Assembly (NCBI RefSeq): GCF_014960965.1
Contig: NZ_CP063169.1
Location: 3,009,581-3,073,580, forward strand
Length of the DNA stretch: 64,000 nt
Origin: Ruania alkalisoli
GTDB taxonomy: Bacteria; Actinomycetota; Actinomycetes; Actinomycetales; Beutenbergiaceae
Reading direction: 5' to 3'
Below the pieces are notes generated by a model. The model was not told the origin of the DNA. It saw nothing but the letters and a program-made list of their open reading frames with translations, and did no database searches. Both the position numbers and the translations under genes were made by a program. Below are positions 1-64,000 of the stretch, piece after piece (the stretch's first letter is position 1; every line of letters begins with the position of its first letter).

Positions 1-318
1 GTCAGGGGTCACACCGCCTGTGGCGGGCTTGTCGCGCTTCGCAGGCTTGTCGCGCTTCGCAGGCTTGTCGCTCTTCGCAGGCTTGTCCTGCTTCTCGGTC
101 GCCGCCGGCGGAGCGGCCGGAGCCGAGCGCTCACCGTTGCTCGTGGCCCGGCCGGAGCCGCCACGCGCCTCACGGATCGCCGCGACGAGGTCGCTCTTGC
201 GCATCCGGCCGGTGCCCTTGAGGCCCATCTCAGATGCGATGGCCTGAAGCTCGGCAAGGCGCAATGAGGACAGCGCCCCGCTGCGACCGGTGGCGGACGT
301 GGAGGTGGATTCTGGCAC
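1..318 (-). CDS. rho: Transcription termination factor Rho, N-terminal part (cut by window edge)
   Basis: Only the first 106 codons are present; the gene runs off the left edge. It starts at GTG 318, preceded by AGAAGGAA at good spacing. Residues about 17-45 (LRLAELQAIASEMGLKG, then RMRKSDLVAAI) match the Rho_N domain that precedes the RNA-binding cold-shock domain of the hexameric RNA helicase Rho. After it comes a Lys/Pro/Ala/Asp-rich linker made of short repeats, the disordered insertion typical of actinobacterial Rho. Its place just downstream of hom-thrC-thrB matches the usual actinobacterial order. The helicase core is not visible, so the call rests on Rho_N, the linker and synteny. Confidence 0.85.
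   Translation of the reverse strand, partial: MPESTSTSATGRSGALSSLRLAELQAIASEMGLKGTGRMRKSDLVAAIREARGGSGRATSNGERSAPAAPPAATEKQDKPAKSDKPAKRDKPAKRDKPATGGVTPD
26..97. repeat. 18-bp tandem repeat inside rho
   Basis: Four consecutive 18-base units of the form GGCTTGTCGCGCTTCGCA start at 26, 44, 62 and 80. The first two are identical, the third has one change and the fourth is diverged. On the coding strand they give repeated Asp-Lys-Pro-Ala-Lys-(Arg/Ser) in the Rho linker. In-frame units like these can expand or contract without breaking the gene. Confidence 0.85.
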
Positions 319-532
319 GAGGTTCCTTCTCTCGACACGCACCCGATCAGATATGTCCGGTGCGGCAGATGTCATCGGCCACGACGGGCCGGAGTGGATG
401 GGGCCACGCCCGCGGCATCGCCGCACGTGGACGGGCACGACCACCAGGGCCTGAGCCCCGAGATGGTATGCCCCACAAGCCTAGCACCGAGGGACGACGA
501 GCGGGACGAGACCAGAGGACCGGCCCGGACTC

Positions 533-1450
533 CTAACGGGAGTTCTCGATGCCCGAACCTGCAGTGAGCGGCAGGACGCCGTCGGTGTCGATCCCTGGGC
601 GTCGCACGCTCCACTCCGGCCCGAGGCCGGCCACGGTGGCACCGTCCAGCGCGGACAGCACGAGCACGGTCGGTCCCGCTCCCGAGATGACCGCGGGGTG
701 CCCTTCCGAACGCAGCCGCCGCACCAGGGCGACACTGGCCATCATGGCATCGGCCCGCTGCGCCTGGTGCAATCGGTCCGCAGTGGCGGGCAGGAGCAAG
801 TCCGGGCGCGAGGTCAGCGCCAGGGTGAGGAGACCGGCACGACCGGCGTTGAAAGCCGCATCGGCATGGGAGACCGTGGCCGGGAGCGCGGCACGCGCCC
901 GGCTCGTCGGCAGTCGTTCGGTGGGAATGAGCACCGTGAGCTCGATCCGCGGATCGACCTCGAGACGAGCGGCGCGAGCCTGACGTCCGTCCATCCACGC
1001 CACGGTCGCACCACCCAGGAGGGCCGGGGCGGCATTGTCGGGATGGCCTTCGAACTCGGTCGCGAGCTGCAGCAGCACGTCGTCAGCCAGTGCCTCCGGT
1101 TCACTGATGAGCCCACGGGCCGCGACCAGCCCGGCGATCACGGCAGCAGCGCTGGAACCGAGACCGCGGCCATGCGGGATGGCGTTCTCACAGTCGAGGG
1201 AGAAGCCGGCCTGCGGGGCGCCGACGTGGTCCAGTCCCGCGCGCAGCGCACGCACGACCAGGTGATCGTCGCCGTCGGGCACCTCCCCAGCACCTTCGCC
1301 GAATACCCGCACCTCGGTACGTCCGGTCGTGGCCCGCACGCGCACGCGGTCGTGGATCGTGTGGGCCAGGCCGAAGGAATCGAAGCCCGGCCCCAAGTTG
1401 GCGCTGGTGGCGGGCACCTGCACCCGCACCTCGTCGTGAACCAGCCGCAT
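533..1450 (-). CDS. thrB: Homoserine kinase
   Basis: ATP-dependent phosphorylation of L-homoserine to O-phosphohomoserine, the step before threonine synthase. The 305-residue protein has the GHMP-kinase layout: an N-terminal substrate segment (VPATSANLGPGFDSFG, about 12-27) and the ATP-binding glycine/serine loop IPHGRGLGSSAAAV (about 91-104). A C-terminal GHMP segment includes ISGAGPTVL. The length is usual for ThrB. It follows thrC after one base, so hom-thrC-thrB is translated as one operon. The 214 bases between its stop and rho hold no convincing gene and presumably carry the rho promoter. Confidence 0.97.
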   Translation of the reverse strand: MRLVHDEVRVQVPATSANLGPGFDSFGLAHTIHDRVRVRATTGRTEVRVFGEGAGEVPDGDDHLVVRALRAGLDHVGAPQAGFSLDCENAIPHGRGLGSSAAAVIAGLVAARGLISEPEALADDVLLQLATEFEGHPDNAAPALLGGATVAWMDGRQARAARLEVDPRIELTVLIPTERLPTSRARAALPATVSHADAAFNAGRAGLLTLALTSRPDLLLPATADRLHQAQRADAMMASVALVRRLRSEGHPAVISGAGPTVLVLSALDGATVAGLGPEWSVRRPGIDTDGVLPLTAGSGIENSR

Positions 1451-1451
1451 G

Positions 1452-2513
1452 TCAGCCCAGGCCGAGGGCTCGCGCCGCGTCTGCGACGTCCGTCCCGATC
1501 ACCTGCGGATCCACCGGACGTTCGCCGAGTGCGGTGGCTGTGTCCTTGAGCCCGTTGCCCGTCACCGTGCACACGACGGTGGCGCCCTCAGGCACGTCCC
1601 CCGCCTCGGCACGGGCGAGCAGCCCAGCCACGCTGGCCGCGGAAGCCGGCTCGACGAAGACCCCCACCTCGGAGGCGATCATCGCCTGTGCATCAAGGAT
1701 CTGCGCGTCGCTGACGGCGTCGATCCGGCCGCCCGAGTCGTCCCGTGCCGCCACAGCGAGTTGCCAGGACGCCGGGTTACCGATCCGGATCGCGGTGGCG
1801 ACGGTCTCCGGAAACTCCACCGGTTCCCCCTTGACCAGGGGGGCTGCGCCGTCGGCCTGGACACCCCACATCTGCGGAGTGCGGGAGGCGAGTCCATCGG
1901 CGGCGTACTCGCGGTAACCCATCCAATAGGCGGAGATGTTCCCGGCGTTCCCCACCGGCAGCACGTGAATGGCGGGCGCCTCCCCGAGAGCGTCCACCAC
2001 CTCGAAGGCAGCGGTCTTCTGCCCCTGCAGCCGGTAGGGGTTCACTGAGTTCACCAGTGCCACCGGATAGGCCTCAGCCAGTTCGCGCACGATCCGCAGG
2101 CAGTCATCGAAGTTGCCGTCCACGGCCAGCAGCGTGGCACCGTGCACGATCGCCTGCGCGATCTTGCCGGCAGCGATCTTCCCGTGCGGCAGCACCACGG
2201 CGCACCCGAGCCCGGCCCGGACGGCGTAGGCCGCAGCGGAGGCAGAGGTGTTCCCGGTCGAGGCGCACACGACCACCTCGGTACCCGTCCCGGCCACCTT
2301 GCTCATCGCCATCGTCATGCCACGGTCCTTGAAGGAGCCGGTGGGGTTGGCGCCCTCCACCTTGAGATACACCTGCGCGCCGGTCGCCGCCGAGAGCGAA
2401 GGGGCCGGCACCAGCGGGGTACCGCCCTCTCCCAGCGTCACGACGGGGTCGCCGTCCTCGATCGGGAGTCGGTCGGCGTACTCGGCGATCACGCCGCGCC
2501 ACGGCTTGGCCAT
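1452..2513 (-). CDS. thrC: Threonine synthase
   Basis: PLP enzyme converting O-phosphohomoserine to L-threonine. The 353-residue protein is the short class found in actinobacteria. The Schiff-base lysine lies in [11 protein letters not shown] (Lys about 62), and the phosphate-binding stretch is around [11 protein letters not shown]. The ATG overlaps the hom stop by one base (TGATG) and the stop lies one base before thrB, so it is the middle gene of the threonine operon. Confidence 0.97.
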
Positions 2514-3820
2514 CAGGTTCCTTCCACACGCAGGATCGAGGTGATCCGTTCGACCACCTCAAGAGTATCGAGATCGGCCACCGTGGCCGCCAGGGCCGAT
2601 TCGCTGGCCGAGTGGGTCACGATGACCAGTGCCGCCCCCTCGTCGGGGTCGCGCATCCCCTGACGGACAGTCTCGATGGAGACACCGTGCGCGGCGACCA
2701 CTGCGGCGATCTCGGCGAGCACGCCGGGCACGTCGAGCACGTCCAAGCGCATCTGGTACCGGGTGTGCACCGCCTGGGCGGGCATCGGCGGCAGGGCCGC
2801 GTGCGCGGACTCCGAAGGTGCCTTGCCTCCGTTCACGCGGTGCCTCGCCGCGGCGACGACGTCCCCCAGCACCGCGCTGGCGGTCGCCTCTCCCCCGGCT
2901 CCGGCACCGTAGAACATCAACGTGCCCGCCGCCTCGGCCTCAACGAAGACGGCGTTGAACGGACCCCTCACGCTCGCCAGCGGATGCTCGACCGGCACCA
3001 GGGCCGGGTGCACGCGCACGGCCAGGCCACCGACGCCGTCATAGGTGCCCTGCTCGGCGATAGCGAGCAGCTTGATCACATGCCCGGTCTGCGCGGCCGA
3101 GGCGATGTCCTCGGGACTGATCGAGGTGATGCCCTGCACGGGAACGTCATCGAGGGAGGTACGCGAGTGAAATGCGAGCGAGGCGAGGATGGCCGCCTTC
3201 GCGGCGGCGTCCAGGCCCTCGACGTCGGCCGTCGGGTCGGCCTCGGCGTAACCCAGCTCCTGTGCCTGGGCGAGCGCCTTCTCGAAGTCGAGACCACCCG
3301 AGGTCATCTCGTCGAGGATGTAGTTGGTGGTGCCGTTGACGATGCCGAGGACGCGGGTGATCTTGTCCCCCGCGAGAGACTCGCGCACACCACGGACCAC
3401 GGGAACCGCGCCGGCGACCGCAGCCTCGTAGAACAGGTCGACCCGGGCAGCGTCCGCCGCCTCGTAGAGCTCCGGGCCATGCTGGGCGAGAAGGGCCTTG
3501 TTGGCCGTGATGACACTGGCACCAGCGGCCAGGGCGCCAGTCACCAACCCGCGGGCCGGTTCGATCCCGCCCATCAACTCGATCACGATATCGGCGCTGG
3601 TGGCCAACCCCCGCAGATCCTCGGTGAGCAGCTCTGTCGGCACGACGGGATCACGCGGCGTGGCCGTGGAGCGGACCCCGATCCCGACGAGTTCGAGGCG
3701 AGTACCGGTCCGTGCATGCAGCTCGGACGCGTTCGTCAGGAGGCGGCGGACCACCTCGGTCCCGACCACTCCGCATCCGAGCACTGCCACCCGGAGGGTG
3801 GCGGGGGCGCCGTCGTTCAT
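2513..3820 (-). CDS. hom: Homoserine dehydrogenase with C-terminal ACT domain
   Basis: NAD(P)H-dependent reduction of aspartate semialdehyde to homoserine, the branch point to threonine and methionine. The 435 residues contain an N-terminal Rossmann motif ([13 protein letters not shown], about 11-23) and the catalytic domain with [14 protein letters not shown] (about 159-172). A C-terminal ACT domain starts near [19 protein letters not shown] (about 354), which in this class allows threonine feedback inhibition. It is the first gene of hom-thrC-thrB. The 129 bases up to lysA show no second gene and could hold a separate promoter. Confidence 0.96.
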
Positions 3821-3949
3821 GGTCTCCTTCGTAACGTCTTCTGGTGGAGCGCAGGTTCGTCGGACCTTCGCCCGCTCGCAGGCATCTCAACAATAGAGGT
3901 CTTGGTGCCTGTGCCTGTGCCGCGTCCCACGTCCCGGGCGTTCTGGTGC

Positions 3950-5287
3950 TCAGCCCAGGTCGAGCGCGAGCAGATCGTCCACCGTCTCCCGCCGCACGAT
4001 CTCGCGCGGCGCGCCGTCCCCGAGTGCCACGACCGGCGGTCGCGGCACGAGGTTGTACTGGGAGGCCATCGAGCGTCCGTACGCCCCGGTGGCGGGTACG
4101 GCGAGCAGGTCACCGGCGGCGATATCCCCCGGCAGGCTGACGTCCCGGATCACGATGTCCCCGCTCTCACAGTGCTTGCCCACCACCCGAGCAGGGACCG
4201 GATCGGCGCTCGAGGTGCGCCCGGCGAGCTCGGCGTGATAGTCCGCCCCGTACAGGGCCGGGCGGATGTTGTCGCTCATTCCCCCGTCCACGGAGACGTA
4301 CAAGCGGGAGCCGCCATCCTCGAGCTCGACCGGCTTGACGGTGCCGACGCGATAGAGCGTGACCATGCTCGGGCCCACGATCGCCCGCCCGGGTTCGAAG
4401 GAGTAGTCCGGCTGCGGCGTTCCGAGCCGCTCGCACTCCCGCCGGCACGCCTGCGCCAGGGATGCGGCGAGCGCTTCGATGTCGACCGCCTGCTCCTGCG
4501 GGGTGTAGGCGATGCCATAGCCACCCCCGAGGTCGAGCTCGGCGGCAAGGTGCCCCGTGCGCTCGGCGAGCGTGGCGCGCAGGCCAAGCAGGGCAGCGGC
4601 CGCGGCCGCGAACCCATCGGGGTCGAGGATCTGGGATCCGATGTGGGAGTGGAGGCCGAGCAGCTCCAGGTGCTCGTTGGCAACGATCTGCTCCAGCGCC
4701 TGCAGTGCCGCTCCGCTCGCGAGGGACAGACCGAACTTCTGGTCCTCGTGGGCGGTGGCGATGAAGTCATGCCCGCCGGCGTGAACCCCGGTGGTCACGC
4801 GAACCATGACGGGGGCGCGCTGGCCACGTGCCGCTGCACGTGCGGCCACCAGGTCGATTTCCGGGAGGGAGTCGATGACGAGGCGGCCGATCCCGTTCTC
4901 GAGCGCGAGATCGATCTCCTCGACGGATTTGTTGTTGCCGTGCAGACCGATCTCCGCACCGTCGATACCGGCCGCGAGGGCCGTGGCGAGCTCGCCCGCC
5001 GACGCCGTGTCGATCCGCAGTCCTTCATCGCGCACCCAGCGGGCGACGGCGCGGCTCAGGAAGGCCTTGCCGGCGTAGTAGACCGACACCTGTGCCGGGG
5101 CGAAAGCCTCCTCGAAGGCTCGCCGGTAGCGGGCGGCCCGGGAGCGTAGGCCAGGCACGTCGAGCAGGTAGGCGGGCGTACCGAAGCCAGCGGCGAGCTC
5201 GGTCACCGGGATCTCGTTCACGTGCAGGACACCGTCGTGGACGTCGGTGTTCTCCGGCCACAGGTGCGGGCTGGTCGGATGGGTCAC
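3950..5287 (-). CDS. lysA: Diaminopimelate decarboxylase
   Basis: Last step of lysine synthesis: PLP-dependent decarboxylation of meso-diaminopimelate. The 445-residue protein has the PLP lysine in VSVYYAGKAFLSR (Lys about 74). It also has the alanine-racemase-like barrel motif LDLGGGYGIAY and the dimer-interface CESGD motif (HCESGDIVI). The GTG start overlaps the stop of the upstream DALR-domain gene by four bases (GTGA), so the two are coupled. The argS-like/lysA/hom/thrC/thrB/rho order is the conserved actinobacterial arrangement. Confidence 0.97.
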   Translation of the reverse strand: MTHPTSPHLWPENTDVHDGVLHVNEIPVTELAAGFGTPAYLLDVPGLRSRAARYRRAFEEAFAPAQVSVYYAGKAFLSRAVARWVRDEGLRIDTASAGELATALAAGIDGAEIGLHGNNKSVEEIDLALENGIGRLVIDSLPEIDLVAARAAARGQRAPVMVRVTTGVHAGGHDFIATAHEDQKFGLSLASGAALQALEQIVANEHLELLGLHSHIGSQILDPDGFAAAAAALLGLRATLAERTGHLAAELDLGGGYGIAYTPQEQAVDIEALAASLAQACRRECERLGTPQPDYSFEPGRAIVGPSMVTLYRVGTVKPVELEDGGSRLYVSVDGGMSDNIRPALYGADYHAELAGRTSSADPVPARVVGKHCESGDIVIRDVSLPGDIAAGDLLAVPATGAYGRSMASQYNLVPRPPVVALGDGAPREIVRRETVDDLLALDLG

Positions 5288-5955
5288 AGGTGCTCCGGGG
5301 CGTCGAGGCCGACGGCGGTCAGCTCGGCGGCGAGCGCGAGCGCGACCGCGTCGTTGATGGCCAGGCGGGTGCGGTGGGTCGAGGTTATCTCCTCCAGACC
5401 GCGCGGAGATGTCCGGGTGGCCGCGAACCAGGCCTGGAAGGCGGACGAGAGCCCGCGGGCGTGCGCCTGGATCGTCCGGTCCCGTCCGCTGCGCAGGACT
5501 GCCGGTGCTCCAGCGAGGGTGGTCAGGAGCCGCCGGTCGGCGGCGGTCGCCTCGTCGAGGCTGCCCTCAGCCGTGTCGGGTCGGACGCCGTGTTCACGGG
5601 CCGAGCGCGAGACTGAACGCGCCCGGGCATGAGCGAAGCGCACCGGGTGCAGCCGCTGCACCAGTTCCGGTCCGGCGGCTCGCGGGGTCCCATCGGCGGG
5701 CGCAGGCAGACCACCGAGCAGGATCTCCGGCACCACCCGCACCAGACTCGCCACCGTCAGCCCGATGCTGACGGTGGGGCCATGCGCATCGCACTCGCGC
5801 ACGTCGGGATGACGGCGCAGGGCAGCGGCGAGTTGTTCTGCGCTCGCTGCGGGGTCTCCCGGCAGTGTGCGGGCAACGTCGGTGTGCCAGTCGGCGCTGC
5901 CCCGGGTCGCCGCTCGCAGGGGAACCTTCGCGCCGCGCAGGTCCAGCGCGGCCAC
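5284..5955 (-). CDS. DALR anticodon-binding domain protein (ArgS C-terminal-like)
   Basis: The C-terminal half (about 110-223) resembles the DALR anticodon-binding domain that ends arginyl-tRNA synthetases: VQRLHPVRFAHARARSVSRSA, then RRLLTTLAGAPAVL, then TRLAINDAVALALAAELTAVGLDAPEHL. No synthetase catalytic motifs are present. Such stand-alone proteins sit next to lysA in many actinobacteria; their role is unproven. The GTG at 5955 is the only ordinary start in frame. However, family-like sequence (NTPAHIVWPEDLARTIV) continues upstream to a CTG at 6006 that has GAGG seven bases before it. The true product may therefore start at CTG 6006, two codons after the previous gene's stop in the same frame. 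Confidence 0.8.
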   Translation of the reverse strand: MAALDLRGAKVPLRAATRGSADWHTDVARTLPGDPAASAEQLAAALRRHPDVRECDAHGPTVSIGLTVASLVRVVPEILLGGLPAPADGTPRAAGPELVQRLHPVRFAHARARSVSRSAREHGVRPDTAEGSLDEATAADRRLLTTLAGAPAVLRSGRDRTIQAHARGLSSAFQAWFAATRTSPRGLEEITSTHRTRLAINDAVALALAAELTAVGLDAPEHL

Positions 5956-6015
5956 GATGGTCCGCGCGAGGTCCTCGGGCCAGACGATGTGAGCGGGCGT
6001 GTTCAGCTCAACACC

Positions 6016-6669
6016 TCAGAACGGCAGCGAACCATAGAAGTCCTCCACCGAACCCTCGGGTCCCGTGGCCTGGAAGACGATCGCAGCCTCGTCGTACCAG
6101 AAGATGTCGTAGTCCTCGGCGCCGGCGTAGTCGATCCGGGTACCGGAACCGTCCTCCCAGACCGAGCCCTCGTAGTCGGGGTCGCCGCGGTCGGCCCGAA
6201 CGCCGGCCAGGTAGTCGGCCGCCGGGTCCTCGCCATCGAAGGAGAGCGCGGTCAGAGTCACGGTGCCCACCTCGGAGGTGAACGTGCCGGAGTACGCCTC
6301 CTGCGACTGATCGCTGAGCTCGGAAGCATCGACCCAGCCACCCTCGAGCAGCCAGGCGGTCCCGTCGCTGGCCACGATCACGTCCGCCTCGGCGGTCAAC
6401 AACTCCAGCAGCTCGCCGCTACCGCTCGTCTCAGCAGTCGACGGGGTCGGGGTGGGTTCGGAGGCCTCAGACGAGGTCGGGGCGGTCGTGGGGATCGGGT
6501 CGTCGTCGGCGTCGATGAGCAGGATCGCTCCAACGATCAGGCCTGCGAGCACCACCACACCCCCGACGACGGCGAGGATCACCCCGAGCGCACCACGTCC
6601 CCCACGTTGGGGCGAGATTGGCGGGGGCGGCGCGTCCGACGGCTGTCGGCTGCTGGGATCGGTGGTCAC
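6016..6669 (-). CDS. Hypothetical single-pass membrane protein
   Basis: No family recognised. From the GTG at 6669, which has AGGA at proper spacing, the 217-residue product has three parts. First is a Pro/Ser-rich cytoplasmic tail. Second is one strong membrane segment (ALGVILAVVGGVVVLAGLIVGAILLI, about 27-52). Third is a Ser/Thr/Glu/Pro linker and an acidic extracytoplasmic domain of about 140 residues. It has no lipobox and no obvious catalytic motif. An in-frame ATG at 6699 would add ten residues. It ends only ten bases before a possible CTG start of the DALR gene, suggesting co-transcription with lysA. Confidence 0.7.
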   Translation of the reverse strand: MTTDPSSRQPSDAPPPPISPQRGGRGALGVILAVVGGVVVLAGLIVGAILLIDADDDPIPTTAPTSSEASEPTPTPSTAETSGSGELLELLTAEADVIVASDGTAWLLEGGWVDASELSDQSQEAYSGTFTSEVGTVTLTALSFDGEDPAADYLAGVRADRGDPDYEGSVWEDGSGTRIDYAGAEDYDIFWYDEAAIVFQATGPEGSVEDFYGSLPF

Positions 6670-6847
6670 GACGGATCCTCTCGATGGTGTGCTCACCATT
6701 GTTTCATCACAGGAAGCAGCACGTACCGGGTACCGGTGGGTGGGTGGTCGCGAGCGCTGCGAGACGAACCGGGCCGATTTCTTTCCTGGACCGGTGCCCT
6801 GGTAGTCTCCACTGCGGTGTCAGCCCCTGGTTTTCCAGTGGGCGTCC

Positions 6848-6920
6848 GCCCCTGTAGCTCAGTGGATAGAGCGTCTGCCTCCGGAGCAGAAGGTCGTGGG
6901 TTCGAATCCCGCCGGGGGCA
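6848..6920 (+). tRNA. tRNA-Arg (anticodon CCG)
   Basis: A 73-base cloverleaf. The acceptor stem GCCCCTG pairs with CGGGGGC, with discriminator A at 6920. The D arm carries AGTGGATAGA. The anticodon stem TCTGC/GCAGA encloses CTCCGGA, placing CCG at 6881-6883. The T stem GTGGG/CCCGC encloses TTCGAAT. It reads the arginine codon CGG. CCA is not encoded (CCG follows the discriminator). A short GC hairpin (GGCGC-TT-GCGCC, about 6926-6937) follows. Confidence 0.97.
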
Positions 6921-7020
6921 CCGAGGCGCTTGCGCCGTTGTGCTCCCGAGTGGATTCGCCGACGAGCGTAGCGACGGCTCCCGCCGGGATTCGCTGATTC
7001 CGGCCTCTCAGCCCCCTTGC

Positions 7021-8190
7021 TCAGGGAGTCCCGAGCAGGCCGCCCAGCAGGTCGTCGACGATGCCCACTAGATCGCCCACCAGGCCGCCGGACTCCTCCT
7101 CATCGGGCTCCGGTTCCGGCTCGGGTTCGGGCTCCGGATCCGGGCTGGGGGCAGGCGTCGTGGGTGCAGGGGTCGGGGTCGGGCTGGGAGCGGGTGTCGG
7201 ACTCGGCTGCGTCGGTTCCGGCTCAGACGGCGCAGGCTGCGAAGGAGAGGGCTGCGACGGCTGACTGGGGGCCGGCTGCGAGGGCGACGGCTCACTGGGC
7301 GGCGTCGTCCCACCCGCCGACGGCGAGGACGACGGTTGGGAGCTCCCACCTGTCGTCGTGGTCCCGGATCCGGTGCTGCCCGTCGCCGACGGATCAGTCG
7401 AGCCCGGACCAGTGGTGCCAGGGTCACCCGCCGGAGCATCCTGCGACTCGGTCGGATCCTCGCTGGGTTCCTTCGTGGGCTCGGCGGTTCCACTCTCCGA
7501 CTCGTTCAGCCCGCCCGCTTCGTGCGCGAGGCCACTGCCGCCCTCGCCGACCCGATCGGACGAACCGTCGCTCCCGGCACCAATCTGCTGACCGGCCTGT
7601 TGCGCGGGAGCCTCGAGCGGGCTCAAAGCCGACGGCAGTACGAGGACCAGCAGTCCGAGGAGCAGGAAGGCCACACCAACCGGGATCCGCCACGGCACCC
7701 CGCGCCGTCGCTCCTCAGGCTCGTCACCGCCATCCGCGAGGACCACCGCACCTGGAGCGAGGAACATGGTCGAGGCGAGCGGGTTGAGAAATGTGTCCGC
7801 CTGAGATGCGGCCGCGGCGATGGCGGCCGTCTGTGCCCGGCAGCCGCTGCACGTGCGGCCATGCCGTGAGGTCGGCAGCTCGTGGACGCTGACTGCCGCG
7901 GCGACCAGCCGCTTGCGATACCGATCGCACACCACGTTGTCGGCAGCGGCGATGGCGGGGGCGATGTAGGCGCGCCGGAACTGCCGGTCGGCATGGACAG
8001 CACGAGCCGCCACGGTGGTCACGTCCAGATCGAGCTCTGCCGCGACATCCTCGAGCGACTGACCCTCCTGGCACATCCGCGCGATGAGCTGATGGGACTG
8101 CCGGCCCAGCCCCGTCAGAGCGTCCTCGATGCGCTCGGCAGTCTCGCCGGACTGCGGCATGGCGCCCTCGAGCGGCGTGGTCGTGCGCAT
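7021..8190 (-). CDS. Membrane protein with sigma region-4-like HTH, ZAS motif and Pro/Ser-rich exterior
   Basis: Residues about 31-75 (QLIARMCQEGQSLEDVAAELDLD then VTTVAARAVHADRQFRR) look like a sigma-factor region 4 helix-turn-helix. After a linker comes HGRTCSGC (His110-x3-Cys114-x2-Cys117), the H-x3-C-x2-C signature of zinc-binding anti-sigma factors. One membrane segment follows (about 168-188). The last 170 residues are a Pro/Ser/Thr/Glu-rich low-complexity tail (SQPSPSQPAPSEPEP, PEPEPEPEPEPDEEE) ending in a short hydrophobic patch. Sigma region 2 is absent, so it is not a complete sigma factor. A membrane-anchored regulator or anti-sigma-like sensor is plausible. No sigma gene is adjacent; tRNA-Arg lies downstream. 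Confidence 0.65.
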   Translation of the reverse strand: MRTTTPLEGAMPQSGETAERIEDALTGLGRQSHQLIARMCQEGQSLEDVAAELDLDVTTVAARAVHADRQFRRAYIAPAIAAADNVVCDRYRKRLVAAAVSVHELPTSRHGRTCSGCRAQTAAIAAAASQADTFLNPLASTMFLAPGAVVLADGGDEPEERRRGVPWRIPVGVAFLLLGLLVLVLPSALSPLEAPAQQAGQQIGAGSDGSSDRVGEGGSGLAHEAGGLNESESGTAEPTKEPSEDPTESQDAPAGDPGTTGPGSTDPSATGSTGSGTTTTGGSSQPSSSPSAGGTTPPSEPSPSQPAPSQPSQPSPSQPAPSEPEPTQPSPTPAPSPTPTPAPTTPAPSPDPEPEPEPEPEPDEEESGGLVGDLVGIVDDLLGGLLGTP

Positions 8191-8312
8191 CGTTCCCCCG
8201 ATGGTCAGCCGTTGATCGTCCGTCCAGTATGCCTGGTCCCAGCACCTCCGCGCGAGGGCCCATCATCCGGTCCTCGCGCCACGGGCAGAAGTGAGCGCAG
8301 TAGGGTGAGGCC

Positions 8313-9227
8313 GTGCAGCCCACTTCACCCACCGGACAGCAGTTTCAGATCACCAGCGGCGAGGCGGTCGCGACCGTGACCGAGGTAGGCGCTCACCTGC
8401 GCGAATTCCACGTCGGAGGACGCGACGTCGTCGTCCCGTTCTCGGCAGACGATCTGCCACCGGCCTCCCACGGAGCAGTGCTGGCGCCGTGGCCGAACAG
8501 GCTCCGGGACGGCCAGTACACGTGGGACGGTATCGACTACCAGGTACCGATCACCGAGCCCGCGCGGGGCACGGCCCTACACGGTTTGGCCAGCTGGCAG
8601 CGTTGGACCGTGGACGAGCACACCGCAGACGTCGTCCTCCTGAGGCTCGACCTCCCTCCGACGCCGGGATACCCCTTCGCGCTGACGCTCACCGTCCGCT
8701 ATGCACTCGGAGCGGACGGCCTGCACATCACCACCACGGCAACGAACACCGGAACAGCCGATGCCCCCTACGGCGTGGGCTTCCATCCGTGGCTCTCTCC
8801 CGGCCCCGGATCGCTCGACGACGCCGAGCTGCAGCTCGATGCCACCCGGTGGATACCCACCGACGACCGCCTCCTCCCGACCGGAGTGGCGGACCTACCC
8901 GCCGAGCTGGACTTCCGTCAGCCACGCCGCCTGGCGCGGACCGAGCTCGACGACGCGTTCGTCGGTGCCACCTACGATGCAGACGGCCTGTCATGGCTAC
9001 GTCTGCGCGGTTCAGACGGTCGCACCGCCGCGGTGTGGATGGACCGGTCGATGGGCTGCTGGCAGATGTGCACCGGGGACCACGTCGCCGCAGTCTCTGC
9101 CCAGCGCACCGGACTCGCAGCCGAACCCATGAGCTGCATCGCTGACGCGTTCCGCACCGGTAGTGACCTCGTGCGACTCGCTCCGGGTTCCAGCCACAGC
9201 GTGACGTGGGGGATGAACCTGTTGTAG
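8313..9227 (+). CDS. Aldose 1-epimerase family protein
   Basis: A 304-residue galactose-mutarotase-like protein, expected to interconvert sugar anomers. Family features are GAHLREFHVGGRDVVVPF near the N-terminus, APWPNRLRDGQY, the histidine region GTALHGLASWQRW (about 87-99), and GVGFHPWL (about 154-161). The C-terminal segment CWQMCTGD takes the place of the usual catalytic-glutamate region. The GTG start has GGGTGAGG upstream. Substrate cannot be told from sequence. It stands alone, divergent from the HTH-ZAS gene and convergent with the M23 peptidase. Confidence 0.88.
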   Translation: MQPTSPTGQQFQITSGEAVATVTEVGAHLREFHVGGRDVVVPFSADDLPPASHGAVLAPWPNRLRDGQYTWDGIDYQVPITEPARGTALHGLASWQRWTVDEHTADVVLLRLDLPPTPGYPFALTLTVRYALGADGLHITTTATNTGTADAPYGVGFHPWLSPGPGSLDDAELQLDATRWIPTDDRLLPTGVADLPAELDFRQPRRLARTELDDAFVGATYDADGLSWLRLRGSDGRTAAVWMDRSMGCWQMCTGDHVAAVSAQRTGLAAEPMSCIADAFRTGSDLVRLAPGSSHSVTWGMNLL

Positions 9228-9281
9228 GTCACGGCCCCCGCTGCCAGCACCGCACCAGCCCTGCTCGCCGGCGCTACGGGC

Positions 9282-10670
9282 TCAGTTCTCCGTGCACTGC
9301 AGGGTCTCGGAGGTCAGTGGCACCGCGTGCTCGGCGAGCCAGAGCTCCGGGTCGACCGTGGTGAGAGACTCATCCAGGTGCACTTCGAGGTGCAGGTGCG
9401 GTCCGGTCGAGTTGCCGTACGAACCGACCGCGCCGATCGTCTCGCCGACGGAGACCTGCTGGCCGGCCTGGACATAGACACCGTTGGGGTACATGTGCAC
9501 GTACCAGGTCCAGAACTTCTCCCCGTCGACCTCATGCTCGATGATCACCAACATGCTCGACCGACCGTCGCGCCCGACCCCGGCGTAGGTGACGGTGCCA
9601 TCGGCCACAGCGTGAATCGGCGTTCCGGCGGCCGCTGACATGTCCAGACCGGTGTGCTGACCGTAGGACCCCCAGATCGGGTGAACCCGGTTGCCATAGC
9701 GCGACGTGAGCTGGTAGTTGCCTTCGACCAGCGGTTGCACGATAGGTGGTGCAGTCGCTTCCACCTCGGAGGCGAGCACACCGTTGGCTTGCACGGGAGT
9801 CGTGACGCAGGAGCTGGGGATCCGCTCGGTCCCGCTCCGGCTCGCCGAGACGAGTGAGCGCAGCGAGGCCAACGGATCAGCCGCCAGCGCAGTGGATGCG
9901 CCAGAGAAGTCCGGGGTACCACCGGAGGTGAGGACGTCGTATGCGCTGTTCGCGGCCACCGGGTTGCCGGTCGCCATCTCCGTGGAGGTGGCGGGTGTGG
10001 CCGCACCGCTCAGCGGCACCACCGTGGTCAGCGCGCCGAGCGCGCCGAGGACAGCCAGGCGCGGTAGCCACCGGTAGGTCGTCCCGCCGCGCTGCGAAGC
10101 AGACCGCCGACGCGCAGCACGGCGCTGCTCGCGGTTGCTCGCGCTCTGACCGAGGACAACCTCACCGAAAGGATGGGCGGAGGTGGATGGCTTCTGCGCT
10201 GCAGCATCACCCGGCACATGCGCATCCATCGCAGCGTGCTCGCCTGCGACGTCGACGGGCACAACAGCCACCGCGTCACGATCCTGGACCTGGTCTTGGT
10301 TCTCGCCCAGCACGACCGGCCCTGTGGTGACCGCCTCCGCGCCGGACGCCATCTGCTCGTCCGAGATCGGCTGTGCACTCGTGCCCGGTGCGTCCGCGCG
10401 ATCATCACGATCAGGCGCCACGTCCTCGCGCGCGCCATCGGCAGCACGCTCGGCGGCCGCAGCACGCTCCCGCGCCCGGATCTCCCGGCGGGTCAGCGGC
10501 CGCTCCCGTTGTGACCCAGCGGAGGCGGGGCCACCCTGCTCACGCTGCGCGGCGAGGCGCAGCTGTCGCCGAGTCGGGAGCGCGTCAGCGGAAGACACAC
10601 GCTGAGGACTCACACGGCCTCCGGACGGGGGTCGGACGGGGATGGACAGTGGTTCGGGCGCACGTGGCAC
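9282..10670 (-). CDS. M23-family metallopeptidase (LytM-like), membrane-anchored
   Basis: Predicted cell-wall peptidase or murein-hydrolase regulator. The roughly 200-residue N-terminal region is charged and Ala/Arg/Glu-rich. One hydrophobic segment (LPRLAVLGALGALTTVVPLSGAA, about 200-222) would place the C-terminus outside. The M23 domain (about 320-455) has HTGLDMSAAAGTPIHA with the zinc ligands H-x(n)-D, WTWYVHMY, and the closing GPHLHLEVH. All metal ligands are present, so activity is likely. The GTG at 10670 is the furthest upstream start; a downstream GTG (VSPQRVSS) is possible. Confidence 0.9.
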   Translation of the reverse strand: MPRAPEPLSIPVRPPSGGRVSPQRVSSADALPTRRQLRLAAQREQGGPASAGSQRERPLTRREIRARERAAAAERAADGAREDVAPDRDDRADAPGTSAQPISDEQMASGAEAVTTGPVVLGENQDQVQDRDAVAVVPVDVAGEHAAMDAHVPGDAAAQKPSTSAHPFGEVVLGQSASNREQRRAARRRSASQRGGTTYRWLPRLAVLGALGALTTVVPLSGAATPATSTEMATGNPVAANSAYDVLTSGGTPDFSGASTALAADPLASLRSLVSASRSGTERIPSSCVTTPVQANGVLASEVEATAPPIVQPLVEGNYQLTSRYGNRVHPIWGSYGQHTGLDMSAAAGTPIHAVADGTVTYAGVGRDGRSSMLVIIEHEVDGEKFWTWYVHMYPNGVYVQAGQQVSVGETIGAVGSYGNSTGPHLHLEVHLDESLTTVDPELWLAEHAVPLTSETLQCTEN

Positions 10671-10834
10671 CCACGTTCATACGTCAGGGAAGGTGGCCAG
10701 TCTACGTCGAGTCCACCGGTGGTGAACAGCAAGCAAACCAGATCACGAAAGCATAACGGACAGCGCCGTCAAGAGTCCACACCCGCGCCGCGTGTGCGAG
10801 TCGTCTCACACCACACCTGTGCGAGAGTTTCACC

Positions 10835-11575
10835 ATGACTGCCGCAGCCGCAGGGACTCTCGCGACCGTCGTGCTCGTCGTCGAGGACGAGCCGGAGATC
10901 GCGAACCAGATCGCTCGCCGCCTCGAGGCCGAGGGGTGGCGCCCGCATATCGCGGGAACCGGGCCCGACGGCGTCCGGGCCGCCGAGGAACTCGGACCCG
11001 ACCTCATCGTGCTTGACGTGATGCTTCCGGGTATCGACGGCCTGGAGGTGTGCCGCCGGATCCAGGCCAGTCACGCCGGCGCCGGCACCACCGCTCCCCC
11101 GATCCTCATGCTCACCGCACGCGACGATGAGACCGACATGATCATCGGGCTGGGCGTGGGAGCCGACGACTACCTGACCAAGCCGTTCTCGATGCGCGAG
11201 CTACTCGCCCGACTGAAGGTCCTCCTCCGGCGGGTCGATCGCGCCCGTCAGGCGCCGCCGAACGGGGAGCACAGGGTGGCTGATGCCCCGCTCGCACTCG
11301 GCGACCTGGTCATCGACCGGGCCGCTCGACGAGTCATCCGCAACGGGAACGAAGCCCATCTGACCCCCACCGAGTTCGACCTGCTCGCCTGCCTCGCCCA
11401 GAGCCCGCGCACGGTGCTTTCCCGCGAACGACTGCTCGCCGAAGTCTGGGACTGGGTGGACGCCTCCGGCACGCGCACCGTGGACTCGCACGTGAAGGCG
11501 CTGCGCCGCAAGCTCGGTTCGGATCTGATCCGGACGGTGCACGGGGTCGGATACGCACTCGAACCGACCACATGA
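10835..11575 (+). CDS. Two-component response regulator, OmpR/PhoB type
   Basis: The receiver domain (about 12-130) has the acidic pair EDE near 17-19, phospho-acceptor Asp61 in LIVLDVMLPG, and the lysine of YLTKPFS. The C-terminal winged helix (about 150-245) contains HLTPTEFDLLACLAQ, RTVDSHVKALRRKL and VHGVGYAL, typical of OmpR/PhoB DNA-binding domains. The partner kinase starts ten bases after its stop. The signal and regulon are unknown. Confidence 0.95.
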   Translation: MTAAAAGTLATVVLVVEDEPEIANQIARRLEAEGWRPHIAGTGPDGVRAAEELGPDLIVLDVMLPGIDGLEVCRRIQASHAGAGTTAPPILMLTARDDETDMIIGLGVGADDYLTKPFSMRELLARLKVLLRRVDRARQAPPNGEHRVADAPLALGDLVIDRAARRVIRNGNEAHLTPTEFDLLACLAQSPRTVLSRERLLAEVWDWVDASGTRTVDSHVKALRRKLGSDLIRTVHGVGYALEPTT

Positions 11576-11585
11576 GACCGGCCCC

Positions 11586-12734
11586 ATGAGTCGGGCGGGA
11601 CGACTACGGCACGCACGGGGCGCCGTCAGTTGGCGTGACCGATTGGACGGCATCTACGGGGATCTGCGCCCGCTGGATCCGGTGCGCTCGATCAAGATGA
11701 AACTCATCGTGATCATCGGCGCCACCGTGGCCCTGTTCACGGTGGTGACCTGGATCGGGGACCGCTTCGAGTTCGGGGTGCTGCGGACGTTTCCGGTGGC
11801 CCTGGTGTGCTCGCTGGTGCTCACTCAGATCCTCGCACGCGGGATGACCCGGCCGCTGCGGGAGATGACCAGCGCGGCGGGCGCCATGGCACGCGGGGAC
11901 TACAGCCAGCGGGTGCACACCGACAGCCAGGACGAGGTGGGTCAGCTCGCCGCTGCGTTCAACTCCATGGCTCAGGACCTGGACACTCTCGATACCCAGC
12001 GCCGGGAAATGGTGGCCAATGTCTCCCACGAGCTGCGCACCCCGGTGGCCGCGCTACGCGCCCAGCTGGAGAATCTTGCCGACGGCGTGGTGGCACCCGA
12101 GCCCGAGGCGCTCGAGTCCGCCCTGACTCAGGTGGAACGACTCTCCCGGCTGATCACCTACCTGCTCGACCTGTCCCGCCTGGAGGCCGGCGCCGCCGAC
12201 CTCGATCTGAGCGATCTGGAGGTGTTGCCGTTCCTCGAGGACGCCGCCGCTCAGGCCCGCCCGGCAGCTGAGACCGGTCTGCACTGGCACGTCGGCGTCG
12301 AACCGGCGAGCCTTCGGCTACGCGCGGACGCCGAGCGCCTCCGGCAGGTCATCTTCAATCTGCTGCAGAACGCCTCACGGCACTCCCCGCCCGGCGGAAC
12401 CATCTGGCTGTCCGCGCGCGCGGACAGGGCGAGGGCCGCCGTCGTGATCGAGGTGCTGGACGAAGGGCAAGGGATCCCGGTGGCGGACCGGCAGAAGGTG
12501 TTCGAACGGTTCGAACGCGGCAATGCACCCGGGCAGCGCGGCGGCCAGAGCACCGGCGGCACAGGGCTGGGGCTGGCCATCGCGCGCTGGGCGGTGACCT
12601 TGCACGGTGGGACGATCGCGGTCGTCGACCCGCCCCACGGGTCCGGGGCGATGATCCGGGTGACGCTGCCAGCAGCTGGGCCCTCCCGGTCGGCCGACAG
12701 TCCCGGAACTGGACATCGCCCAGCCAGCCCGTGA
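11586..12734 (+). CDS. Sensor histidine kinase
   Basis: Partner of the preceding response regulator. Two hydrophobic segments (LIVIIGATVALFTVVTWIG, about 40-58; VALVCSLVLTQILA, about 71-84) are separated by only about 12 residues, so it has almost no extracytoplasmic sensor. A HAMP domain follows (PLREMTSAAGAMARGDYS). The phospho-acceptor His148 lies in NVSHELRTPVA. The ATPase domain has the N box (FNLLQNASRHS), G1 (DEGQGIP) and G2 (GGTGLGLAIA). With so short a loop, sensing is probably in the membrane or cytoplasm. Confidence 0.94.
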   Translation: MSRAGRLRHARGAVSWRDRLDGIYGDLRPLDPVRSIKMKLIVIIGATVALFTVVTWIGDRFEFGVLRTFPVALVCSLVLTQILARGMTRPLREMTSAAGAMARGDYSQRVHTDSQDEVGQLAAAFNSMAQDLDTLDTQRREMVANVSHELRTPVAALRAQLENLADGVVAPEPEALESALTQVERLSRLITYLLDLSRLEAGAADLDLSDLEVLPFLEDAAAQARPAAETGLHWHVGVEPASLRLRADAERLRQVIFNLLQNASRHSPPGGTIWLSARADRARAAVVIEVLDEGQGIPVADRQKVFERFERGNAPGQRGGQSTGGTGLGLAIARWAVTLHGGTIAVVDPPHGSGAMIRVTLPAAGPSRSADSPGTGHRPASP

Positions 12735-12899
12735 CCGACTGTTGACGAACGGTTGGCACCACGACCCGGACGGGTGTCAGTATCCGGGACTGATCGCGCA
12801 AACGCGCCGGGAATGGGCGCCCCCACCACCGTCGTTCGCCTAGGCTGGTGGCCAACACATCCACATCGCGATTCCAGCGTGAAAGAGGGCGATCCCCGA

Positions 12900-15800
12900 G
12901 TGTCCCAGCAGGCACCCCACGACGACACGTCAGCATCTGCGGCCTTCGGCGGTAACGAGTGGCTCATCGAAGAGATGTATGCCCAGTACCGCGAGGACAA
13001 GTCGCAGGTGGATCCGGCCTGGTGGGACTTCTTCGAGTCCTATTCGCCCCGCGAGGTGAACCCGGCCTCCTATGGGGAGGGCGAAGGGTCCGGCCAGACC
13101 GAGGCGCACCGTAGCGCCCGGCCCGCAGACACTCCGACACCGCCGAAGGCGCCCGCCACCCCGGCGCCGAGCACCCCGGCGGTGGTCCCGGCCCACCCGG
13201 TCGAACCCGCTCCGGCCAGCACTGCGCAGGCGAACGACACCACGGCACCGACCTTGACCGTGCAGGGCGATGTCCCGCCCGAGCCGCCGCTGGCGACAGC
13301 AGAGGCGCCCACGGCGGCCTATACACGCTCGATGACCGGCGGCGGACCCCGCGATGCCGGAGGTGACGACGAGGTCTCCAGGCTGCGGGGGCCGGCAGCT
13401 CGCGTCGTCACCAACATGGAGTCCAGCCTCGCCGTCCCCACGGCCACCAGTGTGCGCACGGTGCCGGCCAAGCTCCTCGTGGACAACCGGATCGTCCTCA
13501 ACAACCACCTGCGTCGTGGCCGTGGCGGGAAGGTGTCCTTCACCCACCTCATCGGCTTCGCGGTGGTCGAAGCGCTGGGCGACATGCCCGAGATGAACGC
13601 CGGCTACCGGACCGTCGATGGCAAGCCCGGGCAAGTGCGTCCCGCTCATGTCAACTTCGGTCTCGCGATCGACCTGGCCCGGCCGGACGGTACTCGCCAG
13701 CTGCTGGTCCCCTCGATCAAGGGTGCGGAGTCGATGGACTTCGCGGCGTTCTGGCGGGCCTACGAGGACGTGGTAGCCAAGGCACGCAACAACAACCTCA
13801 CCGTCGAGGACTTCGCCGGAACCACCATCACCCTGACCAACCCCGGCACCATCGGCACGGTCCACTCGGTACCCCGCCTGATGGAGGGCCAGGGCACGAT
13901 CGTCGGCGTCGGGGCAATGAACTACCCGGCCGAGTACCAGGGCGCGTCCCAGGAGACGATCGCCAAACTCGGCATCTCGAAGATCCTCACCATCACCTCC
14001 ACCTACGATCACCGGATCATCCAGGGCGCCCAGTCCGGTGACTTCCTGCGGATCGTGCACAGCAAGCTGATCGGTGAGGACGGCTTCTACGACCGCGTGT
14101 TCGCGGCCCTGCGCGTGCCATATGAGCCCGTGCGGTGGACCACCGACGTCTCGGCTGACTCCCCCGATGACCTCGGCAAGCCCGCGCGGGTCGCCGAGCT
14201 CATCCACGCCTACCGCTCCCGCGGTCATCTGCTCGCCGACACCGATCCGCTGGCTTACCGCCAGCGCAAGCACCCCGACCTGGACGTGCAGAACCATCAG
14301 CTCACGCTGTGGGACCTTGACCGCACCTTCCCGACCGGCGGGTTCGGCGGGAAACCGCGGATGCTGTTGCGGGACATCCTCGGGCTGTTGCGCAACTCCT
14401 ACTGCCGCACGATCGGCGCCGAGTACATGCACCTGCACGACGGTGCGCAGCGGCGATGGTTCCAGCAGCGACTCGAGTCCGGCTGGGCCAAGCCCGAGGT
14501 CGAGGAGCAGCGGCGCATCCTGCGCACCCTCAACGCCTCCGAGGCATTCGAGACCTTCCTGCAGACGAAGTTCGTCGGCCAGAAGCGCTTCAGCCTCGAA
14601 GGTGGGGAGTCACTGATCCCGCTGCTGGACCGGATACTGGAGCGCTCGGCCGAGGAGTCCCTGGACGAGGTCGGCATCGGGATGCCGCACCGTGGGCGGC
14701 TCAACGTCCTGGCGAACATCGCCGGGAAGTCCTACGCCCAGATCTTCGCGGAGTTCGAAGGCAACCAGGACCCGCGCACCGTGCAGGGCTCCGGAGACGT
14801 GAAGTACCACCTCGGCACCGAGGGGACGTTCACCGCCTCCTCCGGAGCGACCACGAAGGTCTACCTCGCCGCGAACCCCTCGCACCTGGAAGCCGTGAAC
14901 GGCGTGCTCGAGGGCGTGGTCCGCGCCAAGCAGGACCGCATCGACCTCGGCGGCGCCGGGTTCTCGGTGCTGCCGATCCTCATCCATGGCGATGCCGCGT
15001 TCGCAGGGCAAGGCGTCGTCACCGAGACTCTGCAGCTGTCCCAGCTGCGCGGCTACCGCACCGGCGGCACGGTGCACATCCTCATCAACAACCAGGTGGG
15101 GTTCACCACCGGAGCCTCCGCCTCACGATCGACGCTCTACGCCACCGACGTCGCCAAGGGGCTGCAGATCCCCATCTTCCACGTGAACGGGGACGACCCC
15201 GAGGCAGTCGCGCACGTGGCCGAACTGGCATTCGACTACCGGCAGCAGTTCAACAAGGACGTCATCATCGACATGGTGTGCTACCGCCGCCGTGGGCACA
15301 ACGAGGGCGACGACCCGTCGATGACGCAGCCGGTGATGACCTCCCTCATCGAGAAGAAGCGCAGCGTCCGCAAGCTGTACACCGAGGCGTTGGTCGGCCG
15401 CGGCGACATCACCGCCGACGAGGCCGAGGAGTTCCTCCAGCACTACAAGGGTGAGCTGGAGCGTGTCTTCACCGAGGCACGCGACGGCACTCAGCGTTCC
15501 ACCAGCACCCAGGTCGCCGGCCTCGAGCCGCCGGAGTCTCAGCTCGAAGACGCCGGGGTGATGGTGGGCTGGCAGACGGCCGTTCCGGCGAAGGTGGTCG
15601 AGCACATCGGCTCCGCGCATACCCGGCCACCCGAGGGCTTCAACGTCCATCCCAAGCTGAACCAGCTGCTGGAAAAGCGTGCCACGATGTCGACACAAGG
15701 CGCCGTGGACTGGGCGTTCGGCGAGATCCTCGCCTTCGGCAGCCTCCTCATCGAGGGAACTCCGGTGCGGCTCGCCGGCCAGGACTCCCGTCGCGGCACC

Positions 15801-16733
15801 TTCGTGCAGCGGCATGCCGTCCTGCACGACCGTCTCAACGGCGCCGAGTGGACGCCGCTGATGTACCTGACACCCGATCAGGCGAAGTTCTGGACGTACG
15901 ACTCCTCGCTGAGCGAATACGCCTGCCTCGCGTTCGAGTACGGCTACTCGGTGGAGCGCCCCGACGCGCTCGTCCTCTGGGAGGCCCAGTTCGGTGACTT
16001 CGTCAACGGCGCCCAGACCGTGATCGACGAGTTCATCTCCTCCGCTGAGCAGAAGTGGGGGCAGACGTCGTCGGTCGTGCTGCTCCTGCCGCACGGGTAC
16101 GAGGGGCAAGGCCCGGACCACTCCTCGGCACGCAAGGAACGCTTCCTGCAGCTCTCCGCCGAGGACAACATGATCGTGGCGGAGCCCTCCACCCCGGCCA
16201 ACCACTTCCACCTGCTGCGGCGGCAGGCATACCAGCGACCACGCCGCCCGCTGGTGGTGTTCACCCCGAAGCAGCTCCTGCGGCTCAAGGCGGCCACCTC
16301 CTCGCTGGAGGACTTCACCACCGGCACGTTCCAGCCGATTATCGGCGACACCGCCGTGGATCCGGGCAACGTCCGCCGGGTACTGCTGTGCAGTGGGCGC
16401 GTGTACTACGACCTGCTCGCCGAGCGCACCAAGCGGGAGGACGAATCCGTCGCCCTGGTACGGATCGAGCAGTTGTACCCGCTCGATGCCGGGGCCATCC
16501 AGGCCGAACTGGAGCGCTACCCGAACGCCGAGTTCGTGTGGGTGCAGGACGAGCCGCGCAACCAGGGCGCCTGGACCTACCTGATCACCCGGATGCCCGC
16601 CTACGCGCCGGTCGTGGCCGAGCGCGGCGTGCGGGTGATCTCCCGTCCGGCCTCGGCAGCACCGTCCGCGGGCACGGCGAGGAAGCACCAGGCTGAGCAG
16701 GCAACCCTGCTCGAGGAGGCGTTCGCCCAGTGA
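12900..16733 (+). CDS. kgd: Multifunctional 2-oxoglutarate metabolism enzyme (E2-E1 fusion, Kgd/SucA type)
   Basis: 1277 residues from GTG 12900, the start fitting the family N-terminus (FGGNEWLIEEMYAQYREDKS) and a GAGGG upstream. In order: an E1-type N-terminal helix, an Ala/Pro-rich linker, and a succinyltransferase (E2) catalytic domain without lipoyl domain, with its active-site motif DHRIIQGAQSGDF. The thiamine-diphosphate E1 domain follows (GMPHRGRLNVLANI, HGDAAFAGQGVV, NNQVGFTTGA, and the C-terminal EYGYSVERPDALVLWEAQFGD). This is the actinobacterial arrangement in which one chain supplies E1 and E2 of 2-oxoglutarate dehydrogenase and can also act as a decarboxylase or carboligase. The next gene overlaps by four bases. 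Confidence 0.96.
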   Translation: MSQQAPHDDTSASAAFGGNEWLIEEMYAQYREDKSQVDPAWWDFFESYSPREVNPASYGEGEGSGQTEAHRSARPADTPTPPKAPATPAPSTPAVVPAHPVEPAPASTAQANDTTAPTLTVQGDVPPEPPLATAEAPTAAYTRSMTGGGPRDAGGDDEVSRLRGPAARVVTNMESSLAVPTATSVRTVPAKLLVDNRIVLNNHLRRGRGGKVSFTHLIGFAVVEALGDMPEMNAGYRTVDGKPGQVRPAHVNFGLAIDLARPDGTRQLLVPSIKGAESMDFAAFWRAYEDVVAKARNNNLTVEDFAGTTITLTNPGTIGTVHSVPRLMEGQGTIVGVGAMNYPAEYQGASQETIAKLGISKILTITSTYDHRIIQGAQSGDFLRIVHSKLIGEDGFYDRVFAALRVPYEPVRWTTDVSADSPDDLGKPARVAELIHAYRSRGHLLADTDPLAYRQRKHPDLDVQNHQLTLWDLDRTFPTGGFGGKPRMLLRDILGLLRNSYCRTIGAEYMHLHDGAQRRWFQQRLESGWAKPEVEEQRRILRTLNASEAFETFLQTKFVGQKRFSLEGGESLIPLLDRILERSAEESLDEVGIGMPHRGRLNVLANIAGKSYAQIFAEFEGNQDPRTVQGSGDVKYHLGTEGTFTASSGATTKVYLAANPSHLEAVNGVLEGVVRAKQDRIDLGGAGFSVLPILIHGDAAFAGQGVVTETLQLSQLRGYRTGGTVHILINNQVGFTTGASASRSTLYATDVAKGLQIPIFHVNGDDPEAVAHVAELAFDYRQQFNKDVIIDMVCYRRRGHNEGDDPSMTQPVMTSLIEKKRSVRKLYTEALVGRGDITADEAEEFLQHYKGELERVFTEARDGTQRSTSTQVAGLEPPESQLEDAGVMVGWQTAVPAKVVEHIGSAHTRPPEGFNVHPKLNQLLEKRATMSTQGAVDWAFGEILAFGSLLIEGTPVRLAGQDSRRGTFVQRHAVLHDRLNGAEWTPLMYLTPDQAKFWTYDSSLSEYACLAFEYGYSVERPDALVLWEAQFGDFVNGAQTVIDEFISSAEQKWGQTSSVVLLLPHGYEGQGPDHSSARKERFLQLSAEDNMIVAEPSTPANHFHLLRRQAYQRPRRPLVVFTPKQLLRLKAATSSLEDFTTGTFQPIIGDTAVDPGNVRRVLLCSGRVYYDLLAERTKREDESVALVRIEQLYPLDAGAIQAELERYPNAEFVWVQDEPRNQGAWTYLITRMPAYAPVVAERGVRVISRPASAAPSAGTARKHQAEQATLLEEAFAQ

Positions 16734-17341
16734 GCAGCCGCGCCCCGGAAGCGCGCGACCGGTGGCGGATCTGCGTGGTCGGCGACGAGCTCGTTGCCGG
16801 AATCGGTGATGCCCGCGGGATGGGGTGGACCGGTCGTGTCGCCGCCCGCACCCGCAGTGAGGACCCGATCGAACTCTTCTGCCTCCCCGTGCCGGACGAG
16901 TCCACGACGGCGCTCTCGGGTCGCTGGGAGAGTGAGTGCAACCGCCGCTTCGGCACCGGGGAGAACCGTCTGGTGGTGGCGCCGGGTTCGGCGGACCTTC
17001 GCCAGGGCGTGTCCTTGGCCCGTAGCCGGCTCAACCTCGCCAACGTGCTCGATGACGCCTCGAACCGGAACATCCGCGCCTTCGTCATGGGCCCACCACC
17101 GCGCAGCGACGTCGATCCCGGCCAGCTCGCTGAGCTCTCGACCGCGTTCGCTGATGTCTGCGCACGCCGCCGGGTGCCGTATGTGGAGACCTACCAGCCG
17201 CTGCACGACCACGAACAGTGGCTCGCAGACCTGGCCTCCACCGGCGGGCGGCACCCGGAGCAGGCCGGATACGGTCTGCTCGCCTGGCTCGTGCTGCACA
17301 ACGGCTGGCACGAGTGGCTGGGCCTACCTCAGGACAGCTGA
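16730..17341 (+). CDS. GDSL/SGNH-like protein lacking the nucleophile serine
   Basis: A 203-residue protein whose start overlaps the kgd stop (GTGA), so it is probably co-translated. The fold outline is SGNH-hydrolase-like: block I reads VVGDELVAGIGDARGMGW and the last block reads STGGRHPEQAGYGLLAWL. In block I the usual Gly-Asp-Ser is Gly-Asp-Glu, and no Asp stands two or three residues before the block V histidine. The classical Ser-Asp-His triad is therefore incomplete, and esterase activity should not be assumed. Function unknown. Confidence 0.75.
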   Translation: MSSRAPEARDRWRICVVGDELVAGIGDARGMGWTGRVAARTRSEDPIELFCLPVPDESTTALSGRWESECNRRFGTGENRLVVAPGSADLRQGVSLARSRLNLANVLDDASNRNIRAFVMGPPPRSDVDPGQLAELSTAFADVCARRRVPYVETYQPLHDHEQWLADLASTGGRHPEQAGYGLLAWLVLHNGWHEWLGLPQDS

Positions 17342-17376
17342 CGACGTCACCACATGCGCGAACGCTGAGTGCTACG

Positions 17377-17535
17377 TCAGGTCGATGGCGGCGTGTCCGG
17401 CCTGCCGTCGTCGTCGATGTCATAGGCATCGACCTCCTCCGGATGGTGGCTCAGGTGCACGACTGCTGCCACCAGACCACCCCAGACGAGAACCAATGCG
17501 ACGATCATCATGATCACGGCAGAGACGTCCATCAT
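17377..17535 (-). CDS. MetS-like small subunit of the NSS transporter
   Basis: A 52-residue protein starting at ATG 17535, overlapping the transporter stop (ATGATG contains its TGA); a second ATG directly follows. It has one membrane helix (SAVIMMIVALVLVWGGLVAAVVHL) and an acidic C-terminal tail with HPEEVDAYDIDDDG. Tiny one-helix proteins of this form (MetS of the MetPS methionine/alanine system in corynebacteria) follow NSS-family transporter genes and are needed for transport. Size, topology and coupling all fit. Confidence 0.85.
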   Translation of the reverse strand: MMDVSAVIMMIVALVLVWGGLVAAVVHLSHHPEEVDAYDIDDDGRPDTPPST

Positions 17536-19073
17536 GCTTCCTTCCCGGGCGTTGGGGTGTTCCCCTGCCCTGCGTCATGAGCGGCCACCACGCCCTTGCG
17601 CCAGGGAATCACGGTCATGATCGCGGCGATCACCAGCAGGCCGATGGCCGAACCCCAGCCGTAGAGGGCGACGTAGCCGGAGGGCATCTCGCCATAACCG
17701 TCCTGGATCCTGCTGATCACCTGGGACACGAACATGAACCCGAGGATGAGCGGGGTGACCAGGCCCACCATCAGCTTCCAGAGCAGTCCCACCTTGAACG
17801 AGGACACCTCGTTGAGATGATCGCCCAGCATGCCGAGGCGCCGCAGCCCCCACGCCAGGGTGATCACCGAAGCGAGGCCGGCACCGACAATGCCGAAGTT
17901 ATTGGCGAAAGCATCCAGCACGTCCAGCAGGTTCAGGCCCGTGGTGGTGGGGAACAACAGCAGCGAGACAATCGCCATCACTCCACCGACCCCGAAGACC
18001 GATGCGTTCCGGCTGAGACCGAACTTGTCCTCGATAGCCGTGAGCACCACCTCCACGATGCTGACCAATGAGGTGATCCCCGCCAGCACGAGGGCGGTGA
18101 AGAACAGCACGCCGAAGAAGGCGCCACCGGGCATCGTGGAGATGATCGTCGGGAAGGCGATGAACGCCAACCCGATCCCGGAATCCGCGACCTCGCTGAC
18201 CCCCACACCGGCCGCCTGCGCCATGAATCCGAGCGTGGCGAACACACCGATCCCGGCAAGCAGCTCAAACCCGGAGTTGGAGAACGCGACCGTGAGTCCG
18301 GAGCCGGTGAGATTGGTCTTCTGCTTCAAGTGTGCCGCGTAGGTGATCATGATGCCGAAGCCGATGGAGAGGGAGAAGAAGATCTGGCCGTAGGCCGCCA
18401 CCCACACGTCGGCATCGGTCAGGGCAGACCAGTCGGGTGTGAACAACGCGTCCAACCCGTCGATCGCACCGGGGAGAGTAAGCGCCCGGACAACCAGCAC
18501 CAGGAAGATCGCCACCAGCAACGGAATGAAGATCATCGAGATCCTCGCGATCCCACCCTGGATTCCCCGCCAGTGTACGAGGAGGGCGAACACCCAGATC
18601 AACGCCAGCGGTATCGCCACCCCGGGCACCAGGGTCAGCCCCACGTCGAATCCGGCGTCTCCTTCTGCCTGCTGCAGGAACTGCCCGATCAGGAAGGCGC
18701 CAGGCTCCTCACCCCACGCTTCGGTCGCTGAGAAGCCGATGTAACGCACCGCCCACGCGATGATCACCGCGTAGTAGACCGCGATCACGAACGAGATCCC
18801 GACCTGCCACCAGCCGATCGACTCGGCACCACCACCGAGCCGGCGCCAGCTCAAGGGCGCCGATCCGCGGAACTTGTGCCCGATGGCGTAGTACATGAAC
18901 AACAGCGGGATGCCCGCAGTCATCAGTGCCACCAGGTAGGGGACGATGAAGGCACCTCCCCCGCCTTCATAGGCGACGTACGGGAAGCGCCAGATATTGC
19001 CGAGCCCGACGGCGGACCCGATCGCGGCGAAGATGAAGGCTCGCCGCCCCTTGAATTGCTGTCGTTCGCTCAT
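17532..19073 (-). CDS. Sodium-dependent (NSS/SNF family) transporter, MetP-like
   Basis: Secondary transporter of amino-acid-like solutes driven by sodium. The signature GSAVGLGNIWRFPYVAYEGG (about 17-36) forms the sodium- and substrate-binding part of helix 1, and about eleven or twelve hydrophobic segments follow. The start at ATG 19073 (MSERQQFKGRRAF) has AGAAGGA upstream and gives 513 residues, usual for bacterial NSS proteins; a longer upstream reading is unsupported. With the downstream small subunit it resembles MetPS, but the substrate is inferred. Confidence 0.92.
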   Translation of the reverse strand: MSERQQFKGRRAFIFAAIGSAVGLGNIWRFPYVAYEGGGGAFIVPYLVALMTAGIPLLFMYYAIGHKFRGSAPLSWRRLGGGAESIGWWQVGISFVIAVYYAVIIAWAVRYIGFSATEAWGEEPGAFLIGQFLQQAEGDAGFDVGLTLVPGVAIPLALIWVFALLVHWRGIQGGIARISMIFIPLLVAIFLVLVVRALTLPGAIDGLDALFTPDWSALTDADVWVAAYGQIFFSLSIGFGIMITYAAHLKQKTNLTGSGLTVAFSNSGFELLAGIGVFATLGFMAQAAGVGVSEVADSGIGLAFIAFPTIISTMPGGAFFGVLFFTALVLAGITSLVSIVEVVLTAIEDKFGLSRNASVFGVGGVMAIVSLLLFPTTTGLNLLDVLDAFANNFGIVGAGLASVITLAWGLRRLGMLGDHLNEVSSFKVGLLWKLMVGLVTPLILGFMFVSQVISRIQDGYGEMPSGYVALYGWGSAIGLLVIAAIMTVIPWRKGVVAAHDAGQGNTPTPGKEA

Positions 19074-19194
19074 CTGAAGTCCTTCTTCGCACTGAGACGA
19101 CGCGTTCACCCCACACACACCTGGCAACGCTTCAGGTGTGAGATCACGCACACGCTACCCCCGGCGCGCCGATCCGGCATCCGGAAGCGCCAGA

Positions 19195-20169
19195 TCACCG
19201 CACGAGGACGACCTTTCCGAACGCCTCACCGGAGTCCAGCCGCCGGAATGCCCTGTGGATCTCGGCGTCATCGTCGAACCCGTACTGGCTGTCGATCACC
19301 GGCCGGATGCCACACGTGTCGATCATCGCCACGAGCTGCGCAAGTTCCGCTGCAGTGCCCATCGTGGAGCCGATCACCCGAAGGCTGCGGAAGAAGACCC
19401 GGTTCAGCTCGGCAGACGGTGCGGCGCCACTGGTCGCACCCGCGACTACCACCACCCCACCCGGGCGCAGCGATCGCAGCGAATGCTCCCACGTGGCCTG
19501 ACCCACGGTCTCGATCACCACGTCCACCGGCGCCACCCGTGTGCTGGTGTGCACCGTCTCCTGTGCGCCGAAGGCCCTCGCCTGCTCCAGCTTCGCCTCG
19601 GACCGTGAGGTGACCACCACATGAGCGCCAGCCGCTCGAGCCAGCAGCAGGGCCGCCGTCGCCACCCCGCCCCCGGCGCCCTGGATCAGCACCCGCTGAC
19701 CGGGACGCACACCCGCTGCCGTGGTGAGCATCCGGTAGGCGGTGAGATACGCCGTCGGCAGGCATGCTGCCTCGGCGAGCGTGAGCGATGCCGGCGCGGG
19801 CACCAGGTTGCGCGCCGGTACCCAGACCCGTTCGGCCAGGGTGCCCGGGAACTTCTCGGAGAGCAGGCTGCGGCGCGGGTCGAGCGTCTCGTCCCCCACC
19901 CAGTCCGGAGACGAGATCACGGCGTGCACGAGTACGGTTCGCCCGTCCGGGTCCAGGCCGACGGCGTCCGTCCCCAAGATCATCGGCAGTTGCTCGCTCC
20001 GCAACCCCACTCCGCGCAGACTCCACAGGTCGTGATGGTTGAGCGCTGCAGCCCGCACCTGGACCGGTACCCAGTCCGCAGGCACATCGGGCAGGTCTGA
20101 CAAGTCCCCCGTCTCGAGCCCCGTCAGCGGGGAGCCGGGGTCCTGGCGGGCAGCGTAGACGGCTCGCAT
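19195..20169 (-). CDS. Zinc-binding-type alcohol dehydrogenase/quinone oxidoreductase (MDR family)
   Basis: A 324-residue medium-chain dehydrogenase/reductase. The N-terminal GroES-like half includes VRAAALNHHDLWSLRG (about 37-52). It is followed by the nucleotide-binding motif VLIQGAGGGVATAALLLARAAGAHVVV and the C-terminal FRSLRVIGSTMGT. The structural four-cysteine zinc lobe is absent, as in quinone-oxidoreductase-like members. NAD(P)H-dependent oxidoreductase; substrate unknown. Confidence 0.85.
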   Translation of the reverse strand: MRAVYAARQDPGSPLTGLETGDLSDLPDVPADWVPVQVRAAALNHHDLWSLRGVGLRSEQLPMILGTDAVGLDPDGRTVLVHAVISSPDWVGDETLDPRRSLLSEKFPGTLAERVWVPARNLVPAPASLTLAEAACLPTAYLTAYRMLTTAAGVRPGQRVLIQGAGGGVATAALLLARAAGAHVVVTSRSEAKLEQARAFGAQETVHTSTRVAPVDVVIETVGQATWEHSLRSLRPGGVVVVAGATSGAAPSAELNRVFFRSLRVIGSTMGTAAELAQLVAMIDTCGIRPVIDSQYGFDDDAEIHRAFRRLDSGEAFGKVVLVR

Positions 20170-20270
20170 CCACCAACGTTACGCCTGCGTGCACCCACCA
20201 GGAAGGGGGGCAGCGTGCGGATGTGGGATCATGTCTCCTGGCCCTGACCCCCGAGACCCGAGGAGCTGCG

Positions 20271-20345
20271 ATGAGCAAGCGCGGACGCAAGCGCAAGGCA
20301 CGCCGTCACGGCGCCGCCAACCACGGCAAGCGCCCCAACTCCTGA
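20271..20345 (+). CDS. Ribosomal protein bL37
   Basis: A 24-residue, highly basic product beginning MSKRGRKRKARRHGAAN and ending HGKRPNS. This is the conserved actinobacterial mini-protein seen in mycobacterial ribosome structures as bL37. It has a strong ribosome-binding site (CGAGGAG, six bases before the ATG) and a following hairpin terminator. It is far below usual ORF cut-offs and easily missed. The match is to the whole short sequence as remembered, so the identity is strong. Confidence 0.9.
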   Translation: MSKRGRKRKARRHGAANHGKRPNS

Positions 20346-20359
20346 ATCCTTCAGGACGA

Positions 20360-20399
20360 GCAGAAGGCCCAGGCCCCGAGCGGGACCTGGGCCTTCTGC
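20360..20399. terminator. Bidirectional hairpin terminator
   Basis: A perfect 14-bp stem, GCAGAAGGCCCAGG pairing with CCTGGGCCTTCTGC, encloses a 12-base loop. It lies between the convergent bL37 (+) and rsrA (-) genes, 14 bases after the bL37 stop. No long T run follows, as is common in high-GC genomes. Confidence 0.85.
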
Positions 20400-20418
20400 T
20401 GTACCGGGAGCGGGTCTG

Positions 20419-20685
20419 TCAGGAACGGCCCTGACGCAGCAACGTCAACTGGGTGCGCACGCGCATCCGGAGCTCGTCCGGAGCGACCTCGACGCAAGAC
20501 TTGCGCAGGATCACCCGGACTTCCTGCTCCCGGCTGACGGCGTCCAGGCAGGTCTCGCACTCGGCGATGTGCGCCTTCAGCCGTTCCAGATCACCGTGGG
20601 ACATCTCCCGGTCGATGTACTCATACAGGTGCTCGAGCGCTTCCTCGCAATGGCACGCACCGTTGTTCTCACTGGGCGACGTCAC
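20419..20685 (-). CDS. rsrA: Redox-sensitive zinc anti-sigma factor (RsrA type)
   Basis: An 88-residue ZAS protein with [10 protein letters not shown] near residue 10 and HIAECETC (His-x3-Cys-x2-Cys, about 39-46). In this family the zinc cysteines form a disulfide on thiol oxidation, releasing the partner sigma factor. The GTG start overlaps the sigma gene stop (GTGA), so the two are made together at similar levels. Length and organisation match the mycothiol-system anti-sigma factors of actinobacteria. Confidence 0.93.
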
Positions 20686-21290
20686 GATTTCTCTCCCACT
20701 TTCATGCCGAGGGACCGCGCATGGTCGGTGAGCATCTGCCGGAGCTGGGCTCGACCGCGGTGCAAACGGGACATCACCGTCCCGATCGGGGTGTCCATGA
20801 TCTCGGCGATCTCCTTGTACGCGAAGCCTTCGACGTCGGCGAGATACACGGCCAGGCGGAAGTCCTCCGGCAGTGCTGCCAAGGCGTCCTTCACCTCGGA
20901 ACTGCCGAGGGAGTCGAGGGCTTCGGTCTCGGCCGAGCGCAGCCCGGTCGAGGTGTGCGAAGCGGCACGGTGGATCTGCCAGTCCTCGATCTGATCGGCG
21001 TCCGACTGCTGCGGGGTGCGCTGCTTCTTGCGGTAGGTGTTGATGAAGGTGTTCGTCAGGATCCGGTACAGCCAGGCCTTGAGGTTGGTGCCCGGCTTGT
21101 ACTGCGCGAAGGCGGCATAGGCCTTCGCGAATGTCTCCTGCACCAGATCCTCGGCGTCGGCCGGGTTGCGGGTCATCCGCAGGGCCGCACCGTAGAGCTG
21201 GTCGAGATAGGGCATCGCCTCAGACTCGAACCTGCGGTCTCTCTCGGCCGCAGTCTCGGTCTGGGGTGCCCGCTCGTTGTCCTCACTCAT
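20682..21290 (-). CDS. sigR: ECF RNA polymerase sigma factor SigR/SigH type
   Basis: Sigma factor for the thiol-oxidative stress response, held inactive by RsrA. From ATG 21290 ([10 protein letters not shown]) it has 202 residues. Region 2 contains [33 protein letters not shown] in two successive motifs and region 2.4/3 has [20 protein letters not shown]. Region 4 reads [27 protein letters not shown] then [13 protein letters not shown]. The frame stays open upstream; a GTG at 21425 would give a form about 45 residues longer, recalling the SigR' isoform of Streptomyces. A SigR-type promoter lies just above. Confidence 0.94.
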
Positions 21291-21434
21291 CACCCCTGAG
21301 CCTAGTCCGCGGATCGGCGTTCGGGAGACCGAGCGCTGACGCGGACGCCCCGAAACGGCTCCGCGAGCGCTCCCGGAGCGGCGGGCGCGCCGGGCGGCGT
21401 CGACGGTCACGGTTGCTGCAGTCACGTCCGGCAC

Positions 21435-21460
21435 AACACCGGACGTGGCGTCAGCATTCC
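21435..21460 (-). promoter_or_regulatory. SigR-type autoregulatory promoter
   Basis: On the minus strand GGAAT (21460-21456) and GTT (21437-21435) are separated by exactly 18 bases, the SigR/SigH consensus GGAAT-N18-GTT. Transcription would begin near 21428 and read into sigR-rsrA, giving positive autoregulation as known for this family. A 9-bp inverted repeat (CACGTCCGG/CCGGACGTG, 21423-21447) brackets the -10 element. Confidence 0.75.
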
Positions 21461-21550
21461 GGGCCCGCAGACCGGGCTCGCCGCAAGGTGAAGCTCGACA
21501 TGCGCTCCGGACGGTTCGCACCTGGGCCGAATCTGCGGTAGCAATGACTC

Positions 21551-22120
21551 ATGGATCCCGTGCGCGCTCTTGCCCGTCCCCTGCTCGCGTCCGTCTTCGT
21601 CGTGGACGGTATCGACGCCATCCGCCATGCTGACGAGCACGCCGCGCTGCTCGAGCCATGGGAGCCGCTGCTCGACAAGGTCTCGGAGAAGGTTCCGGCG
21701 ATGCCGCAGAAGCGGACGACCCTGGTGCGGATCATGGGCGGCACCAGCGTGGCAGCCGGAGTCCTGCTTGCCTCGGGCAAGGCTCCCCGGCTCGCCGCAG
21801 GCGTGCTGGCCGTGATCGCGCTGAAGCAGACAGTCGTGCGGTACCCGTTCTGGAGCGCGAAGGGCGCTGACCGGAGGGAGAAGCTGACCGGGTTCATGCG
21901 CAATGCGGCACTCGTGGCCGGGCTGGTGTTCGCCGCCAACGACCGCCGCGGCAAGCCGTCGCTGGCGTGGCAGGTGGAGAATTGGCGCGAGCACCGCAGC
22001 GACCTGTCCGACGTCAAGTCCGACCTCGAGGATCAGTTGCGGATCGCCAAGGCCGAGATCAAGGCAGGTAAGGCTGAGCTGAAGTCGGGACTGCGCGGGG
22101 TGCAGGCAAAGATCTCCTGA
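21551..22120 (+). CDS. DoxX-family membrane protein with charged C-terminal helix
   Basis: 189 residues. The N-terminal part (PVRALARPLLASVFVVDGIDAIRHAD, then LVRIMGGTSVAAGVLLASGKAPRLAA) matches DoxX-like four-helix membrane proteins. The last 50 residues (SDLSDVKSDLEDQLRIAKAE then IKAGKAELKSG) are an amphipathic, probably coiled-coil tail not typical of DoxX. Biochemical role unknown. It is divergent from sigR, and the 260-base gap contains the sigR promoter. Confidence 0.8.
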   Translation: MDPVRALARPLLASVFVVDGIDAIRHADEHAALLEPWEPLLDKVSEKVPAMPQKRTTLVRIMGGTSVAAGVLLASGKAPRLAAGVLAVIALKQTVVRYPFWSAKGADRREKLTGFMRNAALVAGLVFAANDRRGKPSLAWQVENWREHRSDLSDVKSDLEDQLRIAKAEIKAGKAELKSGLRGVQAKIS

Positions 22121-22139
22121 CGGCGGTGCGCGGCCACGG

Positions 22140-22760
22140 CTACCCGAACCGGCCTTCCGAGACCTCGAGATAGCAGCGCCCGCAGCGAGATTCGTAGGCC
22201 ACCTGCTGACCGTCGATGGCGACCTGGGTTCCGTCGAGCACCACCTGTCCCCCGACGGTGCGTGTGGTCAGAACCGCCTTGCGCCCGCACCGGCAGATGG
22301 TCTTGAGCTCCTCCAGCGTGTGCGCAAGCTCCAGCAGCCGGGCCGAGCCCGCGAACGCACGGGTGCGGAAGTCGGTACGGATTCCGTAGGCAAGCACGGG
22401 CACATTGTCACTGACGGCGAGCCGGAACAGATCCTCCACCTGCTCACCGGTGAGGAACTGGGCTTCGTCCACCAGCAGACATGCCACCGGCGGTAGCTCC
22501 ATCGCCGCGAGAGATCCCGGCTCCTGTCCCGTGGCGTGGGCTGCGAACAGGTCGCGCACGCTCTCGCCGGGGCCGATGAGGAAGTCAACGCGACGGGTCA
22601 TGCCGAGCCGGGAGATGATGTCGGCATCACCCTTGGTGTCGACGGCAGGTTTGGCGAGCAGGACCCGCTGGCCGCGTTCTTCGTAGTTGAACGCCGCCTG
22701 CAGCAGTCCCGTGGACTTGCCGGAGTTCATTGCCCCGTACCGGAAGTAGAGCTTGGCCAC
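22140..22760 (-). CDS. tdk: Thymidine kinase (type II)
   Basis: Salvage phosphorylation of thymidine to dTMP with ATP. From GTG 22760 (AAAGGA upstream) it has 206 residues. It shows the P-loop GAMNSGKST (9-17), Walker B LLVDEAQFL, the lid/substrate region GQQVAYESRCGRCY, and zinc cysteines as CRCG and CGRC pairs. The length is typical. The frame is open far upstream, opposite aroA, but that extension has no family character. Confidence 0.95.
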   Translation of the reverse strand: MAKLYFRYGAMNSGKSTGLLQAAFNYEERGQRVLLAKPAVDTKGDADIISRLGMTRRVDFLIGPGESVRDLFAAHATGQEPGSLAAMELPPVACLLVDEAQFLTGEQVEDLFRLAVSDNVPVLAYGIRTDFRTRAFAGSARLLELAHTLEELKTICRCGRKAVLTTRTVGGQVVLDGTQVAIDGQQVAYESRCGRCYLEVSEGRFG

Positions 22761-22860
22761 GCACCTGTCCTTTCGCCGTCGGTACTCTACGCATCTCCCG
22801 ACGACGCAGCTCACCCACCCCCTCACGCCCACCCCGTTTGGGCGCCAGTAGGCTGGAGGG

Positions 22861-24174
22861 GTGGTGAACACTCCTGACCTGTGGCCCGCTCCTGTCGCGA
22901 CCGGACCGCTTGAGGCCGTCGTCGCTGTTCCTGGCTCGAAGTCACTGACCAACCGGGCGCTGCCGCTGGCGGCGCTGGCGAGCGCTCCGACCACGATCCG
23001 GGGTGCCCTGCACTCCCGGGATGCGGACCTGATGATCGGCGCGCTGCGCAGCCTCGGGGCGGGTGTGGAGGTCTCCGACAACGGCACGACCGTGCGCGTG
23101 GTGCCCCAGCCGTTGCGGGCAGGAGCACCCATCGACTGTGGACTGGCCGGCACCGTGATGCGGTTCGTCCCGCCGCTGGCTGCGCTGGCGGACGGCCCGG
23201 TGCTGCTCGACGGTGACCCGGGGGCACGCCTGCGGCCGATGGGACCGGTGCTGCGAGCGATCGCTGCACTCGGGGTGCCGGTGACCGGGCCCGACGATGC
23301 CGCCGACGGTTCCGGGGATGTTCCCGGATTCCTGCCGGTGGTCGTCCACGGTGCCGGGCGCGTGCGCGGCGGGGAGATCGAGGTGGACGCGTCGACCTCC
23401 TCCCAGTTCGTCTCCGGGCTGCTGCTGGCCGCACCGCGGTTCGAGGCGGGCCTGACGCTGCACCACGTGGGTGAGGTGCTGCCGAGCCAGCCGCACATCG
23501 ATATGACGATCGCCGTGCTGCGCGACCGAGGTGTGGACGTCGACGACGTCGCTCCCGGCAAGTGGCGGGTGGAGCCGGGTGAGATCAGCGGTGGAGACGT
23601 GGTGATCGAGCCGGACCTGTCGAATGCGGGACCATTCCTCGCAGCGGCACTGGCGGCAGGCGGGCGGGTGAGTGTGCCGCACTGGCCCAGTTCGACCACG
23701 CAGCCGGGAGCACTGCTGCCGGAGTTCCTGACGCGGCTGGGCGGGTCGGTCACGCTGGCGGACGGCACGCTGACCGTGGCGGGATCGGGCGTGGTGCAGC
23801 CGGCAGACCTGGACCTGACCGCAGCCGGGGAATTGGCCCCGACCATTGCTGCCTTGCTGGCTCTGGCTCCCGGGGAGTCTCGGCTCACGGGGATCGCGCA
23901 CCTGCGCGGGCACGAGACCGACCGGCTAGCGGCCCTGGTCACCGAGATCACCCGTCTGGGTGGTCACGCCGAGGAGCTTCCCGACGGCCTCCTGATCCGC
24001 GGGGGCGCCCTGCACGGCGCCGAGGTGGCGACCTATCACGACCATCGGATGGCGACCTTCGCCGCGATCGTGGGGCTCGCCGTCCCAGGGGTCGAGATCG
24101 AGAACGTGGGTACGACGGCGAAGACGCTCCCTGACTTCCCGTCGATGTGGCAGCGCATGCTCGGCGAGGACTGA
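22861..24174 (+). CDS. aroA: 3-phosphoshikimate 1-carboxyvinyltransferase (EPSP synthase)
   Basis: Shikimate pathway enzyme joining shikimate-3-phosphate and PEP. The 437 residues contain PGSKSLTNRALPLAALA (about 23-39; Lys and Arg bind substrate), the LAGTVMRF loop (about 97-104), the RPMGPVLRA region, SSQFVSGLLLAAP, and RGHETDRLAAL near the C-terminus. The stop overlaps the rsgA start (TGATG), so the pair forms an operon. Confidence 0.96.
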   Translation: MVNTPDLWPAPVATGPLEAVVAVPGSKSLTNRALPLAALASAPTTIRGALHSRDADLMIGALRSLGAGVEVSDNGTTVRVVPQPLRAGAPIDCGLAGTVMRFVPPLAALADGPVLLDGDPGARLRPMGPVLRAIAALGVPVTGPDDAADGSGDVPGFLPVVVHGAGRVRGGEIEVDASTSSQFVSGLLLAAPRFEAGLTLHHVGEVLPSQPHIDMTIAVLRDRGVDVDDVAPGKWRVEPGEISGGDVVIEPDLSNAGPFLAAALAAGGRVSVPHWPSSTTQPGALLPEFLTRLGGSVTLADGTLTVAGSGVVQPADLDLTAAGELAPTIAALLALAPGESRLTGIAHLRGHETDRLAALVTEITRLGGHAEELPDGLLIRGGALHGAEVATYHDHRMATFAAIVGLAVPGVEIENVGTTAKTLPDFPSMWQRMLGED

Positions 24175-25190
24175 TGGCGAGGCGGCGCTCCTACACCGAG
24201 GCCGACGTACGGGTCCGCCCGAACCGGAAGGGCTCACGGCCGCGCAGCAAGCAACGTCCCGACCACGCCGATGCCGTACCCGGGCTGGTCACGGCAGTCG
24301 ATCGCGGGCGCTATCAAGTGCTGACCGATGCCGGTGTGCCGGTGGTGGCGGTGAAGGCACGTGAGCTGGGCCGTGGCGCCGTGGTGGTCGGAGACCGGGT
24401 GGACCTGGTGGGCGACGTCTCCGGAGCCGAGGGCACGCTCGCACGGGTGGTGCGGGTGCAGGATCGGCGTACCCTGCTGCGCCGCAGTGCCGACGACACC
24501 GACCCCACCGAGCGTGGGATCGTCGCGAACGCCGACCAGCTGGTGATCGTGACCGCGCTGGCGGACCCGGAGCCGCGGCCGCGGATGGTGGACAGGTTCC
24601 TCGTGGCCGCCTTCGATGCCGGGATGGACGCCCTGCTGGTACTGACCAAGTCCGATCTGGTGAGCGAGGCGTTCGTGGCCGATTTCGTGAGCCGCTACGG
24701 TGCTCTCGATGTACAGGCCGTGGCCACCCGGCGCGACCACAGCAGTTCCGCCTGGGTCGATACGGTAGCCGAGCACCTGGACGGGCGCGTCTCCGTGCTC
24801 GTCGGTCACTCCGGCGTCGGGAAGTCAACGCTGGTGAACGCGCTGGTGCCGGACGCCGACCGTGCTACGGGCGACGTGAACGAGGTCACCGGCCGCGGCC
24901 GGCACACGAGCTCCTCTGCGGTGGCGCTACCGCTTCCAGCCGGCGGGTGGATCATCGATACCCCGGGCGTGCGGTCCTTCGGGCTCGCGCACGTCGATCC
25001 GGGTGACTTCGTGACCGCATTCGAGGATCTGGCCCAGGTGGCGGCCCAGTGCCCGCGTGGGTGCACGCACACCGAGGACGCACCCGACTGTGCCCTGGAC
25101 CCCTGGGCCGAGTCCGGTACAGCCACCGACCGGGCCAGGCTCGACTCCTTCCGGCGCCTGCTCGCAAGCCGGCAGGGAGTCGAGGGGTAG
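24174..25190 (+). CDS. rsgA: Ribosome small-subunit-dependent GTPase A
   Basis: Circularly permuted GTPase that checks late 30S subunit assembly. The order is an N-terminal OB-like domain, G4 (VLTKSDL), G1 P-loop (GHSGVGKSTLVNAL), G2/G3 (TTSSS-type region and DTPGVRSFGL), then the C-terminal zinc site CPRGCTHTEDAPDC. The ATG overlaps the aroA stop, giving 338 residues. The aroA-rsgA pairing next to sigR/rsrA is common in actinobacteria. Confidence 0.96.
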   Translation: MARRRSYTEADVRVRPNRKGSRPRSKQRPDHADAVPGLVTAVDRGRYQVLTDAGVPVVAVKARELGRGAVVVGDRVDLVGDVSGAEGTLARVVRVQDRRTLLRRSADDTDPTERGIVANADQLVIVTALADPEPRPRMVDRFLVAAFDAGMDALLVLTKSDLVSEAFVADFVSRYGALDVQAVATRRDHSSSAWVDTVAEHLDGRVSVLVGHSGVGKSTLVNALVPDADRATGDVNEVTGRGRHTSSSAVALPLPAGGWIIDTPGVRSFGLAHVDPGDFVTAFEDLAQVAAQCPRGCTHTEDAPDCALDPWAESGTATDRARLDSFRRLLASRQGVEG

Positions 25191-25264
25191 CTGGGTCGGG
25201 CGTTGCCGGGAGCCGGGTATCACCGCGGCGGGGGATGTCCCCGCCCGTCGCCCGGCCACTCCAG

Positions 25265-25396
25265 GGGCCGAATAATCGACCCTTTCTCGGGTTTAACCCC
25301 AAAGATCGGGCCCCTTCCCGGCGCCGTAACTCGCGGACCCGCTTCCCGGGCCGAATAATCGACCCTTGAGCCGGTTCTACCCCGAGTTTCGGGCCC
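25265..25396. repeat. Left 132-bp block: two 49-bp structured repeats
   Basis: Two direct 49-base copies (25265-25313 and 25348-25396) are separated by 34 bases. Each begins GGGCCGAATAATCGACCC and ends near GAGTTTCGGGCCC (first copy: AAAGATCGGGCCC). Each can fold by pairing GGGCC-GAA with TTC-GGGCCC around an inner GGGT/ACCC-type hairpin. The same block occurs inverted at 26384-26515, with identical block, copy and spacer lengths. It lies 74 bases after rsgA and 60 bases before the nuclease-like gene. Confidence 0.9.
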
Positions 25397-25456
25397 CTCA
25401 GCGCACCTGTGGATAGCCGCTGCACGCGACCGACGGTCTCGACAATTCTGGACCGC

Positions 25457-26371
25457 ATGAGACGTACACCCCTACCGGCCGAACTCGAACAGCGCGCTTT
25501 CACGGTGAGTGAGGCGAAACAGCTGGGAGTTGGGCAGAGCAGACTCTACGACGACCACCTGAGCCGCCCCACCCACGGGGTCCGCACAACTAGTGAGCCG
25601 TCCACGGTCAGTGAGCTGGCAGAGGCAACAGCTACGGGCCTTCCCGACGACGTCGTGTTCTCCAGGCGCACTGCCGCGGAGATTCACAGGCTGAGACTTC
25701 CAGAGCGCCCCACGACCGACGACGATCTCGACGTGATGCGAGAGACGAACCGGGCCCGAATCCGCCGACGTGGATGCACACATCACAAGGGCCTCGAGCT
25801 CCGCGAGACCACCGAGGTGGACGGCATCAGAGTGACTGACCTCGTCGACACGTGGTGCGATCTCGCCGCCGAGATGAGTATCGAAGATCTCGTGGTCATG
25901 GGTGATTCGATCGCCAACCGGCTCGGATCGGTGGACCAGCTGCACGAGTCTCTGGCCCGGCGTAGAATCCGCGACGCTGACCGGCTACGACGAGCTGCCC
26001 GCTGGGTACGCCTGGGCTCGGCGTCCCACATGGAGTCACGGGTACGCCTGGCCATCGTGTGGGCAGGGCTCCCCGAACCCGAGCTCAACGTCACCCTCGA
26101 CGACGAGATCGGCGGCTGGATCGGCGACGGCGACATGGTGTGGAGGAAGAAGCGGGTCGTTGTCGAGTACCAGGGCAAGGATCACTTCACGCCGGAACGC
26201 GGACCAGCCGACATCGACCGGCGCGACAACGCCGCTGCGAGCGGCTGGACCTACATCGAGATTGTCGCCGCTACGCACTACAAGAAGGCCAAGCGACACA
26301 AGTTCCTGGTCACACTCGCCGAAGCACTCGGCTGTGCCGTCGATGTCGACGCTTCCTGGCAGCAGCGATGA
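25457..26371 (+). CDS. AbiEi-HTH/DUF559-type endonuclease-like protein
   Basis: 304 residues from ATG 25457. The N-terminus (AFTVSEAKQLGVGQSRLYDDHL, then GVRTT) is the winged-helix 'AbiEi antitoxin' domain often fused to DUF559 proteins in actinobacteria. The C-terminal third resembles a Vsr/DUF559 PD-(D/E)XK fold: IGDGDMVWRKKRVVVEYQGK (Asp226, Glu237, Gln239, Lys241) then DHF (His243), followed by DIDRRDNAAASGWTYIEI. Nuclease activity is inferred, not shown. No toxin or methylase gene is adjacent. The gene is bracketed symmetrically by inverted repeat blocks, unlike any other gene here, and reads as less GC-rich than its neighbours (not measured). Confidence 0.8.
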   Translation: MRRTPLPAELEQRAFTVSEAKQLGVGQSRLYDDHLSRPTHGVRTTSEPSTVSELAEATATGLPDDVVFSRRTAAEIHRLRLPERPTTDDDLDVMRETNRARIRRRGCTHHKGLELRETTEVDGIRVTDLVDTWCDLAAEMSIEDLVVMGDSIANRLGSVDQLHESLARRRIRDADRLRRAARWVRLGSASHMESRVRLAIVWAGLPEPELNVTLDDEIGGWIGDGDMVWRKKRVVVEYQGKDHFTPERGPADIDRRDNAAASGWTYIEIVAATHYKKAKRHKFLVTLAEALGCAVDVDASWQQR

Positions 26372-26383
26372 CGCGCCACTGAT

Positions 26384-26515
26384 GGGCCTGAAACTCGGGG
26401 TCAATCCCCTTCAGGGGTCGATTATTCGGCCCGGGAAGCGGGCCCGCGAGCGGCAGCGGCGTGCAAGGGCCCGAAACTCGGGGTGAAACCCGAGAAGGGG
26501 TCAATTATTCGGCCC
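26384..26515. repeat. Right 132-bp block, inverted copy
   Basis: Two 49-base copies (26384-26432 and 26467-26515) in inverted orientation relative to the left block, with a 34-base spacer. On the minus strand both start GGGCCGAATAAT(C/T)GACCC. The spacer half next to the inner copy (GGGAAGCGGG then CCCGCGAG) matches the left spacer at 17 of 18 bases. It lies 12 bases after the nuclease-like gene and just before the sdhB terminator. Confidence 0.9.
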
Positions 26516-26529
26516 GTGGAACGGGCCCG

Positions 26530-26543
26530 GCCCCTGAAGGGGC
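26530..26543 (-). terminator. Hairpin after sdhB
   Basis: GCCCC-TGAA-GGGGC, a perfect 5-bp stem with tetraloop (extendable by one wobble), begins five bases beyond the sdhB stop. Likely end of the sdhCAB transcript. Confidence 0.6.
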
Positions 26544-26548
26544 TGACC

Positions 26549-27291
26549 TCAACGACGGTGGGACAGGGCCCCGAGCACGTCGCGCTGCATCCGGGAGATC
26601 AGGTCGATCTGGATACCCTTCGGGCACGCGGCCGTGCACTCACCGATCTGGGTGCAGCCACCGAAGCCCTCTTCGTCGTGCTGGGCGAGCATGTCCAGGG
26701 CGCGGGAGTCGCGCTCGGGCTGACCCTGCGGAAGCAGACCCAGGTGGGTGATCTTCGCAGCGACGAACAGCGACGCCGACCCGTTCGGGCAGGCCGCCAC
26801 GCAGGCGCCGCAGCCGATGCAGGTGGCAGCGTCGAAGGCAGCATCAGCGTCGGCCTTGGGCACCGGAGCCGCGTGGGCGTCCGGGGCGGTCCCGGTGGGA
26901 GCGCTGATGAACCCGCCGGCCTGGATGATCCGGTCGAAGGAGGACCGGTCGACCACGAGGTCCTTGATCACCGAGAACGGCTGCGCACGCCACGGCTCCA
27001 CGTCGATCACGTCACCGTCGCTGAAGCTGCGCATGTGCAGCTGGCAGGTGGTGACGAGCTCGTTCGGACCGTGTGCGAGCCCGTTGATCACGAGACCGCA
27101 CATCCCGCAGATCCCCTCACGGCAATCGCTGTCGAAGGCGATCGGGTCGTCCCCAGCCAGAGTGAGCTGTTCGTTGAGGACGTCCAGCATCTCCAGGAAC
27201 GACATATCCGGTGACACGTCGGCCACCTGATAGGTCTGCATGGCACCGGGGGTATCGGCGTTCTGCTGACGCCAGACGCGCAGGGTGATGT

Positions 27292-27295
<4 letters not shown>
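26549..27295 (-). CDS. sdhB: Succinate dehydrogenase/fumarate reductase iron-sulfur subunit
   Basis: Electron-transfer subunit of complex II. From GTG 27295, overlapping the sdhA stop by four bases, it has 248 residues. Cluster ligands are all present: [2Fe-2S] [10 protein letters not shown] with a fourth Cys in ELVTTC, [4Fe-4S] [14 protein letters not shown], and the third-cluster [14 protein letters not shown]. The frame is open upstream over sdhA, but only this start fits the family. Confidence 0.96.
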
Positions 27296-29262
<1,967 letters not shown>

Positions 29263-29985
29263 TTAGCCGACCAATCCGAAGAAGATGCCGAACGGCGGGA
29301 GCAGGAAGCCCACCATGATGACGAGGGCGACAAGGGTCGCCAAGATGTTGAGGTTGCGCCGACGACGCTGGCTGGTGTTCGCGCCGAGACTGGCCAGTGC
29401 GGCCCAGACGCCGTGCCGCAGGTGGAACCCGACAGCGAGCAGCGCAATCGTGTAACTGAGCACGACCCACCAGATCTCGAAGCCGTTCACCACGCGTTCG
29501 TAGGGGCTGTCGGAGGCACCACCGGGAGCGATCGTGTTCCACGTGAAGTGCATGAGGTGGTAGATCACGAACAGGATGATCACCACGCCGCCCCACCTCA
29601 TCGTGAAGGAGGCATAGCTGCGCTGGCTACCGCGCGGCGCCTTCGAACTGGCGTAGCGCTGGCTGCCCTTGCCTCCGGTGGCCGCCCGGGAGCGTCGCCA
29701 GAGCGTGACGGCGGAGAAGATGTGCACCCCGATCGCCGCGAGCAGGACGATCCGGATCAGCCACAGTGCACCCTCGTAGGGGAGCAGGGGCTCACCGAGC
29801 TCGCGCAGATGATGTGCGTATTCGTCGAACGCCTCCTGACCTGCGAAGACCTTCAGGTTCCCGTACATGTGAGCGACCAGATAGCCCACGAGCACGAGTC
29901 CGCTGATCGCCATCGCGACCTTCAGGACGACGGTCGATCGCCACACCGGGGTTCGGGAGGACGAAGTCACCGTTCGCGTTGCCAC
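29263..29985 (-). CDS. sdhC: Succinate dehydrogenase cytochrome b subunit (type B)
   Basis: Membrane anchor carrying heme and quinone sites. 240 residues from GTG 29985 (AGGGG upstream), with five hydrophobic helices. Histidines suited to di-heme ligation lie in YLVAHMYGN, IGVHIFSA, YHLMHFTWN and GFHLRHGVW. It is a single fused anchor of the type B, five-helix kind that passes electrons to menaquinone. TTAGGTTAG, a DtxR/IdeR-like half-site, overlaps the ribosome-binding region. Confidence 0.93.
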   Translation of the reverse strand: MATRTVTSSSRTPVWRSTVVLKVAMAISGLVLVGYLVAHMYGNLKVFAGQEAFDEYAHHLRELGEPLLPYEGALWLIRIVLLAAIGVHIFSAVTLWRRSRAATGGKGSQRYASSKAPRGSQRSYASFTMRWGGVVIILFVIYHLMHFTWNTIAPGGASDSPYERVVNGFEIWWVVLSYTIALLAVGFHLRHGVWAALASLGANTSQRRRRNLNILATLVALVIMVGFLLPPFGIFFGLVG

Positions 29986-30091
29986 GGCCCCTAACCTAAC
30001 GCCTCTGGAGAGTACTTCGCGCACTCAGGCACCGTCACCGGCACACCGAGACAACACCGAGATATGAACGATTCTCATCACAAAAACCCCG

Positions 30092-30907
30092 TCACCCCGC
30101 GTCCAGAGCGCTGTCGATCACGCTCACGTGCCAGCGCCCGAGGTTGGAGGTGAACAGGTCCGCTCCCCGGAAAGCGACATTCGTCGGATGGCACAGCACG
30201 TGAGCGGTCTCGTCCGCCACCAGCGTGGTGACTGCCCCGCTCGCGGGATCCACGCGCAGCACCTGGCTGGGCTCGTAACACCCGACGTACAGCATTTGGT
30301 CGGGGCCGATCGTGACGCCGTCGGGAAGCACCCCGGGCATGACTGCCACGGTCTCGGCAGGGCCGGGGCCGCCGTCGGGATGGATCGGGATCCGCACCAG
30401 ACGGGAGGCGAACGTCTCGACCACGTAGACGCAGCTCTCATCATCCGGGACGGCCAGGCCGTTGGCGATGTCGAGCGGACGGTCGTACCAGAGCCCACCG
30501 GTCCCGTCCCGATCGAACCGGTACACCCCTGGCCCTGGCTCACCCTGCACGTTCGAGTCGGTCACGTACACCGACCCTGACGGCGCCACGCGCACCATGT
30601 TGGGAGTGACGAAGGGCCGGGCTCCCCCACCCGTGAGCTGTTCCAGCCCACCGGCGAATCGGTACAGCGCCCGGTGGGCCAGATCACACAGGTACACATC
30701 ACCTGTGGGGTCGATATCGACGCCCAGCACGAATCCGCCCGTACTGGCGACCTGCTCGCGCTGACCCCCATCCGGGGAGATCCGGTAGAGCTGCCCCCGC
30801 TCGCCGCCGCACCAGATGCTGCCGTCCGGGTGCACCGCCACGCCCTCCGGGTGGTCCAGCCGCGGCTCCGAGAGCGTGCCGTCGTGAAAGACCCTCGCGC
30901 TCGCCAT
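30092..30907 (-). CDS. SMP-30/gluconolactonase-family protein
   Basis: 271-residue six-bladed propeller likely to hydrolyse sugar lactones. Family features are the metal-site start HPEGVAVHPDGSIWCGGERG (about 19-38), YVTDSNVQGEPGPGVYRFD, and IANGLAVPDDESCVYVVETFASR. It is the last gene of the minus-strand sugar cluster. With the SDR dehydrogenase and sugar-acid dehydratase upstream it fits oxidation of an aldose through its lactone. The gap after it (to sdhC) shows only a short T run on the minus strand. Confidence 0.85.
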   Translation of the reverse strand: MASARVFHDGTLSEPRLDHPEGVAVHPDGSIWCGGERGQLYRISPDGGQREQVASTGGFVLGVDIDPTGDVYLCDLAHRALYRFAGGLEQLTGGGARPFVTPNMVRVAPSGSVYVTDSNVQGEPGPGVYRFDRDGTGGLWYDRPLDIANGLAVPDDESCVYVVETFASRLVRIPIHPDGGPGPAETVAVMPGVLPDGVTIGPDQMLYVGCYEPSQVLRVDPASGAVTTLVADETAHVLCHPTNVAFRGADLFTSNLGRWHVSVIDSALDAG

Positions 30908-30910
30908 GTC

Positions 30911-31960
30911 TCAGACCTGATCGACGGTGCCGCCGGGACCGACCAGCCGCACCCGGCCGTGGGGAACGAACGTGGTGGCCTCGATCCGTGTGGACCGGGC
31001 CTCTCCCCCGGCCAGCTGAACCAGGTTCGCACCCTGGGATCTCGCGTGGGCGATGCCGTGGCCGGGGATCGTCGACGCCGGCTCGATCGCCGTGACGTAT
31101 ACCTCGCCCCACCATGGCGCACCGCCGCTGGCCCGCAGCTCCTGCCAGTACCAGGCGTGCGGGAACAGCTCCGCATCCCACCTCAGCCCCACCCCGAGCT
31201 CGATCTCGGGGTTCACCATCGCGTACCAGCCGGCGCCAGCGAAGTCGCCCAGATAGGCGAGGGTGGCCCGCGGCGCACTGGGGATGCGGGAGAAGTCGGC
31301 CGGTTCCCGGCCCGCCGGTGGCACCGGATGCGGCCAGTCGCCTCTCGCCGAGGGCTGCAGATCGGCACCGGCGTCGGAGGCGTCGGCAGTGATTGTGGTG
31401 GCGCTGGTGTAGATCCGGGTGGACGGCCCGATCAACGGGGCGCCGAATGCTGGGTGGTGGGACCACATGATCTCGATCGGGTCGGGGCTCGTGTTCGTCA
31501 CCGCCTCGTCGATACTGAGCACGGGCCCACTGACGGCGACCCTGCGCTCGATCTGCAAGGGAGCCCTGGTCAATCGGGTGCGCAGGCGGGCGTACGCTTC
31601 GCCGTCAGCAGCGCCGGAATCCACCAACTGCCAGGGGATCCGGGAGGCCTCCCCGTGCCAGCCCCAGGTCAGTCCGCCGGGAGCCTCGCTCGCGTCGCCA
31701 CCGTTGGGGCACAGCAACTGCCAGCCACCGCAGTAGCGCTCCAGCCACTCGGCCTCGTCCTCGGCGTTCCAGCGTCCGGAACCGTAGGGGGGCATTGCCC
31801 ACGGGGTCTTCCAGAGCACGTCCACGCCGGTGCGGCGGTCGATCAGGGCGTGCACGTCGCAGCCCTGCTGGGGCAGCAGCGTCACCTCGAGATCGTCACT
31901 CCTGAGGCGCAGCCCGGTCCATCCGTTGCCGAGGTCGGTCTCGGTCACCTGCGCGGTCAT
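30911..31960 (-). CDS. DUF4432/aldose-1-epimerase-like protein
   Basis: 349 residues from ATG 31960, overlapping the preceding glycosidase stop by one base (TGATG). The sequence (LRSDDLEVTLLPQQGCDVHALIDRRTGVDVLW) resembles the galactose-mutarotase-like superfamily, DUF4432 branch. Later family-like parts are WSHHPAFGAPLIGP and MVNPEIELGVGLRWD. Probable sugar mutarotase or epimerase for the sugar released by this cluster; specificity unknown. Confidence 0.82.
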   Translation of the reverse strand: MTAQVTETDLGNGWTGLRLRSDDLEVTLLPQQGCDVHALIDRRTGVDVLWKTPWAMPPYGSGRWNAEDEAEWLERYCGGWQLLCPNGGDASEAPGGLTWGWHGEASRIPWQLVDSGAADGEAYARLRTRLTRAPLQIERRVAVSGPVLSIDEAVTNTSPDPIEIMWSHHPAFGAPLIGPSTRIYTSATTITADASDAGADLQPSARGDWPHPVPPAGREPADFSRIPSAPRATLAYLGDFAGAGWYAMVNPEIELGVGLRWDAELFPHAWYWQELRASGGAPWWGEVYVTAIEPASTIPGHGIAHARSQGANLVQLAGGEARSTRIEATTFVPHGRVRLVGPGGTVDQV

Positions 31961-34053
31961 CAGGATTCCTTCCGGTCGTTGGTGTGCGCAACGGCCCGGC
32001 CGCCGACGATGTCGTAGCTCGTGCCGGCCACGTGCAGGCCGCGTAGTGCCGCGTGCGGATCGAGCTGGTCCACCCAGCCGTCGGTGGACACGCTCCCGTC
32101 CATGCCGACGTGCACGCCGAAGATCCCGCCGATCACCAGTTCTACGAACGACCCGGCCGAGGAGCATGACCAGTCGATCAGGTACGGGAACTGAGGCGGC
32201 GTCTTACGTGCTCCACCGTTGACCGGCGGCGCTGCCTCCTCCACGAAGTGCGCCTGCCCGGGCGGGCCCTGATTGGCGGTGCGAGCCAGGCCCGGCAGCC
32301 AGTCCGCCACCACCTCCGGGTGCCCGAGGGCGATCGCTGCCCGGGCTGAGTCCGGCGGCCAGGCGGGGTAGGCACCGTTCCACTGGTGGTCGGCTCGCAG
32401 CGAGTAGCCCGCGTCCGGGTCCGAGGGTGCGAGCGCCCGCATCCACGACGGTGTGCGCAGCTCCGTGTCGAAGAAGCGCACCATCTCCTCGCGCACCTGC
32501 TTGGGCAGATCTGCTGCGATGGTCGTGCCGACGGTGGCGAAGTCGTAACAGTGCTTGGTGGGCACCAGGGTGCCGTCCGGCTGCCGGGCGTGGAAGTGGC
32601 CCGCCCCGGGGATGTAGAGGTCGCGCACGAGTGCCACCAGGTCCTCGGCATCGGCCCGCAGCCGCGCGGCTTCGGCCGTCTCGCCGTCCAGATCGGCGAT
32701 CTCGGCCGCCGTCCGCAGGCACCACACATTGGCGGCATTCAGGCTGGCTACCTCGTGCACGTAGGAGCTGACGCACTCAAGCAGGTTGTCGATCTCGCCG
32801 TAGTCGGCCAGGCCGCTGGCCGAGCGGAGGGTGTGCCAGTGGCGCGCCCAGGAACGCACATGGTCACGCAGGGGGCGAGTGACGCCGTCGGGGGTGGTGA
32901 GCTCTTCATCCAAGAAAGCCCGGTCGCCGGTGAAGGCGAGGTAGTCCCGCACCAGTCGGGTCATGGCGTAGTGGTTGACCGAGTACCAGTAGCCGACCGG
33001 GCCGCCGGTGAGCCACTCGGTGCCGAAGTGCTGCTCGATGTCCAAGCCCACCCAGTGCGCGATCTGACGGCGCATCACGGCCGGGTCGAGCTGGGCGTGA
33101 ACGTGGGAGGAGAGGGAGTAGTCCCAGATGAACGTCGTGGTCTGCCAGTACCGGGGCATCAGGGTGTCGTAGGTGCGCCCGAGCACCGAGGCCGGGTTGT
33201 CCCGGCGGAACCAGAGCACCCCGACGGCGCCCCACCAGTAGAGCCGGCGCAGGTCCGCGTCGCTGGTGTCCAGGACCGGAAGTGCGCCGGAGAACTCAGG
33301 ATTCGTCGGATCGAAGAGCGCCGCGAGCGAGGAGTTCCAGGACGTCTCGCTCTGCGCCACCGCCTGCGAGGCGCCGGCCACCATCGCATCGGCCGCGGCC
33401 CGGGCGTGTTCCTCCTGTGCCGAGATCGCATGCACGTAGTCCCAGGTAAGGCTCTGGCCGGCACCGACGTTCACCGTCGCCTCCACCACGCGCGCTCCCC
33501 CGGGGATCACCTCGGCACCCTGGGGAACCACCAGCTCCTGCACGGCCCAGGCACTGCCGTCGGTGCCGGTGACCCGGGTTCCCGTACGCTCCACCCGGTT
33601 GGGTGCGTGCGGTGGCTCGGCCCGGCTCCACGGCGCGGCCTGCGTGACGGCAGTGGCCAGCCACACGCCGAGGCGCAACTGCCGCTCCTGTGCGGCCGTG
33701 TTGGTGACCTCGAGCCGCACGTGCACTCCTGGTTGCCCGGCGGGGCACACGGTCGCGGTGCGCAGCTCCCAGCCCTCGATCGTGGTGCGCCGATCCACCC
33801 GGTCCGGGCGCCACCGGGTGTGGACCGGTTGCCCGTAGGAGCGGGCGAGCCTCCCCCCGAGGTAGAGCTGCCCGGTGATGGTGTCTCCCTGAGCCACGGG
33901 TGGCACGTTGAGGCTGCGGACGGCGAGGACGTCGTGGTCGACCTGGGCGGTGGCCCAGTGGTTGGTCAGCCCGGGCGGATTCACCATGTCGTCGAAGGCG
34001 TCGAGCACCTCTTCGGATGCGAGGTCGGCGCAGGTGGGGATGAGCGGGTTCAT
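31960..34053 (-). CDS. Putative glycoside hydrolase, (alpha/alpha)6-barrel type
   Basis: 697 residues from ATG 34053. An N-terminal beta-sandwich region (about 1-250) precedes an all-helical domain. Its hallmarks resemble MGH1/GH63- or rhamnosidase-like barrels: TTFIWDYSLSSHVHAQLDP, YWYSVNHYAMTRLVRDYLAF, DYGEIDNLLECVSSYVHEVA and LIDWSCSSAGSFVELVIGGIF. No signal peptide is visible, so it should act in the cytoplasm on imported oligosaccharides. The exact family and linkage cannot be fixed by eye. Confidence 0.72.
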   Translation of the reverse strand: MNPLIPTCADLASEEVLDAFDDMVNPPGLTNHWATAQVDHDVLAVRSLNVPPVAQGDTITGQLYLGGRLARSYGQPVHTRWRPDRVDRRTTIEGWELRTATVCPAGQPGVHVRLEVTNTAAQERQLRLGVWLATAVTQAAPWSRAEPPHAPNRVERTGTRVTGTDGSAWAVQELVVPQGAEVIPGGARVVEATVNVGAGQSLTWDYVHAISAQEEHARAAADAMVAGASQAVAQSETSWNSSLAALFDPTNPEFSGALPVLDTSDADLRRLYWWGAVGVLWFRRDNPASVLGRTYDTLMPRYWQTTTFIWDYSLSSHVHAQLDPAVMRRQIAHWVGLDIEQHFGTEWLTGGPVGYWYSVNHYAMTRLVRDYLAFTGDRAFLDEELTTPDGVTRPLRDHVRSWARHWHTLRSASGLADYGEIDNLLECVSSYVHEVASLNAANVWCLRTAAEIADLDGETAEAARLRADAEDLVALVRDLYIPGAGHFHARQPDGTLVPTKHCYDFATVGTTIAADLPKQVREEMVRFFDTELRTPSWMRALAPSDPDAGYSLRADHQWNGAYPAWPPDSARAAIALGHPEVVADWLPGLARTANQGPPGQAHFVEEAAPPVNGGARKTPPQFPYLIDWSCSSAGSFVELVIGGIFGVHVGMDGSVSTDGWVDQLDPHAALRGLHVAGTSYDIVGGRAVAHTNDRKES

Positions 34054-34064
34054 GGGTCTCGCAA

Positions 34065-35030
34065 TCACGTGAGCAGGTCGGTGAGCCAGGCGGCCAGGTG
34101 CGCGTCGTCGTCGGCACCTCCCGCCTCGTGGCCGTTCCACGGCCACACCCGCAACTCGGGGGCGGTGGGCATGACGTTGATCGCCCCGAAGATCCCCGAC
34201 GGCGGGCAGGTGGCATCCATCAGCCCCACCGAGACCCAGGCCGGGCAGGCGATCCGGGGCGCCAGGTGGGAGACGTCGATGTGTTCGAGTACGGCCAGCA
34301 CCTGCTCAGCCGTGCCGCGGTGGACCGCCAGGTACCCGGAGAGCTCACCGTAGGGCGGCAGATCGGTGAGCGAGGCGGCACGGGCGATTCCGCACAGGAA
34401 CGGCGCCCGGGCCGCAGTAGCAGCCACCAGCGGGTGCAGCGCGGCCGCGGCCAGGGCGAGCGCACCGCCTTGACTGTGCCCGACCGTCGCGATCCGGGCC
34501 GGGTCTGCTCCGGGCAGGTGCCGGACGGCGTCCACGGCACGGACCGCATCGGTGGCCAGCCGCCGGAAGTACAGGTGGTCGGGGTGGTCCACCCCGCGGG
34601 TGAGCATCCCAGGGGCAGCCGGGCCGGACCCGTGCGGGTCGGCTGTCGCACCGGCGTTCCAGGTACTGCCCTGCCCACGCGTGTCCATGACCAGCTGCGC
34701 GAACCCGTGGCTGACCCAGTGCAGCCGCTCATGCACGAGTCCGCGGCCGCCGCCGTAGCCGAGCATCTCGATCACGACCGGGCGCTGCCCCGGCACACCT
34801 CGCGGAAGCAGCCACCATGCCTTCACCGGCTCGCCCGCGAAGCCGGGGAAGGTGACGTCGTAAGCGTCAACGGTCATCAGACCCGAGGACGCAGGCAGGC
34901 ACTCCACCTCTCCGCCGGCCGAGCGCGCCTCGTCAAGCGTGCGGTCCCAGAACTCCTCCAGGCCCGTTGGTGCCGGGCGCTGGTTCCGGTAGGTACGCAG
35001 CTGCTCGAGCGGCAGATCGAACAGTGTCAT
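34065..35030 (-). CDS. Acetylxylan esterase-like hydrolase (CE7 family)
   Basis: 321 residues matching CE7 deacetylases throughout: [21 protein letters not shown] at the start, DTRGQGSTW, the nucleophile elbow GHSQGGALALAAAAL (Ser of GHSQG), VGLMDATCPPSGIFGA supplying the Asp, and WNGHEAGG supplying the His. No export signal. CE7 enzymes remove O-acetyl groups from short oligosaccharides in the cytoplasm, which suits import of acetylated glycans by this cluster. The start overlaps the upstream dehydratase stop. Confidence 0.92.
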   Translation of the reverse strand: MTLFDLPLEQLRTYRNQRPAPTGLEEFWDRTLDEARSAGGEVECLPASSGLMTVDAYDVTFPGFAGEPVKAWWLLPRGVPGQRPVVIEMLGYGGGRGLVHERLHWVSHGFAQLVMDTRGQGSTWNAGATADPHGSGPAAPGMLTRGVDHPDHLYFRRLATDAVRAVDAVRHLPGADPARIATVGHSQGGALALAAAALHPLVAATAARAPFLCGIARAASLTDLPPYGELSGYLAVHRGTAEQVLAVLEHIDVSHLAPRIACPAWVSVGLMDATCPPSGIFGAINVMPTAPELRVWPWNGHEAGGADDDAHLAAWLTDLLT

Positions 35031-36292
35031 CAGCGCCTCGCGTACTCGGCCGCGAGCGCCTCCGGCAGGCGGTCCTCGCGGGGGTCGGCGAAGGAGGTGT
35101 TCGGAAGCAGCGGGTACCAGCCCGGGCGGCCGGGGTCGCGGTCATAGGGGTAGTCGCCGAGCTCGCGGTACAGCTCGGCGTACTCGGCCACCTTGTCCCG
35201 GTCGAGTTTCACCCCGAGCCCGGGTTCGGTGGGGACGGTCATCTTCCCGTTCACGTACGGGCGTTTGCCTCCCTGCACGACGTCGTCAAGCAGGTGGTGA
35301 TAGTGGGCATCGGCCGCGTAGGTCAGGTTCGGCACGGCCGCACCCAGGTGCAGCATGGTGGCGAGCTGAATGCCCAGCTCGCCGGAGGAGTGGACGGCCA
35401 CGCCGAGGGAGAACGCCTCGCAGATCGCGGCGGCCTTCAGGCAGGGCCGGATCCCGCCCCAGAAGGTGGTGTCGAGCAGGACGACGTCGACGGCCGGGTT
35501 GAGGATGGTGGTGGCCAGCTGCTCGGTGTTGACGACCACGGTGTTGGTGGCGAGCAGGATGTGGGTGTTCTCGCGTACCTGCCGCATCCCCGGCAGCGAG
35601 TAGACCGGATCCTCGAGGTAGTCGTTGGGCAGATCCTCGATCGCCTTCGCGAACCGGATCGACTCCCCCACGCTCAGGGCCCCGTTCGGGTCGTAGCGCA
35701 GCTTGTCCGCCGGTCCCATCGCCTCGGCGAGCGCCTGGTAACCCGCCAGTTCGTGGTCGGTGTCGAAGACGCCACCCTTGAGCTTGTGCACCCGGAATCC
35801 GTGATCCTCCCGCAGGCGCTGCGCCTCGGCGACGAGCTGCTCGTTCGTTCGTACCTCACCGGTGCCGTCCGGGCCCGGATAGCGGTAGAAGAGGTAGGAG
35901 GCGAACTCCACCTCCTCGCGCACCTTCCCGCCGAGCAAGGCGTGCACGGGCAGGCCCGCCTGCTGGCCCACGAGATCGAGGCAGGCGAACTCGATCGCGG
36001 CGAGCAGTTGGGTGCGGTTGTTGTACAGGCTCGCTGTCGGGTTGGCGATCATGAACCGCAAGGCCTCGGTATCGGCGGGATCGTGCCCCACCAGGTAGTC
36101 GGTCAAGCCGGTGACCGCAGCCTCAGCACTCTGTCCGCCGCCGCCGAGCTCACCGAGACCGATCAGGCCGTTGTCGGCCTCCACCTCCACGATGGTGCGC
36201 ACGAAGCGGCCCCAGTGAGCACCGTTGGAGTGCCGCAACGGTGCCTCCAACGGGACCGTCACGGTTGTCGCCCGGATGGCGGCGATCTTCAT
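35030..36292 (-). CDS. Enolase-superfamily sugar-acid dehydratase (glucarate dehydratase-like)
   Basis: 420 residues. The catalytic Lys-x-Lys appears as [10 protein letters not shown]. Metal-binding acids lie in RYDPNGAL and DYLEDPVY, followed by LATNTVVV (Asn in the third position, as in the GlucD group) and the histidine segment [12 protein letters not shown]. It should dehydrate an acid sugar to a 2-keto-3-deoxy acid; D-glucarate is only the nearest family resemblance. It lies between the CE7 esterase and the SDR gene with overlapping stops and starts. Confidence 0.88.
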
Positions 36293-37116
36293 GAGTCCTC
36301 CTTGCCGAGCGCGACGGCGTTGCCCGCCGTGAGCCCACCGTCCACCTTCACGTCCGCACCGGTCACGAACGACGACCTGTCGCTGAGCAGGTAGGCGACG
36401 ACGTCACCGACCTCCTCGGGGCGTGCGACCCGGCCGAGGGGGTGCGCACGTCCCCAGTCGGCCACGATCGCGTCGACGGCTGAAGGATCTGCCGGACCCT
36501 CGCCCGCGACCTGCAATCCTGCCGCCCACCGCAGCATCGGTGTATCGACCGACCCTGGGCAGACGGCGTTCACACGGATCCCGTCGGCGGCATGGTCGAT
36601 GGCCATCGCCCGGGTCAGGGAGAGCAGTGCACCCTTGGTGGCGGAATAGGCGGCGACCTGCTGCTGGGCGACGTAGGCCTGGACCGAGGACACCAGCACG
36701 ACGGCTCCGCCGCCACCATCGCGGATCAGTGGCACGGCCAGATGCGCCGCCAGAAAGGCGCCACGGACGTTGACAGCCATCACCCGGTCGAAGGTGGCCA
36801 TCGCGTCCTCGTCCGCGACCGTGCCATACGTCTGGATACCGGCCGCACAGACCAGGCCCTGGACGGGCTCGCCACGGTGAGCTGCGTCGTCGGCGATCGT
36901 GACGAATGCCTGGCGCATCGAAGTCGCCTCGGTGACGTCCGCCACCACGGGCACGACCTGCTCAGGTGTACTGGCGGAGAGCGCCGTCACACCGCCGGAG
37001 TCACGGTCGAGGGCGTAGACGCGGCGGCCATCGTCGGTGAGCCGGCCGACGACGCCTGCGCCGATCCCGGCACCTGCGCCGGTCACGATGACCGATCCGG
37101 TGTGGGTGTCTGTCAC
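36289..37116 (-). CDS. SDR-family oxidoreductase
   Basis: 275-residue classical short-chain dehydrogenase: the NAD(P)-binding [12 protein letters not shown] (about 12-23), VNVRGAF, the catalytic Ser in VLVSSVQAY, and YSATKG (Tyr-x3-Lys). The C-terminal [16 protein letters not shown] is typical. In this operon it probably oxidises an aldose to its lactone, the step before the SMP-30 lactonase. The stop overlaps the dehydratase start (ATGA). Confidence 0.88.
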
Positions 37117-37125
37117 GAGAACCTC

Positions 37126-37935
37126 CTAGAACTGGCCGAGGGAGAGGCCGCGGGTGAACACACGCTGGGTCGCGAGGAAGAGCACCACGGTGGGCAATGA
37201 GACCAGCAGACCACCGGCCAGCACGGTCGACATCGCCGACCCGCCGTAGGTGGACTGCAGGGCCGAGAGCGCGGTGATGATGGGGCGCACCTCGGCCGAT
37301 TGGGTGAGCGTGAGGCCGAGGAGCAGGTCGTTCCAGATGAACGTGGCCTGCAGGATGAACACGGCGATCAGCGCCGGTAGGGCCATCGGCAGGTAGATGG
37401 CGACGAAGATCCGCAGTGTGGAGGCACCGTCCACCACCGCGGCCTCGAAGACCTGGTGGGCGATCCCGGTGAAGAAGTTGCGCATCACGAACGCCGAGAA
37501 CGGAACCGCGATCACCGTGTACACGAGGATCATCCCGACGCGGGTGTTGAACAGGCCCGTCTCGGCGTAGCCGACGAAGAGCGGCATCAGGATCATCTGC
37601 AGCGGGAAGATCGAGGATGCGAAGATCACCACGAACCAGGCGAATCCGTGCCGCAGCCGCAAAGCGACGATCGAGAATCCGGCCGCAGCGCCGACGATCA
37701 CCGCGATCAGCGGGGAGACGATCGCGTAGGTGGCGGTGGAGAGCAGACCACCGGAGAGCTTGCCGCGCTCGAAAGCCTCCGCGAAATTGGCCCACAGCCC
37801 GCCGAGTGTTCCCGGTTCCCACAGCCCGTAGTCACCGAACTCGGCCGGCAGCTTGGAAGCATTGGCGAGCAGCAGGTAGACCGGTACGAGCCAGAGGATG
37901 CCGAGAATCCCGAGAATGAGTCGTCGCAATGCCAT
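37126..37935 (-). CDS. Carbohydrate ABC transporter permease (MalG-like)
   Basis: 269 residues with six predicted helices and the EAA loop EAAVVDGASTLRIFVAIYLPMALP that contacts the ATPase. Second permease of the CUT1 importer, starting one base after the stop of the other permease. No ATPase gene occurs in the cluster, so a shared MsiK-type ATPase elsewhere is expected. Confidence 0.92.
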   Translation of the reverse strand: MALRRLILGILGILWLVPVYLLLANASKLPAEFGDYGLWEPGTLGGLWANFAEAFERGKLSGGLLSTATYAIVSPLIAVIVGAAAGFSIVALRLRHGFAWFVVIFASSIFPLQMILMPLFVGYAETGLFNTRVGMILVYTVIAVPFSAFVMRNFFTGIAHQVFEAAVVDGASTLRIFVAIYLPMALPALIAVFILQATFIWNDLLLGLTLTQSAEVRPIITALSALQSTYGGSAMSTVLAGGLLVSLPTVVLFLATQRVFTRGLSLGQF

Positions 37936-37936
37936 C

Positions 37937-38854
37937 TCATGCCCCCCGGGAGTCGGCGAGCTGACGGCGCAGGTACAGGATGGAGGCCAGCACCGTCACC
38001 ACGGTCAGGAACAGGGCCACGGCGGCGCCGAGCCCGTAGGAGTTGTTCACGAACGTCTCCTTGAACATGGTCAGCGCGAGGGTCTCCGAGACCCGTCCCG
38101 GACCGCCCTTGGTCATGCCCCAGATGACGTCGAACGTCTTGAGGCTCCCGACGATCGCCAACCCCACCACGACCGTGGTCAGCGGGGCAAGCATCGGCCA
38201 GGTCATGGTGCGAAAGAGTGTGAATCCGCTGGCGCCGTCCACCCGGGCTGCCTCGATCGGCTCCTTCGGGATGGACTGCAGGCCGATTCCGAAGAGCAAC
38301 GCGTTGACGCCGGCGCCCTGCCAGGTGGAGGCGCCGATCATCACGAAGGTGTTGAGCGGTCCGTCCAACAGCCATCGCAGCTCCGAACCCGGCAGGTGCA
38401 GGAACTCCAGAGCCTGGCTGAGCGCGCCGTTCGTCTGGAGCACGAAGGACCAGATCACTCCGACGGCGACCCCGGAGACGGCGTATGGGATCAGGAACGG
38501 CAGCCGGAACCAGGTGGCTTTGGGCATGCCGTGGCTGAGCGTGGCGATGAGCAGACCCAGGCCGACGGGGAGGGCGATCGTGCCGACCACCCAGAACAGC
38601 GTGTTGCGGATCGAGGTGAGGAACTCCGGATCGGCGAACATCTCCCGGTAGTTCTCGAGCCCGACCCAGGTTGGATCACCGAGACCGTTGTACTCGGTGA
38701 AGCTGATGTAGGTGGTCCAGATGAACGGCAGGTACAGGACGACGGCCACGAGCAGCACCGACGGCGCTACGAAGCCGATACTCGAGAGCCGGTAGGCGTT
38801 CTTCGGCCGGCTGGCAGCCTGCAGCTCGGCCTGCCGGGGGGTGGGCATGGTCAC
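37937..38854 (-). CDS. Carbohydrate ABC transporter permease (MalF-like)
   Basis: 305 residues from GTG 38854, chosen because AAGGAGGAG lies ten bases upstream; the ATG two codons later is less well spaced. Six helices and the EAA loop PIEAARVDGASGFTLFRTMTWPMLAP are present. Pairs with the MalG-like permease and the binding protein encoded immediately upstream. Confidence 0.92.
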   Translation of the reverse strand: MTMPTPRQAELQAASRPKNAYRLSSIGFVAPSVLLVAVVLYLPFIWTTYISFTEYNGLGDPTWVGLENYREMFADPEFLTSIRNTLFWVVGTIALPVGLGLLIATLSHGMPKATWFRLPFLIPYAVSGVAVGVIWSFVLQTNGALSQALEFLHLPGSELRWLLDGPLNTFVMIGASTWQGAGVNALLFGIGLQSIPKEPIEAARVDGASGFTLFRTMTWPMLAPLTTVVVGLAIVGSLKTFDVIWGMTKGGPGRVSETLALTMFKETFVNNSYGLGAAVALFLTVVTVLASILYLRRQLADSRGA

Positions 38855-38948
38855 GGCGGGGTCTCCTCCTTGAGAGCGGCCGGGGCAGGGAGTGTCCGGA
38901 TGCCGGGCCGGATGGTCCGGCCCGGCACCGCAGCGGTCACCTTGGCCG

Positions 38949-40247
38949 TCAGCCCTGGTCGGCCCAGTACGCGTCGGCCTCGGCCTGGATGGCTTCCAGG
39001 TGCCCCATCGGGTCGTCATTGTTGGTGACGAACGCGCCGAACTCCTCGGCCGCCACCGTGTAGATCGGCGTCGGGGTTGCTTCCAGGTAGCGGCGCAGCT
39101 GCTGATACCCGTCCCCGGTGACCTGCGCGGTGATCTCCGCGAGCGCCTCGTCGGTCACAGTCGCGTTCGGGTTGAACGAGACGTCACCGCGAGAGTCGCT
39201 CCAGGCGGACTGTGCGTCCGTTCCCATCCACCAGGCGCTGTAGTCGAGGGCAGCCTGTTCGTTCTCGCTGTCGGTGCCCACGCACAGCGGTCCAGTCTCG
39301 ACGACGACGGGGGTGTCAGCCAGGCCGGGGTCGACGCTGGGCAGGACGAACATGCCGTAGTCCTCTCCGGAGACCATCCCGAGGTCGGTGAGCTGACCGG
39401 TGAAGAATGTGCCGAAGTAGGCCATCGCGGTCTCACCGGTCTGCAGCAGTGTCTGCGGGTCGGTGGTCACGCCCGGGTCGATGAAGTAGCCATCGGACTG
39501 CATCTGATGCCAGGTCTCCATGGCCTCGACCACTGTCGGGTCGGTGTAGGAGACCGACCCGTCGGACAGGCCGTCGTACGCCTCGGGGTCCATCCCGGCA
39601 AGGATCGCCTGGAACCAGACGAACTCGAAGATGATGTTCATCTGGTGCAGGGGAACCACCCCGGCGTCGACGAGCGTGTTAGCGACCGCGGTGAACTCCT
39701 CCCACGTGGTCGGCACGTCCAGTCCGTGCTCGTCGAAGACGTCCTGGTTGTAGTAGATGACCCAGTAGACGACGTTGAGGGGCACGCAGTACTGCTTGCC
39801 GTCGTAGGTGTAGTTCGCGGCCAGATCCTCGCTCACATAGCCGTCGGCGATCGCCTGGTCCCAGATGTCGGTGGTCTCAGCCACCAGGCCCTGCTCGACC
39901 AGTTCGCCGAGTCGATCCCCGGTGTGCCAGGTGAACAGATCGGGTCGCTCATCGGTGCGGAAGGACTGTTTGATGAACGCGTCGTAGGCGGTCGGGTCAG
40001 AGTAGCCGGTGAACGACAGCTGCGGGGCGAGGCCATCCGAGGCAGTGTTCATGTCCTCGAAGGAGGGTTCCCAGGCAGCCTTGTCGGTGAAGAAGTCGAG
40101 GGTGACCTCGGCGCTGCTGCCATCGTCACCGTTTCCGTCTCCGTTTCCGCCATCTCCCGGCTCGGGGACATCGCCGCCGGAGCATGCGGACAGGGCGAGG
40201 GCTGCCCCGGTGAGCAGGGCGAGGCCGGTCGTGGTTCTGCTTCTCAT
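38949..40247 (-). CDS. Extracellular sugar-binding lipoprotein of ABC transporter
   Basis: 432-residue lipoprotein with signal peptide LALLTGAALALSAC, so Cys22 is lipidated. A Gly/Asp-rich linker precedes the bilobal solute-binding fold (family 1, sugars), with W-rich segments such as WWMGTDAQSAW in the C-lobe. First transporter gene of the operon. A GTGT-CTG-ACAC inverted repeat lies between its GAGG ribosome-binding site and ATG. Confidence 0.93.
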   Translation of the reverse strand: MRSRTTTGLALLTGAALALSACSGGDVPEPGDGGNGDGNGDDGSSAEVTLDFFTDKAAWEPSFEDMNTASDGLAPQLSFTGYSDPTAYDAFIKQSFRTDERPDLFTWHTGDRLGELVEQGLVAETTDIWDQAIADGYVSEDLAANYTYDGKQYCVPLNVVYWVIYYNQDVFDEHGLDVPTTWEEFTAVANTLVDAGVVPLHQMNIIFEFVWFQAILAGMDPEAYDGLSDGSVSYTDPTVVEAMETWHQMQSDGYFIDPGVTTDPQTLLQTGETAMAYFGTFFTGQLTDLGMVSGEDYGMFVLPSVDPGLADTPVVVETGPLCVGTDSENEQAALDYSAWWMGTDAQSAWSDSRGDVSFNPNATVTDEALAEITAQVTGDGYQQLRRYLEATPTPIYTVAAEEFGAFVTNNDDPMGHLEAIQAEADAYWADQG

Positions 40248-40349
40248 GTGTCTGACACCTCTTCGTGTGAGCGGACGTGGATGGGTTCGCTGGACTACCG
40301 CCGTGGCGTCCGGCCCCGGCAGTGGTGTGGATGTGGTGTGGTCGCGAGC

Positions 40350-41045
40350 TCAGCGACGCCGGGCTCGGATCACCTCGACGACGTGGTCGAGGTGGGAGTA
40401 GGCGGCGTCACGGGCCGCCTCGGGTTCGCCGCGCCGCACGCAGCCGGCGAGGTGGGCATGTTCGGCGTGGTCATCGTCGGCGTCGCCGTGCAGACGAAGG
40501 ATCTCGCGCTGGTCCTCGGCGTGGATGAGCACGATGGAGTCCAGCACCTCCACGAGCACGCTGTTCCCGCCGGCTGCGGCCACGGCCCTGTGGAAGTCGA
40601 GGTTGGTCAGCCACAGGCGGTCGTCCCCGGAGGCGATCTGGGCCTGCGCCTGGGCGAGCGTCTCGTCCATGAGCGCAATCCCCGCGGGGTCGCGGACCTC
40701 GGCCGCGAGCATCGCCAGCGAGGGCTCGATCTGCCGGCGTGCCTCCAGCAACTCGACCAACTGATCGGCGTCGGGGCGCGACTGCAGCGGGTTGGCGAGG
40801 ACCCGGCGTCCGGCGTTGGGTCCGACGTAAATACCGGACCCGTGCCGGAAGTCGACCATGCCGAGACCTTCCAGGCGGCGCAGGGCTTCTCGCATCGTCG
40901 GAACGGCGACGTCGAACCGGGCGGCGAGCGCCTTCACCGACTCCAGCGGATCGCCCGTGCGCAGTCCTTCGCTCTCCACGAGGGCGACGACCGCCTGCGC
41001 CAGGTCGCTGGAGAGCGTGCGCCGAAAGGAATGAACCGAAGTCAT
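40350..41045 (-). CDS. GntR-family transcriptional regulator (FadR/FCD subfamily)
   Basis: 231 residues: an N-terminal winged helix (LESVKALAARFDVAVPTMREALRRLEGLGMVDFRHGSGIYV, in two motifs) and an FCD effector domain with histidines around LDFHRAVAAAGGN and HAEDQREI for metal and ligand binding. FCD regulators usually respond to carboxylic acids, fitting a sugar-acid intermediate as effector. A 17-bp palindrome directly abuts its ATG and recurs upstream of the DUF5005-like gene. No Shine-Dalgarno sequence precedes the ATG, so a leaderless message is possible. Confidence 0.9.
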   Translation of the reverse strand: MTSVHSFRRTLSSDLAQAVVALVESEGLRTGDPLESVKALAARFDVAVPTMREALRRLEGLGMVDFRHGSGIYVGPNAGRRVLANPLQSRPDADQLVELLEARRQIEPSLAMLAAEVRDPAGIALMDETLAQAQAQIASGDDRLWLTNLDFHRAVAAAGGNSVLVEVLDSIVLIHAEDQREILRLHGDADDDHAEHAHLAGCVRRGEPEAARDAAYSHLDHVVEVIRARRR

Positions 41046-41046
41046 A

Positions 41047-41063
41047 AAGTCATCTAATCACTT
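41047..41063. promoter_or_regulatory. Candidate GntR operator 1
   Basis: AAGTCATCTAATCACTT, an interrupted palindrome of the form AAGTsATnnnATsACTT, sits two bases from the regulator start codon. It overlaps where a leaderless promoter -10 would fall, so binding would block the regulator's own expression. The matching site is at 42326-42342. Confidence 0.65.
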
Positions 41064-41133
41064 GAGGACGAAGTTGGCAAGGTGCCACCGATCGTCACTC
41101 AGCCCGACTGTGAGCGACGATCGGTGACGCGCA

Positions 41134-42285
41134 CTACTCGAGGTCGAGGGACAGCTCCACGAACCGCGGCCGGTAGATCGTGACGTCCTCGTACAGCTCG
41201 GAGGAATCGAAGCTGTTGACGTTGTACGTCAGCACCGTGGTGAAGGAATCGTCGTCGGCTGTCCGCAGCTCGGGGTGCTCGTGAGCGTTGTAGGCGAAGA
41301 TGTTCGGGTTCCCGTAGCTGCCGCCTGCACCGACCTCCGGCATCTCGTAGACCGTGCCGATCGGCTCGAACGGGCCGGTCGGTGAGCATCCGACGTAGCC
41401 GACGATGTTCCGGCTGAAGATCTCGTGCGTGTCCTGGGTGAGGAGAAGGTACCCGTCCGCGAGGGCGGCCACGCTGAACTCGTTGGCCACGCCGTCCATC
41501 AGCCGGGTAGTGCGGGACTCATCCCAGCTCCACCGGTTACCGGCCCAGAACCGCCAGGGCTGGGTCAGGTCGGCCCCCCGCACCCGCGCCACGTGCAGGT
41601 ACTTCTCCGCACCCAGGTCCTCGACGCCGTAGATGTAGGTGTACCGGCCCGCCGGCTCGATCCAGCTCGCCCACTGCACCCCGGACTCCGACGGCAGGTC
41701 GGTCAGATCCAGCAGTTCGAAGGTGTCCGGATCGAACCGGGCCAAGTGGTTGCTCTCCCAGCCGAAATCGAAGGCGCCGCCCCCGCCGTACCAGAACTGC
41801 AGAGCCGTGAGCTGGATCGTGCCGTCGTCGGCCTGCAGCCCGTCGCCGACCCAGTACCACCCGCCGTCCTCGGGCGGTTCGATCAGTGAGGCCGGGTTCT
41901 CGTCCGTGCCCCCGGTGACCGTGGTGAGACTCCCGCCATCGGACACGACGAAGCTGTTGTTCAGGAAGGGCGTCTCCAGCGGCCGCGTCCCACCCTCGTG
42001 GACCGGACCGAGGAAGGTGTCAGAGAAGACCCATACGGTGCGGCCGTCCGCGAGTGGGATGGAGTACGTGGAGTCCCCGCCGGTCCAGCCCACACCGGAA
42101 TCGCCGTAGTCGGCGAAGTCAGCCTCCAGGTCAGCATGCACCGTCGCACTGGTGGCGATGTCAGCATCCACCAGATCGCAGCGGGCGGAGGGTCGATCAT
42201 TGTCCGCGGACGCGGGTGCCGCGATGGCGGCAACCAGGGCGGTCGCGCCGACCGCCGCAGCACCGAGGGCTCGGGCATATCGCAT
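41134..42285 (-). CDS. Secreted DUF5005/DUF4185-like beta-propeller protein
   Basis: 383 residues with an export signal (MRYARALGAAAVGATALVAAIAAPASA) and no lipobox. The mature part begins a five-bladed-propeller-like pattern: GVGWTGGDSTYSIPLADGRTVWVFSDTFLG, in two motifs, is characteristic of DUF5005/DUF4185 proteins. Later are WYWVGDGLQADDGTIQLTAL and YGNPNIFAYNAH. A role in extracellular carbohydrate binding or cleavage is plausible but unproven. AAAGGAG precedes the ATG at good spacing, and the promoter carries the second palindrome. Confidence 0.78.
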   Translation of the reverse strand: MRYARALGAAAVGATALVAAIAAPASADNDRPSARCDLVDADIATSATVHADLEADFADYGDSGVGWTGGDSTYSIPLADGRTVWVFSDTFLGPVHEGGTRPLETPFLNNSFVVSDGGSLTTVTGGTDENPASLIEPPEDGGWYWVGDGLQADDGTIQLTALQFWYGGGGAFDFGWESNHLARFDPDTFELLDLTDLPSESGVQWASWIEPAGRYTYIYGVEDLGAEKYLHVARVRGADLTQPWRFWAGNRWSWDESRTTRLMDGVANEFSVAALADGYLLLTQDTHEIFSRNIVGYVGCSPTGPFEPIGTVYEMPEVGAGGSYGNPNIFAYNAHEHPELRTADDDSFTTVLTYNVNSFDSSELYEDVTIYRPRFVELSLDLE

Positions 42286-42325
42286 GAAGATGGCTCCTTT
42301 GCCAGATGGAACACGAGAAATGACT

Positions 42326-42359
42326 AAGTCATCACATCACTTGATCACTCGCTTGACAA
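42326..42359 (-). promoter_or_regulatory. Promoter with candidate GntR operator 2
   Basis: Read on the minus strand, TTGTCA (42359-42354) and TGTGAT (42336-42331) are 17 bases apart and form a plausible promoter for the DUF5005-like gene. AAGTCATCACATCACTT (42326-42342) covers the -10 and matches operator 1 at 15 of 17 positions, with the same AAGTsATnnnATsACTT symmetry. Confidence 0.65.
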
Positions 42360-42520
42360 GTCCCCACCTGCGCTGACCCCCAAACCCCTTGCCCCAGGCG
42401 AACCAGGGTCGAACCGGCGCCGCGGTGGTGTCCGTGGCGGACAAGGGAGTTCGGCGGTGTCTGCACGCAGTGCCCGTGCGCCTGTCCGTCCCCCGCCTTC
42501 CCCCGCGATACGTTGCCGCC

Positions 42521-43324
42521 ATGGCCTCCACGAATGACGCCCCCCGCTACGACGACGATCTCCGGCTGGCGCACGTGATCGCCGACCAGGTGGACGCTCA
42601 GACGATGTCCCGCTTCAAGGCGCTCGACCTGACCGTGGAGAGTAAGCCCGACACCACCCCGGTCACCGATGCGGACCGCTCCGGCGAGGAGATCGTGCGC
42701 TCACAGTTGGCACGCGCACGCCCGCGCGACGCCGTTCTGGGTGAGGAGTTCGGCAGCACCGGCCACGGACCCCGCCAGTGGGTGATCGACCCGATCGACG
42801 GCACGAAAAACTTCGTCCGCGGGGTTCCGGTCTGGGCCACGTTGATCTCGCTGATCGACGACGGCCAGCCGGTCCTGGGCGTCGTGAGCGCACCGGCTCT
42901 GAACCGCCGGTGGTGGGCTGCCCTCGGCTCCGGCGCCTGGACGGGCCGGTCACTGTCGAAGGCATCGCGTCTGCACGTCTCCGGGGTACGGGAGATCACC
43001 GATGCCTCGCTGTCCTACTCCAGCCTGGGCGGCTGGGAGCAGCTCAACCTGATGGACGAGTTCCTGATGCTGGAGGCCAGCTGCTGGCGCAGCCGCGCCT
43101 ACGGCGACTTCTGGTCCTACATGCTCGTGGCCGAGGGCGCAGTGGACATCGCCTGCGAACCGGAGCTGGAGCTGTACGACATGGCTGCGCTGGTGCCGAT
43201 CGTCACCGAGGCGGGCGGCCGGTTCACCTCACTCGAGGGAGTCGACGGCCCGTTCGGCGGCAACGCCCTGGCCACCAACGGGCTGCTGCACGAGGAAGCC
43301 CTCACGCAGCTCACCCGGCACTGA
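42521..43324 (+). CDS. hisN: Histidinol-phosphatase (inositol monophosphatase fold)
   Basis: 267 residues from ATG 42521. Inositol-monophosphatase-family metal sites are present: GEEFG (about 68-72), [15 protein letters not shown] (about 87-101), and the C-terminal [14 protein letters not shown]. Close resemblance to the actinobacterial HisN group suggests dephosphorylation of L-histidinol phosphate; an inositol-phosphatase role cannot be excluded. Monocistronic and convergent with the next gene. Confidence 0.88.
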
Positions 43325-43326
43325 CC

Positions 43327-43773
43327 TCACCGCTCGCCGAGCAGCGTCTCGCGTTCGGTCACGTCATACCAGAGCAGGTCTTCCTCCCCGACGGCGCTGA
43401 TCGCCTGCGCCTCTCCGGCCACCGCGCGCTCGAGCAGGTCCCGCACGTGCGCTTCGCCGGAGTCGACGTGAAAGCTCACGACGTCGGTCCACGTGAGATC
43501 AGGCACGTGCACTCGGGCGAGCTCCTCACCCGGTGTGGCCGCGGTGTCGGGAACATCGGCTGCTGCCACGACCCGCCGCAACGGCGCCCCGTCAGCGAGC
43601 AGGCGGAGCGAGTCCTCGGCAGCGAGGACCAGGGCGGCATATTCGGCCATCTCCTCGTCGGCGTCGGTGCCGAGGGCCTGGCGGAGGGAGGTGGTCACCG
43701 CTCGGGCCGGACGTGCGATGAGCCCGTCAGAGCTGTCGAGGTCGTCGAGGGTGGCACCGAGGTAGACGCGCAT
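43327..43773 (-). CDS. DUF6912-like conserved protein
   Basis: 148 residues from ATG 43773 (MRVYLGATLDDLDSS). It resembles a short actinobacterial family (DUF6912) typically found beside hisN. No catalytic motif or membrane segment. Acidic overall, with a conserved-looking HVPDLTWTDVVSFHVDSGEAHVRDL, in which alternating charged helices can be seen. Function unknown. It is four bases downstream of the CpaE-like gene. Confidence 0.75.
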   Translation of the reverse strand: MRVYLGATLDDLDSSDGLIARPARAVTTSLRQALGTDADEEMAEYAALVLAAEDSLRLLADGAPLRRVVAAADVPDTAATPGEELARVHVPDLTWTDVVSFHVDSGEAHVRDLLERAVAGEAQAISAVGEEDLLWYDVTERETLLGER

Positions 43774-43777
43774 GGGT

Positions 43778-45142
43778 TCAGTCTGCCCTACGGCGCCGCC
43801 AGAGCCGGCCACGGTTCTCCCGCCGCTCCCGACGGCGTCCCATCAGTGGCGCGGGTCGGCCCGCCTCGTCCGTGAGCCGGCGGGCGAGATCGCGCACCGC
43901 CAGCCGGGCCGGGGACATCGGCCCAGCACTGCGCCAGGTACTGGCCGTCAGCAACGCCCGGTCGGCCAGGGCCCGATCGTCCGGCACCAGCACAGGCTCG
44001 GCAACCCCGGCGAAGCGATGCAGCGCCTCGGCCACCGACAGCTCCGGATGCGGTCCGGCGGCGGACAGCCGCAACCGGTTGACCACGGTACGACGGTCAG
44101 GGAGGCCAGGGACGTCGTCGAGATCCAGTAGTGCCTGCACCAGCCGTTCCAGTCCGATCGGCTCGGCCGCACCAACCACCAGCAGGTCGTCCGCACCGGC
44201 GTACAAGGCGTGGGCCACCGCATTGCGACCGGGACCGAAGTCGAACCCCGCCTCGTCATCGGGCACGAGCACCGGCGCCTCCACCACGACCCAGTCGACG
44301 CGTGAGCGCAGCTCGGCCAGGACCACCTCCAGGCTCTCGGGCCCGATTTCGCGCCATCGTGCGGCCCGAGCCAGTCCGGTGAGCACGCGCAGCCGGTCAC
44401 CGACCGGAACGAGCAGGCGCTCCAGAGCGGCCTGGTCGAGGCTGCCACGGTCGGCGGACCTGATCGCGGCAGACAAGCCAGCGGTGTCGGCGACCAATCC
44501 GAGGGTCTGGGCGATCGCCCCACCCCAGAGGTCGGCGTCGACGAGTACCACCTCGTGGCGGGCGGCGGCGAGCTCGTCGGCCAGGGCGACCGCGAGCGTG
44601 GTGCGCCCGGGAGATCCAGGGGCACCGGTCACGACCACCATCCGAGCGGGCTCACGCTCACCGTGCGGTATCGGTTCGCTGCCTTCCGCTGACGTCTCGG
44701 ACTCAGGCTCCGGTTCACCGGGGCCGGGCAGATCGTCCACCATCGCGTCCGGCACCGTGCCCGGGGCGGCGGCGTCCGCGCCGGTTGCCGGGTCGGGCAC
44801 CCGAGCCGGAACCCCGGCGGCGAGTGCCTCGATCGCCGGTAGCGGGTCCGCCCCGCGCACGACCGGCATCGCCCCGAGATCGGCGTAGGTGGTGCGCTCC
44901 CTCTCGTCACAGAGCACCACGGCGGAGGTGCCGGCCGATCGAAGCCGAGCCACGATCCGGCGGTCCACCGGATCGTCGGCATCGAGCACGGCCACGGCAC
45001 CCAGTCCCGCCGCGGCGGCAGCCACGAGTTCGGTGAGGTCGGCGCAGCGGCGCACCACCGTCAGGTCGCTGCGCCGCTCGATGCGTCCGAGCAGATCCGC
45101 TTCAACGGTGCCGGAGAGTGCCAGCAGCACACCCGTGCTCAC
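43778..45142 (-). CDS. CpaE-like MinD/ParA-fold protein
   Basis: 454 residues. The N-terminal receiver-like domain (about 1-110) and acidic Pro/Glu linker are followed by a MinD-like P-loop domain: VVVTGAPGSPGRTTLAVALADELAAARHEVVLVDADLWGG, in two motifs. The P-loop reads GSPGRTT, with Arg in place of the usual Lys, so nucleotide binding may be altered. CpaE-type proteins place Flp/Tad pilus machinery; here only the SAF-domain gene accompanies it (four-base overlap) and no CpaF or TadBC is in the window. The very Arg-rich C-terminus (RRRERRENRGRLWRRRR) is unusual. Confidence 0.75.
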   Translation of the reverse strand: MSTGVLLALSGTVEADLLGRIERRSDLTVVRRCADLTELVAAAAAGLGAVAVLDADDPVDRRIVARLRSAGTSAVVLCDERERTTYADLGAMPVVRGADPLPAIEALAAGVPARVPDPATGADAAAPGTVPDAMVDDLPGPGEPEPESETSAEGSEPIPHGEREPARMVVVTGAPGSPGRTTLAVALADELAAARHEVVLVDADLWGGAIAQTLGLVADTAGLSAAIRSADRGSLDQAALERLLVPVGDRLRVLTGLARAARWREIGPESLEVVLAELRSRVDWVVVEAPVLVPDDEAGFDFGPGRNAVAHALYAGADDLLVVGAAEPIGLERLVQALLDLDDVPGLPDRRTVVNRLRLSAAGPHPELSVAEALHRFAGVAEPVLVPDDRALADRALLTASTWRSAGPMSPARLAVRDLARRLTDEAGRPAPLMGRRRERRENRGRLWRRRRAD

Positions 45143-45786
45143 GCCGCGCCGCTCCCGGGCAGCGGCACCACCGCGATCGGCGCGTCGGCGCTGGTCGCGG
45201 CGAGCACGCCCGGCAGGTCCGCGACGTCGACCAGGAGGTGAGCCTGCATGGTTCCAGGTCCAGCGAACAAGGAGGTGTCCTCGGCGATGGCCGCCACCTC
45301 GACAGCCTCTACCAGCAGCTCAGGCTCTCCTTCCGCGGCAGCGCCAGCAGAGGCGTCGTCGGGCATGGTCACCCACAGATCGACCTGAGAGCCCGGTGCG
45401 ATCGTCTCCGCCAGGGCCGCGGTGATCGGGACGGCCACTGTGCGTACGTCCACGCCGGCTGCCGGTCCGACCGCGGACATGGGAACCATCTCACCGGCGT
45501 GCACGGTGCGGGTGATGACGAGCTCCTCCTCGGGTAGCTGGCCGGGAAGGAGGTAGAGGTCCTGTGCGCCTGCGAGCCCAACCTGGATGACGGCCAGGTC
45601 CTCGACCTCCAGCGGCTCCCCCGGCGTCAGCACCTCGGGGGCGGCATACACCTCAACCGTCCGGTTCGCTTCGCCGACGATCCAGCTACCCAGTGCCACC
45701 GACCCGGCGACGAGCAGCACACCCAGACCCAGTCGTGGATCACGCCAGCTCGGTCGCCGCAGACCCGTGGTCGTCGTCGTGGTCAT
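45139..45786 (-). CDS. SAF-domain protein (CpaB/RcpC-like)
   Basis: 215 residues: short cytoplasmic N-terminus, one membrane helix (LGLGVLLVAGSVALGSWIV), then an SAF domain (APEVLTPGEPLEVEDLAVIQV, about 48-68; and TRTVHAGEMVPMSAVGP). Such proteins resemble the CpaB pilus-assembly factor and the domain binds carbohydrate or scaffolds secretion parts. Start at ATG 45786; the stop overlaps the CpaE-like gene. Confidence 0.8.
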   Translation of the reverse strand: MTTTTTTGLRRPSWRDPRLGLGVLLVAGSVALGSWIVGEANRTVEVYAAPEVLTPGEPLEVEDLAVIQVGLAGAQDLYLLPGQLPEEELVITRTVHAGEMVPMSAVGPAAGVDVRTVAVPITAALAETIAPGSQVDLWVTMPDDASAGAAAEGEPELLVEAVEVAAIAEDTSLFAGPGTMQAHLLVDVADLPGVLAATSADAPIAVVPLPGSGAA

Positions 45787-45921
45787 CGCTCCCCCTCACG
45801 TCGGTCAATGGCCACCCATGGTGCCAAAGAGCGACCCCTCCGTGTGGGCAACCCCCGAGTTGTCCACAGGAAGGAAGGATGGCGTCCCGCGCGACCTCGC
45901 TCAGATGGAACACTAGAGACC

Positions 45922-46140
45922 ATGGACCAGCGGTTCCTCTCCCTCGCCGACGTCACCGAGATCCTGCAGATCACGATGTCGCAGGCGCGCGCTCTCGTGC
46001 GCAGCGGCGAGCTCCGCGCCATCCAGATCGGAGGCAAGGGAGTCTGGCGGGTCGAGAACTCCGAGTTGGAGGCCTACATCGAGCGCATGTACGCGCAGAC
46101 CGCCGATCGGCTGCGCTCCGGGGACTCCGGCATCGACTGA
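45922..46140 (+). CDS. Small helix-turn-helix DNA-binding protein (BldC/excisionase-like)
   Basis: 72 residues from ATG 45922. RFLSLADVTEILQITMSQAR, then ALVRSGELRAIQIGGKG and VWRVENSELEAYIERMY, form the MerR-like winged helix of BldC and excisionase-type proteins. With no integrase or phage genes nearby, a chromosomal regulator in the BldC-like group is more likely than a phage excisionase. Confidence 0.85.
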   Translation: MDQRFLSLADVTEILQITMSQARALVRSGELRAIQIGGKGVWRVENSELEAYIERMYAQTADRLRSGDSGID

Positions 46141-46144
46141 GGCG

Positions 46145-46651
46145 TCAGGTCGACTCGACGCTGAGCAGCCCCGACCACGTCAAGGTCACCGTGGCATGCG
46201 CTGTCAGCATGTCCAGATGATCGGCCCCCACCCGGGTCAACCGACCGCGGTGGTCGCCGGCGAGACTGCGCACCATGACATCCGCTCCATCGGCGGCGAG
46301 CGCCCGTAGCGCGTGCCCGAGGCCGAGGCGCGCCTCGATCGGGCCCGGCTCAGGCGCTCGTGGCCCGAGCGGCCAGGCAGCCACGACGGCGTGGGCTGGG
46401 ATCAGGCACCGTCGCTCACCCAGCGCGAGCCTCACCCAGGATCGGGTGGCCTCCAGCACTGTGCCGGATCTGTCAGACCCGTCGGCAAGGCGCACAGTCA
46501 ACACCTCCCCGCGGCGAGCGCGGCACCGGTCGATCCACTCGATCCCTGCCACCTCGGCCTGAACCAGTTCGGCCAGCTCGGCGTCGGAGTCGGCTTGCAG
46601 TGCGGCGTCGAACTGCGCCTGCAGCTCGGCGAAAACGTCGTCCCAGCGCAT
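46145..46651 (-). CDS. Conserved hypothetical protein
   Basis: 168 residues from ATG 46651; family not recognised. The N-terminal 45 residues are acidic helix (WDDVFAELQAQFDAALQADS). A beta-rich middle follows (RGEVLTVRLADGSDRSGTVL then SWVRLALGERRCLIPAHAVV), resembling an Lsm/SH3-type barrel by pattern only. No signal or membrane segment. It converges on the HTH gene and is divergent from the LysM gene. Confidence 0.7.
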   Translation of the reverse strand: MRWDDVFAELQAQFDAALQADSDAELAELVQAEVAGIEWIDRCRARRGEVLTVRLADGSDRSGTVLEATRSWVRLALGERRCLIPAHAVVAAWPLGPRAPEPGPIEARLGLGHALRALAADGADVMVRSLAGDHRGRLTRVGADHLDMLTAHATVTLTWSGLLSVEST

Positions 46652-46768
46652 CGGACCAGGGTACGGACTTGTCCACATCGCATCCGGTGAACTCGACATC
46701 CGCTCACAACCCATGTACATGTAGTTCCACGCATTGTCACGTACCGACACGAACTGACATGAAATGAG

Positions 46769-47569
46769 ATGTACATGAAGATGGTGACCGGCACCCTGCG
46801 GCCCCTCGCCGTCGGCCTGCTGACAGCGACGCTCGCCACCGCCGCCGGGTTGGCACTCGCGCACCAGACGATGACCACGCTGCAGAAGAACGCACCCCTG
46901 GGCGTGGACGACCTCACCGCCGCGGTACTCACGTCCGCCGGGGCGCTGGTCGCGCTCTGGTACGCGATCAGTGCGGTGGCCGGGACCGTGTGTCTGCTGC
47001 TGCGCGGACTGGGCGGAGTCTGGAACGCCGGAGAGCAGGCGCTGCGGCGCCACGGCGCCCCTGGGGTCGCCCGGCTGCTGGGCGCCGGGACGGGGGCCGT
47101 GCTCACCGCAGCGCTCGTGGCAGGTCCGGCACACGCGACGGTCGATGAGGTGCCGGACGACCTCACCTGGGGAGCCTCGATCAGCGAGACCGCCGAGGAG
47201 GCGCCGCGCCCACTCCACGACGAGACCCCGCTGGCCGGCGCCGGAACCGCACCCGCGGGAGACGGGGGCGCGCCACGTGAAGCACCCGACAGGCATGCGG
47301 CTGCCGATCAGGAGGCGCCGGCTCCGGATCCGGCGCCGGCGAGCGAGACCATCTCCCCCGGTACATCACGGGAGAGCTACCAGGTCCAGCCGGGCGACTC
47401 GCTCTGGTCGATCGCCGCCGACGCGCTCGGACCCGAAGCCACGACCGCCGACATCGGAACGGCCTGGCCCGAGTGGTACACGGTCAACCGCGACCTCATC
47501 GGCCCCGATCCCGACCTCATCCACCCAGGCGACGAGCTGTACCTACCGACACAGGAGAACACCCGATGA
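46769..47569 (+). CDS. LysM-domain membrane protein
   Basis: 266 residues. Two hydrophobic segments near the N-terminus (LAVGLLTATLATAAGLALA; AAVLTSAGALVALWYAISAVAGTV) and a third around 112-130 precede an acidic Pro/Ala linker. The C-terminal LysM domain (about 203-262: SYQVQPGDSLWSIAADALGP, then WYTVNRDLIGPDPDLIHPGDELYLP) should bind peptidoglycan. ATG 46769 and ATG 46775 are both possible. Its stop overlaps the next gene (ATGA). Confidence 0.87.
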   Translation: MYMKMVTGTLRPLAVGLLTATLATAAGLALAHQTMTTLQKNAPLGVDDLTAAVLTSAGALVALWYAISAVAGTVCLLLRGLGGVWNAGEQALRRHGAPGVARLLGAGTGAVLTAALVAGPAHATVDEVPDDLTWGASISETAEEAPRPLHDETPLAGAGTAPAGDGGAPREAPDRHAAADQEAPAPDPAPASETISPGTSRESYQVQPGDSLWSIAADALGPEATTADIGTAWPEWYTVNRDLIGPDPDLIHPGDELYLPTQENTR

Positions 47570-48099
47570 GCATCGCCCCCGCACTCTCGCCCCTGCGCCC
47601 GGCGCGCGCACCCGACTCCACATCCACCGGGTGGGATCGCTTACGTTTCGACGCGGCCGCCGAGCCACGAAACTCAGAGCCGGACACCGTCGCGGGCACC
47701 GCTACCGATATCGGACCCGTCCCAGTCGCCCCGCCCCGTCTGGTCTGGTCACGAGGGCGCGCCCCTGAGCGCACGGATCCGCAGCAATGGGCAGGGGTCC
47801 TGGTCCGCGCGTGCGCCGAAGCTCTGATCGGCGTACGCCCGGCCGCTCAGCTCAACCGCTGGCTCGACCCGGCTGTCTGGAGCGCTCTGAGTCGGCGCAG
47901 TGCGTTGGCGATGGATCTGCGTGGCAGGCCGCGCCTCCCCCGGCCGATCACGGTACGCCGGGTGATCGGCGGCGCCGTCACCGAGGCCGTGTGGGAAGGT
48001 TCAGTGATCCTCGATGACGGCGCCCGCGTGCGTGGAGTCGCTGTACGGCTCGAGGATCATCGCGGCCGCTGGCGCGCGACCGCGCTGCGCATTGGGTGA
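47566..48099 (+). CDS. Rv3235-family protein
   Basis: 177 residues coupled to the LysM gene by ATGA. The C-terminal 100 residues (QWAGVLVRACAEALIGVRPAAQLNRWLDPAVWSALSRR, seen as two helices, and the basic tail) match the Rv3235 family found next to secA in actinobacteria. A disordered Pro/Ala/Asp N-terminus of about 75 residues precedes it. Function unknown; the conserved placement suggests a link to secretion or the cell envelope. Confidence 0.82.
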   Translation: MSIAPALSPLRPARAPDSTSTGWDRLRFDAAAEPRNSEPDTVAGTATDIGPVPVAPPRLVWSRGRAPERTDPQQWAGVLVRACAEALIGVRPAAQLNRWLDPAVWSALSRRSALAMDLRGRPRLPRPITVRRVIGGAVTEAVWEGSVILDDGARVRGVAVRLEDHRGRWRATALRIG

Positions 48100-48106
48100 G
48101 GATTCC

Positions 48107-50986
48107 TCAGCGGCGCTTCTTCGCCGCCTTCGCTGCCCGGCGGCGCTGCTCCCGGTTCCCGCTGCCGGCCGACTGCCCGCCGCCAGACGACTGCGAAGGC
48201 CGCTCGGAACCGCCCGGGCCGCGCACGACCGTACTACCGTCCTCGCTGGGAGCCGAGTACTGCAGGGCCTGCGCCCGCTCCGGCGCACCGAGACCGAGCG
48301 GGTCCTCGACAGTCGCCGTGGGCGCACTGGCAGCAGGGGCGGACTTGGGTCCGGCGCGCCGGCCGCTCGCCGCCGCAGCGCTCGAGGCACCGACGCCCGC
48401 CTGCGCGGCCGTCGCCGCGGCGCTGCTCGAGGTGACCACCTCGGCGCCGTCGGACTCGGACTCGGAGGCTGCGCCGTCACCCTCGGGCTCCTTGCGTTTG
48501 ACCTCGAGGTTGAACAGGTAGCCAACCACCTCTTCCTTGATGGCCTCGTTCATGGCCTGGAAGAGCTGGTAGCCCTCGCGCTGGTACTCCACCAGCGGGT
48601 CGCGCTGGGCCATCGCGCGCAGGCCGATTCCCTCCTTGAGATAGTCCATCTCGTAGAGGTGCTCACGCCACTTGCGGTCCAGCACCGAGAGCACCACCCG
48701 TCGCTCCAGCTGGCGCATGATCTCGCTGCCGAGTTCCTCCTCGCGGGCGGCGTAGGCCACCTTGGCATCCGAGACCAGTTCAGCCACCAACTGCTCGGTG
48801 GTCAGCCGGGTGACCGTACCGGCCTCCTCGATCAGCTCCTCGGCCGTGATCGAGACCGGGTAGACGGTGCCCAGATCGGTCCACAACTGCTCGAGGTCCC
48901 ACTGCTCCGGGTGCGGGTTCGTCGTGGCTTCGGTGACCACGCCGGTGATGACGTCCTCGATGAAGGAGGCCGTCTGCTCCTGCAGGTCTCCGCCCTCGAG
49001 GAGCTCGCGGCGCTTGCTGTAGACCGCCTCGCGCTGACGCGAGAGCACGTCGTCGTACTTGAGGACGTTCTTGCGGATCTCCTGGTTGCGCCGCTCCACC
49101 TGCCCCTGGGCGCTCTCGATGCCGCGGCTGACCATCTTCGACTCCAGCGGCACATCCTCCGGGAATGTCGAGCTCATGAACCGCTCGGCCAGCCCGGAGT
49201 TGAACAGCCGCATCAGGTCGTCTTCGAGGGAAAGGTAGAACCGGGACTCCCCCGGGTCACCCTGACGCCCCGACCGCCCGCGCAGCTGGTTGTCGATCCG
49301 GCGCGACTCGTGCCGCTCGGTGCCCAGCACGTACAGACCGCCCGCCTCGGAGACCTCGTCGTGCTCGGCAGCGACCGACTCCTGCGCCTCCTCCAGCGCC
49401 TGCGACCACGCCTCCTCGTACTCCTCGGGCGTGTCGTGCGGATTCAGTCCTCGCTCGGCGAGGGCATCGATCGCGATGTGCTCGGCGTTGCCGCCCAGCA
49501 TGATGTCGGTACCACGACCGGCCATGTTCGTCGCGACCGTCACTGCGCCCTTGCGGCCGGCCATGGCCACGATGGACGCCTCACGCTCGTGCTGCTTGGC
49601 GTTGAGCACCTCGTGCGGCACGCGCTTCTTCTTGAGCATCTTCGACAGCAGCTCGGACTTCTCCACGCTGGTGGTGCCCACGAGCACCGGCTGCCCGGCG
49701 GCGTGACGTTCGACGATGTCCTCGACGACGGCCTCGAACTTGCCCAGCTCGGTCTTGTAGACCAGATCGGAGGCGTCGATGCGGGCCATCGGGCGGTTCG
49801 GCGGGATCGGCACGACACCGATCGAGTACGTGCCCTGGAACTCCCCCGCTTCCGTCATGGCCGTACCGGTCATCCCGGAGAGCTTGTCGTAACGGCGGAA
49901 GTAGTTCTGCAGGGTGATCGTGGCCAGGGTCTGGTTCTCGGCCTTGATCGTCACCCCTTCCTTCGCCTCCAGCGCCTGGTGCATACCCTCGTTGTAGCGG
50001 CGGCCCGGCAGGATGCGTCCGGTGTGCTGGTCAACGATGAGCAGCTCACCCTTCATCACCACGTAGTCCTTGTCGCGCGTGAACAGCTCCTTGGCCTTCA
50101 CCGCGTTGTTCAGGAACCCGATCAGCGGGGTGTTGAGGGACTCGTAGAGGTTGTCGATGCCGAGATGGTCTTCGACCTTCTCGATGCCGGGCTCGAGGAT
50201 GCCGACGGTGCGCTTCTTCTCGTCCACCTCGTAGTCCTCGTCGACCGTCATCGTACGGACGATCCGCGCGAACTCCGTGTACCACTTGTTCACGTCCCCG
50301 GAGGTGGGTCCGGAGATGATCAGCGGTGTGCGGGCCTCGTCGATGAGGATCGAGTCCACCTCATCGACGATGGCCATGTTGTGCCCGCGCTGGACCAGCT
50401 CGGCGGTCGACCACGCCATGTTGTCGCGCAGGAAATCGAAGCCGAACTCGTTGTTGGTGCCATAGGTGATGTCGGCGGCGTACATCTCGCGCCGCTCATC
50501 CGGCTTCTGCCCAGAGAGGATCACCCCGGTGGTCAAGCCGAGGAAACGGAACACGCGGCCCATCAACTCGCTCTGGTACTTGGCGAGGTAGTCGTTCACC
50601 GTGACGATGTGCACGCCCTTGCCCGAGAGGGCGTTCAGGTAGGCGGGCAGCGTGGCGACGAGGGTCTTGCCCTCACCGGTCTTCATCTCGGCGATGTTGC
50701 CGAGGTGCAGGGCGGCGCCACCCATGATCTGGACGTCGAAGTGCCGCTGGCCGAGGGTGCGCACCGCAGCCTCGCGCACCACCGCGAACGCCTCCGGGAG
50801 CAGAGCGTCCAGGGATTCGCCATCGGCGATGCGCTCCTTGAACGCGTCTGTCTCGGCGCGGAGCTCGTCGTCGGAGAGGTCGCTGGTCACCGCTTCGAGG
50901 GCGTTGACCTGAGCCGTCAGTCCCTGCAGCTGCTTGAGGATCTTGCCCTCACCCATGCGCAGGATCTTGTCGAGGATCGAAGGCAC
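48107..50986 (-). CDS. secA: Preprotein translocase ATPase SecA
   Basis: ATP-driven motor of the Sec pathway. From GTG 50986 (GGGAG upstream; [15 protein letters not shown]) it has 959 residues. Walker A is [17 protein letters not shown], Walker B is [19 protein letters not shown], and the second nucleotide fold has [17 protein letters not shown] and [22 protein letters not shown]. The C-terminal 130 residues are an Ala/Ser/Glu linker ending in a basic patch. The Cys-rich zinc site of E. coli SecA is absent, as in other actinobacterial SecA1 proteins. Confidence 0.97.
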
Positions 50987-51141
50987 GCACACTCCCGGGT
51001 CGGTCCGATCGGCGCCAAGCGGCACCGACGCACCCTCCATCGTATGCGAGCCTGCTGCGGTCACCGCACCCGTGATCGCTGGCAGCGGAACGAGCCCCCG
51101 TCGGGCGAGGTGCCGTGCGGCCTGGGCACCCCCTGCCCAGG

Positions 51142-51780
51142 TCAGCGCTCGATGTCACCCAGAGGAACTCGTGCACCTGGCGTTGCGTACACGATCCGGT
51201 CCACGAGGTCGGCAGCGATCGCGGGCCAGTCGCCGACCTCGAGCGCATCGGGCAGCGTGAGCAGCTCAAGAATCAGCCCATTGATCGCGAGGTGGAGCAA
51301 CCGCACCTCATGAGCAGTCCCCGGCAATCGTGACCGATGCAAGAACGCGACGTCGGCGCGAAAGCCCCCGCGCACGAGTTCGGTGAGCACCGGCATCAGC
51401 TCAGGTCGCCGGACGGCCTCGAGCCGAATCTCCCAGAGCGCGACGTGCAGTGCTGGCTGCGCGAGCGCGCGCTCGACCAGTTCGACCATCAGGCGCACCC
51501 ACTGGTCGCGGGTGGGCTCGCGCGCAGCAGCCTCGACGAGTGCGGCGTCCTCAGGCGTGAGTCGTCGATAGAGACGTTCGGTGAGCGCCACGATCAGATC
51601 GCGGCGGGTCCGGAAGTAGTTCGATGTCGTGCCCGGCGGCACGCCGGCCCGGCGGTCGACGGCACGGTGGGTCAGGCCACGCATACCCTCCTCGGCGATC
51701 ACCGCGAGCCCAGCATCAGCCAGCACCAGCCGCCGGCTCATCCGGCGCGATGACGCAGCGGCATTCACGCGAATTCCCAT
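51142..51780 (-). CDS. TetR-family transcriptional regulator
   Basis: 212 residues. N-terminal helix-turn-helix [45 protein letters not shown], read as three motifs (about 18-62). The C-terminal ligand domain is of the YjgJ/TetR_C type. GGAG precedes the ATG by five bases. The upstream gap holds two perfect inverted repeats, probably its operators, shared with the divergent flavin-binding gene. Confidence 0.9.
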
Positions 51781-51790
51781 GGTGCTCCAG

Positions 51791-51833
51791 GTGACATGCC
51801 GCTACTGTATCGACATGTCACTACACCTGTAGT
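51791..51833. promoter_or_regulatory. Candidate TetR operators
   Basis: Two perfect inverted repeats lie in the divergent region. GTGACATG (51791-51798) and CATGTCAC (51814-51821) have a 15-base spacer. ACTACA-CC-TGTAGT spans 51820-51833. Both lie within 55 bases of the TetR start, a usual place for autorepression sites. Confidence 0.55.
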
Positions 51834-51917
51834 GGTTTGGCGCTGCACGGCTGGGGAATCCCTGCTCCGGTCAGCGCGCCCCGGGCTCACGATCAACTCA
51901 CGATGGGACTTCGCACC

Positions 51918-52400
51918 ATGGCCGACCTGGCGACCACTGCCCCCGCGTTCATCGAGATCGCTCACCGCATCGTCTGGGCGACGGCCGCGACTGTCGACCC
52001 CTCCGGCGGCCCGCGCACCCGGATCCTGCACCCGGTGTGGGAGTGGGACGGCGAGCGCCTCACCGGATGGGTCGCGACGTCTCCGCTGTCGCCGAAGGCG
52101 CGTCATCTGGAGCACGAAGCGCGCATGTCGATCACCTACTGGGATCCCAGTCATGACACCTGCACCACCGACTGCCGCGCCGTCTGGGAACTGGGTGAGG
52201 ATGAGCGTGCAGCAGGATGGCAACGCTTCACCGATGCGCCGGAGCCCGTCGGCTACGACCCACGGATCATCCCGGGATGGACCGGTCCAGAGGCACCGAG
52301 TTTCGGCATTCTGCGACTGGAGCCGACTCGGATCCGCGTACAACCGGCCTCGCTGATGTTGGGGCAGGGTGGCGAGCTACACACCTGGCGGGCCGCCTGA
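51918..52400 (+). CDS. Pyridoxamine 5'-phosphate oxidase-like flavin-binding protein
   Basis: 160 residues from ATG 51918; an ATG five codons earlier lacks a ribosome-binding site, whereas GGGA precedes this one. The split-barrel pattern (IVWATAATVDPSGGPRTRILHPVWEWDGERLTGWV, two strands pairs) is PNPOx-like. It would bind FMN or F420; the reaction is unknown. Divergent from TetR, which is its likely regulator. Confidence 0.78.
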   Translation: MADLATTAPAFIEIAHRIVWATAATVDPSGGPRTRILHPVWEWDGERLTGWVATSPLSPKARHLEHEARMSITYWDPSHDTCTTDCRAVWELGEDERAAGWQRFTDAPEPVGYDPRIIPGWTGPEAPSFGILRLEPTRIRVQPASLMLGQGGELHTWRAA

Positions 52401-52460
52401 GAAACAGCACCGGGAACAACGCCCGCCGTCAGGACAGGGCGGTGTGCCAGACTCACCGCC

Positions 52461-53384
52461 ATGCCCCCAGCCCCCATCGCACTCCTCGGGCTGGCCACGA
52501 GCCACCCTTTCTCCGATGCCGCCACGCTGCTGGACCTGAGACCGGGTACGGTCTTCGACGTCTGGGAGCCCGAGGCCGGGCGGCGTGCGATGTTCAACGA
52601 GCGGTTTCCCGGCCACCGTCTCCACACCCGGGTCGAGGACGCGCTCGCCGGGGCAGCGGGAGCTGTTGTCACGGTCCGCCCGCACCAGGTGGCCGAGGTG
52701 GTTGCCCGGGTGATCCAGCGCGAGGTGCCGGCCTTCGTGAACAAGCCGGTCGCCGTCACCGGGGCTCAACGCGACGCACTGGAGCCGCTGTGGACTCCGG
52801 CAGCCACCCGGCTGTTCACCAGTTCGGTGCTGCGGTTCGCTGCCGAGGTGGAAACCCTCCGGGCCGAGTTCGACCACACGCGCGCGCTTTCCGCGCACGT
52901 CACGGTCCGCCACGACGTCGGCCGGTGGACGCGTGGCTCCACGCCCTGGCAGGACGATCCGGCCGTGGGCGGCGGGCTCATCGGAACGATGGGGCTACAC
53001 GGTATCGAGCTGCTGGTCTCCTTGCTGGGCACGCGGGCATCCGTGGTCTCGAGCGAGGTATCCACCCGGTGGCACCACGGCCTGATCAGCGGTGATACCG
53101 GAGCAGTCACGATCCGCTGGGAGGCGGGGATCCTCGGGACGATCTCGATCGTCGGGGTCACCGAGCACGAGGGATACGAGATCGACGTGGAGACCGTCGA
53201 CGGCCCCCGGCAGGTGCGCCTACCTGCCAGCGGTGACGACGCGCTCGGCTACCGGGCCACGACGCAACGATTGGTGGCGATGGTCGACGACGCCGCGCCG
53301 TCACCGGTGCCGTGGGAGCAGACCCGGGCGGTGGTGGATCTGCTGGCCGAGGCGATCGCGCTGAGCACCAGCCCCAGGATCTGA
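52461..53384 (+). CDS. Gfo/Idh/MocA-family oxidoreductase
   Basis: 307 residues. The N-terminal dinucleotide fold is diverged (IALLGLATSHPFSDAATLLDL in place of the standard G-x-G-x-x-G). VNKPVAVT carries the family Lys-Pro, and the C-terminal domain includes GGGLIGTMGLHGIELL, where the family active-site histidine would be. Such enzymes oxidise or reduce sugars and cyclitols with NAD(P). It heads the right-hand carbohydrate region but converges on the next gene. Confidence 0.82.
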   Translation: MPPAPIALLGLATSHPFSDAATLLDLRPGTVFDVWEPEAGRRAMFNERFPGHRLHTRVEDALAGAAGAVVTVRPHQVAEVVARVIQREVPAFVNKPVAVTGAQRDALEPLWTPAATRLFTSSVLRFAAEVETLRAEFDHTRALSAHVTVRHDVGRWTRGSTPWQDDPAVGGGLIGTMGLHGIELLVSLLGTRASVVSSEVSTRWHHGLISGDTGAVTIRWEAGILGTISIVGVTEHEGYEIDVETVDGPRQVRLPASGDDALGYRATTQRLVAMVDDAAPSPVPWEQTRAVVDLLAEAIALSTSPRI

Positions 53385-53406
53385 ACCAGATCCCGCGGCA
53401 TCAGCT

Positions 53407-53434
53407 GCGCTGACGAGGAGATCCTCGTCAGCGC
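53407..53434. terminator. Bidirectional hairpin terminator
   Basis: Perfect 13-bp stem GCGCTGACGAGGA/TCCTCGTCAGCGC with a 2-base loop, between the convergent oxidoreductase (+) and epimerase (-) genes. It overlaps the stop codon of the latter. Confidence 0.8.
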
Positions 53435-54195
53435 GCCCGGCCCACTGCGTCCAGAGTTACGTTCCTGGCGAGCGGCGACCATCCCAGCAGCCGCTGAGCA
53501 CTGTCGTCGTCAATGGTCCGCGGGTCGGCGGCCAGTGCGATGGCCGCATACTCTCCGTGCCGGGTCAGGGTTCGCTCGACCGCGTCGGTGAGGTCATCGG
53601 GGTGGAGCGCCGGATAGGAGGTGCCGTCCTCGAGCCGCAGCGCGCGGGCCCCCTCGGCATCAGGGTTGGACGGCGAGCGCCACCGGGGCCAGTCGCGCTC
53701 CTGTGCAGGAAAGGCCAGTCGCAGCGAGGTCACTGTGGTCGGTTCGGCGGCCAGCGCGGCGCAGGCATGTTCGGCCAGGCGCTTGGTGAGCCCGTACGGC
53801 GCCGTGGAGTCCGGCAGCGCACCGGCGCGGATCGGGTGACGGCCGAACTCGTGGAAGACCGACAACGAGCTGATGTGCACGAACGACCGCACGTGTTCCT
53901 GCACACTCATCGTCAGGGCCTGAACCACACTGCCCACGTTCAGACGCACCGCTGCATCAATCTGGCGAGCCATCTCAGCGCCGCGCGGGACGATCGCCGC
54001 GAGGTGGACGACCGCTTCGGCCTCCGGAACGTGCGCCTCAAGGTTCGCGTACTCGTTCGCGTCCGCGACGACGCTGCGCACCCCGGGAATGGAGACGGGC
54101 CGGACGTCGAGGATGGTCACCTGGTGGCGGGCCCGCATACGTGTAGCCAGGGCGGTCCCGACGACGCCGCCTCCTCCGATGAGCAGGATCCGCAT
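53428..54195 (-). CDS. NAD-dependent epimerase/dehydratase family protein
   Basis: 255 residues from ATG 54195: extended-SDR motif ILLIGGGGVVGTALA (about 3-17), VVHLAAIVPRG, the catalytic Ser in VHISSLSVF, and YGLTKRLAE (Tyr-x3-Lys). Substrate unknown. Divergent from the main operon and sharing its 109-base promoter gap, so likely under the same operator. Confidence 0.85.
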   Translation of the reverse strand: MRILLIGGGGVVGTALATRMRARHQVTILDVRPVSIPGVRSVVADANEYANLEAHVPEAEAVVHLAAIVPRGAEMARQIDAAVRLNVGSVVQALTMSVQEHVRSFVHISSLSVFHEFGRHPIRAGALPDSTAPYGLTKRLAEHACAALAAEPTTVTSLRLAFPAQERDWPRWRSPSNPDAEGARALRLEDGTSYPALHPDDLTDAVERTLTRHGEYAAIALAADPRTIDDDSAQRLLGWSPLARNVTLDAVGRAR

Positions 54196-54234
54196 CTGCC
54201 GTCCTTCCGTTACGTGATCGTCATCCGTGATGGA

Positions 54235-54263
54235 TTGACAATAACGGTCCGGACCGTAAATAT
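54235..54263 (+). promoter_or_regulatory. Operon promoter with palindromic operator between -35 and -10
   Basis: TTGACA (54235-54240) and AAATAT (54258-54263) are 17 bases apart. The spacer contains the perfect 14-bp palindrome ACGGTCCGGACCGT (54244-54257). A repressor bound there would block the polymerase. The palindrome has the form of FadR/GntR- or LacI-type sites. The cluster itself encodes no obvious matching regulator. Confidence 0.75.
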
Positions 54264-54304
54264 GAAACAACTGCCGACGACGCCCCAGCGGAGGAACTCC
54301 AGCG

Positions 54305-55348
54305 ATGACGACCGAATCCGGTGCCCCCAGTGACGATGTGGCCTTGGAGCACCGACTCTCCTCCCCGTCCCCCGCGCTCGTCCAGGACGCCGCGCACATC
54401 GACGATGACCTGGTCATCCTCGGCGCGGGCGGCAAGATGGGGCCGACACTGGCGATGATGGCCCGCCGCGCCCTGGACGAGGCGGGACGCCGCGACGTAG
54501 CCGTCCACGCTGTCTCGCGGTGGAGCGACACCGAGGTGCGCGAGCGGCTCGAGTCCGCGGGAGTGTCCACCGTGGTCGCCGATCTCGCCTCGCCCGGAGT
54601 CGAGTCACAGCTTCCCGACGGCGGACACGTGGTCTTCATGGTCGGCGCCAAGTTCGGAGTCACCGGGCAGGAGTACCGGGCGTGGCTGACCAACGCCGCC
54701 CTCCCGCACACCGTGACGCAGCGCTACCCGCAGGCCCGGATCTCCGCCCTCTCGACCGGCAACGTCTACCCGTTGACCGATCTGCGCTCGCCCGCACCGG
54801 ATGAGACCTCACCGACCGGGCCGGTGGGTGAGTATGCGATGAGCTGCCTGGGCCGGGAGCGCGTCTTCGAGGCCGCCGCGGCCACCCGCGGCACCCGCCT
54901 GGCCTTGGTGCGTCTCAACTACGCCGTCGAACCGCGCTATGGAGTCTTCGCCGACCTCGCGCGCACCATCCTCGACGGTCGGCCGGTGGACCTGACGACC
55001 GGCTTCGTGAACGTCGTCTGGCAGCGTTACGCCAACGAGGTGGTGCTGCGCTCGCTGCTGCACGCCAGCGCGCCGGAGCCGTTCCGGATCAACCTCACCG
55101 GCCCCGAGACGCTCTCGGTGCGCACCGCGGCCGAGACGCTCGCCGCAGCACTCGGCACCGAGGTGACATTCGAGGGCCAGGAATCCGACAGCGCCCTGCT
55201 GGCCGACGCCACCCGCTGCCACGAGCTGTTCGGCTACCCGGACGTACCCGCTCGCACGCTGATCGGCTGGCAGGCCGACTGGATCGAGAAGGGAGGCCAG
55301 CTGTGGGACAAGCCGACGAAGTTCCAGCGGCGCGACGGTCAGTTCTGA
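54305..55348 (+). CDS. NAD(P)-dependent epimerase/dehydratase-like protein
   Basis: 347 residues. After a charged 35-residue lead comes the Rossmann motif LVILGAGGKMGPTLAMMARRA. STGNVYPLTD and VGEYAMSCLGRERVFE stand where an extended SDR has its Ser and Tyr-x3-Lys; the Lys position reads YAMSC, so the catalytic dyad is altered. The C-terminus (GWQADWIEKGGQLWDKPTKF) resembles sugar-nucleotide epimerases. First gene of the operon and two bases before the lyase gene. Confidence 0.8.
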   Translation: MTTESGAPSDDVALEHRLSSPSPALVQDAAHIDDDLVILGAGGKMGPTLAMMARRALDEAGRRDVAVHAVSRWSDTEVRERLESAGVSTVVADLASPGVESQLPDGGHVVFMVGAKFGVTGQEYRAWLTNAALPHTVTQRYPQARISALSTGNVYPLTDLRSPAPDETSPTGPVGEYAMSCLGRERVFEAAAATRGTRLALVRLNYAVEPRYGVFADLARTILDGRPVDLTTGFVNVVWQRYANEVVLRSLLHASAPEPFRINLTGPETLSVRTAAETLAAALGTEVTFEGQESDSALLADATRCHELFGYPDVPARTLIGWQADWIEKGGQLWDKPTKFQRRDGQF

Positions 55349-55350
55349 CG

Positions 55351-56394
55351 ATGGAGGCCACCACGCCGCGTCGCACCCGCGAGCAGATCACCGCGCGGCT
55401 GCGCGAAGGGCTGGTCATCCCTGCACTCCCCCTGGCACTACGGGAGGACAGCACATTCGACGAGAGGTACCAGGCCGCCGTCGTGCGCTACTACGCGGCA
55501 GCGGGTGCCGGTGGTGTGGCAGCGGCGGTGCACACGACGCAGTTCGAGATCCGCGACCCGGGCACCCGGCTGCTGGAGCCGGTGCTGGAGCTCACCGCCG
55601 AGGTGCTGGCCGAGACCGGTCTACTGAAGATCGCTGGTGTTGCCGGGGACGAGGAGACCGCGGTCGCCGAGGCCGAGCTCGCCGCCCGCCTCGGCTATGA
55701 CGCCGTGTTGCTGATCCCGCCGCGCAGTGGCGCGACGGACGAGACGCAGATGCTCGCCCGGGCCCGTTCCGTGGCAGACGTGATCCCGGTGATCGGCTTC
55801 TACCTGCAGGAGGCGATCGGCGGGCCGCGGCTGTCGGCTGCGTTCTGGCGGGAGTTCGCCGAGATCGAGAACGTCGTGGCCGTGAAGATCGCTCCGTTCG
55901 ACCGGTACCGGACCCTGGACGTGGTCTCGGCGGTGCTGAGCTCCTCCCGCGCGGACCAGATCGCTCTCTACACCGGCAACGACGACAACATCATCGGCGA
56001 TCTGATCACGCCGTTCACCGGCGGCCGCTGGATCGACGGCGGCCTGCTGGGGCAGTGGGCAGTGGGCACCCACGCAGCTGCCGGCCTGATGACCAGGGTG
56101 CACGCGGCGCGTGCGGGCGAGGATGAGGCGGTACGAGAGCTGACCGCCCGCGCCCCAGAGCTCACGGAGCTGAACGCCGCCGTCTTCGACGCCGAGAACA
56201 ATTTCCGCGGTTGCATCGCGGGAGTGAACGCCGTGCTCTGGTGGCAGGGACTGCTGCCGAGCATGCGTTGCCTGAATCCCGGCGAGGTGCTTTCGCCGGG
56301 ACAGGAAGACCGGATCCGCGGAGCGCTCGCTCGTTACCCGTGGACCTCGGACAAGGACTTCATCGCGGATCGTCTCAGCGAGTGGCTGCGATGA
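55351..56394 (+). CDS. Dihydrodipicolinate synthase-family (DapA-like) lyase
   Basis: 347 residues. TIM-barrel class I aldolase features: the Schiff-base lysine in NVVAVKIAPFDRY and the proton-relay tyrosine in VIGFYLQE. At over 340 residues it is longer than DapA itself (about 295), and its context argues against lysine synthesis. A 2-keto-3-deoxy-sugar-acid aldolase or dehydratase role would suit the two carbohydrate clusters but is inferred. The ATG lies two bases after the epimerase stop, with little Shine-Dalgarno signal. Confidence 0.82.
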   Translation: MEATTPRRTREQITARLREGLVIPALPLALREDSTFDERYQAAVVRYYAAAGAGGVAAAVHTTQFEIRDPGTRLLEPVLELTAEVLAETGLLKIAGVAGDEETAVAEAELAARLGYDAVLLIPPRSGATDETQMLARARSVADVIPVIGFYLQEAIGGPRLSAAFWREFAEIENVVAVKIAPFDRYRTLDVVSAVLSSSRADQIALYTGNDDNIIGDLITPFTGGRWIDGGLLGQWAVGTHAAAGLMTRVHAARAGEDEAVRELTARAPELTELNAAVFDAENNFRGCIAGVNAVLWWQGLLPSMRCLNPGEVLSPGQEDRIRGALARYPWTSDKDFIADRLSEWLR

Positions 56395-56438
56395 CCACCC
56401 GGATGCGAGGACGCATCATCCCACCCCCAGGAGGATTC

Positions 56439-57692
56439 ATGAGAACCCGAACCACAGCCACGATCGCCGTCGGAGCGGCGGCAGCGCTCGCGCTGACTGC
56501 CTGCTCCTCGGGCGATAGCTCAGCCGACGGCGGATCCAGCGAGATCACGCTCTGGATGTACCCCGTGATCGCCGATGAGGACGCCAGCCGCGACTACTGG
56601 GAGTCCTTCGAGGCGGACTTCGAGACCGAGCACTCCGACATCGACCTCTCGATCGAGCTCCTCCCCTGGGCCGATCGCGAGGAGAAGATCGGCACGGCGA
56701 TCGCTGCCGGTACCGGCCCCGACCTGGTGCTCCTGGTCCCTGACCTGGCGAGGAACTTCTACGACACCGGTGGCCTCAAGCCCATCGACGGCGCCATCGA
56801 TGACCCGGGCGTCTACTTCGAGGGCGCCCTCGCCGGCGGCACGTTCGACGGTGAGATCTACGGCCTGCCGATCTACCAGACGGCGAACACCACCGCCTAC
56901 AACACGGCACTGTTCGAGGAGGCCGGCATCACCGAGCTCCCGCAGACGTGGGACGAGATCCTGGACGCCGCGCCTGCCCTCGCCGAGAACGGCGTCTCCG
57001 TGCTCGACTACTCCGGCTCGGCCGAGACCACGCTCAACATCTCCTTCTACCCGCTGCTGTGGCAGGCGGGCGGCTCGGTGTTCACCGAGGACGGCAGCGA
57101 CATCGCCTTCGACGGCCCCGAAGGCGTCGAGGCGCTGCAGTTCCTGCTCGACCTGCAGGAAGCAGGCGGGCTCCCGGCCGATGCTGCCACCAAGACGACC
57201 GCCGTGGAAGGTGGTCCGCTCGGCCTGGGAACAGCAGCGATGTCGTACGGGATGTCCGGCGCCACGATCGACCAGCTCGAGGCGGCCGTCGGCGAGGAGA
57301 ACGTCACCGTCGGCGCTCCGCTCACTGGTGCGGTCCAGGCCTCCTTCGGCACACCGGGCATCATCGGCCTGACCACGATCAACGAGGATGAAGAAGCAGC
57401 TCTCGAAGTAGCCCGTGCCCTGGCGGCGCCGGAAGCGCAGTCCGCGATGTTCGAAGCGGCGGGCTGGTTCCCCTCCCGTGAGGATGCCGAGATCACGATC
57501 GAAGACGACGCCACCCAGGCGCTGTTCGACTCCCTGGCCGTCTCCAACCCGGGAGAGGCTGCACCTGGAGCGCGGCAGGTGATGTCCATCCTCGCCACGC
57601 ACATCCAGTCCGCCCTGCAGGGTCAGGCGACCGCCGAAGAGGCCATCGCCGACGCCGCAGCAGAGGCGCGGGACGCCATCTCCCGCCTGTAA
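56439..57692 (+). CDS. Extracellular sugar-binding lipoprotein of ABC transporter
   Basis: 417 residues from ATG 56439 with AGGAGG four bases upstream. Lipoprotein signal TIAVGAAAALALTACSSG, lipidated at the LTAC cysteine, then a family-1 solute-binding fold (ITLWMYPVIADEDASRDYWESF at the start). The substrate is probably an oligosaccharide. A strong hairpin after the gene probably lets it be made in excess over the permeases. Confidence 0.93.
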   Translation: MRTRTTATIAVGAAAALALTACSSGDSSADGGSSEITLWMYPVIADEDASRDYWESFEADFETEHSDIDLSIELLPWADREEKIGTAIAAGTGPDLVLLVPDLARNFYDTGGLKPIDGAIDDPGVYFEGALAGGTFDGEIYGLPIYQTANTTAYNTALFEEAGITELPQTWDEILDAAPALAENGVSVLDYSGSAETTLNISFYPLLWQAGGSVFTEDGSDIAFDGPEGVEALQFLLDLQEAGGLPADAATKTTAVEGGPLGLGTAAMSYGMSGATIDQLEAAVGEENVTVGAPLTGAVQASFGTPGIIGLTTINEDEEAALEVARALAAPEAQSAMFEAAGWFPSREDAEITIEDDATQALFDSLAVSNPGEAAPGARQVMSILATHIQSALQGQATAEEAIADAAAEARDAISRL

Positions 57693-57701
57693 CGGCTCCC
57701 G

Positions 57702-57731
57702 CTGTGGGGCGCACCACGGTGCGCCCCACAG
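57702..57731 (+). terminator. Intercistronic hairpin (attenuator) after binding-protein gene
   Basis: A perfect 14-bp stem CTGTGGGGCGCACC/GGTGCGCCCCACAG with a 2-base loop begins ten bases after the stop. It is placed like the stabilising or attenuating hairpins that follow many binding-protein genes, giving unequal expression of the transporter parts. Confidence 0.75.
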
Positions 57732-57770
57732 CACTCGATCGCCTACCTCCTTCGAATCGACAGTGAGACC

Positions 57771-58694
57771 ATGACTTCCACCACCCCCGTCTCAGCACTG
57801 GGCAGGCAGAAGCGACGCGGCTCGACCACCGCCGCACGCAGCGGCATGTGGGCGGGCATCCTGTTCGTGCTCCCCATGCTGGTGCTGTTCGTCATCTTCC
57901 GGTTCGTCCCCAGTCTCGGGGCGATCGGCATGAGCCTGACCGACTACAAGCTCAGCGGCGACTACTCCGTCGTCTGGTTCGACAACTACACGCGGATGAT
58001 CGCCGACGATGTGTTCCTCGGCGCCCTGACCACGACCCTGGTCTACGCCGCGATCTACGTTCCGCTCGTCGTCGTGGTCTCCATGGTGACCGCCCTGGTG
58101 CTCAACCGGCTGGTGTGGGGCACCGGGTTCTTCCGCGGTGCACTGTTCCTTCCATACGTGACCTCGTTCGTGCTCGCGGCTGTCATCTGGCTGTGGATCT
58201 TCGCCAGCGACGGGCTGGTGAACGGGCTGCTCACCGAAGCGGGAGTCGATCCCTATCCCTTCCTGACGGGCAACCAGGCACAGGTGCTCACCTCGCTCGC
58301 CGTCGTCTCCGCATGGCGAGGGTTCGGGTACTCGATGCTGATCCTGCTCGCGGGGTTGAAGAACATCCCGGACGATCTACTCGAATCGGCCACCCTCGAC
58401 GGCGCGAACGCGACTCAGCGGTTCTTCCGGATCGTGCTGCCATTGCTGCGACCGGTGGTGTTCTTCGTGCTGGTGATCGAGACGATCGCCGCGTTCCAGG
58501 TCTTCGACACCATCTACGTCATGACCGGCGGCGGGCCTTCCCGTGCGTCCTACTCGCTGGTGTACGCCCTCTATGACCAGGGATTCAAGTTCTTCGACTT
58601 CGGCTACGCCGCCGCGATCGGTGTCGCGATCTTCCTACTCGTCTTCGTCATCTCGCTGATCCAGCGTCGCTTCCTCGATCGGAGCAACACATGA
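57771..58694 (+). CDS. Carbohydrate ABC transporter permease (MalF-like)
   Basis: 307 residues, six helices; first helix ILFVLPMLVLFVIFRFVPSLG. The EAA loop reads LLESATLDGANATQRFFRIVLPLLRP. The stop overlaps the second permease start (ATGA). Member of the second CUT1 importer, again with no ATPase gene nearby. Confidence 0.93.
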   Translation: MTSTTPVSALGRQKRRGSTTAARSGMWAGILFVLPMLVLFVIFRFVPSLGAIGMSLTDYKLSGDYSVVWFDNYTRMIADDVFLGALTTTLVYAAIYVPLVVVVSMVTALVLNRLVWGTGFFRGALFLPYVTSFVLAAVIWLWIFASDGLVNGLLTEAGVDPYPFLTGNQAQVLTSLAVVSAWRGFGYSMLILLAGLKNIPDDLLESATLDGANATQRFFRIVLPLLRPVVFFVLVIETIAAFQVFDTIYVMTGGGPSRASYSLVYALYDQGFKFFDFGYAAAIGVAIFLLVFVISLIQRRFLDRSNT

Positions 58695-59566
58695 CCGCCA
58701 CGCTCACGCGGCCCGGGACCGAGACCAATGGGACACCCGCTGCAGCGCGCCGCAGACGCCGCAACCGCATCAGGCCGGGAACGATCCTGGTGGCCTCGCT
58801 GCTCGCGTTCGGCACCATCGTGCCGTTCCTCGCGGTCTTCATCCTCGCCCTGAGTCCCGAGGGCGCCCGCACGATCCCGTTCCAGCTGCCGGACGAGTGG
58901 ACGCTCGACAACCTGATCGCCGTCCTGACCGCACGCAACTTCCTGCGTTGGACGCTCAACACCACGATCTACTCGATCGTGTCGGTGGTGCTGGTGCTGA
59001 TCACGGCAGCCATGGCCGGATACGCCTTCGCGAAGAAGCGCTTCCCGGGCCGGGAGATCATGTTCTGGTCGTTCCTGGCCACGTTGATGGTGCCCACCCA
59101 GGCCACCATCATCCCGCTGTTCGTGCTGGTCGCCAGACTGGAGGGCATCGACACGTTCTGGGGGCTGATCGTGCCGACCCTGGCGAACTCCCAGGCGGTG
59201 TTCCTGATGCGGCAGTTCATCATGGGTCTGCCGGACGAGCTCTTCGAAGCCGCGAAGATCGACGGCGCCCGGGAGTGGAGCATCTTCTGGCGGATCGTGC
59301 TCCCGCTGACGACGCCGATCCTGGCCACGCTCGGGATCTTCGTCTTCCTCTGGCACTGGAACGACTTCCTGTGGCCACTGATCATCGCCCAGACCGACGA
59401 GATGCGGACGCTGACCGTGGGTCTGGCCAGCTTGAACCAGGAGGCGGTCTCCCAGGCCCGGCTGATGGCGGCTGCGGCAATCACCGTGATCCCCTGCCTG
59501 GTGGTGTTCGCGGTGCTGCAGCGCTACATCGTCAACAGCGTGGCAGCGAGCGGGATCAAGGGATGA
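58691..59566 (+). CDS. Carbohydrate ABC transporter permease (MalG-like)
   Basis: 291 residues with a basic, cytoplasmic N-terminus (AARRRRRNRIRPG) and six helices. EAA loop LFEAAKIDGAREWSIFWRIVLP. Overlaps its neighbours on both sides by four bases, so the transporter and the following DUF1961 gene are translationally coupled. Confidence 0.93.
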   Translation: MTATLTRPGTETNGTPAAARRRRRNRIRPGTILVASLLAFGTIVPFLAVFILALSPEGARTIPFQLPDEWTLDNLIAVLTARNFLRWTLNTTIYSIVSVVLVLITAAMAGYAFAKKRFPGREIMFWSFLATLMVPTQATIIPLFVLVARLEGIDTFWGLIVPTLANSQAVFLMRQFIMGLPDELFEAAKIDGAREWSIFWRIVLPLTTPILATLGIFVFLWHWNDFLWPLIIAQTDEMRTLTVGLASLNQEAVSQARLMAAAAITVIPCLVVFAVLQRYIVNSVAASGIKG

Positions 59567-60288
59567 CCACACGCGGTGGGAGCGTGGCGGAGCCGGACGC
59601 GACCACGGAGGGCACGGTGACGGAGGAGGGCATCGAGACGCTCTATCGCAACCCGCTCGCATGCGAGTCGGATCTCGCCGGCTTCCGCGCCGAAGGGCCG
59701 GTCACGCTCAGCTTCCCGCAACGCCGGATGCGGGTCGAGAGCACCGTGCTCAGCGACGACTCCACCCAGGGCAACTTCGTGCTGTGGTGCCCGGAGGAGT
59801 TCGGGCCGGACGTGGAGTACTCCTGGGACTTCTGGCCGATCCGGGAGCCCGGGCTGTGCATCGTGTTCTTCGCCGCACGAGGGCGAGGAGGTGTCGATTT
59901 GTTCGACGCCACGCTCACCCCGCGTGATGGCGACTATCCGCAGTACCACTCCGGAGACATCGACGCCTATCACCTCTCCTATTTCCGACGGCGGATCGAT
60001 CCTCGACTGCATACGTGCAACCTGCGGAAGAGTCACGGTTTTCACCTGGTCGCCTCGGCGCCCGATCCGATCCCGCCCGTGGCCACGGCGGTGGCGCCGT
60101 ACCGGATCCGGATCCGGCACGCCGGTGGGGATGTCGCGATGTTCGTCGACGATCTACCGGTGCTGACGTGGCACGACGACGGATCGACCGGTGGGCCCGC
60201 TCTGGGGCGAGGGCGGTTCGGGTTCCGGCAGATGTCCCCGATGATCGCCGAGTACGCGAATCTCGAGGTGCGGAGCCTGGCCGCGTAG
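59563..60288 (+). CDS. DUF1961-family protein
   Basis: 241 residues starting at ATG 59563, which overlaps the permease stop. Jelly-roll-like pattern: FRAEGPVTLSFPQRRMRVES, GNFVLWCPEEFGPDVEYSWDFWP, YHLSYFRRRIDPRLHTCNLRKSHGF and FGFRQMSPMIAEYANLEV, quoted as separate short stretches of one continuous domain. Matches DUF1961, laminin-G/GH16-like proteins often found beside polysaccharide-degradation genes. No export signal. Enzymatic role unproven. Confidence 0.83.
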   Translation: MTTRGGSVAEPDATTEGTVTEEGIETLYRNPLACESDLAGFRAEGPVTLSFPQRRMRVESTVLSDDSTQGNFVLWCPEEFGPDVEYSWDFWPIREPGLCIVFFAARGRGGVDLFDATLTPRDGDYPQYHSGDIDAYHLSYFRRRIDPRLHTCNLRKSHGFHLVASAPDPIPPVATAVAPYRIRIRHAGGDVAMFVDDLPVLTWHDDGSTGGPALGRGRFGFRQMSPMIAEYANLEVRSLAA

Positions 60289-60304
60289 TCGGCGGATAGC
60301 TCCT

Positions 60305-61303
60305 TCAGCGCAGGACGGCTTCGATGGTGTCCGCGGTCAGGATCCGGTCGGTCCAGGTCTCGAGCTGATCGATCGACGCCCCTTGAATGCGGGCCGTCTG
60401 CTCCGTGGTGAGCGGGCCGAATTTCTGGGTCAGCAGGCGGGCCAAGGTCGCGGCTTGCCCTTCCGCTCGGCCAAGGGCGATTCCCTGCTCCAGTGTGGTT
60501 GCCATGTATGCCTCCTGTGCATCGGGCCCGAGCTGACGAAAGAACTGCCGCAACGCCGCTGGTGGGGTCTCACTCACCCGGCCCACGTAGTCAATGATAC
60601 GTCCAAAGGTCCCGTCCACGCGGTCTCGGCGCACCAGCACCTGCAGGTCAGCAGCGAACCGGGCGAGCACCCGGACGAGGTTGGTGTTTCCGGGTGCGAA
60701 CGTGAGCATCGCCAACGTCACTCGGGCCTCCGGGGTCAACGGCGCGCCCCTGAGCGCCGCAGCGTCAACCTGCGTCAGATCCTGCAGCAGAAACTCATAC
60801 CGCGGCAGAAACCGCTCCAACGCCTGCCCGATCTCAGCATCGACGTCATACAGGCCGTCGAGGCTCGTGGGCGCCGACCACCGTCGCGACGCGTGATGGT
60901 AGATCACCACCGGCAACACCGGAGGTAGTCGCGGCGGCCCCTCCAGCCCGGAGAGATGCTGGCGCCAGATTCGGGTGGTGTACTCCAGCATCCGCAGGGG
61001 CATCAACGCATCCGCGCTGGATTGGTGCTCGATGACGACGTACACGTATCCGTTGCGCCCGTCCACGTCGGCCGTGAATAGCAGATCACTGTGACACCAC
61101 CGCAAATCGGGGTCCACGAAGCTTGCCGGCGAGGCCCGCAGACTTCCCAGGTCCAGACGATCGCTCACGCCCGCAGGAAGCACCGACGCCAGCACCGAGG
61201 CAGCATTCACCGGCACGCCCACCACTCCGCGGAAGAGCCCATCATGGGGGCTGGTCCCCTCATGTCGCTCGGTCATGTCGATACCGTAGGCGGCATCACT
61301 CAT
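60305..61303 (-). CDS. Rpn-family recombination-promoting nuclease/putative transposase
   Basis: 332 residues. The N-terminal domain is PD-(D/E)XK (Transposase_31/RpnA-like): DLRWCHSDLLFTADVDGRNGYVYVVIEHQSS, read as Asp in SDLLF and Glu-x-Gln in IEHQS. PLRMLEYTTRIWRQHL follows. The C-terminal third has the repeated EQGIALGRAEGQAATLARLL typical of the family. All core acids are present. Rpn proteins cut DNA and promote RecA-independent recombination or defence. It splits the transporter from the sulfatase genes, suggesting insertion. ATG 61303 was taken; ATG 61276 is an alternative. Confidence 0.88.
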   Translation of the reverse strand: MSDAAYGIDMTERHEGTSPHDGLFRGVVGVPVNAASVLASVLPAGVSDRLDLGSLRASPASFVDPDLRWCHSDLLFTADVDGRNGYVYVVIEHQSSADALMPLRMLEYTTRIWRQHLSGLEGPPRLPPVLPVVIYHHASRRWSAPTSLDGLYDVDAEIGQALERFLPRYEFLLQDLTQVDAAALRGAPLTPEARVTLAMLTFAPGNTNLVRVLARFAADLQVLVRRDRVDGTFGRIIDYVGRVSETPPAALRQFFRQLGPDAQEAYMATTLEQGIALGRAEGQAATLARLLTQKFGPLTTEQTARIQGASIDQLETWTDRILTADTIEAVLR

Positions 61304-61371
61304 GGACGCTGCCGTTATCCGCAGGCGACGATCTGACAGTCCTCAAGCAACGCTCTTGGTACCGTTCGACA

Positions 61372-61575
61372 ATGGTCACCAAGCGACTCCTGGAGGACGG
61401 GAAGACCCAGCTGGGAGCACTCCGCTCGGCCCTGATCAGCGGAGAGCAGAGCGGCGAGGCGGAGCCGTTCGACCTCGATGAGTTCGTGGCCGACAGGGTT
61501 AGACAGGGTGAGGAAATGACCACCGGCACCCAGCCGCCGAGTCAGACCCCGTGCCGGGCGAGGCGCTGGGCGTAG
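61372..61575 (+). pseudogene. Truncated ParD-like antitoxin remnant
   Basis: 67 residues. KRLLEDGKTQLGALRSALI then SGEQSGEAEPFDLDEFVADR matches the C-terminal half of ParD antitoxins, the toxin-binding tail ending in AEPFD. The N-terminal ribbon-helix-helix is missing, although upstream residues in the same frame (WYRST) faintly recall its end. No ParE toxin follows; the frame instead runs into the 3' end of the sulfatase gene. Likely a decayed toxin-antitoxin locus. Confidence 0.6.
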
Positions 61576-63008
61576 TGGGGTGAGACCAGTGGCGGGCCGT
61601 CCCCGCGCGGGATCATCCGTCCGTTCTCGGTCCAGCCGCAGTCGCGTGCTTCGAAGATCTCCACGAGCCTGCGGCGCCAATGCTCGAGTGCGTCCGTATG
61701 CGCCTGGTCTGCGGCGAGGTCCCTCTCCTCGTGCGGGTCATTGACCAGGTCGAACAGCCGCTCGGCGCCGTCCTGGGCAAACCAGATGTACTTCTGCTTG
61801 CCGTCGGTGAGGTACTGCATTTCCTGGCTGGCGTCGTAACAGGTGGAGTGCTCACCGTGGACCGCCTCCCGCCACGGGGCACCAGGATCAGCAAGCACCG
61901 GCAGCACGCTGCGGCCATCGACACTCTCGGGAACCTCGATCCCGCAGGCCTCGAGGATCGTCGGCATCACGTCCTGGAGGCAGACGGGCGCCTCGCTCCG
62001 CGTCCCGGGCTCGATACCGAACTGTTCCCGGATCGCCTGCGGCAGCACGACGAACAACGGAATGTGGGCCGACCCCTCATAGGCGTAGGTCTTGCGCCAC
62101 AGATGGTGGTCGCCCTGCATGTCACCGTGGTCGGAGGTGAACACAATGATGGTGTTTTCCAGGAGTCCCTGGCGAGCGAGATTGAACCGGATTCGCCCGA
62201 TCTGCTGGTCGATGTGGGTGATCGTGCCGTAGTAGCCGGCGCGGCTGCGGCGCACCTGCTCGGCGCTGCGCACTCCCCGCCACGCATCCGGTGCCCAGCT
62301 GGTCACGGCATGGGCTGCTGCCCAGTCCCCGATCCAGGGCTCGGGCAGATCAGCATCCAGGTACTGGTTCAGCAGCGGCTCCGGCGGGTCGTACGGTGAG
62401 TGCGGCCGGGCGAAAGACGTCATCAGGAAGAACGGCTTCGACGGGTCCCGCCGCCGCAGGAAATCGATCGACTCCGTCGCCGTCCAGTAGGTCGGATGCT
62501 GACGCTCGGCCAGGTGCCACGCCCGGCTGTGCAGCGAGTTCCAGCCGACGCCGTGTGAGTCCGCACTCGCATCGGGCACCTCACGCTGCAGCCAACGGTC
62601 GTAGTCCGACAGCGTGTCCGGGTGCTCGCGCCGCCCGCACTCGTCCAGCACGGTGTGATGGAAGCCGATGAGGTCGCGCTGCGGGTGCACATGCAGCTTG
62701 CCCACCGCCTGCGTGTGATAGCCGGCCCGTGCCAGCGACTCGGGCAACGTGTTCTCGAGGCACTGCGCCGGACCCTGCCCCTCCCCCATGCCGAGGATCC
62801 CCGTATGCCAGGGGTCCTGTCCGGTCATCAGGCTCGCTCGTGCCGGGATGCACGAGGGGGTCGCACTGTAGGCATGCTCGAACCAACTCCCTTCGGAGGC
62901 GAGCTGGTCGAGATTAGGAGTCTCGACGACGGTGTTACCGGCGTAGCCCATCGAGTCCCACCGCTGCTGGTCGGTCATCACGAACCAGACGTTGGGACGT
63001 TCGGTCAC
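61542..63008 (-). CDS. Type I sulfatase
   Basis: 488 residues from GTG 63008 (VTERPNVWFVMTDQQRW), chosen for the strong AAGGAAGGAG just upstream; an ATG at 63035 overlapping the previous gene's stop is the alternative. The formylglycine motif is SCIPARASLMTG (Cys53-x-Pro-x-Arg), with metal ligands in VMTDQQ and FTSDHGDMQGDH. It has no signal peptide, so it is either cytoplasmic or exported by another route. It needs a formylglycine-generating enzyme or similar, not present here. Substrate unknown. Confidence 0.93.
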   Translation of the reverse strand: MTERPNVWFVMTDQQRWDSMGYAGNTVVETPNLDQLASEGSWFEHAYSATPSCIPARASLMTGQDPWHTGILGMGEGQGPAQCLENTLPESLARAGYHTQAVGKLHVHPQRDLIGFHHTVLDECGRREHPDTLSDYDRWLQREVPDASADSHGVGWNSLHSRAWHLAERQHPTYWTATESIDFLRRRDPSKPFFLMTSFARPHSPYDPPEPLLNQYLDADLPEPWIGDWAAAHAVTSWAPDAWRGVRSAEQVRRSRAGYYGTITHIDQQIGRIRFNLARQGLLENTIIVFTSDHGDMQGDHHLWRKTYAYEGSAHIPLFVVLPQAIREQFGIEPGTRSEAPVCLQDVMPTILEACGIEVPESVDGRSVLPVLADPGAPWREAVHGEHSTCYDASQEMQYLTDGKQKYIWFAQDGAERLFDLVNDPHEERDLAADQAHTDALEHWRRRLVEIFEARDCGWTENGRMIPRGDGPPLVSPHYAQRLARHGV

Positions 63009-63031
63009 GGCGCTCCTTCCTTCGGCGTCGG

Positions 63032-64000
63032 TCATCGCAACGGGGCCAGCGCGGCCAGATCGTCAGCGATCGCTATGAGTGCGGCCGCCGGGAGCGTGCC
63101 TGAGGCAGCCAGGTCCATCAGTGTGGTGACCGGTGAGACCGTCAGCAGCTCGGTCTGTGCCAGGCCGGGCGCATGTGCGGCAAGCGTGTCGCGCGTGTGT
63201 GGCTCGGCCAGCATCTCCGCGACCGGGCGGTCCAGGTCGGCGCGAGCCGGATGCCCGTTCAGATCGGGCAGTGGTTGCGCGGTGGCGGCGGCGCGTTCGG
63301 CGTCGCGGCCGATCATGAGGTGCTCGGTTCCCACGGGCCCCTCGGCCGGCAACCCCAACCGGGCGAACTGACTCGCCGGCGCATCGTTCTCACGCATCAG
63401 CCGCACCAGCAGATCCAGCATGCGCAACTCCACCTCGTCGTCGAGGAGTGGCTCGCGCTGCTGCGGATCGCGCTCCACGTCGAAGAGCAACGTCCCGTGC
63501 GGCCACGGGTTCATCCACCGGGTCGGCGTCTCCATGCGCATCGTCCGCAGCCCCTGGGTGAACGCGAACGGCTCCGCGGGTTCCCACGCGGCCAGCTCGC
63601 TCGCGGGGAACCGTTCGTGCATGTGCGTGGGCATCAGGGTGAACTGCTCCAGCGGGGCGTTCGACGGCGTCGCAGCCGAGCGCATATACACGTACCTGCC
63701 GTCGGTGACGTTCACGTGTCCGCCGTGGATGCCGAACAGACCACCCTCGCGTTCGGCGAGGGTGCCGGCACCCGCGTCAGCGGCTCGAACGGCACCGCCA
63801 TCCGCACCAGCCTCGCCCACTGCACCAGCCTCGCCCACTGCACTGGTCAGTCCCAGATCCTTGCCCTGCATGCTCTCCGGTGGCGTCAGCCCGAAGTAGC
63901 GCAGCAATGTGGGGGCGATGTCGATGGTCTGAGCCACCGCCGTCGGGGGCGGCGATCCCCCAGGTGAGCGCGGGTCCCATAGGAAGAACGGCAGGTGGAC
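63032..64000 (-). CDS. Sulfatase, C-terminal part (cut by window edge)
   Basis: The last 322 codons are present; the frame is open through the right edge, beginning VHLPFFLWDPRSPG. IDIAPTLLRYFGLTPPESMQGKDL is the typical sulfatase segment following the catalytic core, and GLFGIHGGHVNVTDGRYVYM follows. The Cys-x-Pro-x-Arg motif would lie off the window. An Ala/Gly/Glu/Asp insertion from a DNA tandem repeat lies at the start of the C-terminal domain. Its stop overlaps the ATG option of the next sulfatase, so the two are coupled. Confidence 0.85.
   Translation of the reverse strand, partial: VHLPFFLWDPRSPGGSPPPTAVAQTIDIAPTLLRYFGLTPPESMQGKDLGLTSAVGEAGAVGEAGADGGAVRAADAGAGTLAEREGGLFGIHGGHVNVTDGRYVYMRSAATPSNAPLEQFTLMPTHMHERFPASELAAWEPAEPFAFTQGLRTMRMETPTRWMNPWPHGTLLFDVERDPQQREPLLDDEVELRMLDLLVRLMRENDAPASQFARLGLPAEGPVGTEHLMIGRDAERAAATAQPLPDLNGHPARADLDRPVAEMLAEPHTRDTLAAHAPGLAQTELLTVSPVTTLMDLAASGTLPAAALIAIADDLAALAPLR
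63804..63839. repeat. 18-bp tandem repeat inside a sulfatase gene
   Basis: Two perfect copies of GCACCAGCCTCGCCCACT (63804-63821, 63822-63839), with a partial third, encode AVGEAG-AVGEAG in a low-complexity insertion. In-frame slippage here would change linker length only. Confidence 0.85.

Follow-up and report, generated by a model that had tools for sequence, protein, structure and literature searches.

Conserved palindromes predicted as operators of a GntR/FCD regulator gene and of an adjacent gene for a GH183-like protein in Ruania alkalisoli

Two nearly identical 17-bp palindromes in Ruania alkalisoli, AAGTGATTAGATGACTT and AAGTGATGTGATGACTT, lie on the promoters of a GntR/FCD regulator gene and of the neighboring gene for a probably secreted, GH183-related glycosidase. 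From sequence comparison, we hold with high confidence that both are operators of this regulator, which would repress the two promoters until the binding of an acid releases the dimer. The palindromes are located on both promoters, and such a site accompanies relatives of the regulator in many actinobacteria; it is therefore very probably the regulator's own switch, a real and conserved operator of ordinary purpose. The proposal of the initial annotation, namely that the GntR product regulates both its own gene and the one for the secreted protein, finds strong support in comparative genomics; binding by this regulator, repression rather than activation, and a sugar acid as the inducer are what we infer from it. 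The features of the window, which is the whole 64,000-nucleotide stretch of DNA that was analyzed, are listed in Table 1.

Table 1. Positions of the predicted operators, promoter elements, hairpin, and genes of the cluster in the window.
Feature	Position	Strand	Remarks
Operator 1 (predicted), AAGTGATTAGATGACTT	41047..41063	-	One base ahead of the GntR start codon; conserved in relatives
Operator 2 (predicted), AAGTGATGTGATGACTT	42326..42342	-	Covers the -10 of the secreted-protein gene
-10-like hexamer TTAGAT, GntR promoter	41052..41057	-	Operator positions 7-12
-35-like hexamer TTGCCA, GntR promoter	41075..41080	-	17-bp spacer
-10-like hexamer TGTGAT, secreted-protein promoter	42331..42336	-	Operator positions 7-12
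-35-like hexamer TTGTCA, secreted-protein promoter	42354..42359	-	17-bp spacer
Strong hairpin	41084..41128	-	-33.3 kcal/mol, z -4.36; separates the stop codon of the secreted-protein gene from the GntR promoter
Probably secreted five-bladed-propeller glycosidase, GH183-related, DUF4185/DUF5005-like	41134..42285	-	Both below the Pfam cut-off; model, fold match
GntR/FCD regulator, 231 aa	40350..41045	-	Pfam GntR 47.3 bits, FCD 67.6 bits, both above the cut-off
ABC transporter solute-binding protein	38949..40247	-	Pfam; 102 bp past GntR
ABC permease	37937..39019	-	Pfam
ABC permease	37126..37935	-	Pfam
SDR oxidoreductase, aldose dehydrogenase-like	36289..37116	-	Best NCBIfam match below its cut-off
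Enolase-superfamily sugar-acid dehydratase-like protein	35030..36292	-	NCBIfam matches below their cut-offs
AXE1-type esterase	34065..35030	-	Pfam
(alpha/alpha)6-barrel glycosidase/phosphorylase-like protein	31960..34053	-	Predicted fold; no Pfam match
DUF4432 protein	30911..32167	-	Pfam; true start may be further downstream
SMP-30/gluconolactonase-like protein	30092..30907	-	Domain scan

On the minus strand, AAGTGATTAGATGACTT reads from 41063 to 41047 and AAGTGATGTGATGACTT from 42342 to 42326, and the agreement at 15 of 17 bases claimed for them is correct, the two differences being at central bases. A pattern search of the 4,448,695-base genome for AAGTsATnnnATsACTT, the scan that the initial annotation had called for, returned two exact matches, both of them these sites, and the pattern read backwards as a control returned none in the whole genome. 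When up to three mismatches were allowed, the window held four matches vs. 1.56 expected, a number reached in 7 of 100 shuffles, and just these two were exact. With up to two mismatches, the whole genome contains 14 sites: the two exact ones, one with a single mismatch, and 11 with two. The random genome-wide scatter that would have spoken against a regulon was not observed, and the 12 inexact sites seem to be in coding sequence because the stop-to-stop open frames around them are all at least 354 bases long and have a GC3 that exceeds GC2, the difference being small (0.14-0.28) for six of the 12. A degenerate pattern, RTSATNNNATSAY, was dropped as a definition of the regulon, since its 22 matches in the same genome make it too loose.

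At both sites of the window, the -10-like hexamer occupies the center of the operator, 17 bp past a TTGNCA -35 element. One palindrome had been placed over the -10 of the DUF5005-like gene, and this placement holds (TTGTCA-17-TGTGAT); the GntR gene equally has such an overlap (TTGCCA-17-TTAGAT), which goes beyond what was noticed at first. The -10 hexamers are weak, matching TATAAT at three and four of six positions, and the stricter sigma-70 rule of the promoter scan found none at these sites. The ATG of the GntR gene lies 6 nt past its -10 hexamer and the regulator mRNA is therefore probably leaderless; a leader is present in front of the secreted-protein gene and contains AAAGGAG. Across 58 sites (the two of the window and those of 56 loci), similarity to TTGACA reaches its maximum precisely where the spacer is 17 bp (3.03 of 6, vs. 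a mean of 1.39 and s.d. of 0.36 over all offsets), the next peaks being at offset -6 (2.66), which lies within an accessory half-site, and at an 18-bp spacer (2.43). This half-site, 8 bp upstream, scores 4.26 of 7 over the set (mean 1.87, s.d. 0.35) and is similar to the additional boxes that the available part of PMC4494728 describes at sites of the GntR family.

The same anatomy allows a reading of the palindrome as a mere conserved element of leaderless promoters, made up of a -10 hexamer and a start codon, since many loci have TTAGAT or TCTGAT at the center and, in 40 of the 58 sites, there is an ATG or GTG 6-8 nt past the hexamer (reading frames not checked singly). However, the outer arms AAGTG/CACTT, which are needless for a -10, are nearly as conserved as the center: at positions 1-5 the commonest base is found in 54-60 of 61 sites, position 15 being weaker with C in 42 of 61. 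Furthermore, the site is kept where the first ATG or GTG is 20-44 nt away (L045, L058, L065, L077, and L086-L090), and the genome contains no exact match to the pattern apart from the two sites. We regard a promoter element without operator function as highly improbable. A protein bound over the -10 normally excludes polymerase, and the position of the site on the -10 itself argues against the regulator being an activator here, which we consider very improbable even though some FCD proteins, such as CitO, are described as activators in the portion of the literature available. The preferred reading is that of an operator for repression.

Between the stop codon of the secreted-protein gene and the GntR promoter stands a stable hairpin; a T run or T-tract terminator was looked for at 41084-41128 and not found, so that the structure is terminator-like only. 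Because of this hairpin, though it has no T run, the secreted-protein gene and the regulator probably form two transcription units. The hairpin, with same-strand genes on both sides, was also seen by eye in Ruania rhizosphaerae.

Conservation of the site with the regulator was scored as matches out of the 14 informative bases of the palindrome. The closest named relative is R. rhizosphaerae, the regulator of which is 99% identical. An orthologue of the regulator was found in 15 of 24 genomes of the family, and a site of at least 12 is located at the regulator start in all 15 (L015-L029); the 24 genomes contain seven exact sites, three at the regulator start and four where the adjacent glycosidase gene begins. 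Among 394 Actinomycetia genomes, 30 contain the regulator at E 1e-30 and 16 contain exact sites (18 in total). Six of these 16 carry the regulator and contain seven of the sites, every one of which adjoins either the regulator gene or the glycosidase gene next to it; the other 11 exact sites are in 10 genomes without the regulator at the same threshold.

In the named genomes, a site of at least 11 is present up to 1.5 kb upstream of the regulator in 56 of 57 scored relatives, vs. 1 of 167 downstream control windows and, once the bases of the upstream regions had been shuffled, 2 of 57; at a score of at least 12, the corresponding counts are 53 of 57, 0 of 167, and 0 of 57. The sole scored relative without a site of at least 11 is L092, a distant proteobacterial protein. 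The 57 scored loci (L036-L092) were taken from 80, of which 22 (L094-L115), more distant and mostly proteobacterial, were left unscored, and L093 has no site, its best score being 9. A class-wide sample, comprising one locus per genome for 30 genomes (32 regulator matches; G000 and G009 also belong to the family set), gave 28 loci that reach 11 and two that reach 10, vs. a downstream control maximum of 10; the site of L159 in this sample is weak and 265 bp away. Because the samples overlap partly and roughly half of the named-genome set comes from Kribbella and Nonomuraea, the locus counts are not independent events. A chance origin of the sites was rejected on the grounds of their uniqueness in the genome, their placement in the family, and the scores relative to control windows in the named genomes and in the class-wide sample.

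It is very unlikely that the palindrome belongs to a different, unlinked regulator which happens to control the cluster. The exact sites of the 10 genomes in which no orthologue was detected would suit such a factor, as would the departure of the sequence from the FadR-subfamily consensus, but the site follows the regulator gene through 17 named genera, even into loci without recognized transporter, pathway, or glycosidase genes of the window. This alternative and the two considered above are not strictly exclusive of one another, and the neighboring GntR/FCD protein is the regulator to which we assign the site. Variant operators (e.g., AAGTGACTAGTTCACTT) are kept in L077, L079, L082, and L086-L090 (Catenulispora, Actinacidiphila, Kutzneria, and Planotetraspora), and tblastn at 1e-8 found none of the transporter, pathway, or glycosidase genes of the window near these loci. 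A further sequence, AAGTCATCAGATGACTT, is present once each in L126, L127, and L128 at 1501-1517 (genomes G096, G080, and G324, of one genus), where the regulator was undetected; it is perhaps the site of another factor.

The order of the genes for the regulator, the solute-binding protein, the two permeases, the SDR oxidoreductase, and the enolase-type dehydratase is kept in relatives, as found by tblastn, and the AXE1 esterase and the (alpha/alpha)6 protein are also present in many relative loci. Of 58 loci, 31 have the glycosidase gene next to the regulator, upstream of it in 28 and downstream in 3, and in two more it lies approximately 10 kb away. One operator precedes the arrangement glycosidase-regulator-transporter in 19 of the 31 loci and regulator-glycosidase-transporter in three, and each gene has a separate operator, like in the window, in one (R. 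rhizosphaerae). Both operators also occur in two other genomes of the Ruania clade (G015 and G018), and the 17-mer of operator 2 lies directly before the orthologous glycosidase gene in these and in G019; among relatives, an operator belonging to the glycosidase alone was observed only in the Ruania clade (the window genome, G015, G018, and G019). In Kribbella, Salinispora, Actinocatenispora, Nakamurella, and Isoptericola, the operator is common to the glycosidase and the regulator. No site above 9 was found near the glycosidase start in eight of the 31 loci (L037-L044; three Occultella, R. albidiflava, Ca. R. gallistercoris, Actinotalea, and two Pseudactinotalea), and the single operator found there fronts the regulator. 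Co-regulation of the glycosidase gene thus appears to be common and achieved in different ways but, because of these eight loci, not universal. The initial idea that the site links a secreted protein to the sugar-acid cluster is upheld by comparative genomics in its substance; the link is not a distant one, because the two genes are direct neighbors on one strand, the regulator following the secreted-protein gene, and the separate operator was observed only in the Ruania clade. In the one Nonomuraea locus inspected, a GH38 gene (L070, 12946-16638) is located between the permease and the dehydratase genes, a hint that the regulator may serve the use of another glycan there.

The assignment of the regulator to the GntR/FCD class is secure by its Pfam scores (cut-offs of 27 and 24.3 bits, respectively). 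The statement that FCD-type proteins usually bind such palindromes is accurate as to the interruption, the operator having a 3-nt center as in FadR-subfamily operators, and departs from the facts in the core, where AT...AT replaces the GT...AC of the subfamily. The FadR-subfamily consensus is given as TKGT/ACMA, usually 3 nt apart, in the available part of PMC4494728, which also describes a recognition-helix contact between Arg and G as possibly conserved in the GntR family, with exceptions that include NanR and BioR. The half-sites here are TGAT-N3-ATSA, and GT/AC does not flank the center; all 61 sites have A at operator position 6 and T at position 12, although these sites were chosen as the best pattern matches, so that their base counts lean towards the pattern. 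At the position equivalent to Arg45 of FadR, none of 55 relatives (L037-L091) has Arg (Val in 30, Thr in 17, Ala in 6, Met in 1, and Pro in 1), and the next residue is Pro in 54. The other contacts listed are kept, with Lys or Arg at FadR position 35 in 54 of 55 and Arg49, His65, and Gly66 in all 55. The FadR row of this alignment is what we take to be the FadR sequence, and its numbered residues agree with the contact table used, which is from the accessible portion of PMC4494728. Arg is the commonest residue at this position, although not universal, in the FCD regulators of the same genome: nine others have Arg in six cases and His, Lys, and Pro in one each, the recognition helix having been taken from 10 of 18 such regulators (L172 was a false match and seven were left out). 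Arg45 would be the reader of the G that is replaced here.

The cluster downstream of the regulator suggests what the inducer may be. The DUF4432 protein is presumably aldose-epimerase-like, and because dehydrogenase, lactonase-like, and dehydratase-like proteins are encoded downstream, a sugar acid is the likeliest inducer. The (alpha/alpha)6 protein is 697 aa long, and 27 of 58 relative loci contain a full-frame homologue. Neither Pfam nor the PDB gave a match to its sequence; its model (mean pLDDT 78.0, with several stretches below 50) gives a broad GH94/GH65/GH63-type fold match, and the product is possibly an unclassified glycosidase or phosphorylase. No member of GH172 or GH116 was found among the cluster proteins scanned. 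In the FCD domain, the His triad H152, H196, and H218 is invariant in 55 of 55 relatives and Asn148 is present in 46; the three His probably hold a metal. Such a triad is described for FCD regulators in the available parts of PMC7674646 and PMC6608401, and Asn at position 148 is shared with Ps5454 (PMC7674646, in part).

The product of the gene ahead of the regulator is probably secreted, judging by eye from its N-terminus. It scores 35.5 bits against the DUF4185 cut-off of 39.5; of three orthologues scanned, L048 (39.7) and L053 (42.1) pass and L051 (35.0) fails. Its model has a mean pLDDT of 88.1, the underlying alignment including the row of L064, which is out of frame at the N-terminus, and the fold matches in the PDB are led by 4hbs, a putative hydrolase, followed in second and third place by EndoMA1 (8hhv and 8ic1). 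A profile search reaches EndoMA1 by sequence as well (E 3.4e-10), and the invariant E269 aligns with chain position E243. In EndoMA1, a GH183 endo-alpha-D-arabinanase, E243, D33, and D51 are essential according to the available text of PMC10509167. D71 and D89 of the window protein are 18 residues apart, the same spacing as D33 and D51, and they may be the catalytic Asp pair, as judged from this spacing and the alignment with 4hbs, not from that with EndoMA1. The DUF4185 proteins assayed so far are endo-D-arabinanases (PMC10115798, in part). Identity to EndoMA1 is 18-19% and the window protein is under the DUF4185 cut-off; D-arabinan as its substrate is a lead only. The D-arabinan locus of Microbacterium arabinogalactanolyticum likewise comprises a secreted DUF4185 enzyme, an ABC importer, and intracellular glycosidases (PMC10509167, available part); it is proposed to feed D-ribulose-5-phosphate, whereas the genes of the window suggest an oxidative sugar-acid route. 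The word "regulator" is absent from the main text on that locus (PMC10509167).

The likeliest model is that the regulator dimer sits on the -10 of its own, probably leaderless promoter, which would also drive the downstream transporter and sugar-acid operon, and on the -10 of the promoter of the GH183-like glycosidase, keeping RNA polymerase off both. The transporter would import breakdown products, an acid derived from them would bind the FCD pocket with its three conserved His and probable metal, and the dimer would let go, so that both units are expressed together. E. coli DgoR, a FadR/FCD sugar-acid repressor, is similar in its GntR HTH and FCD domains, its metal-site His, its palindrome with a 3-bp center, the proximity of its gene to transport and sugar-acid genes, and the overlap of its site with the promoter (PMC7674646, in part). 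By contrast with FadR/FCD sugar-acid repressors, the half-sites here are TGAT/ATSA rather than TKGT/ACMA, and the place of FadR Arg45 is taken by Val, Thr, Ala, Met, or Pro. Two traits are unusual: the AT core together with the lost recognition-helix Arg, and the merging of the operator with the -10 beside a probably leaderless start. Subscription papers and RegPrecise aside, no published account was found of the 17-bp site or of the pairing of its GntR with DUF4185, the motif strings being present in papers with unrelated titles; a search for a leaderless autoregulated GntR with its operator at the start codon also found none, and the accessible literature joining Ruania and GntR gave CsqR only.

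The chances seem evenly balanced that a widespread actinobacterial FCD clade has dropped the Arg-G contact on which operator reading in the GntR family is anchored and reads an AT core, with one 17-bp palindrome serving as the operator and the -10 that abuts a leaderless start, and that this clade controls a glycan-to-sugar-acid pathway not yet described, the first step of which falls to a secreted enzyme resembling GH183. These observations provide a concrete predicted operator for a regulator that is present in 30 of the 394 sampled Actinomycetia genomes, in which an altered reading of DNA would go together with the loss of a contact believed to be conserved across the GntR family. Furthermore, they would place a secreted GH183-like enzyme in a single co-regulated catabolic pathway and so reduce the range within which its substrate and the inducer have to be sought.
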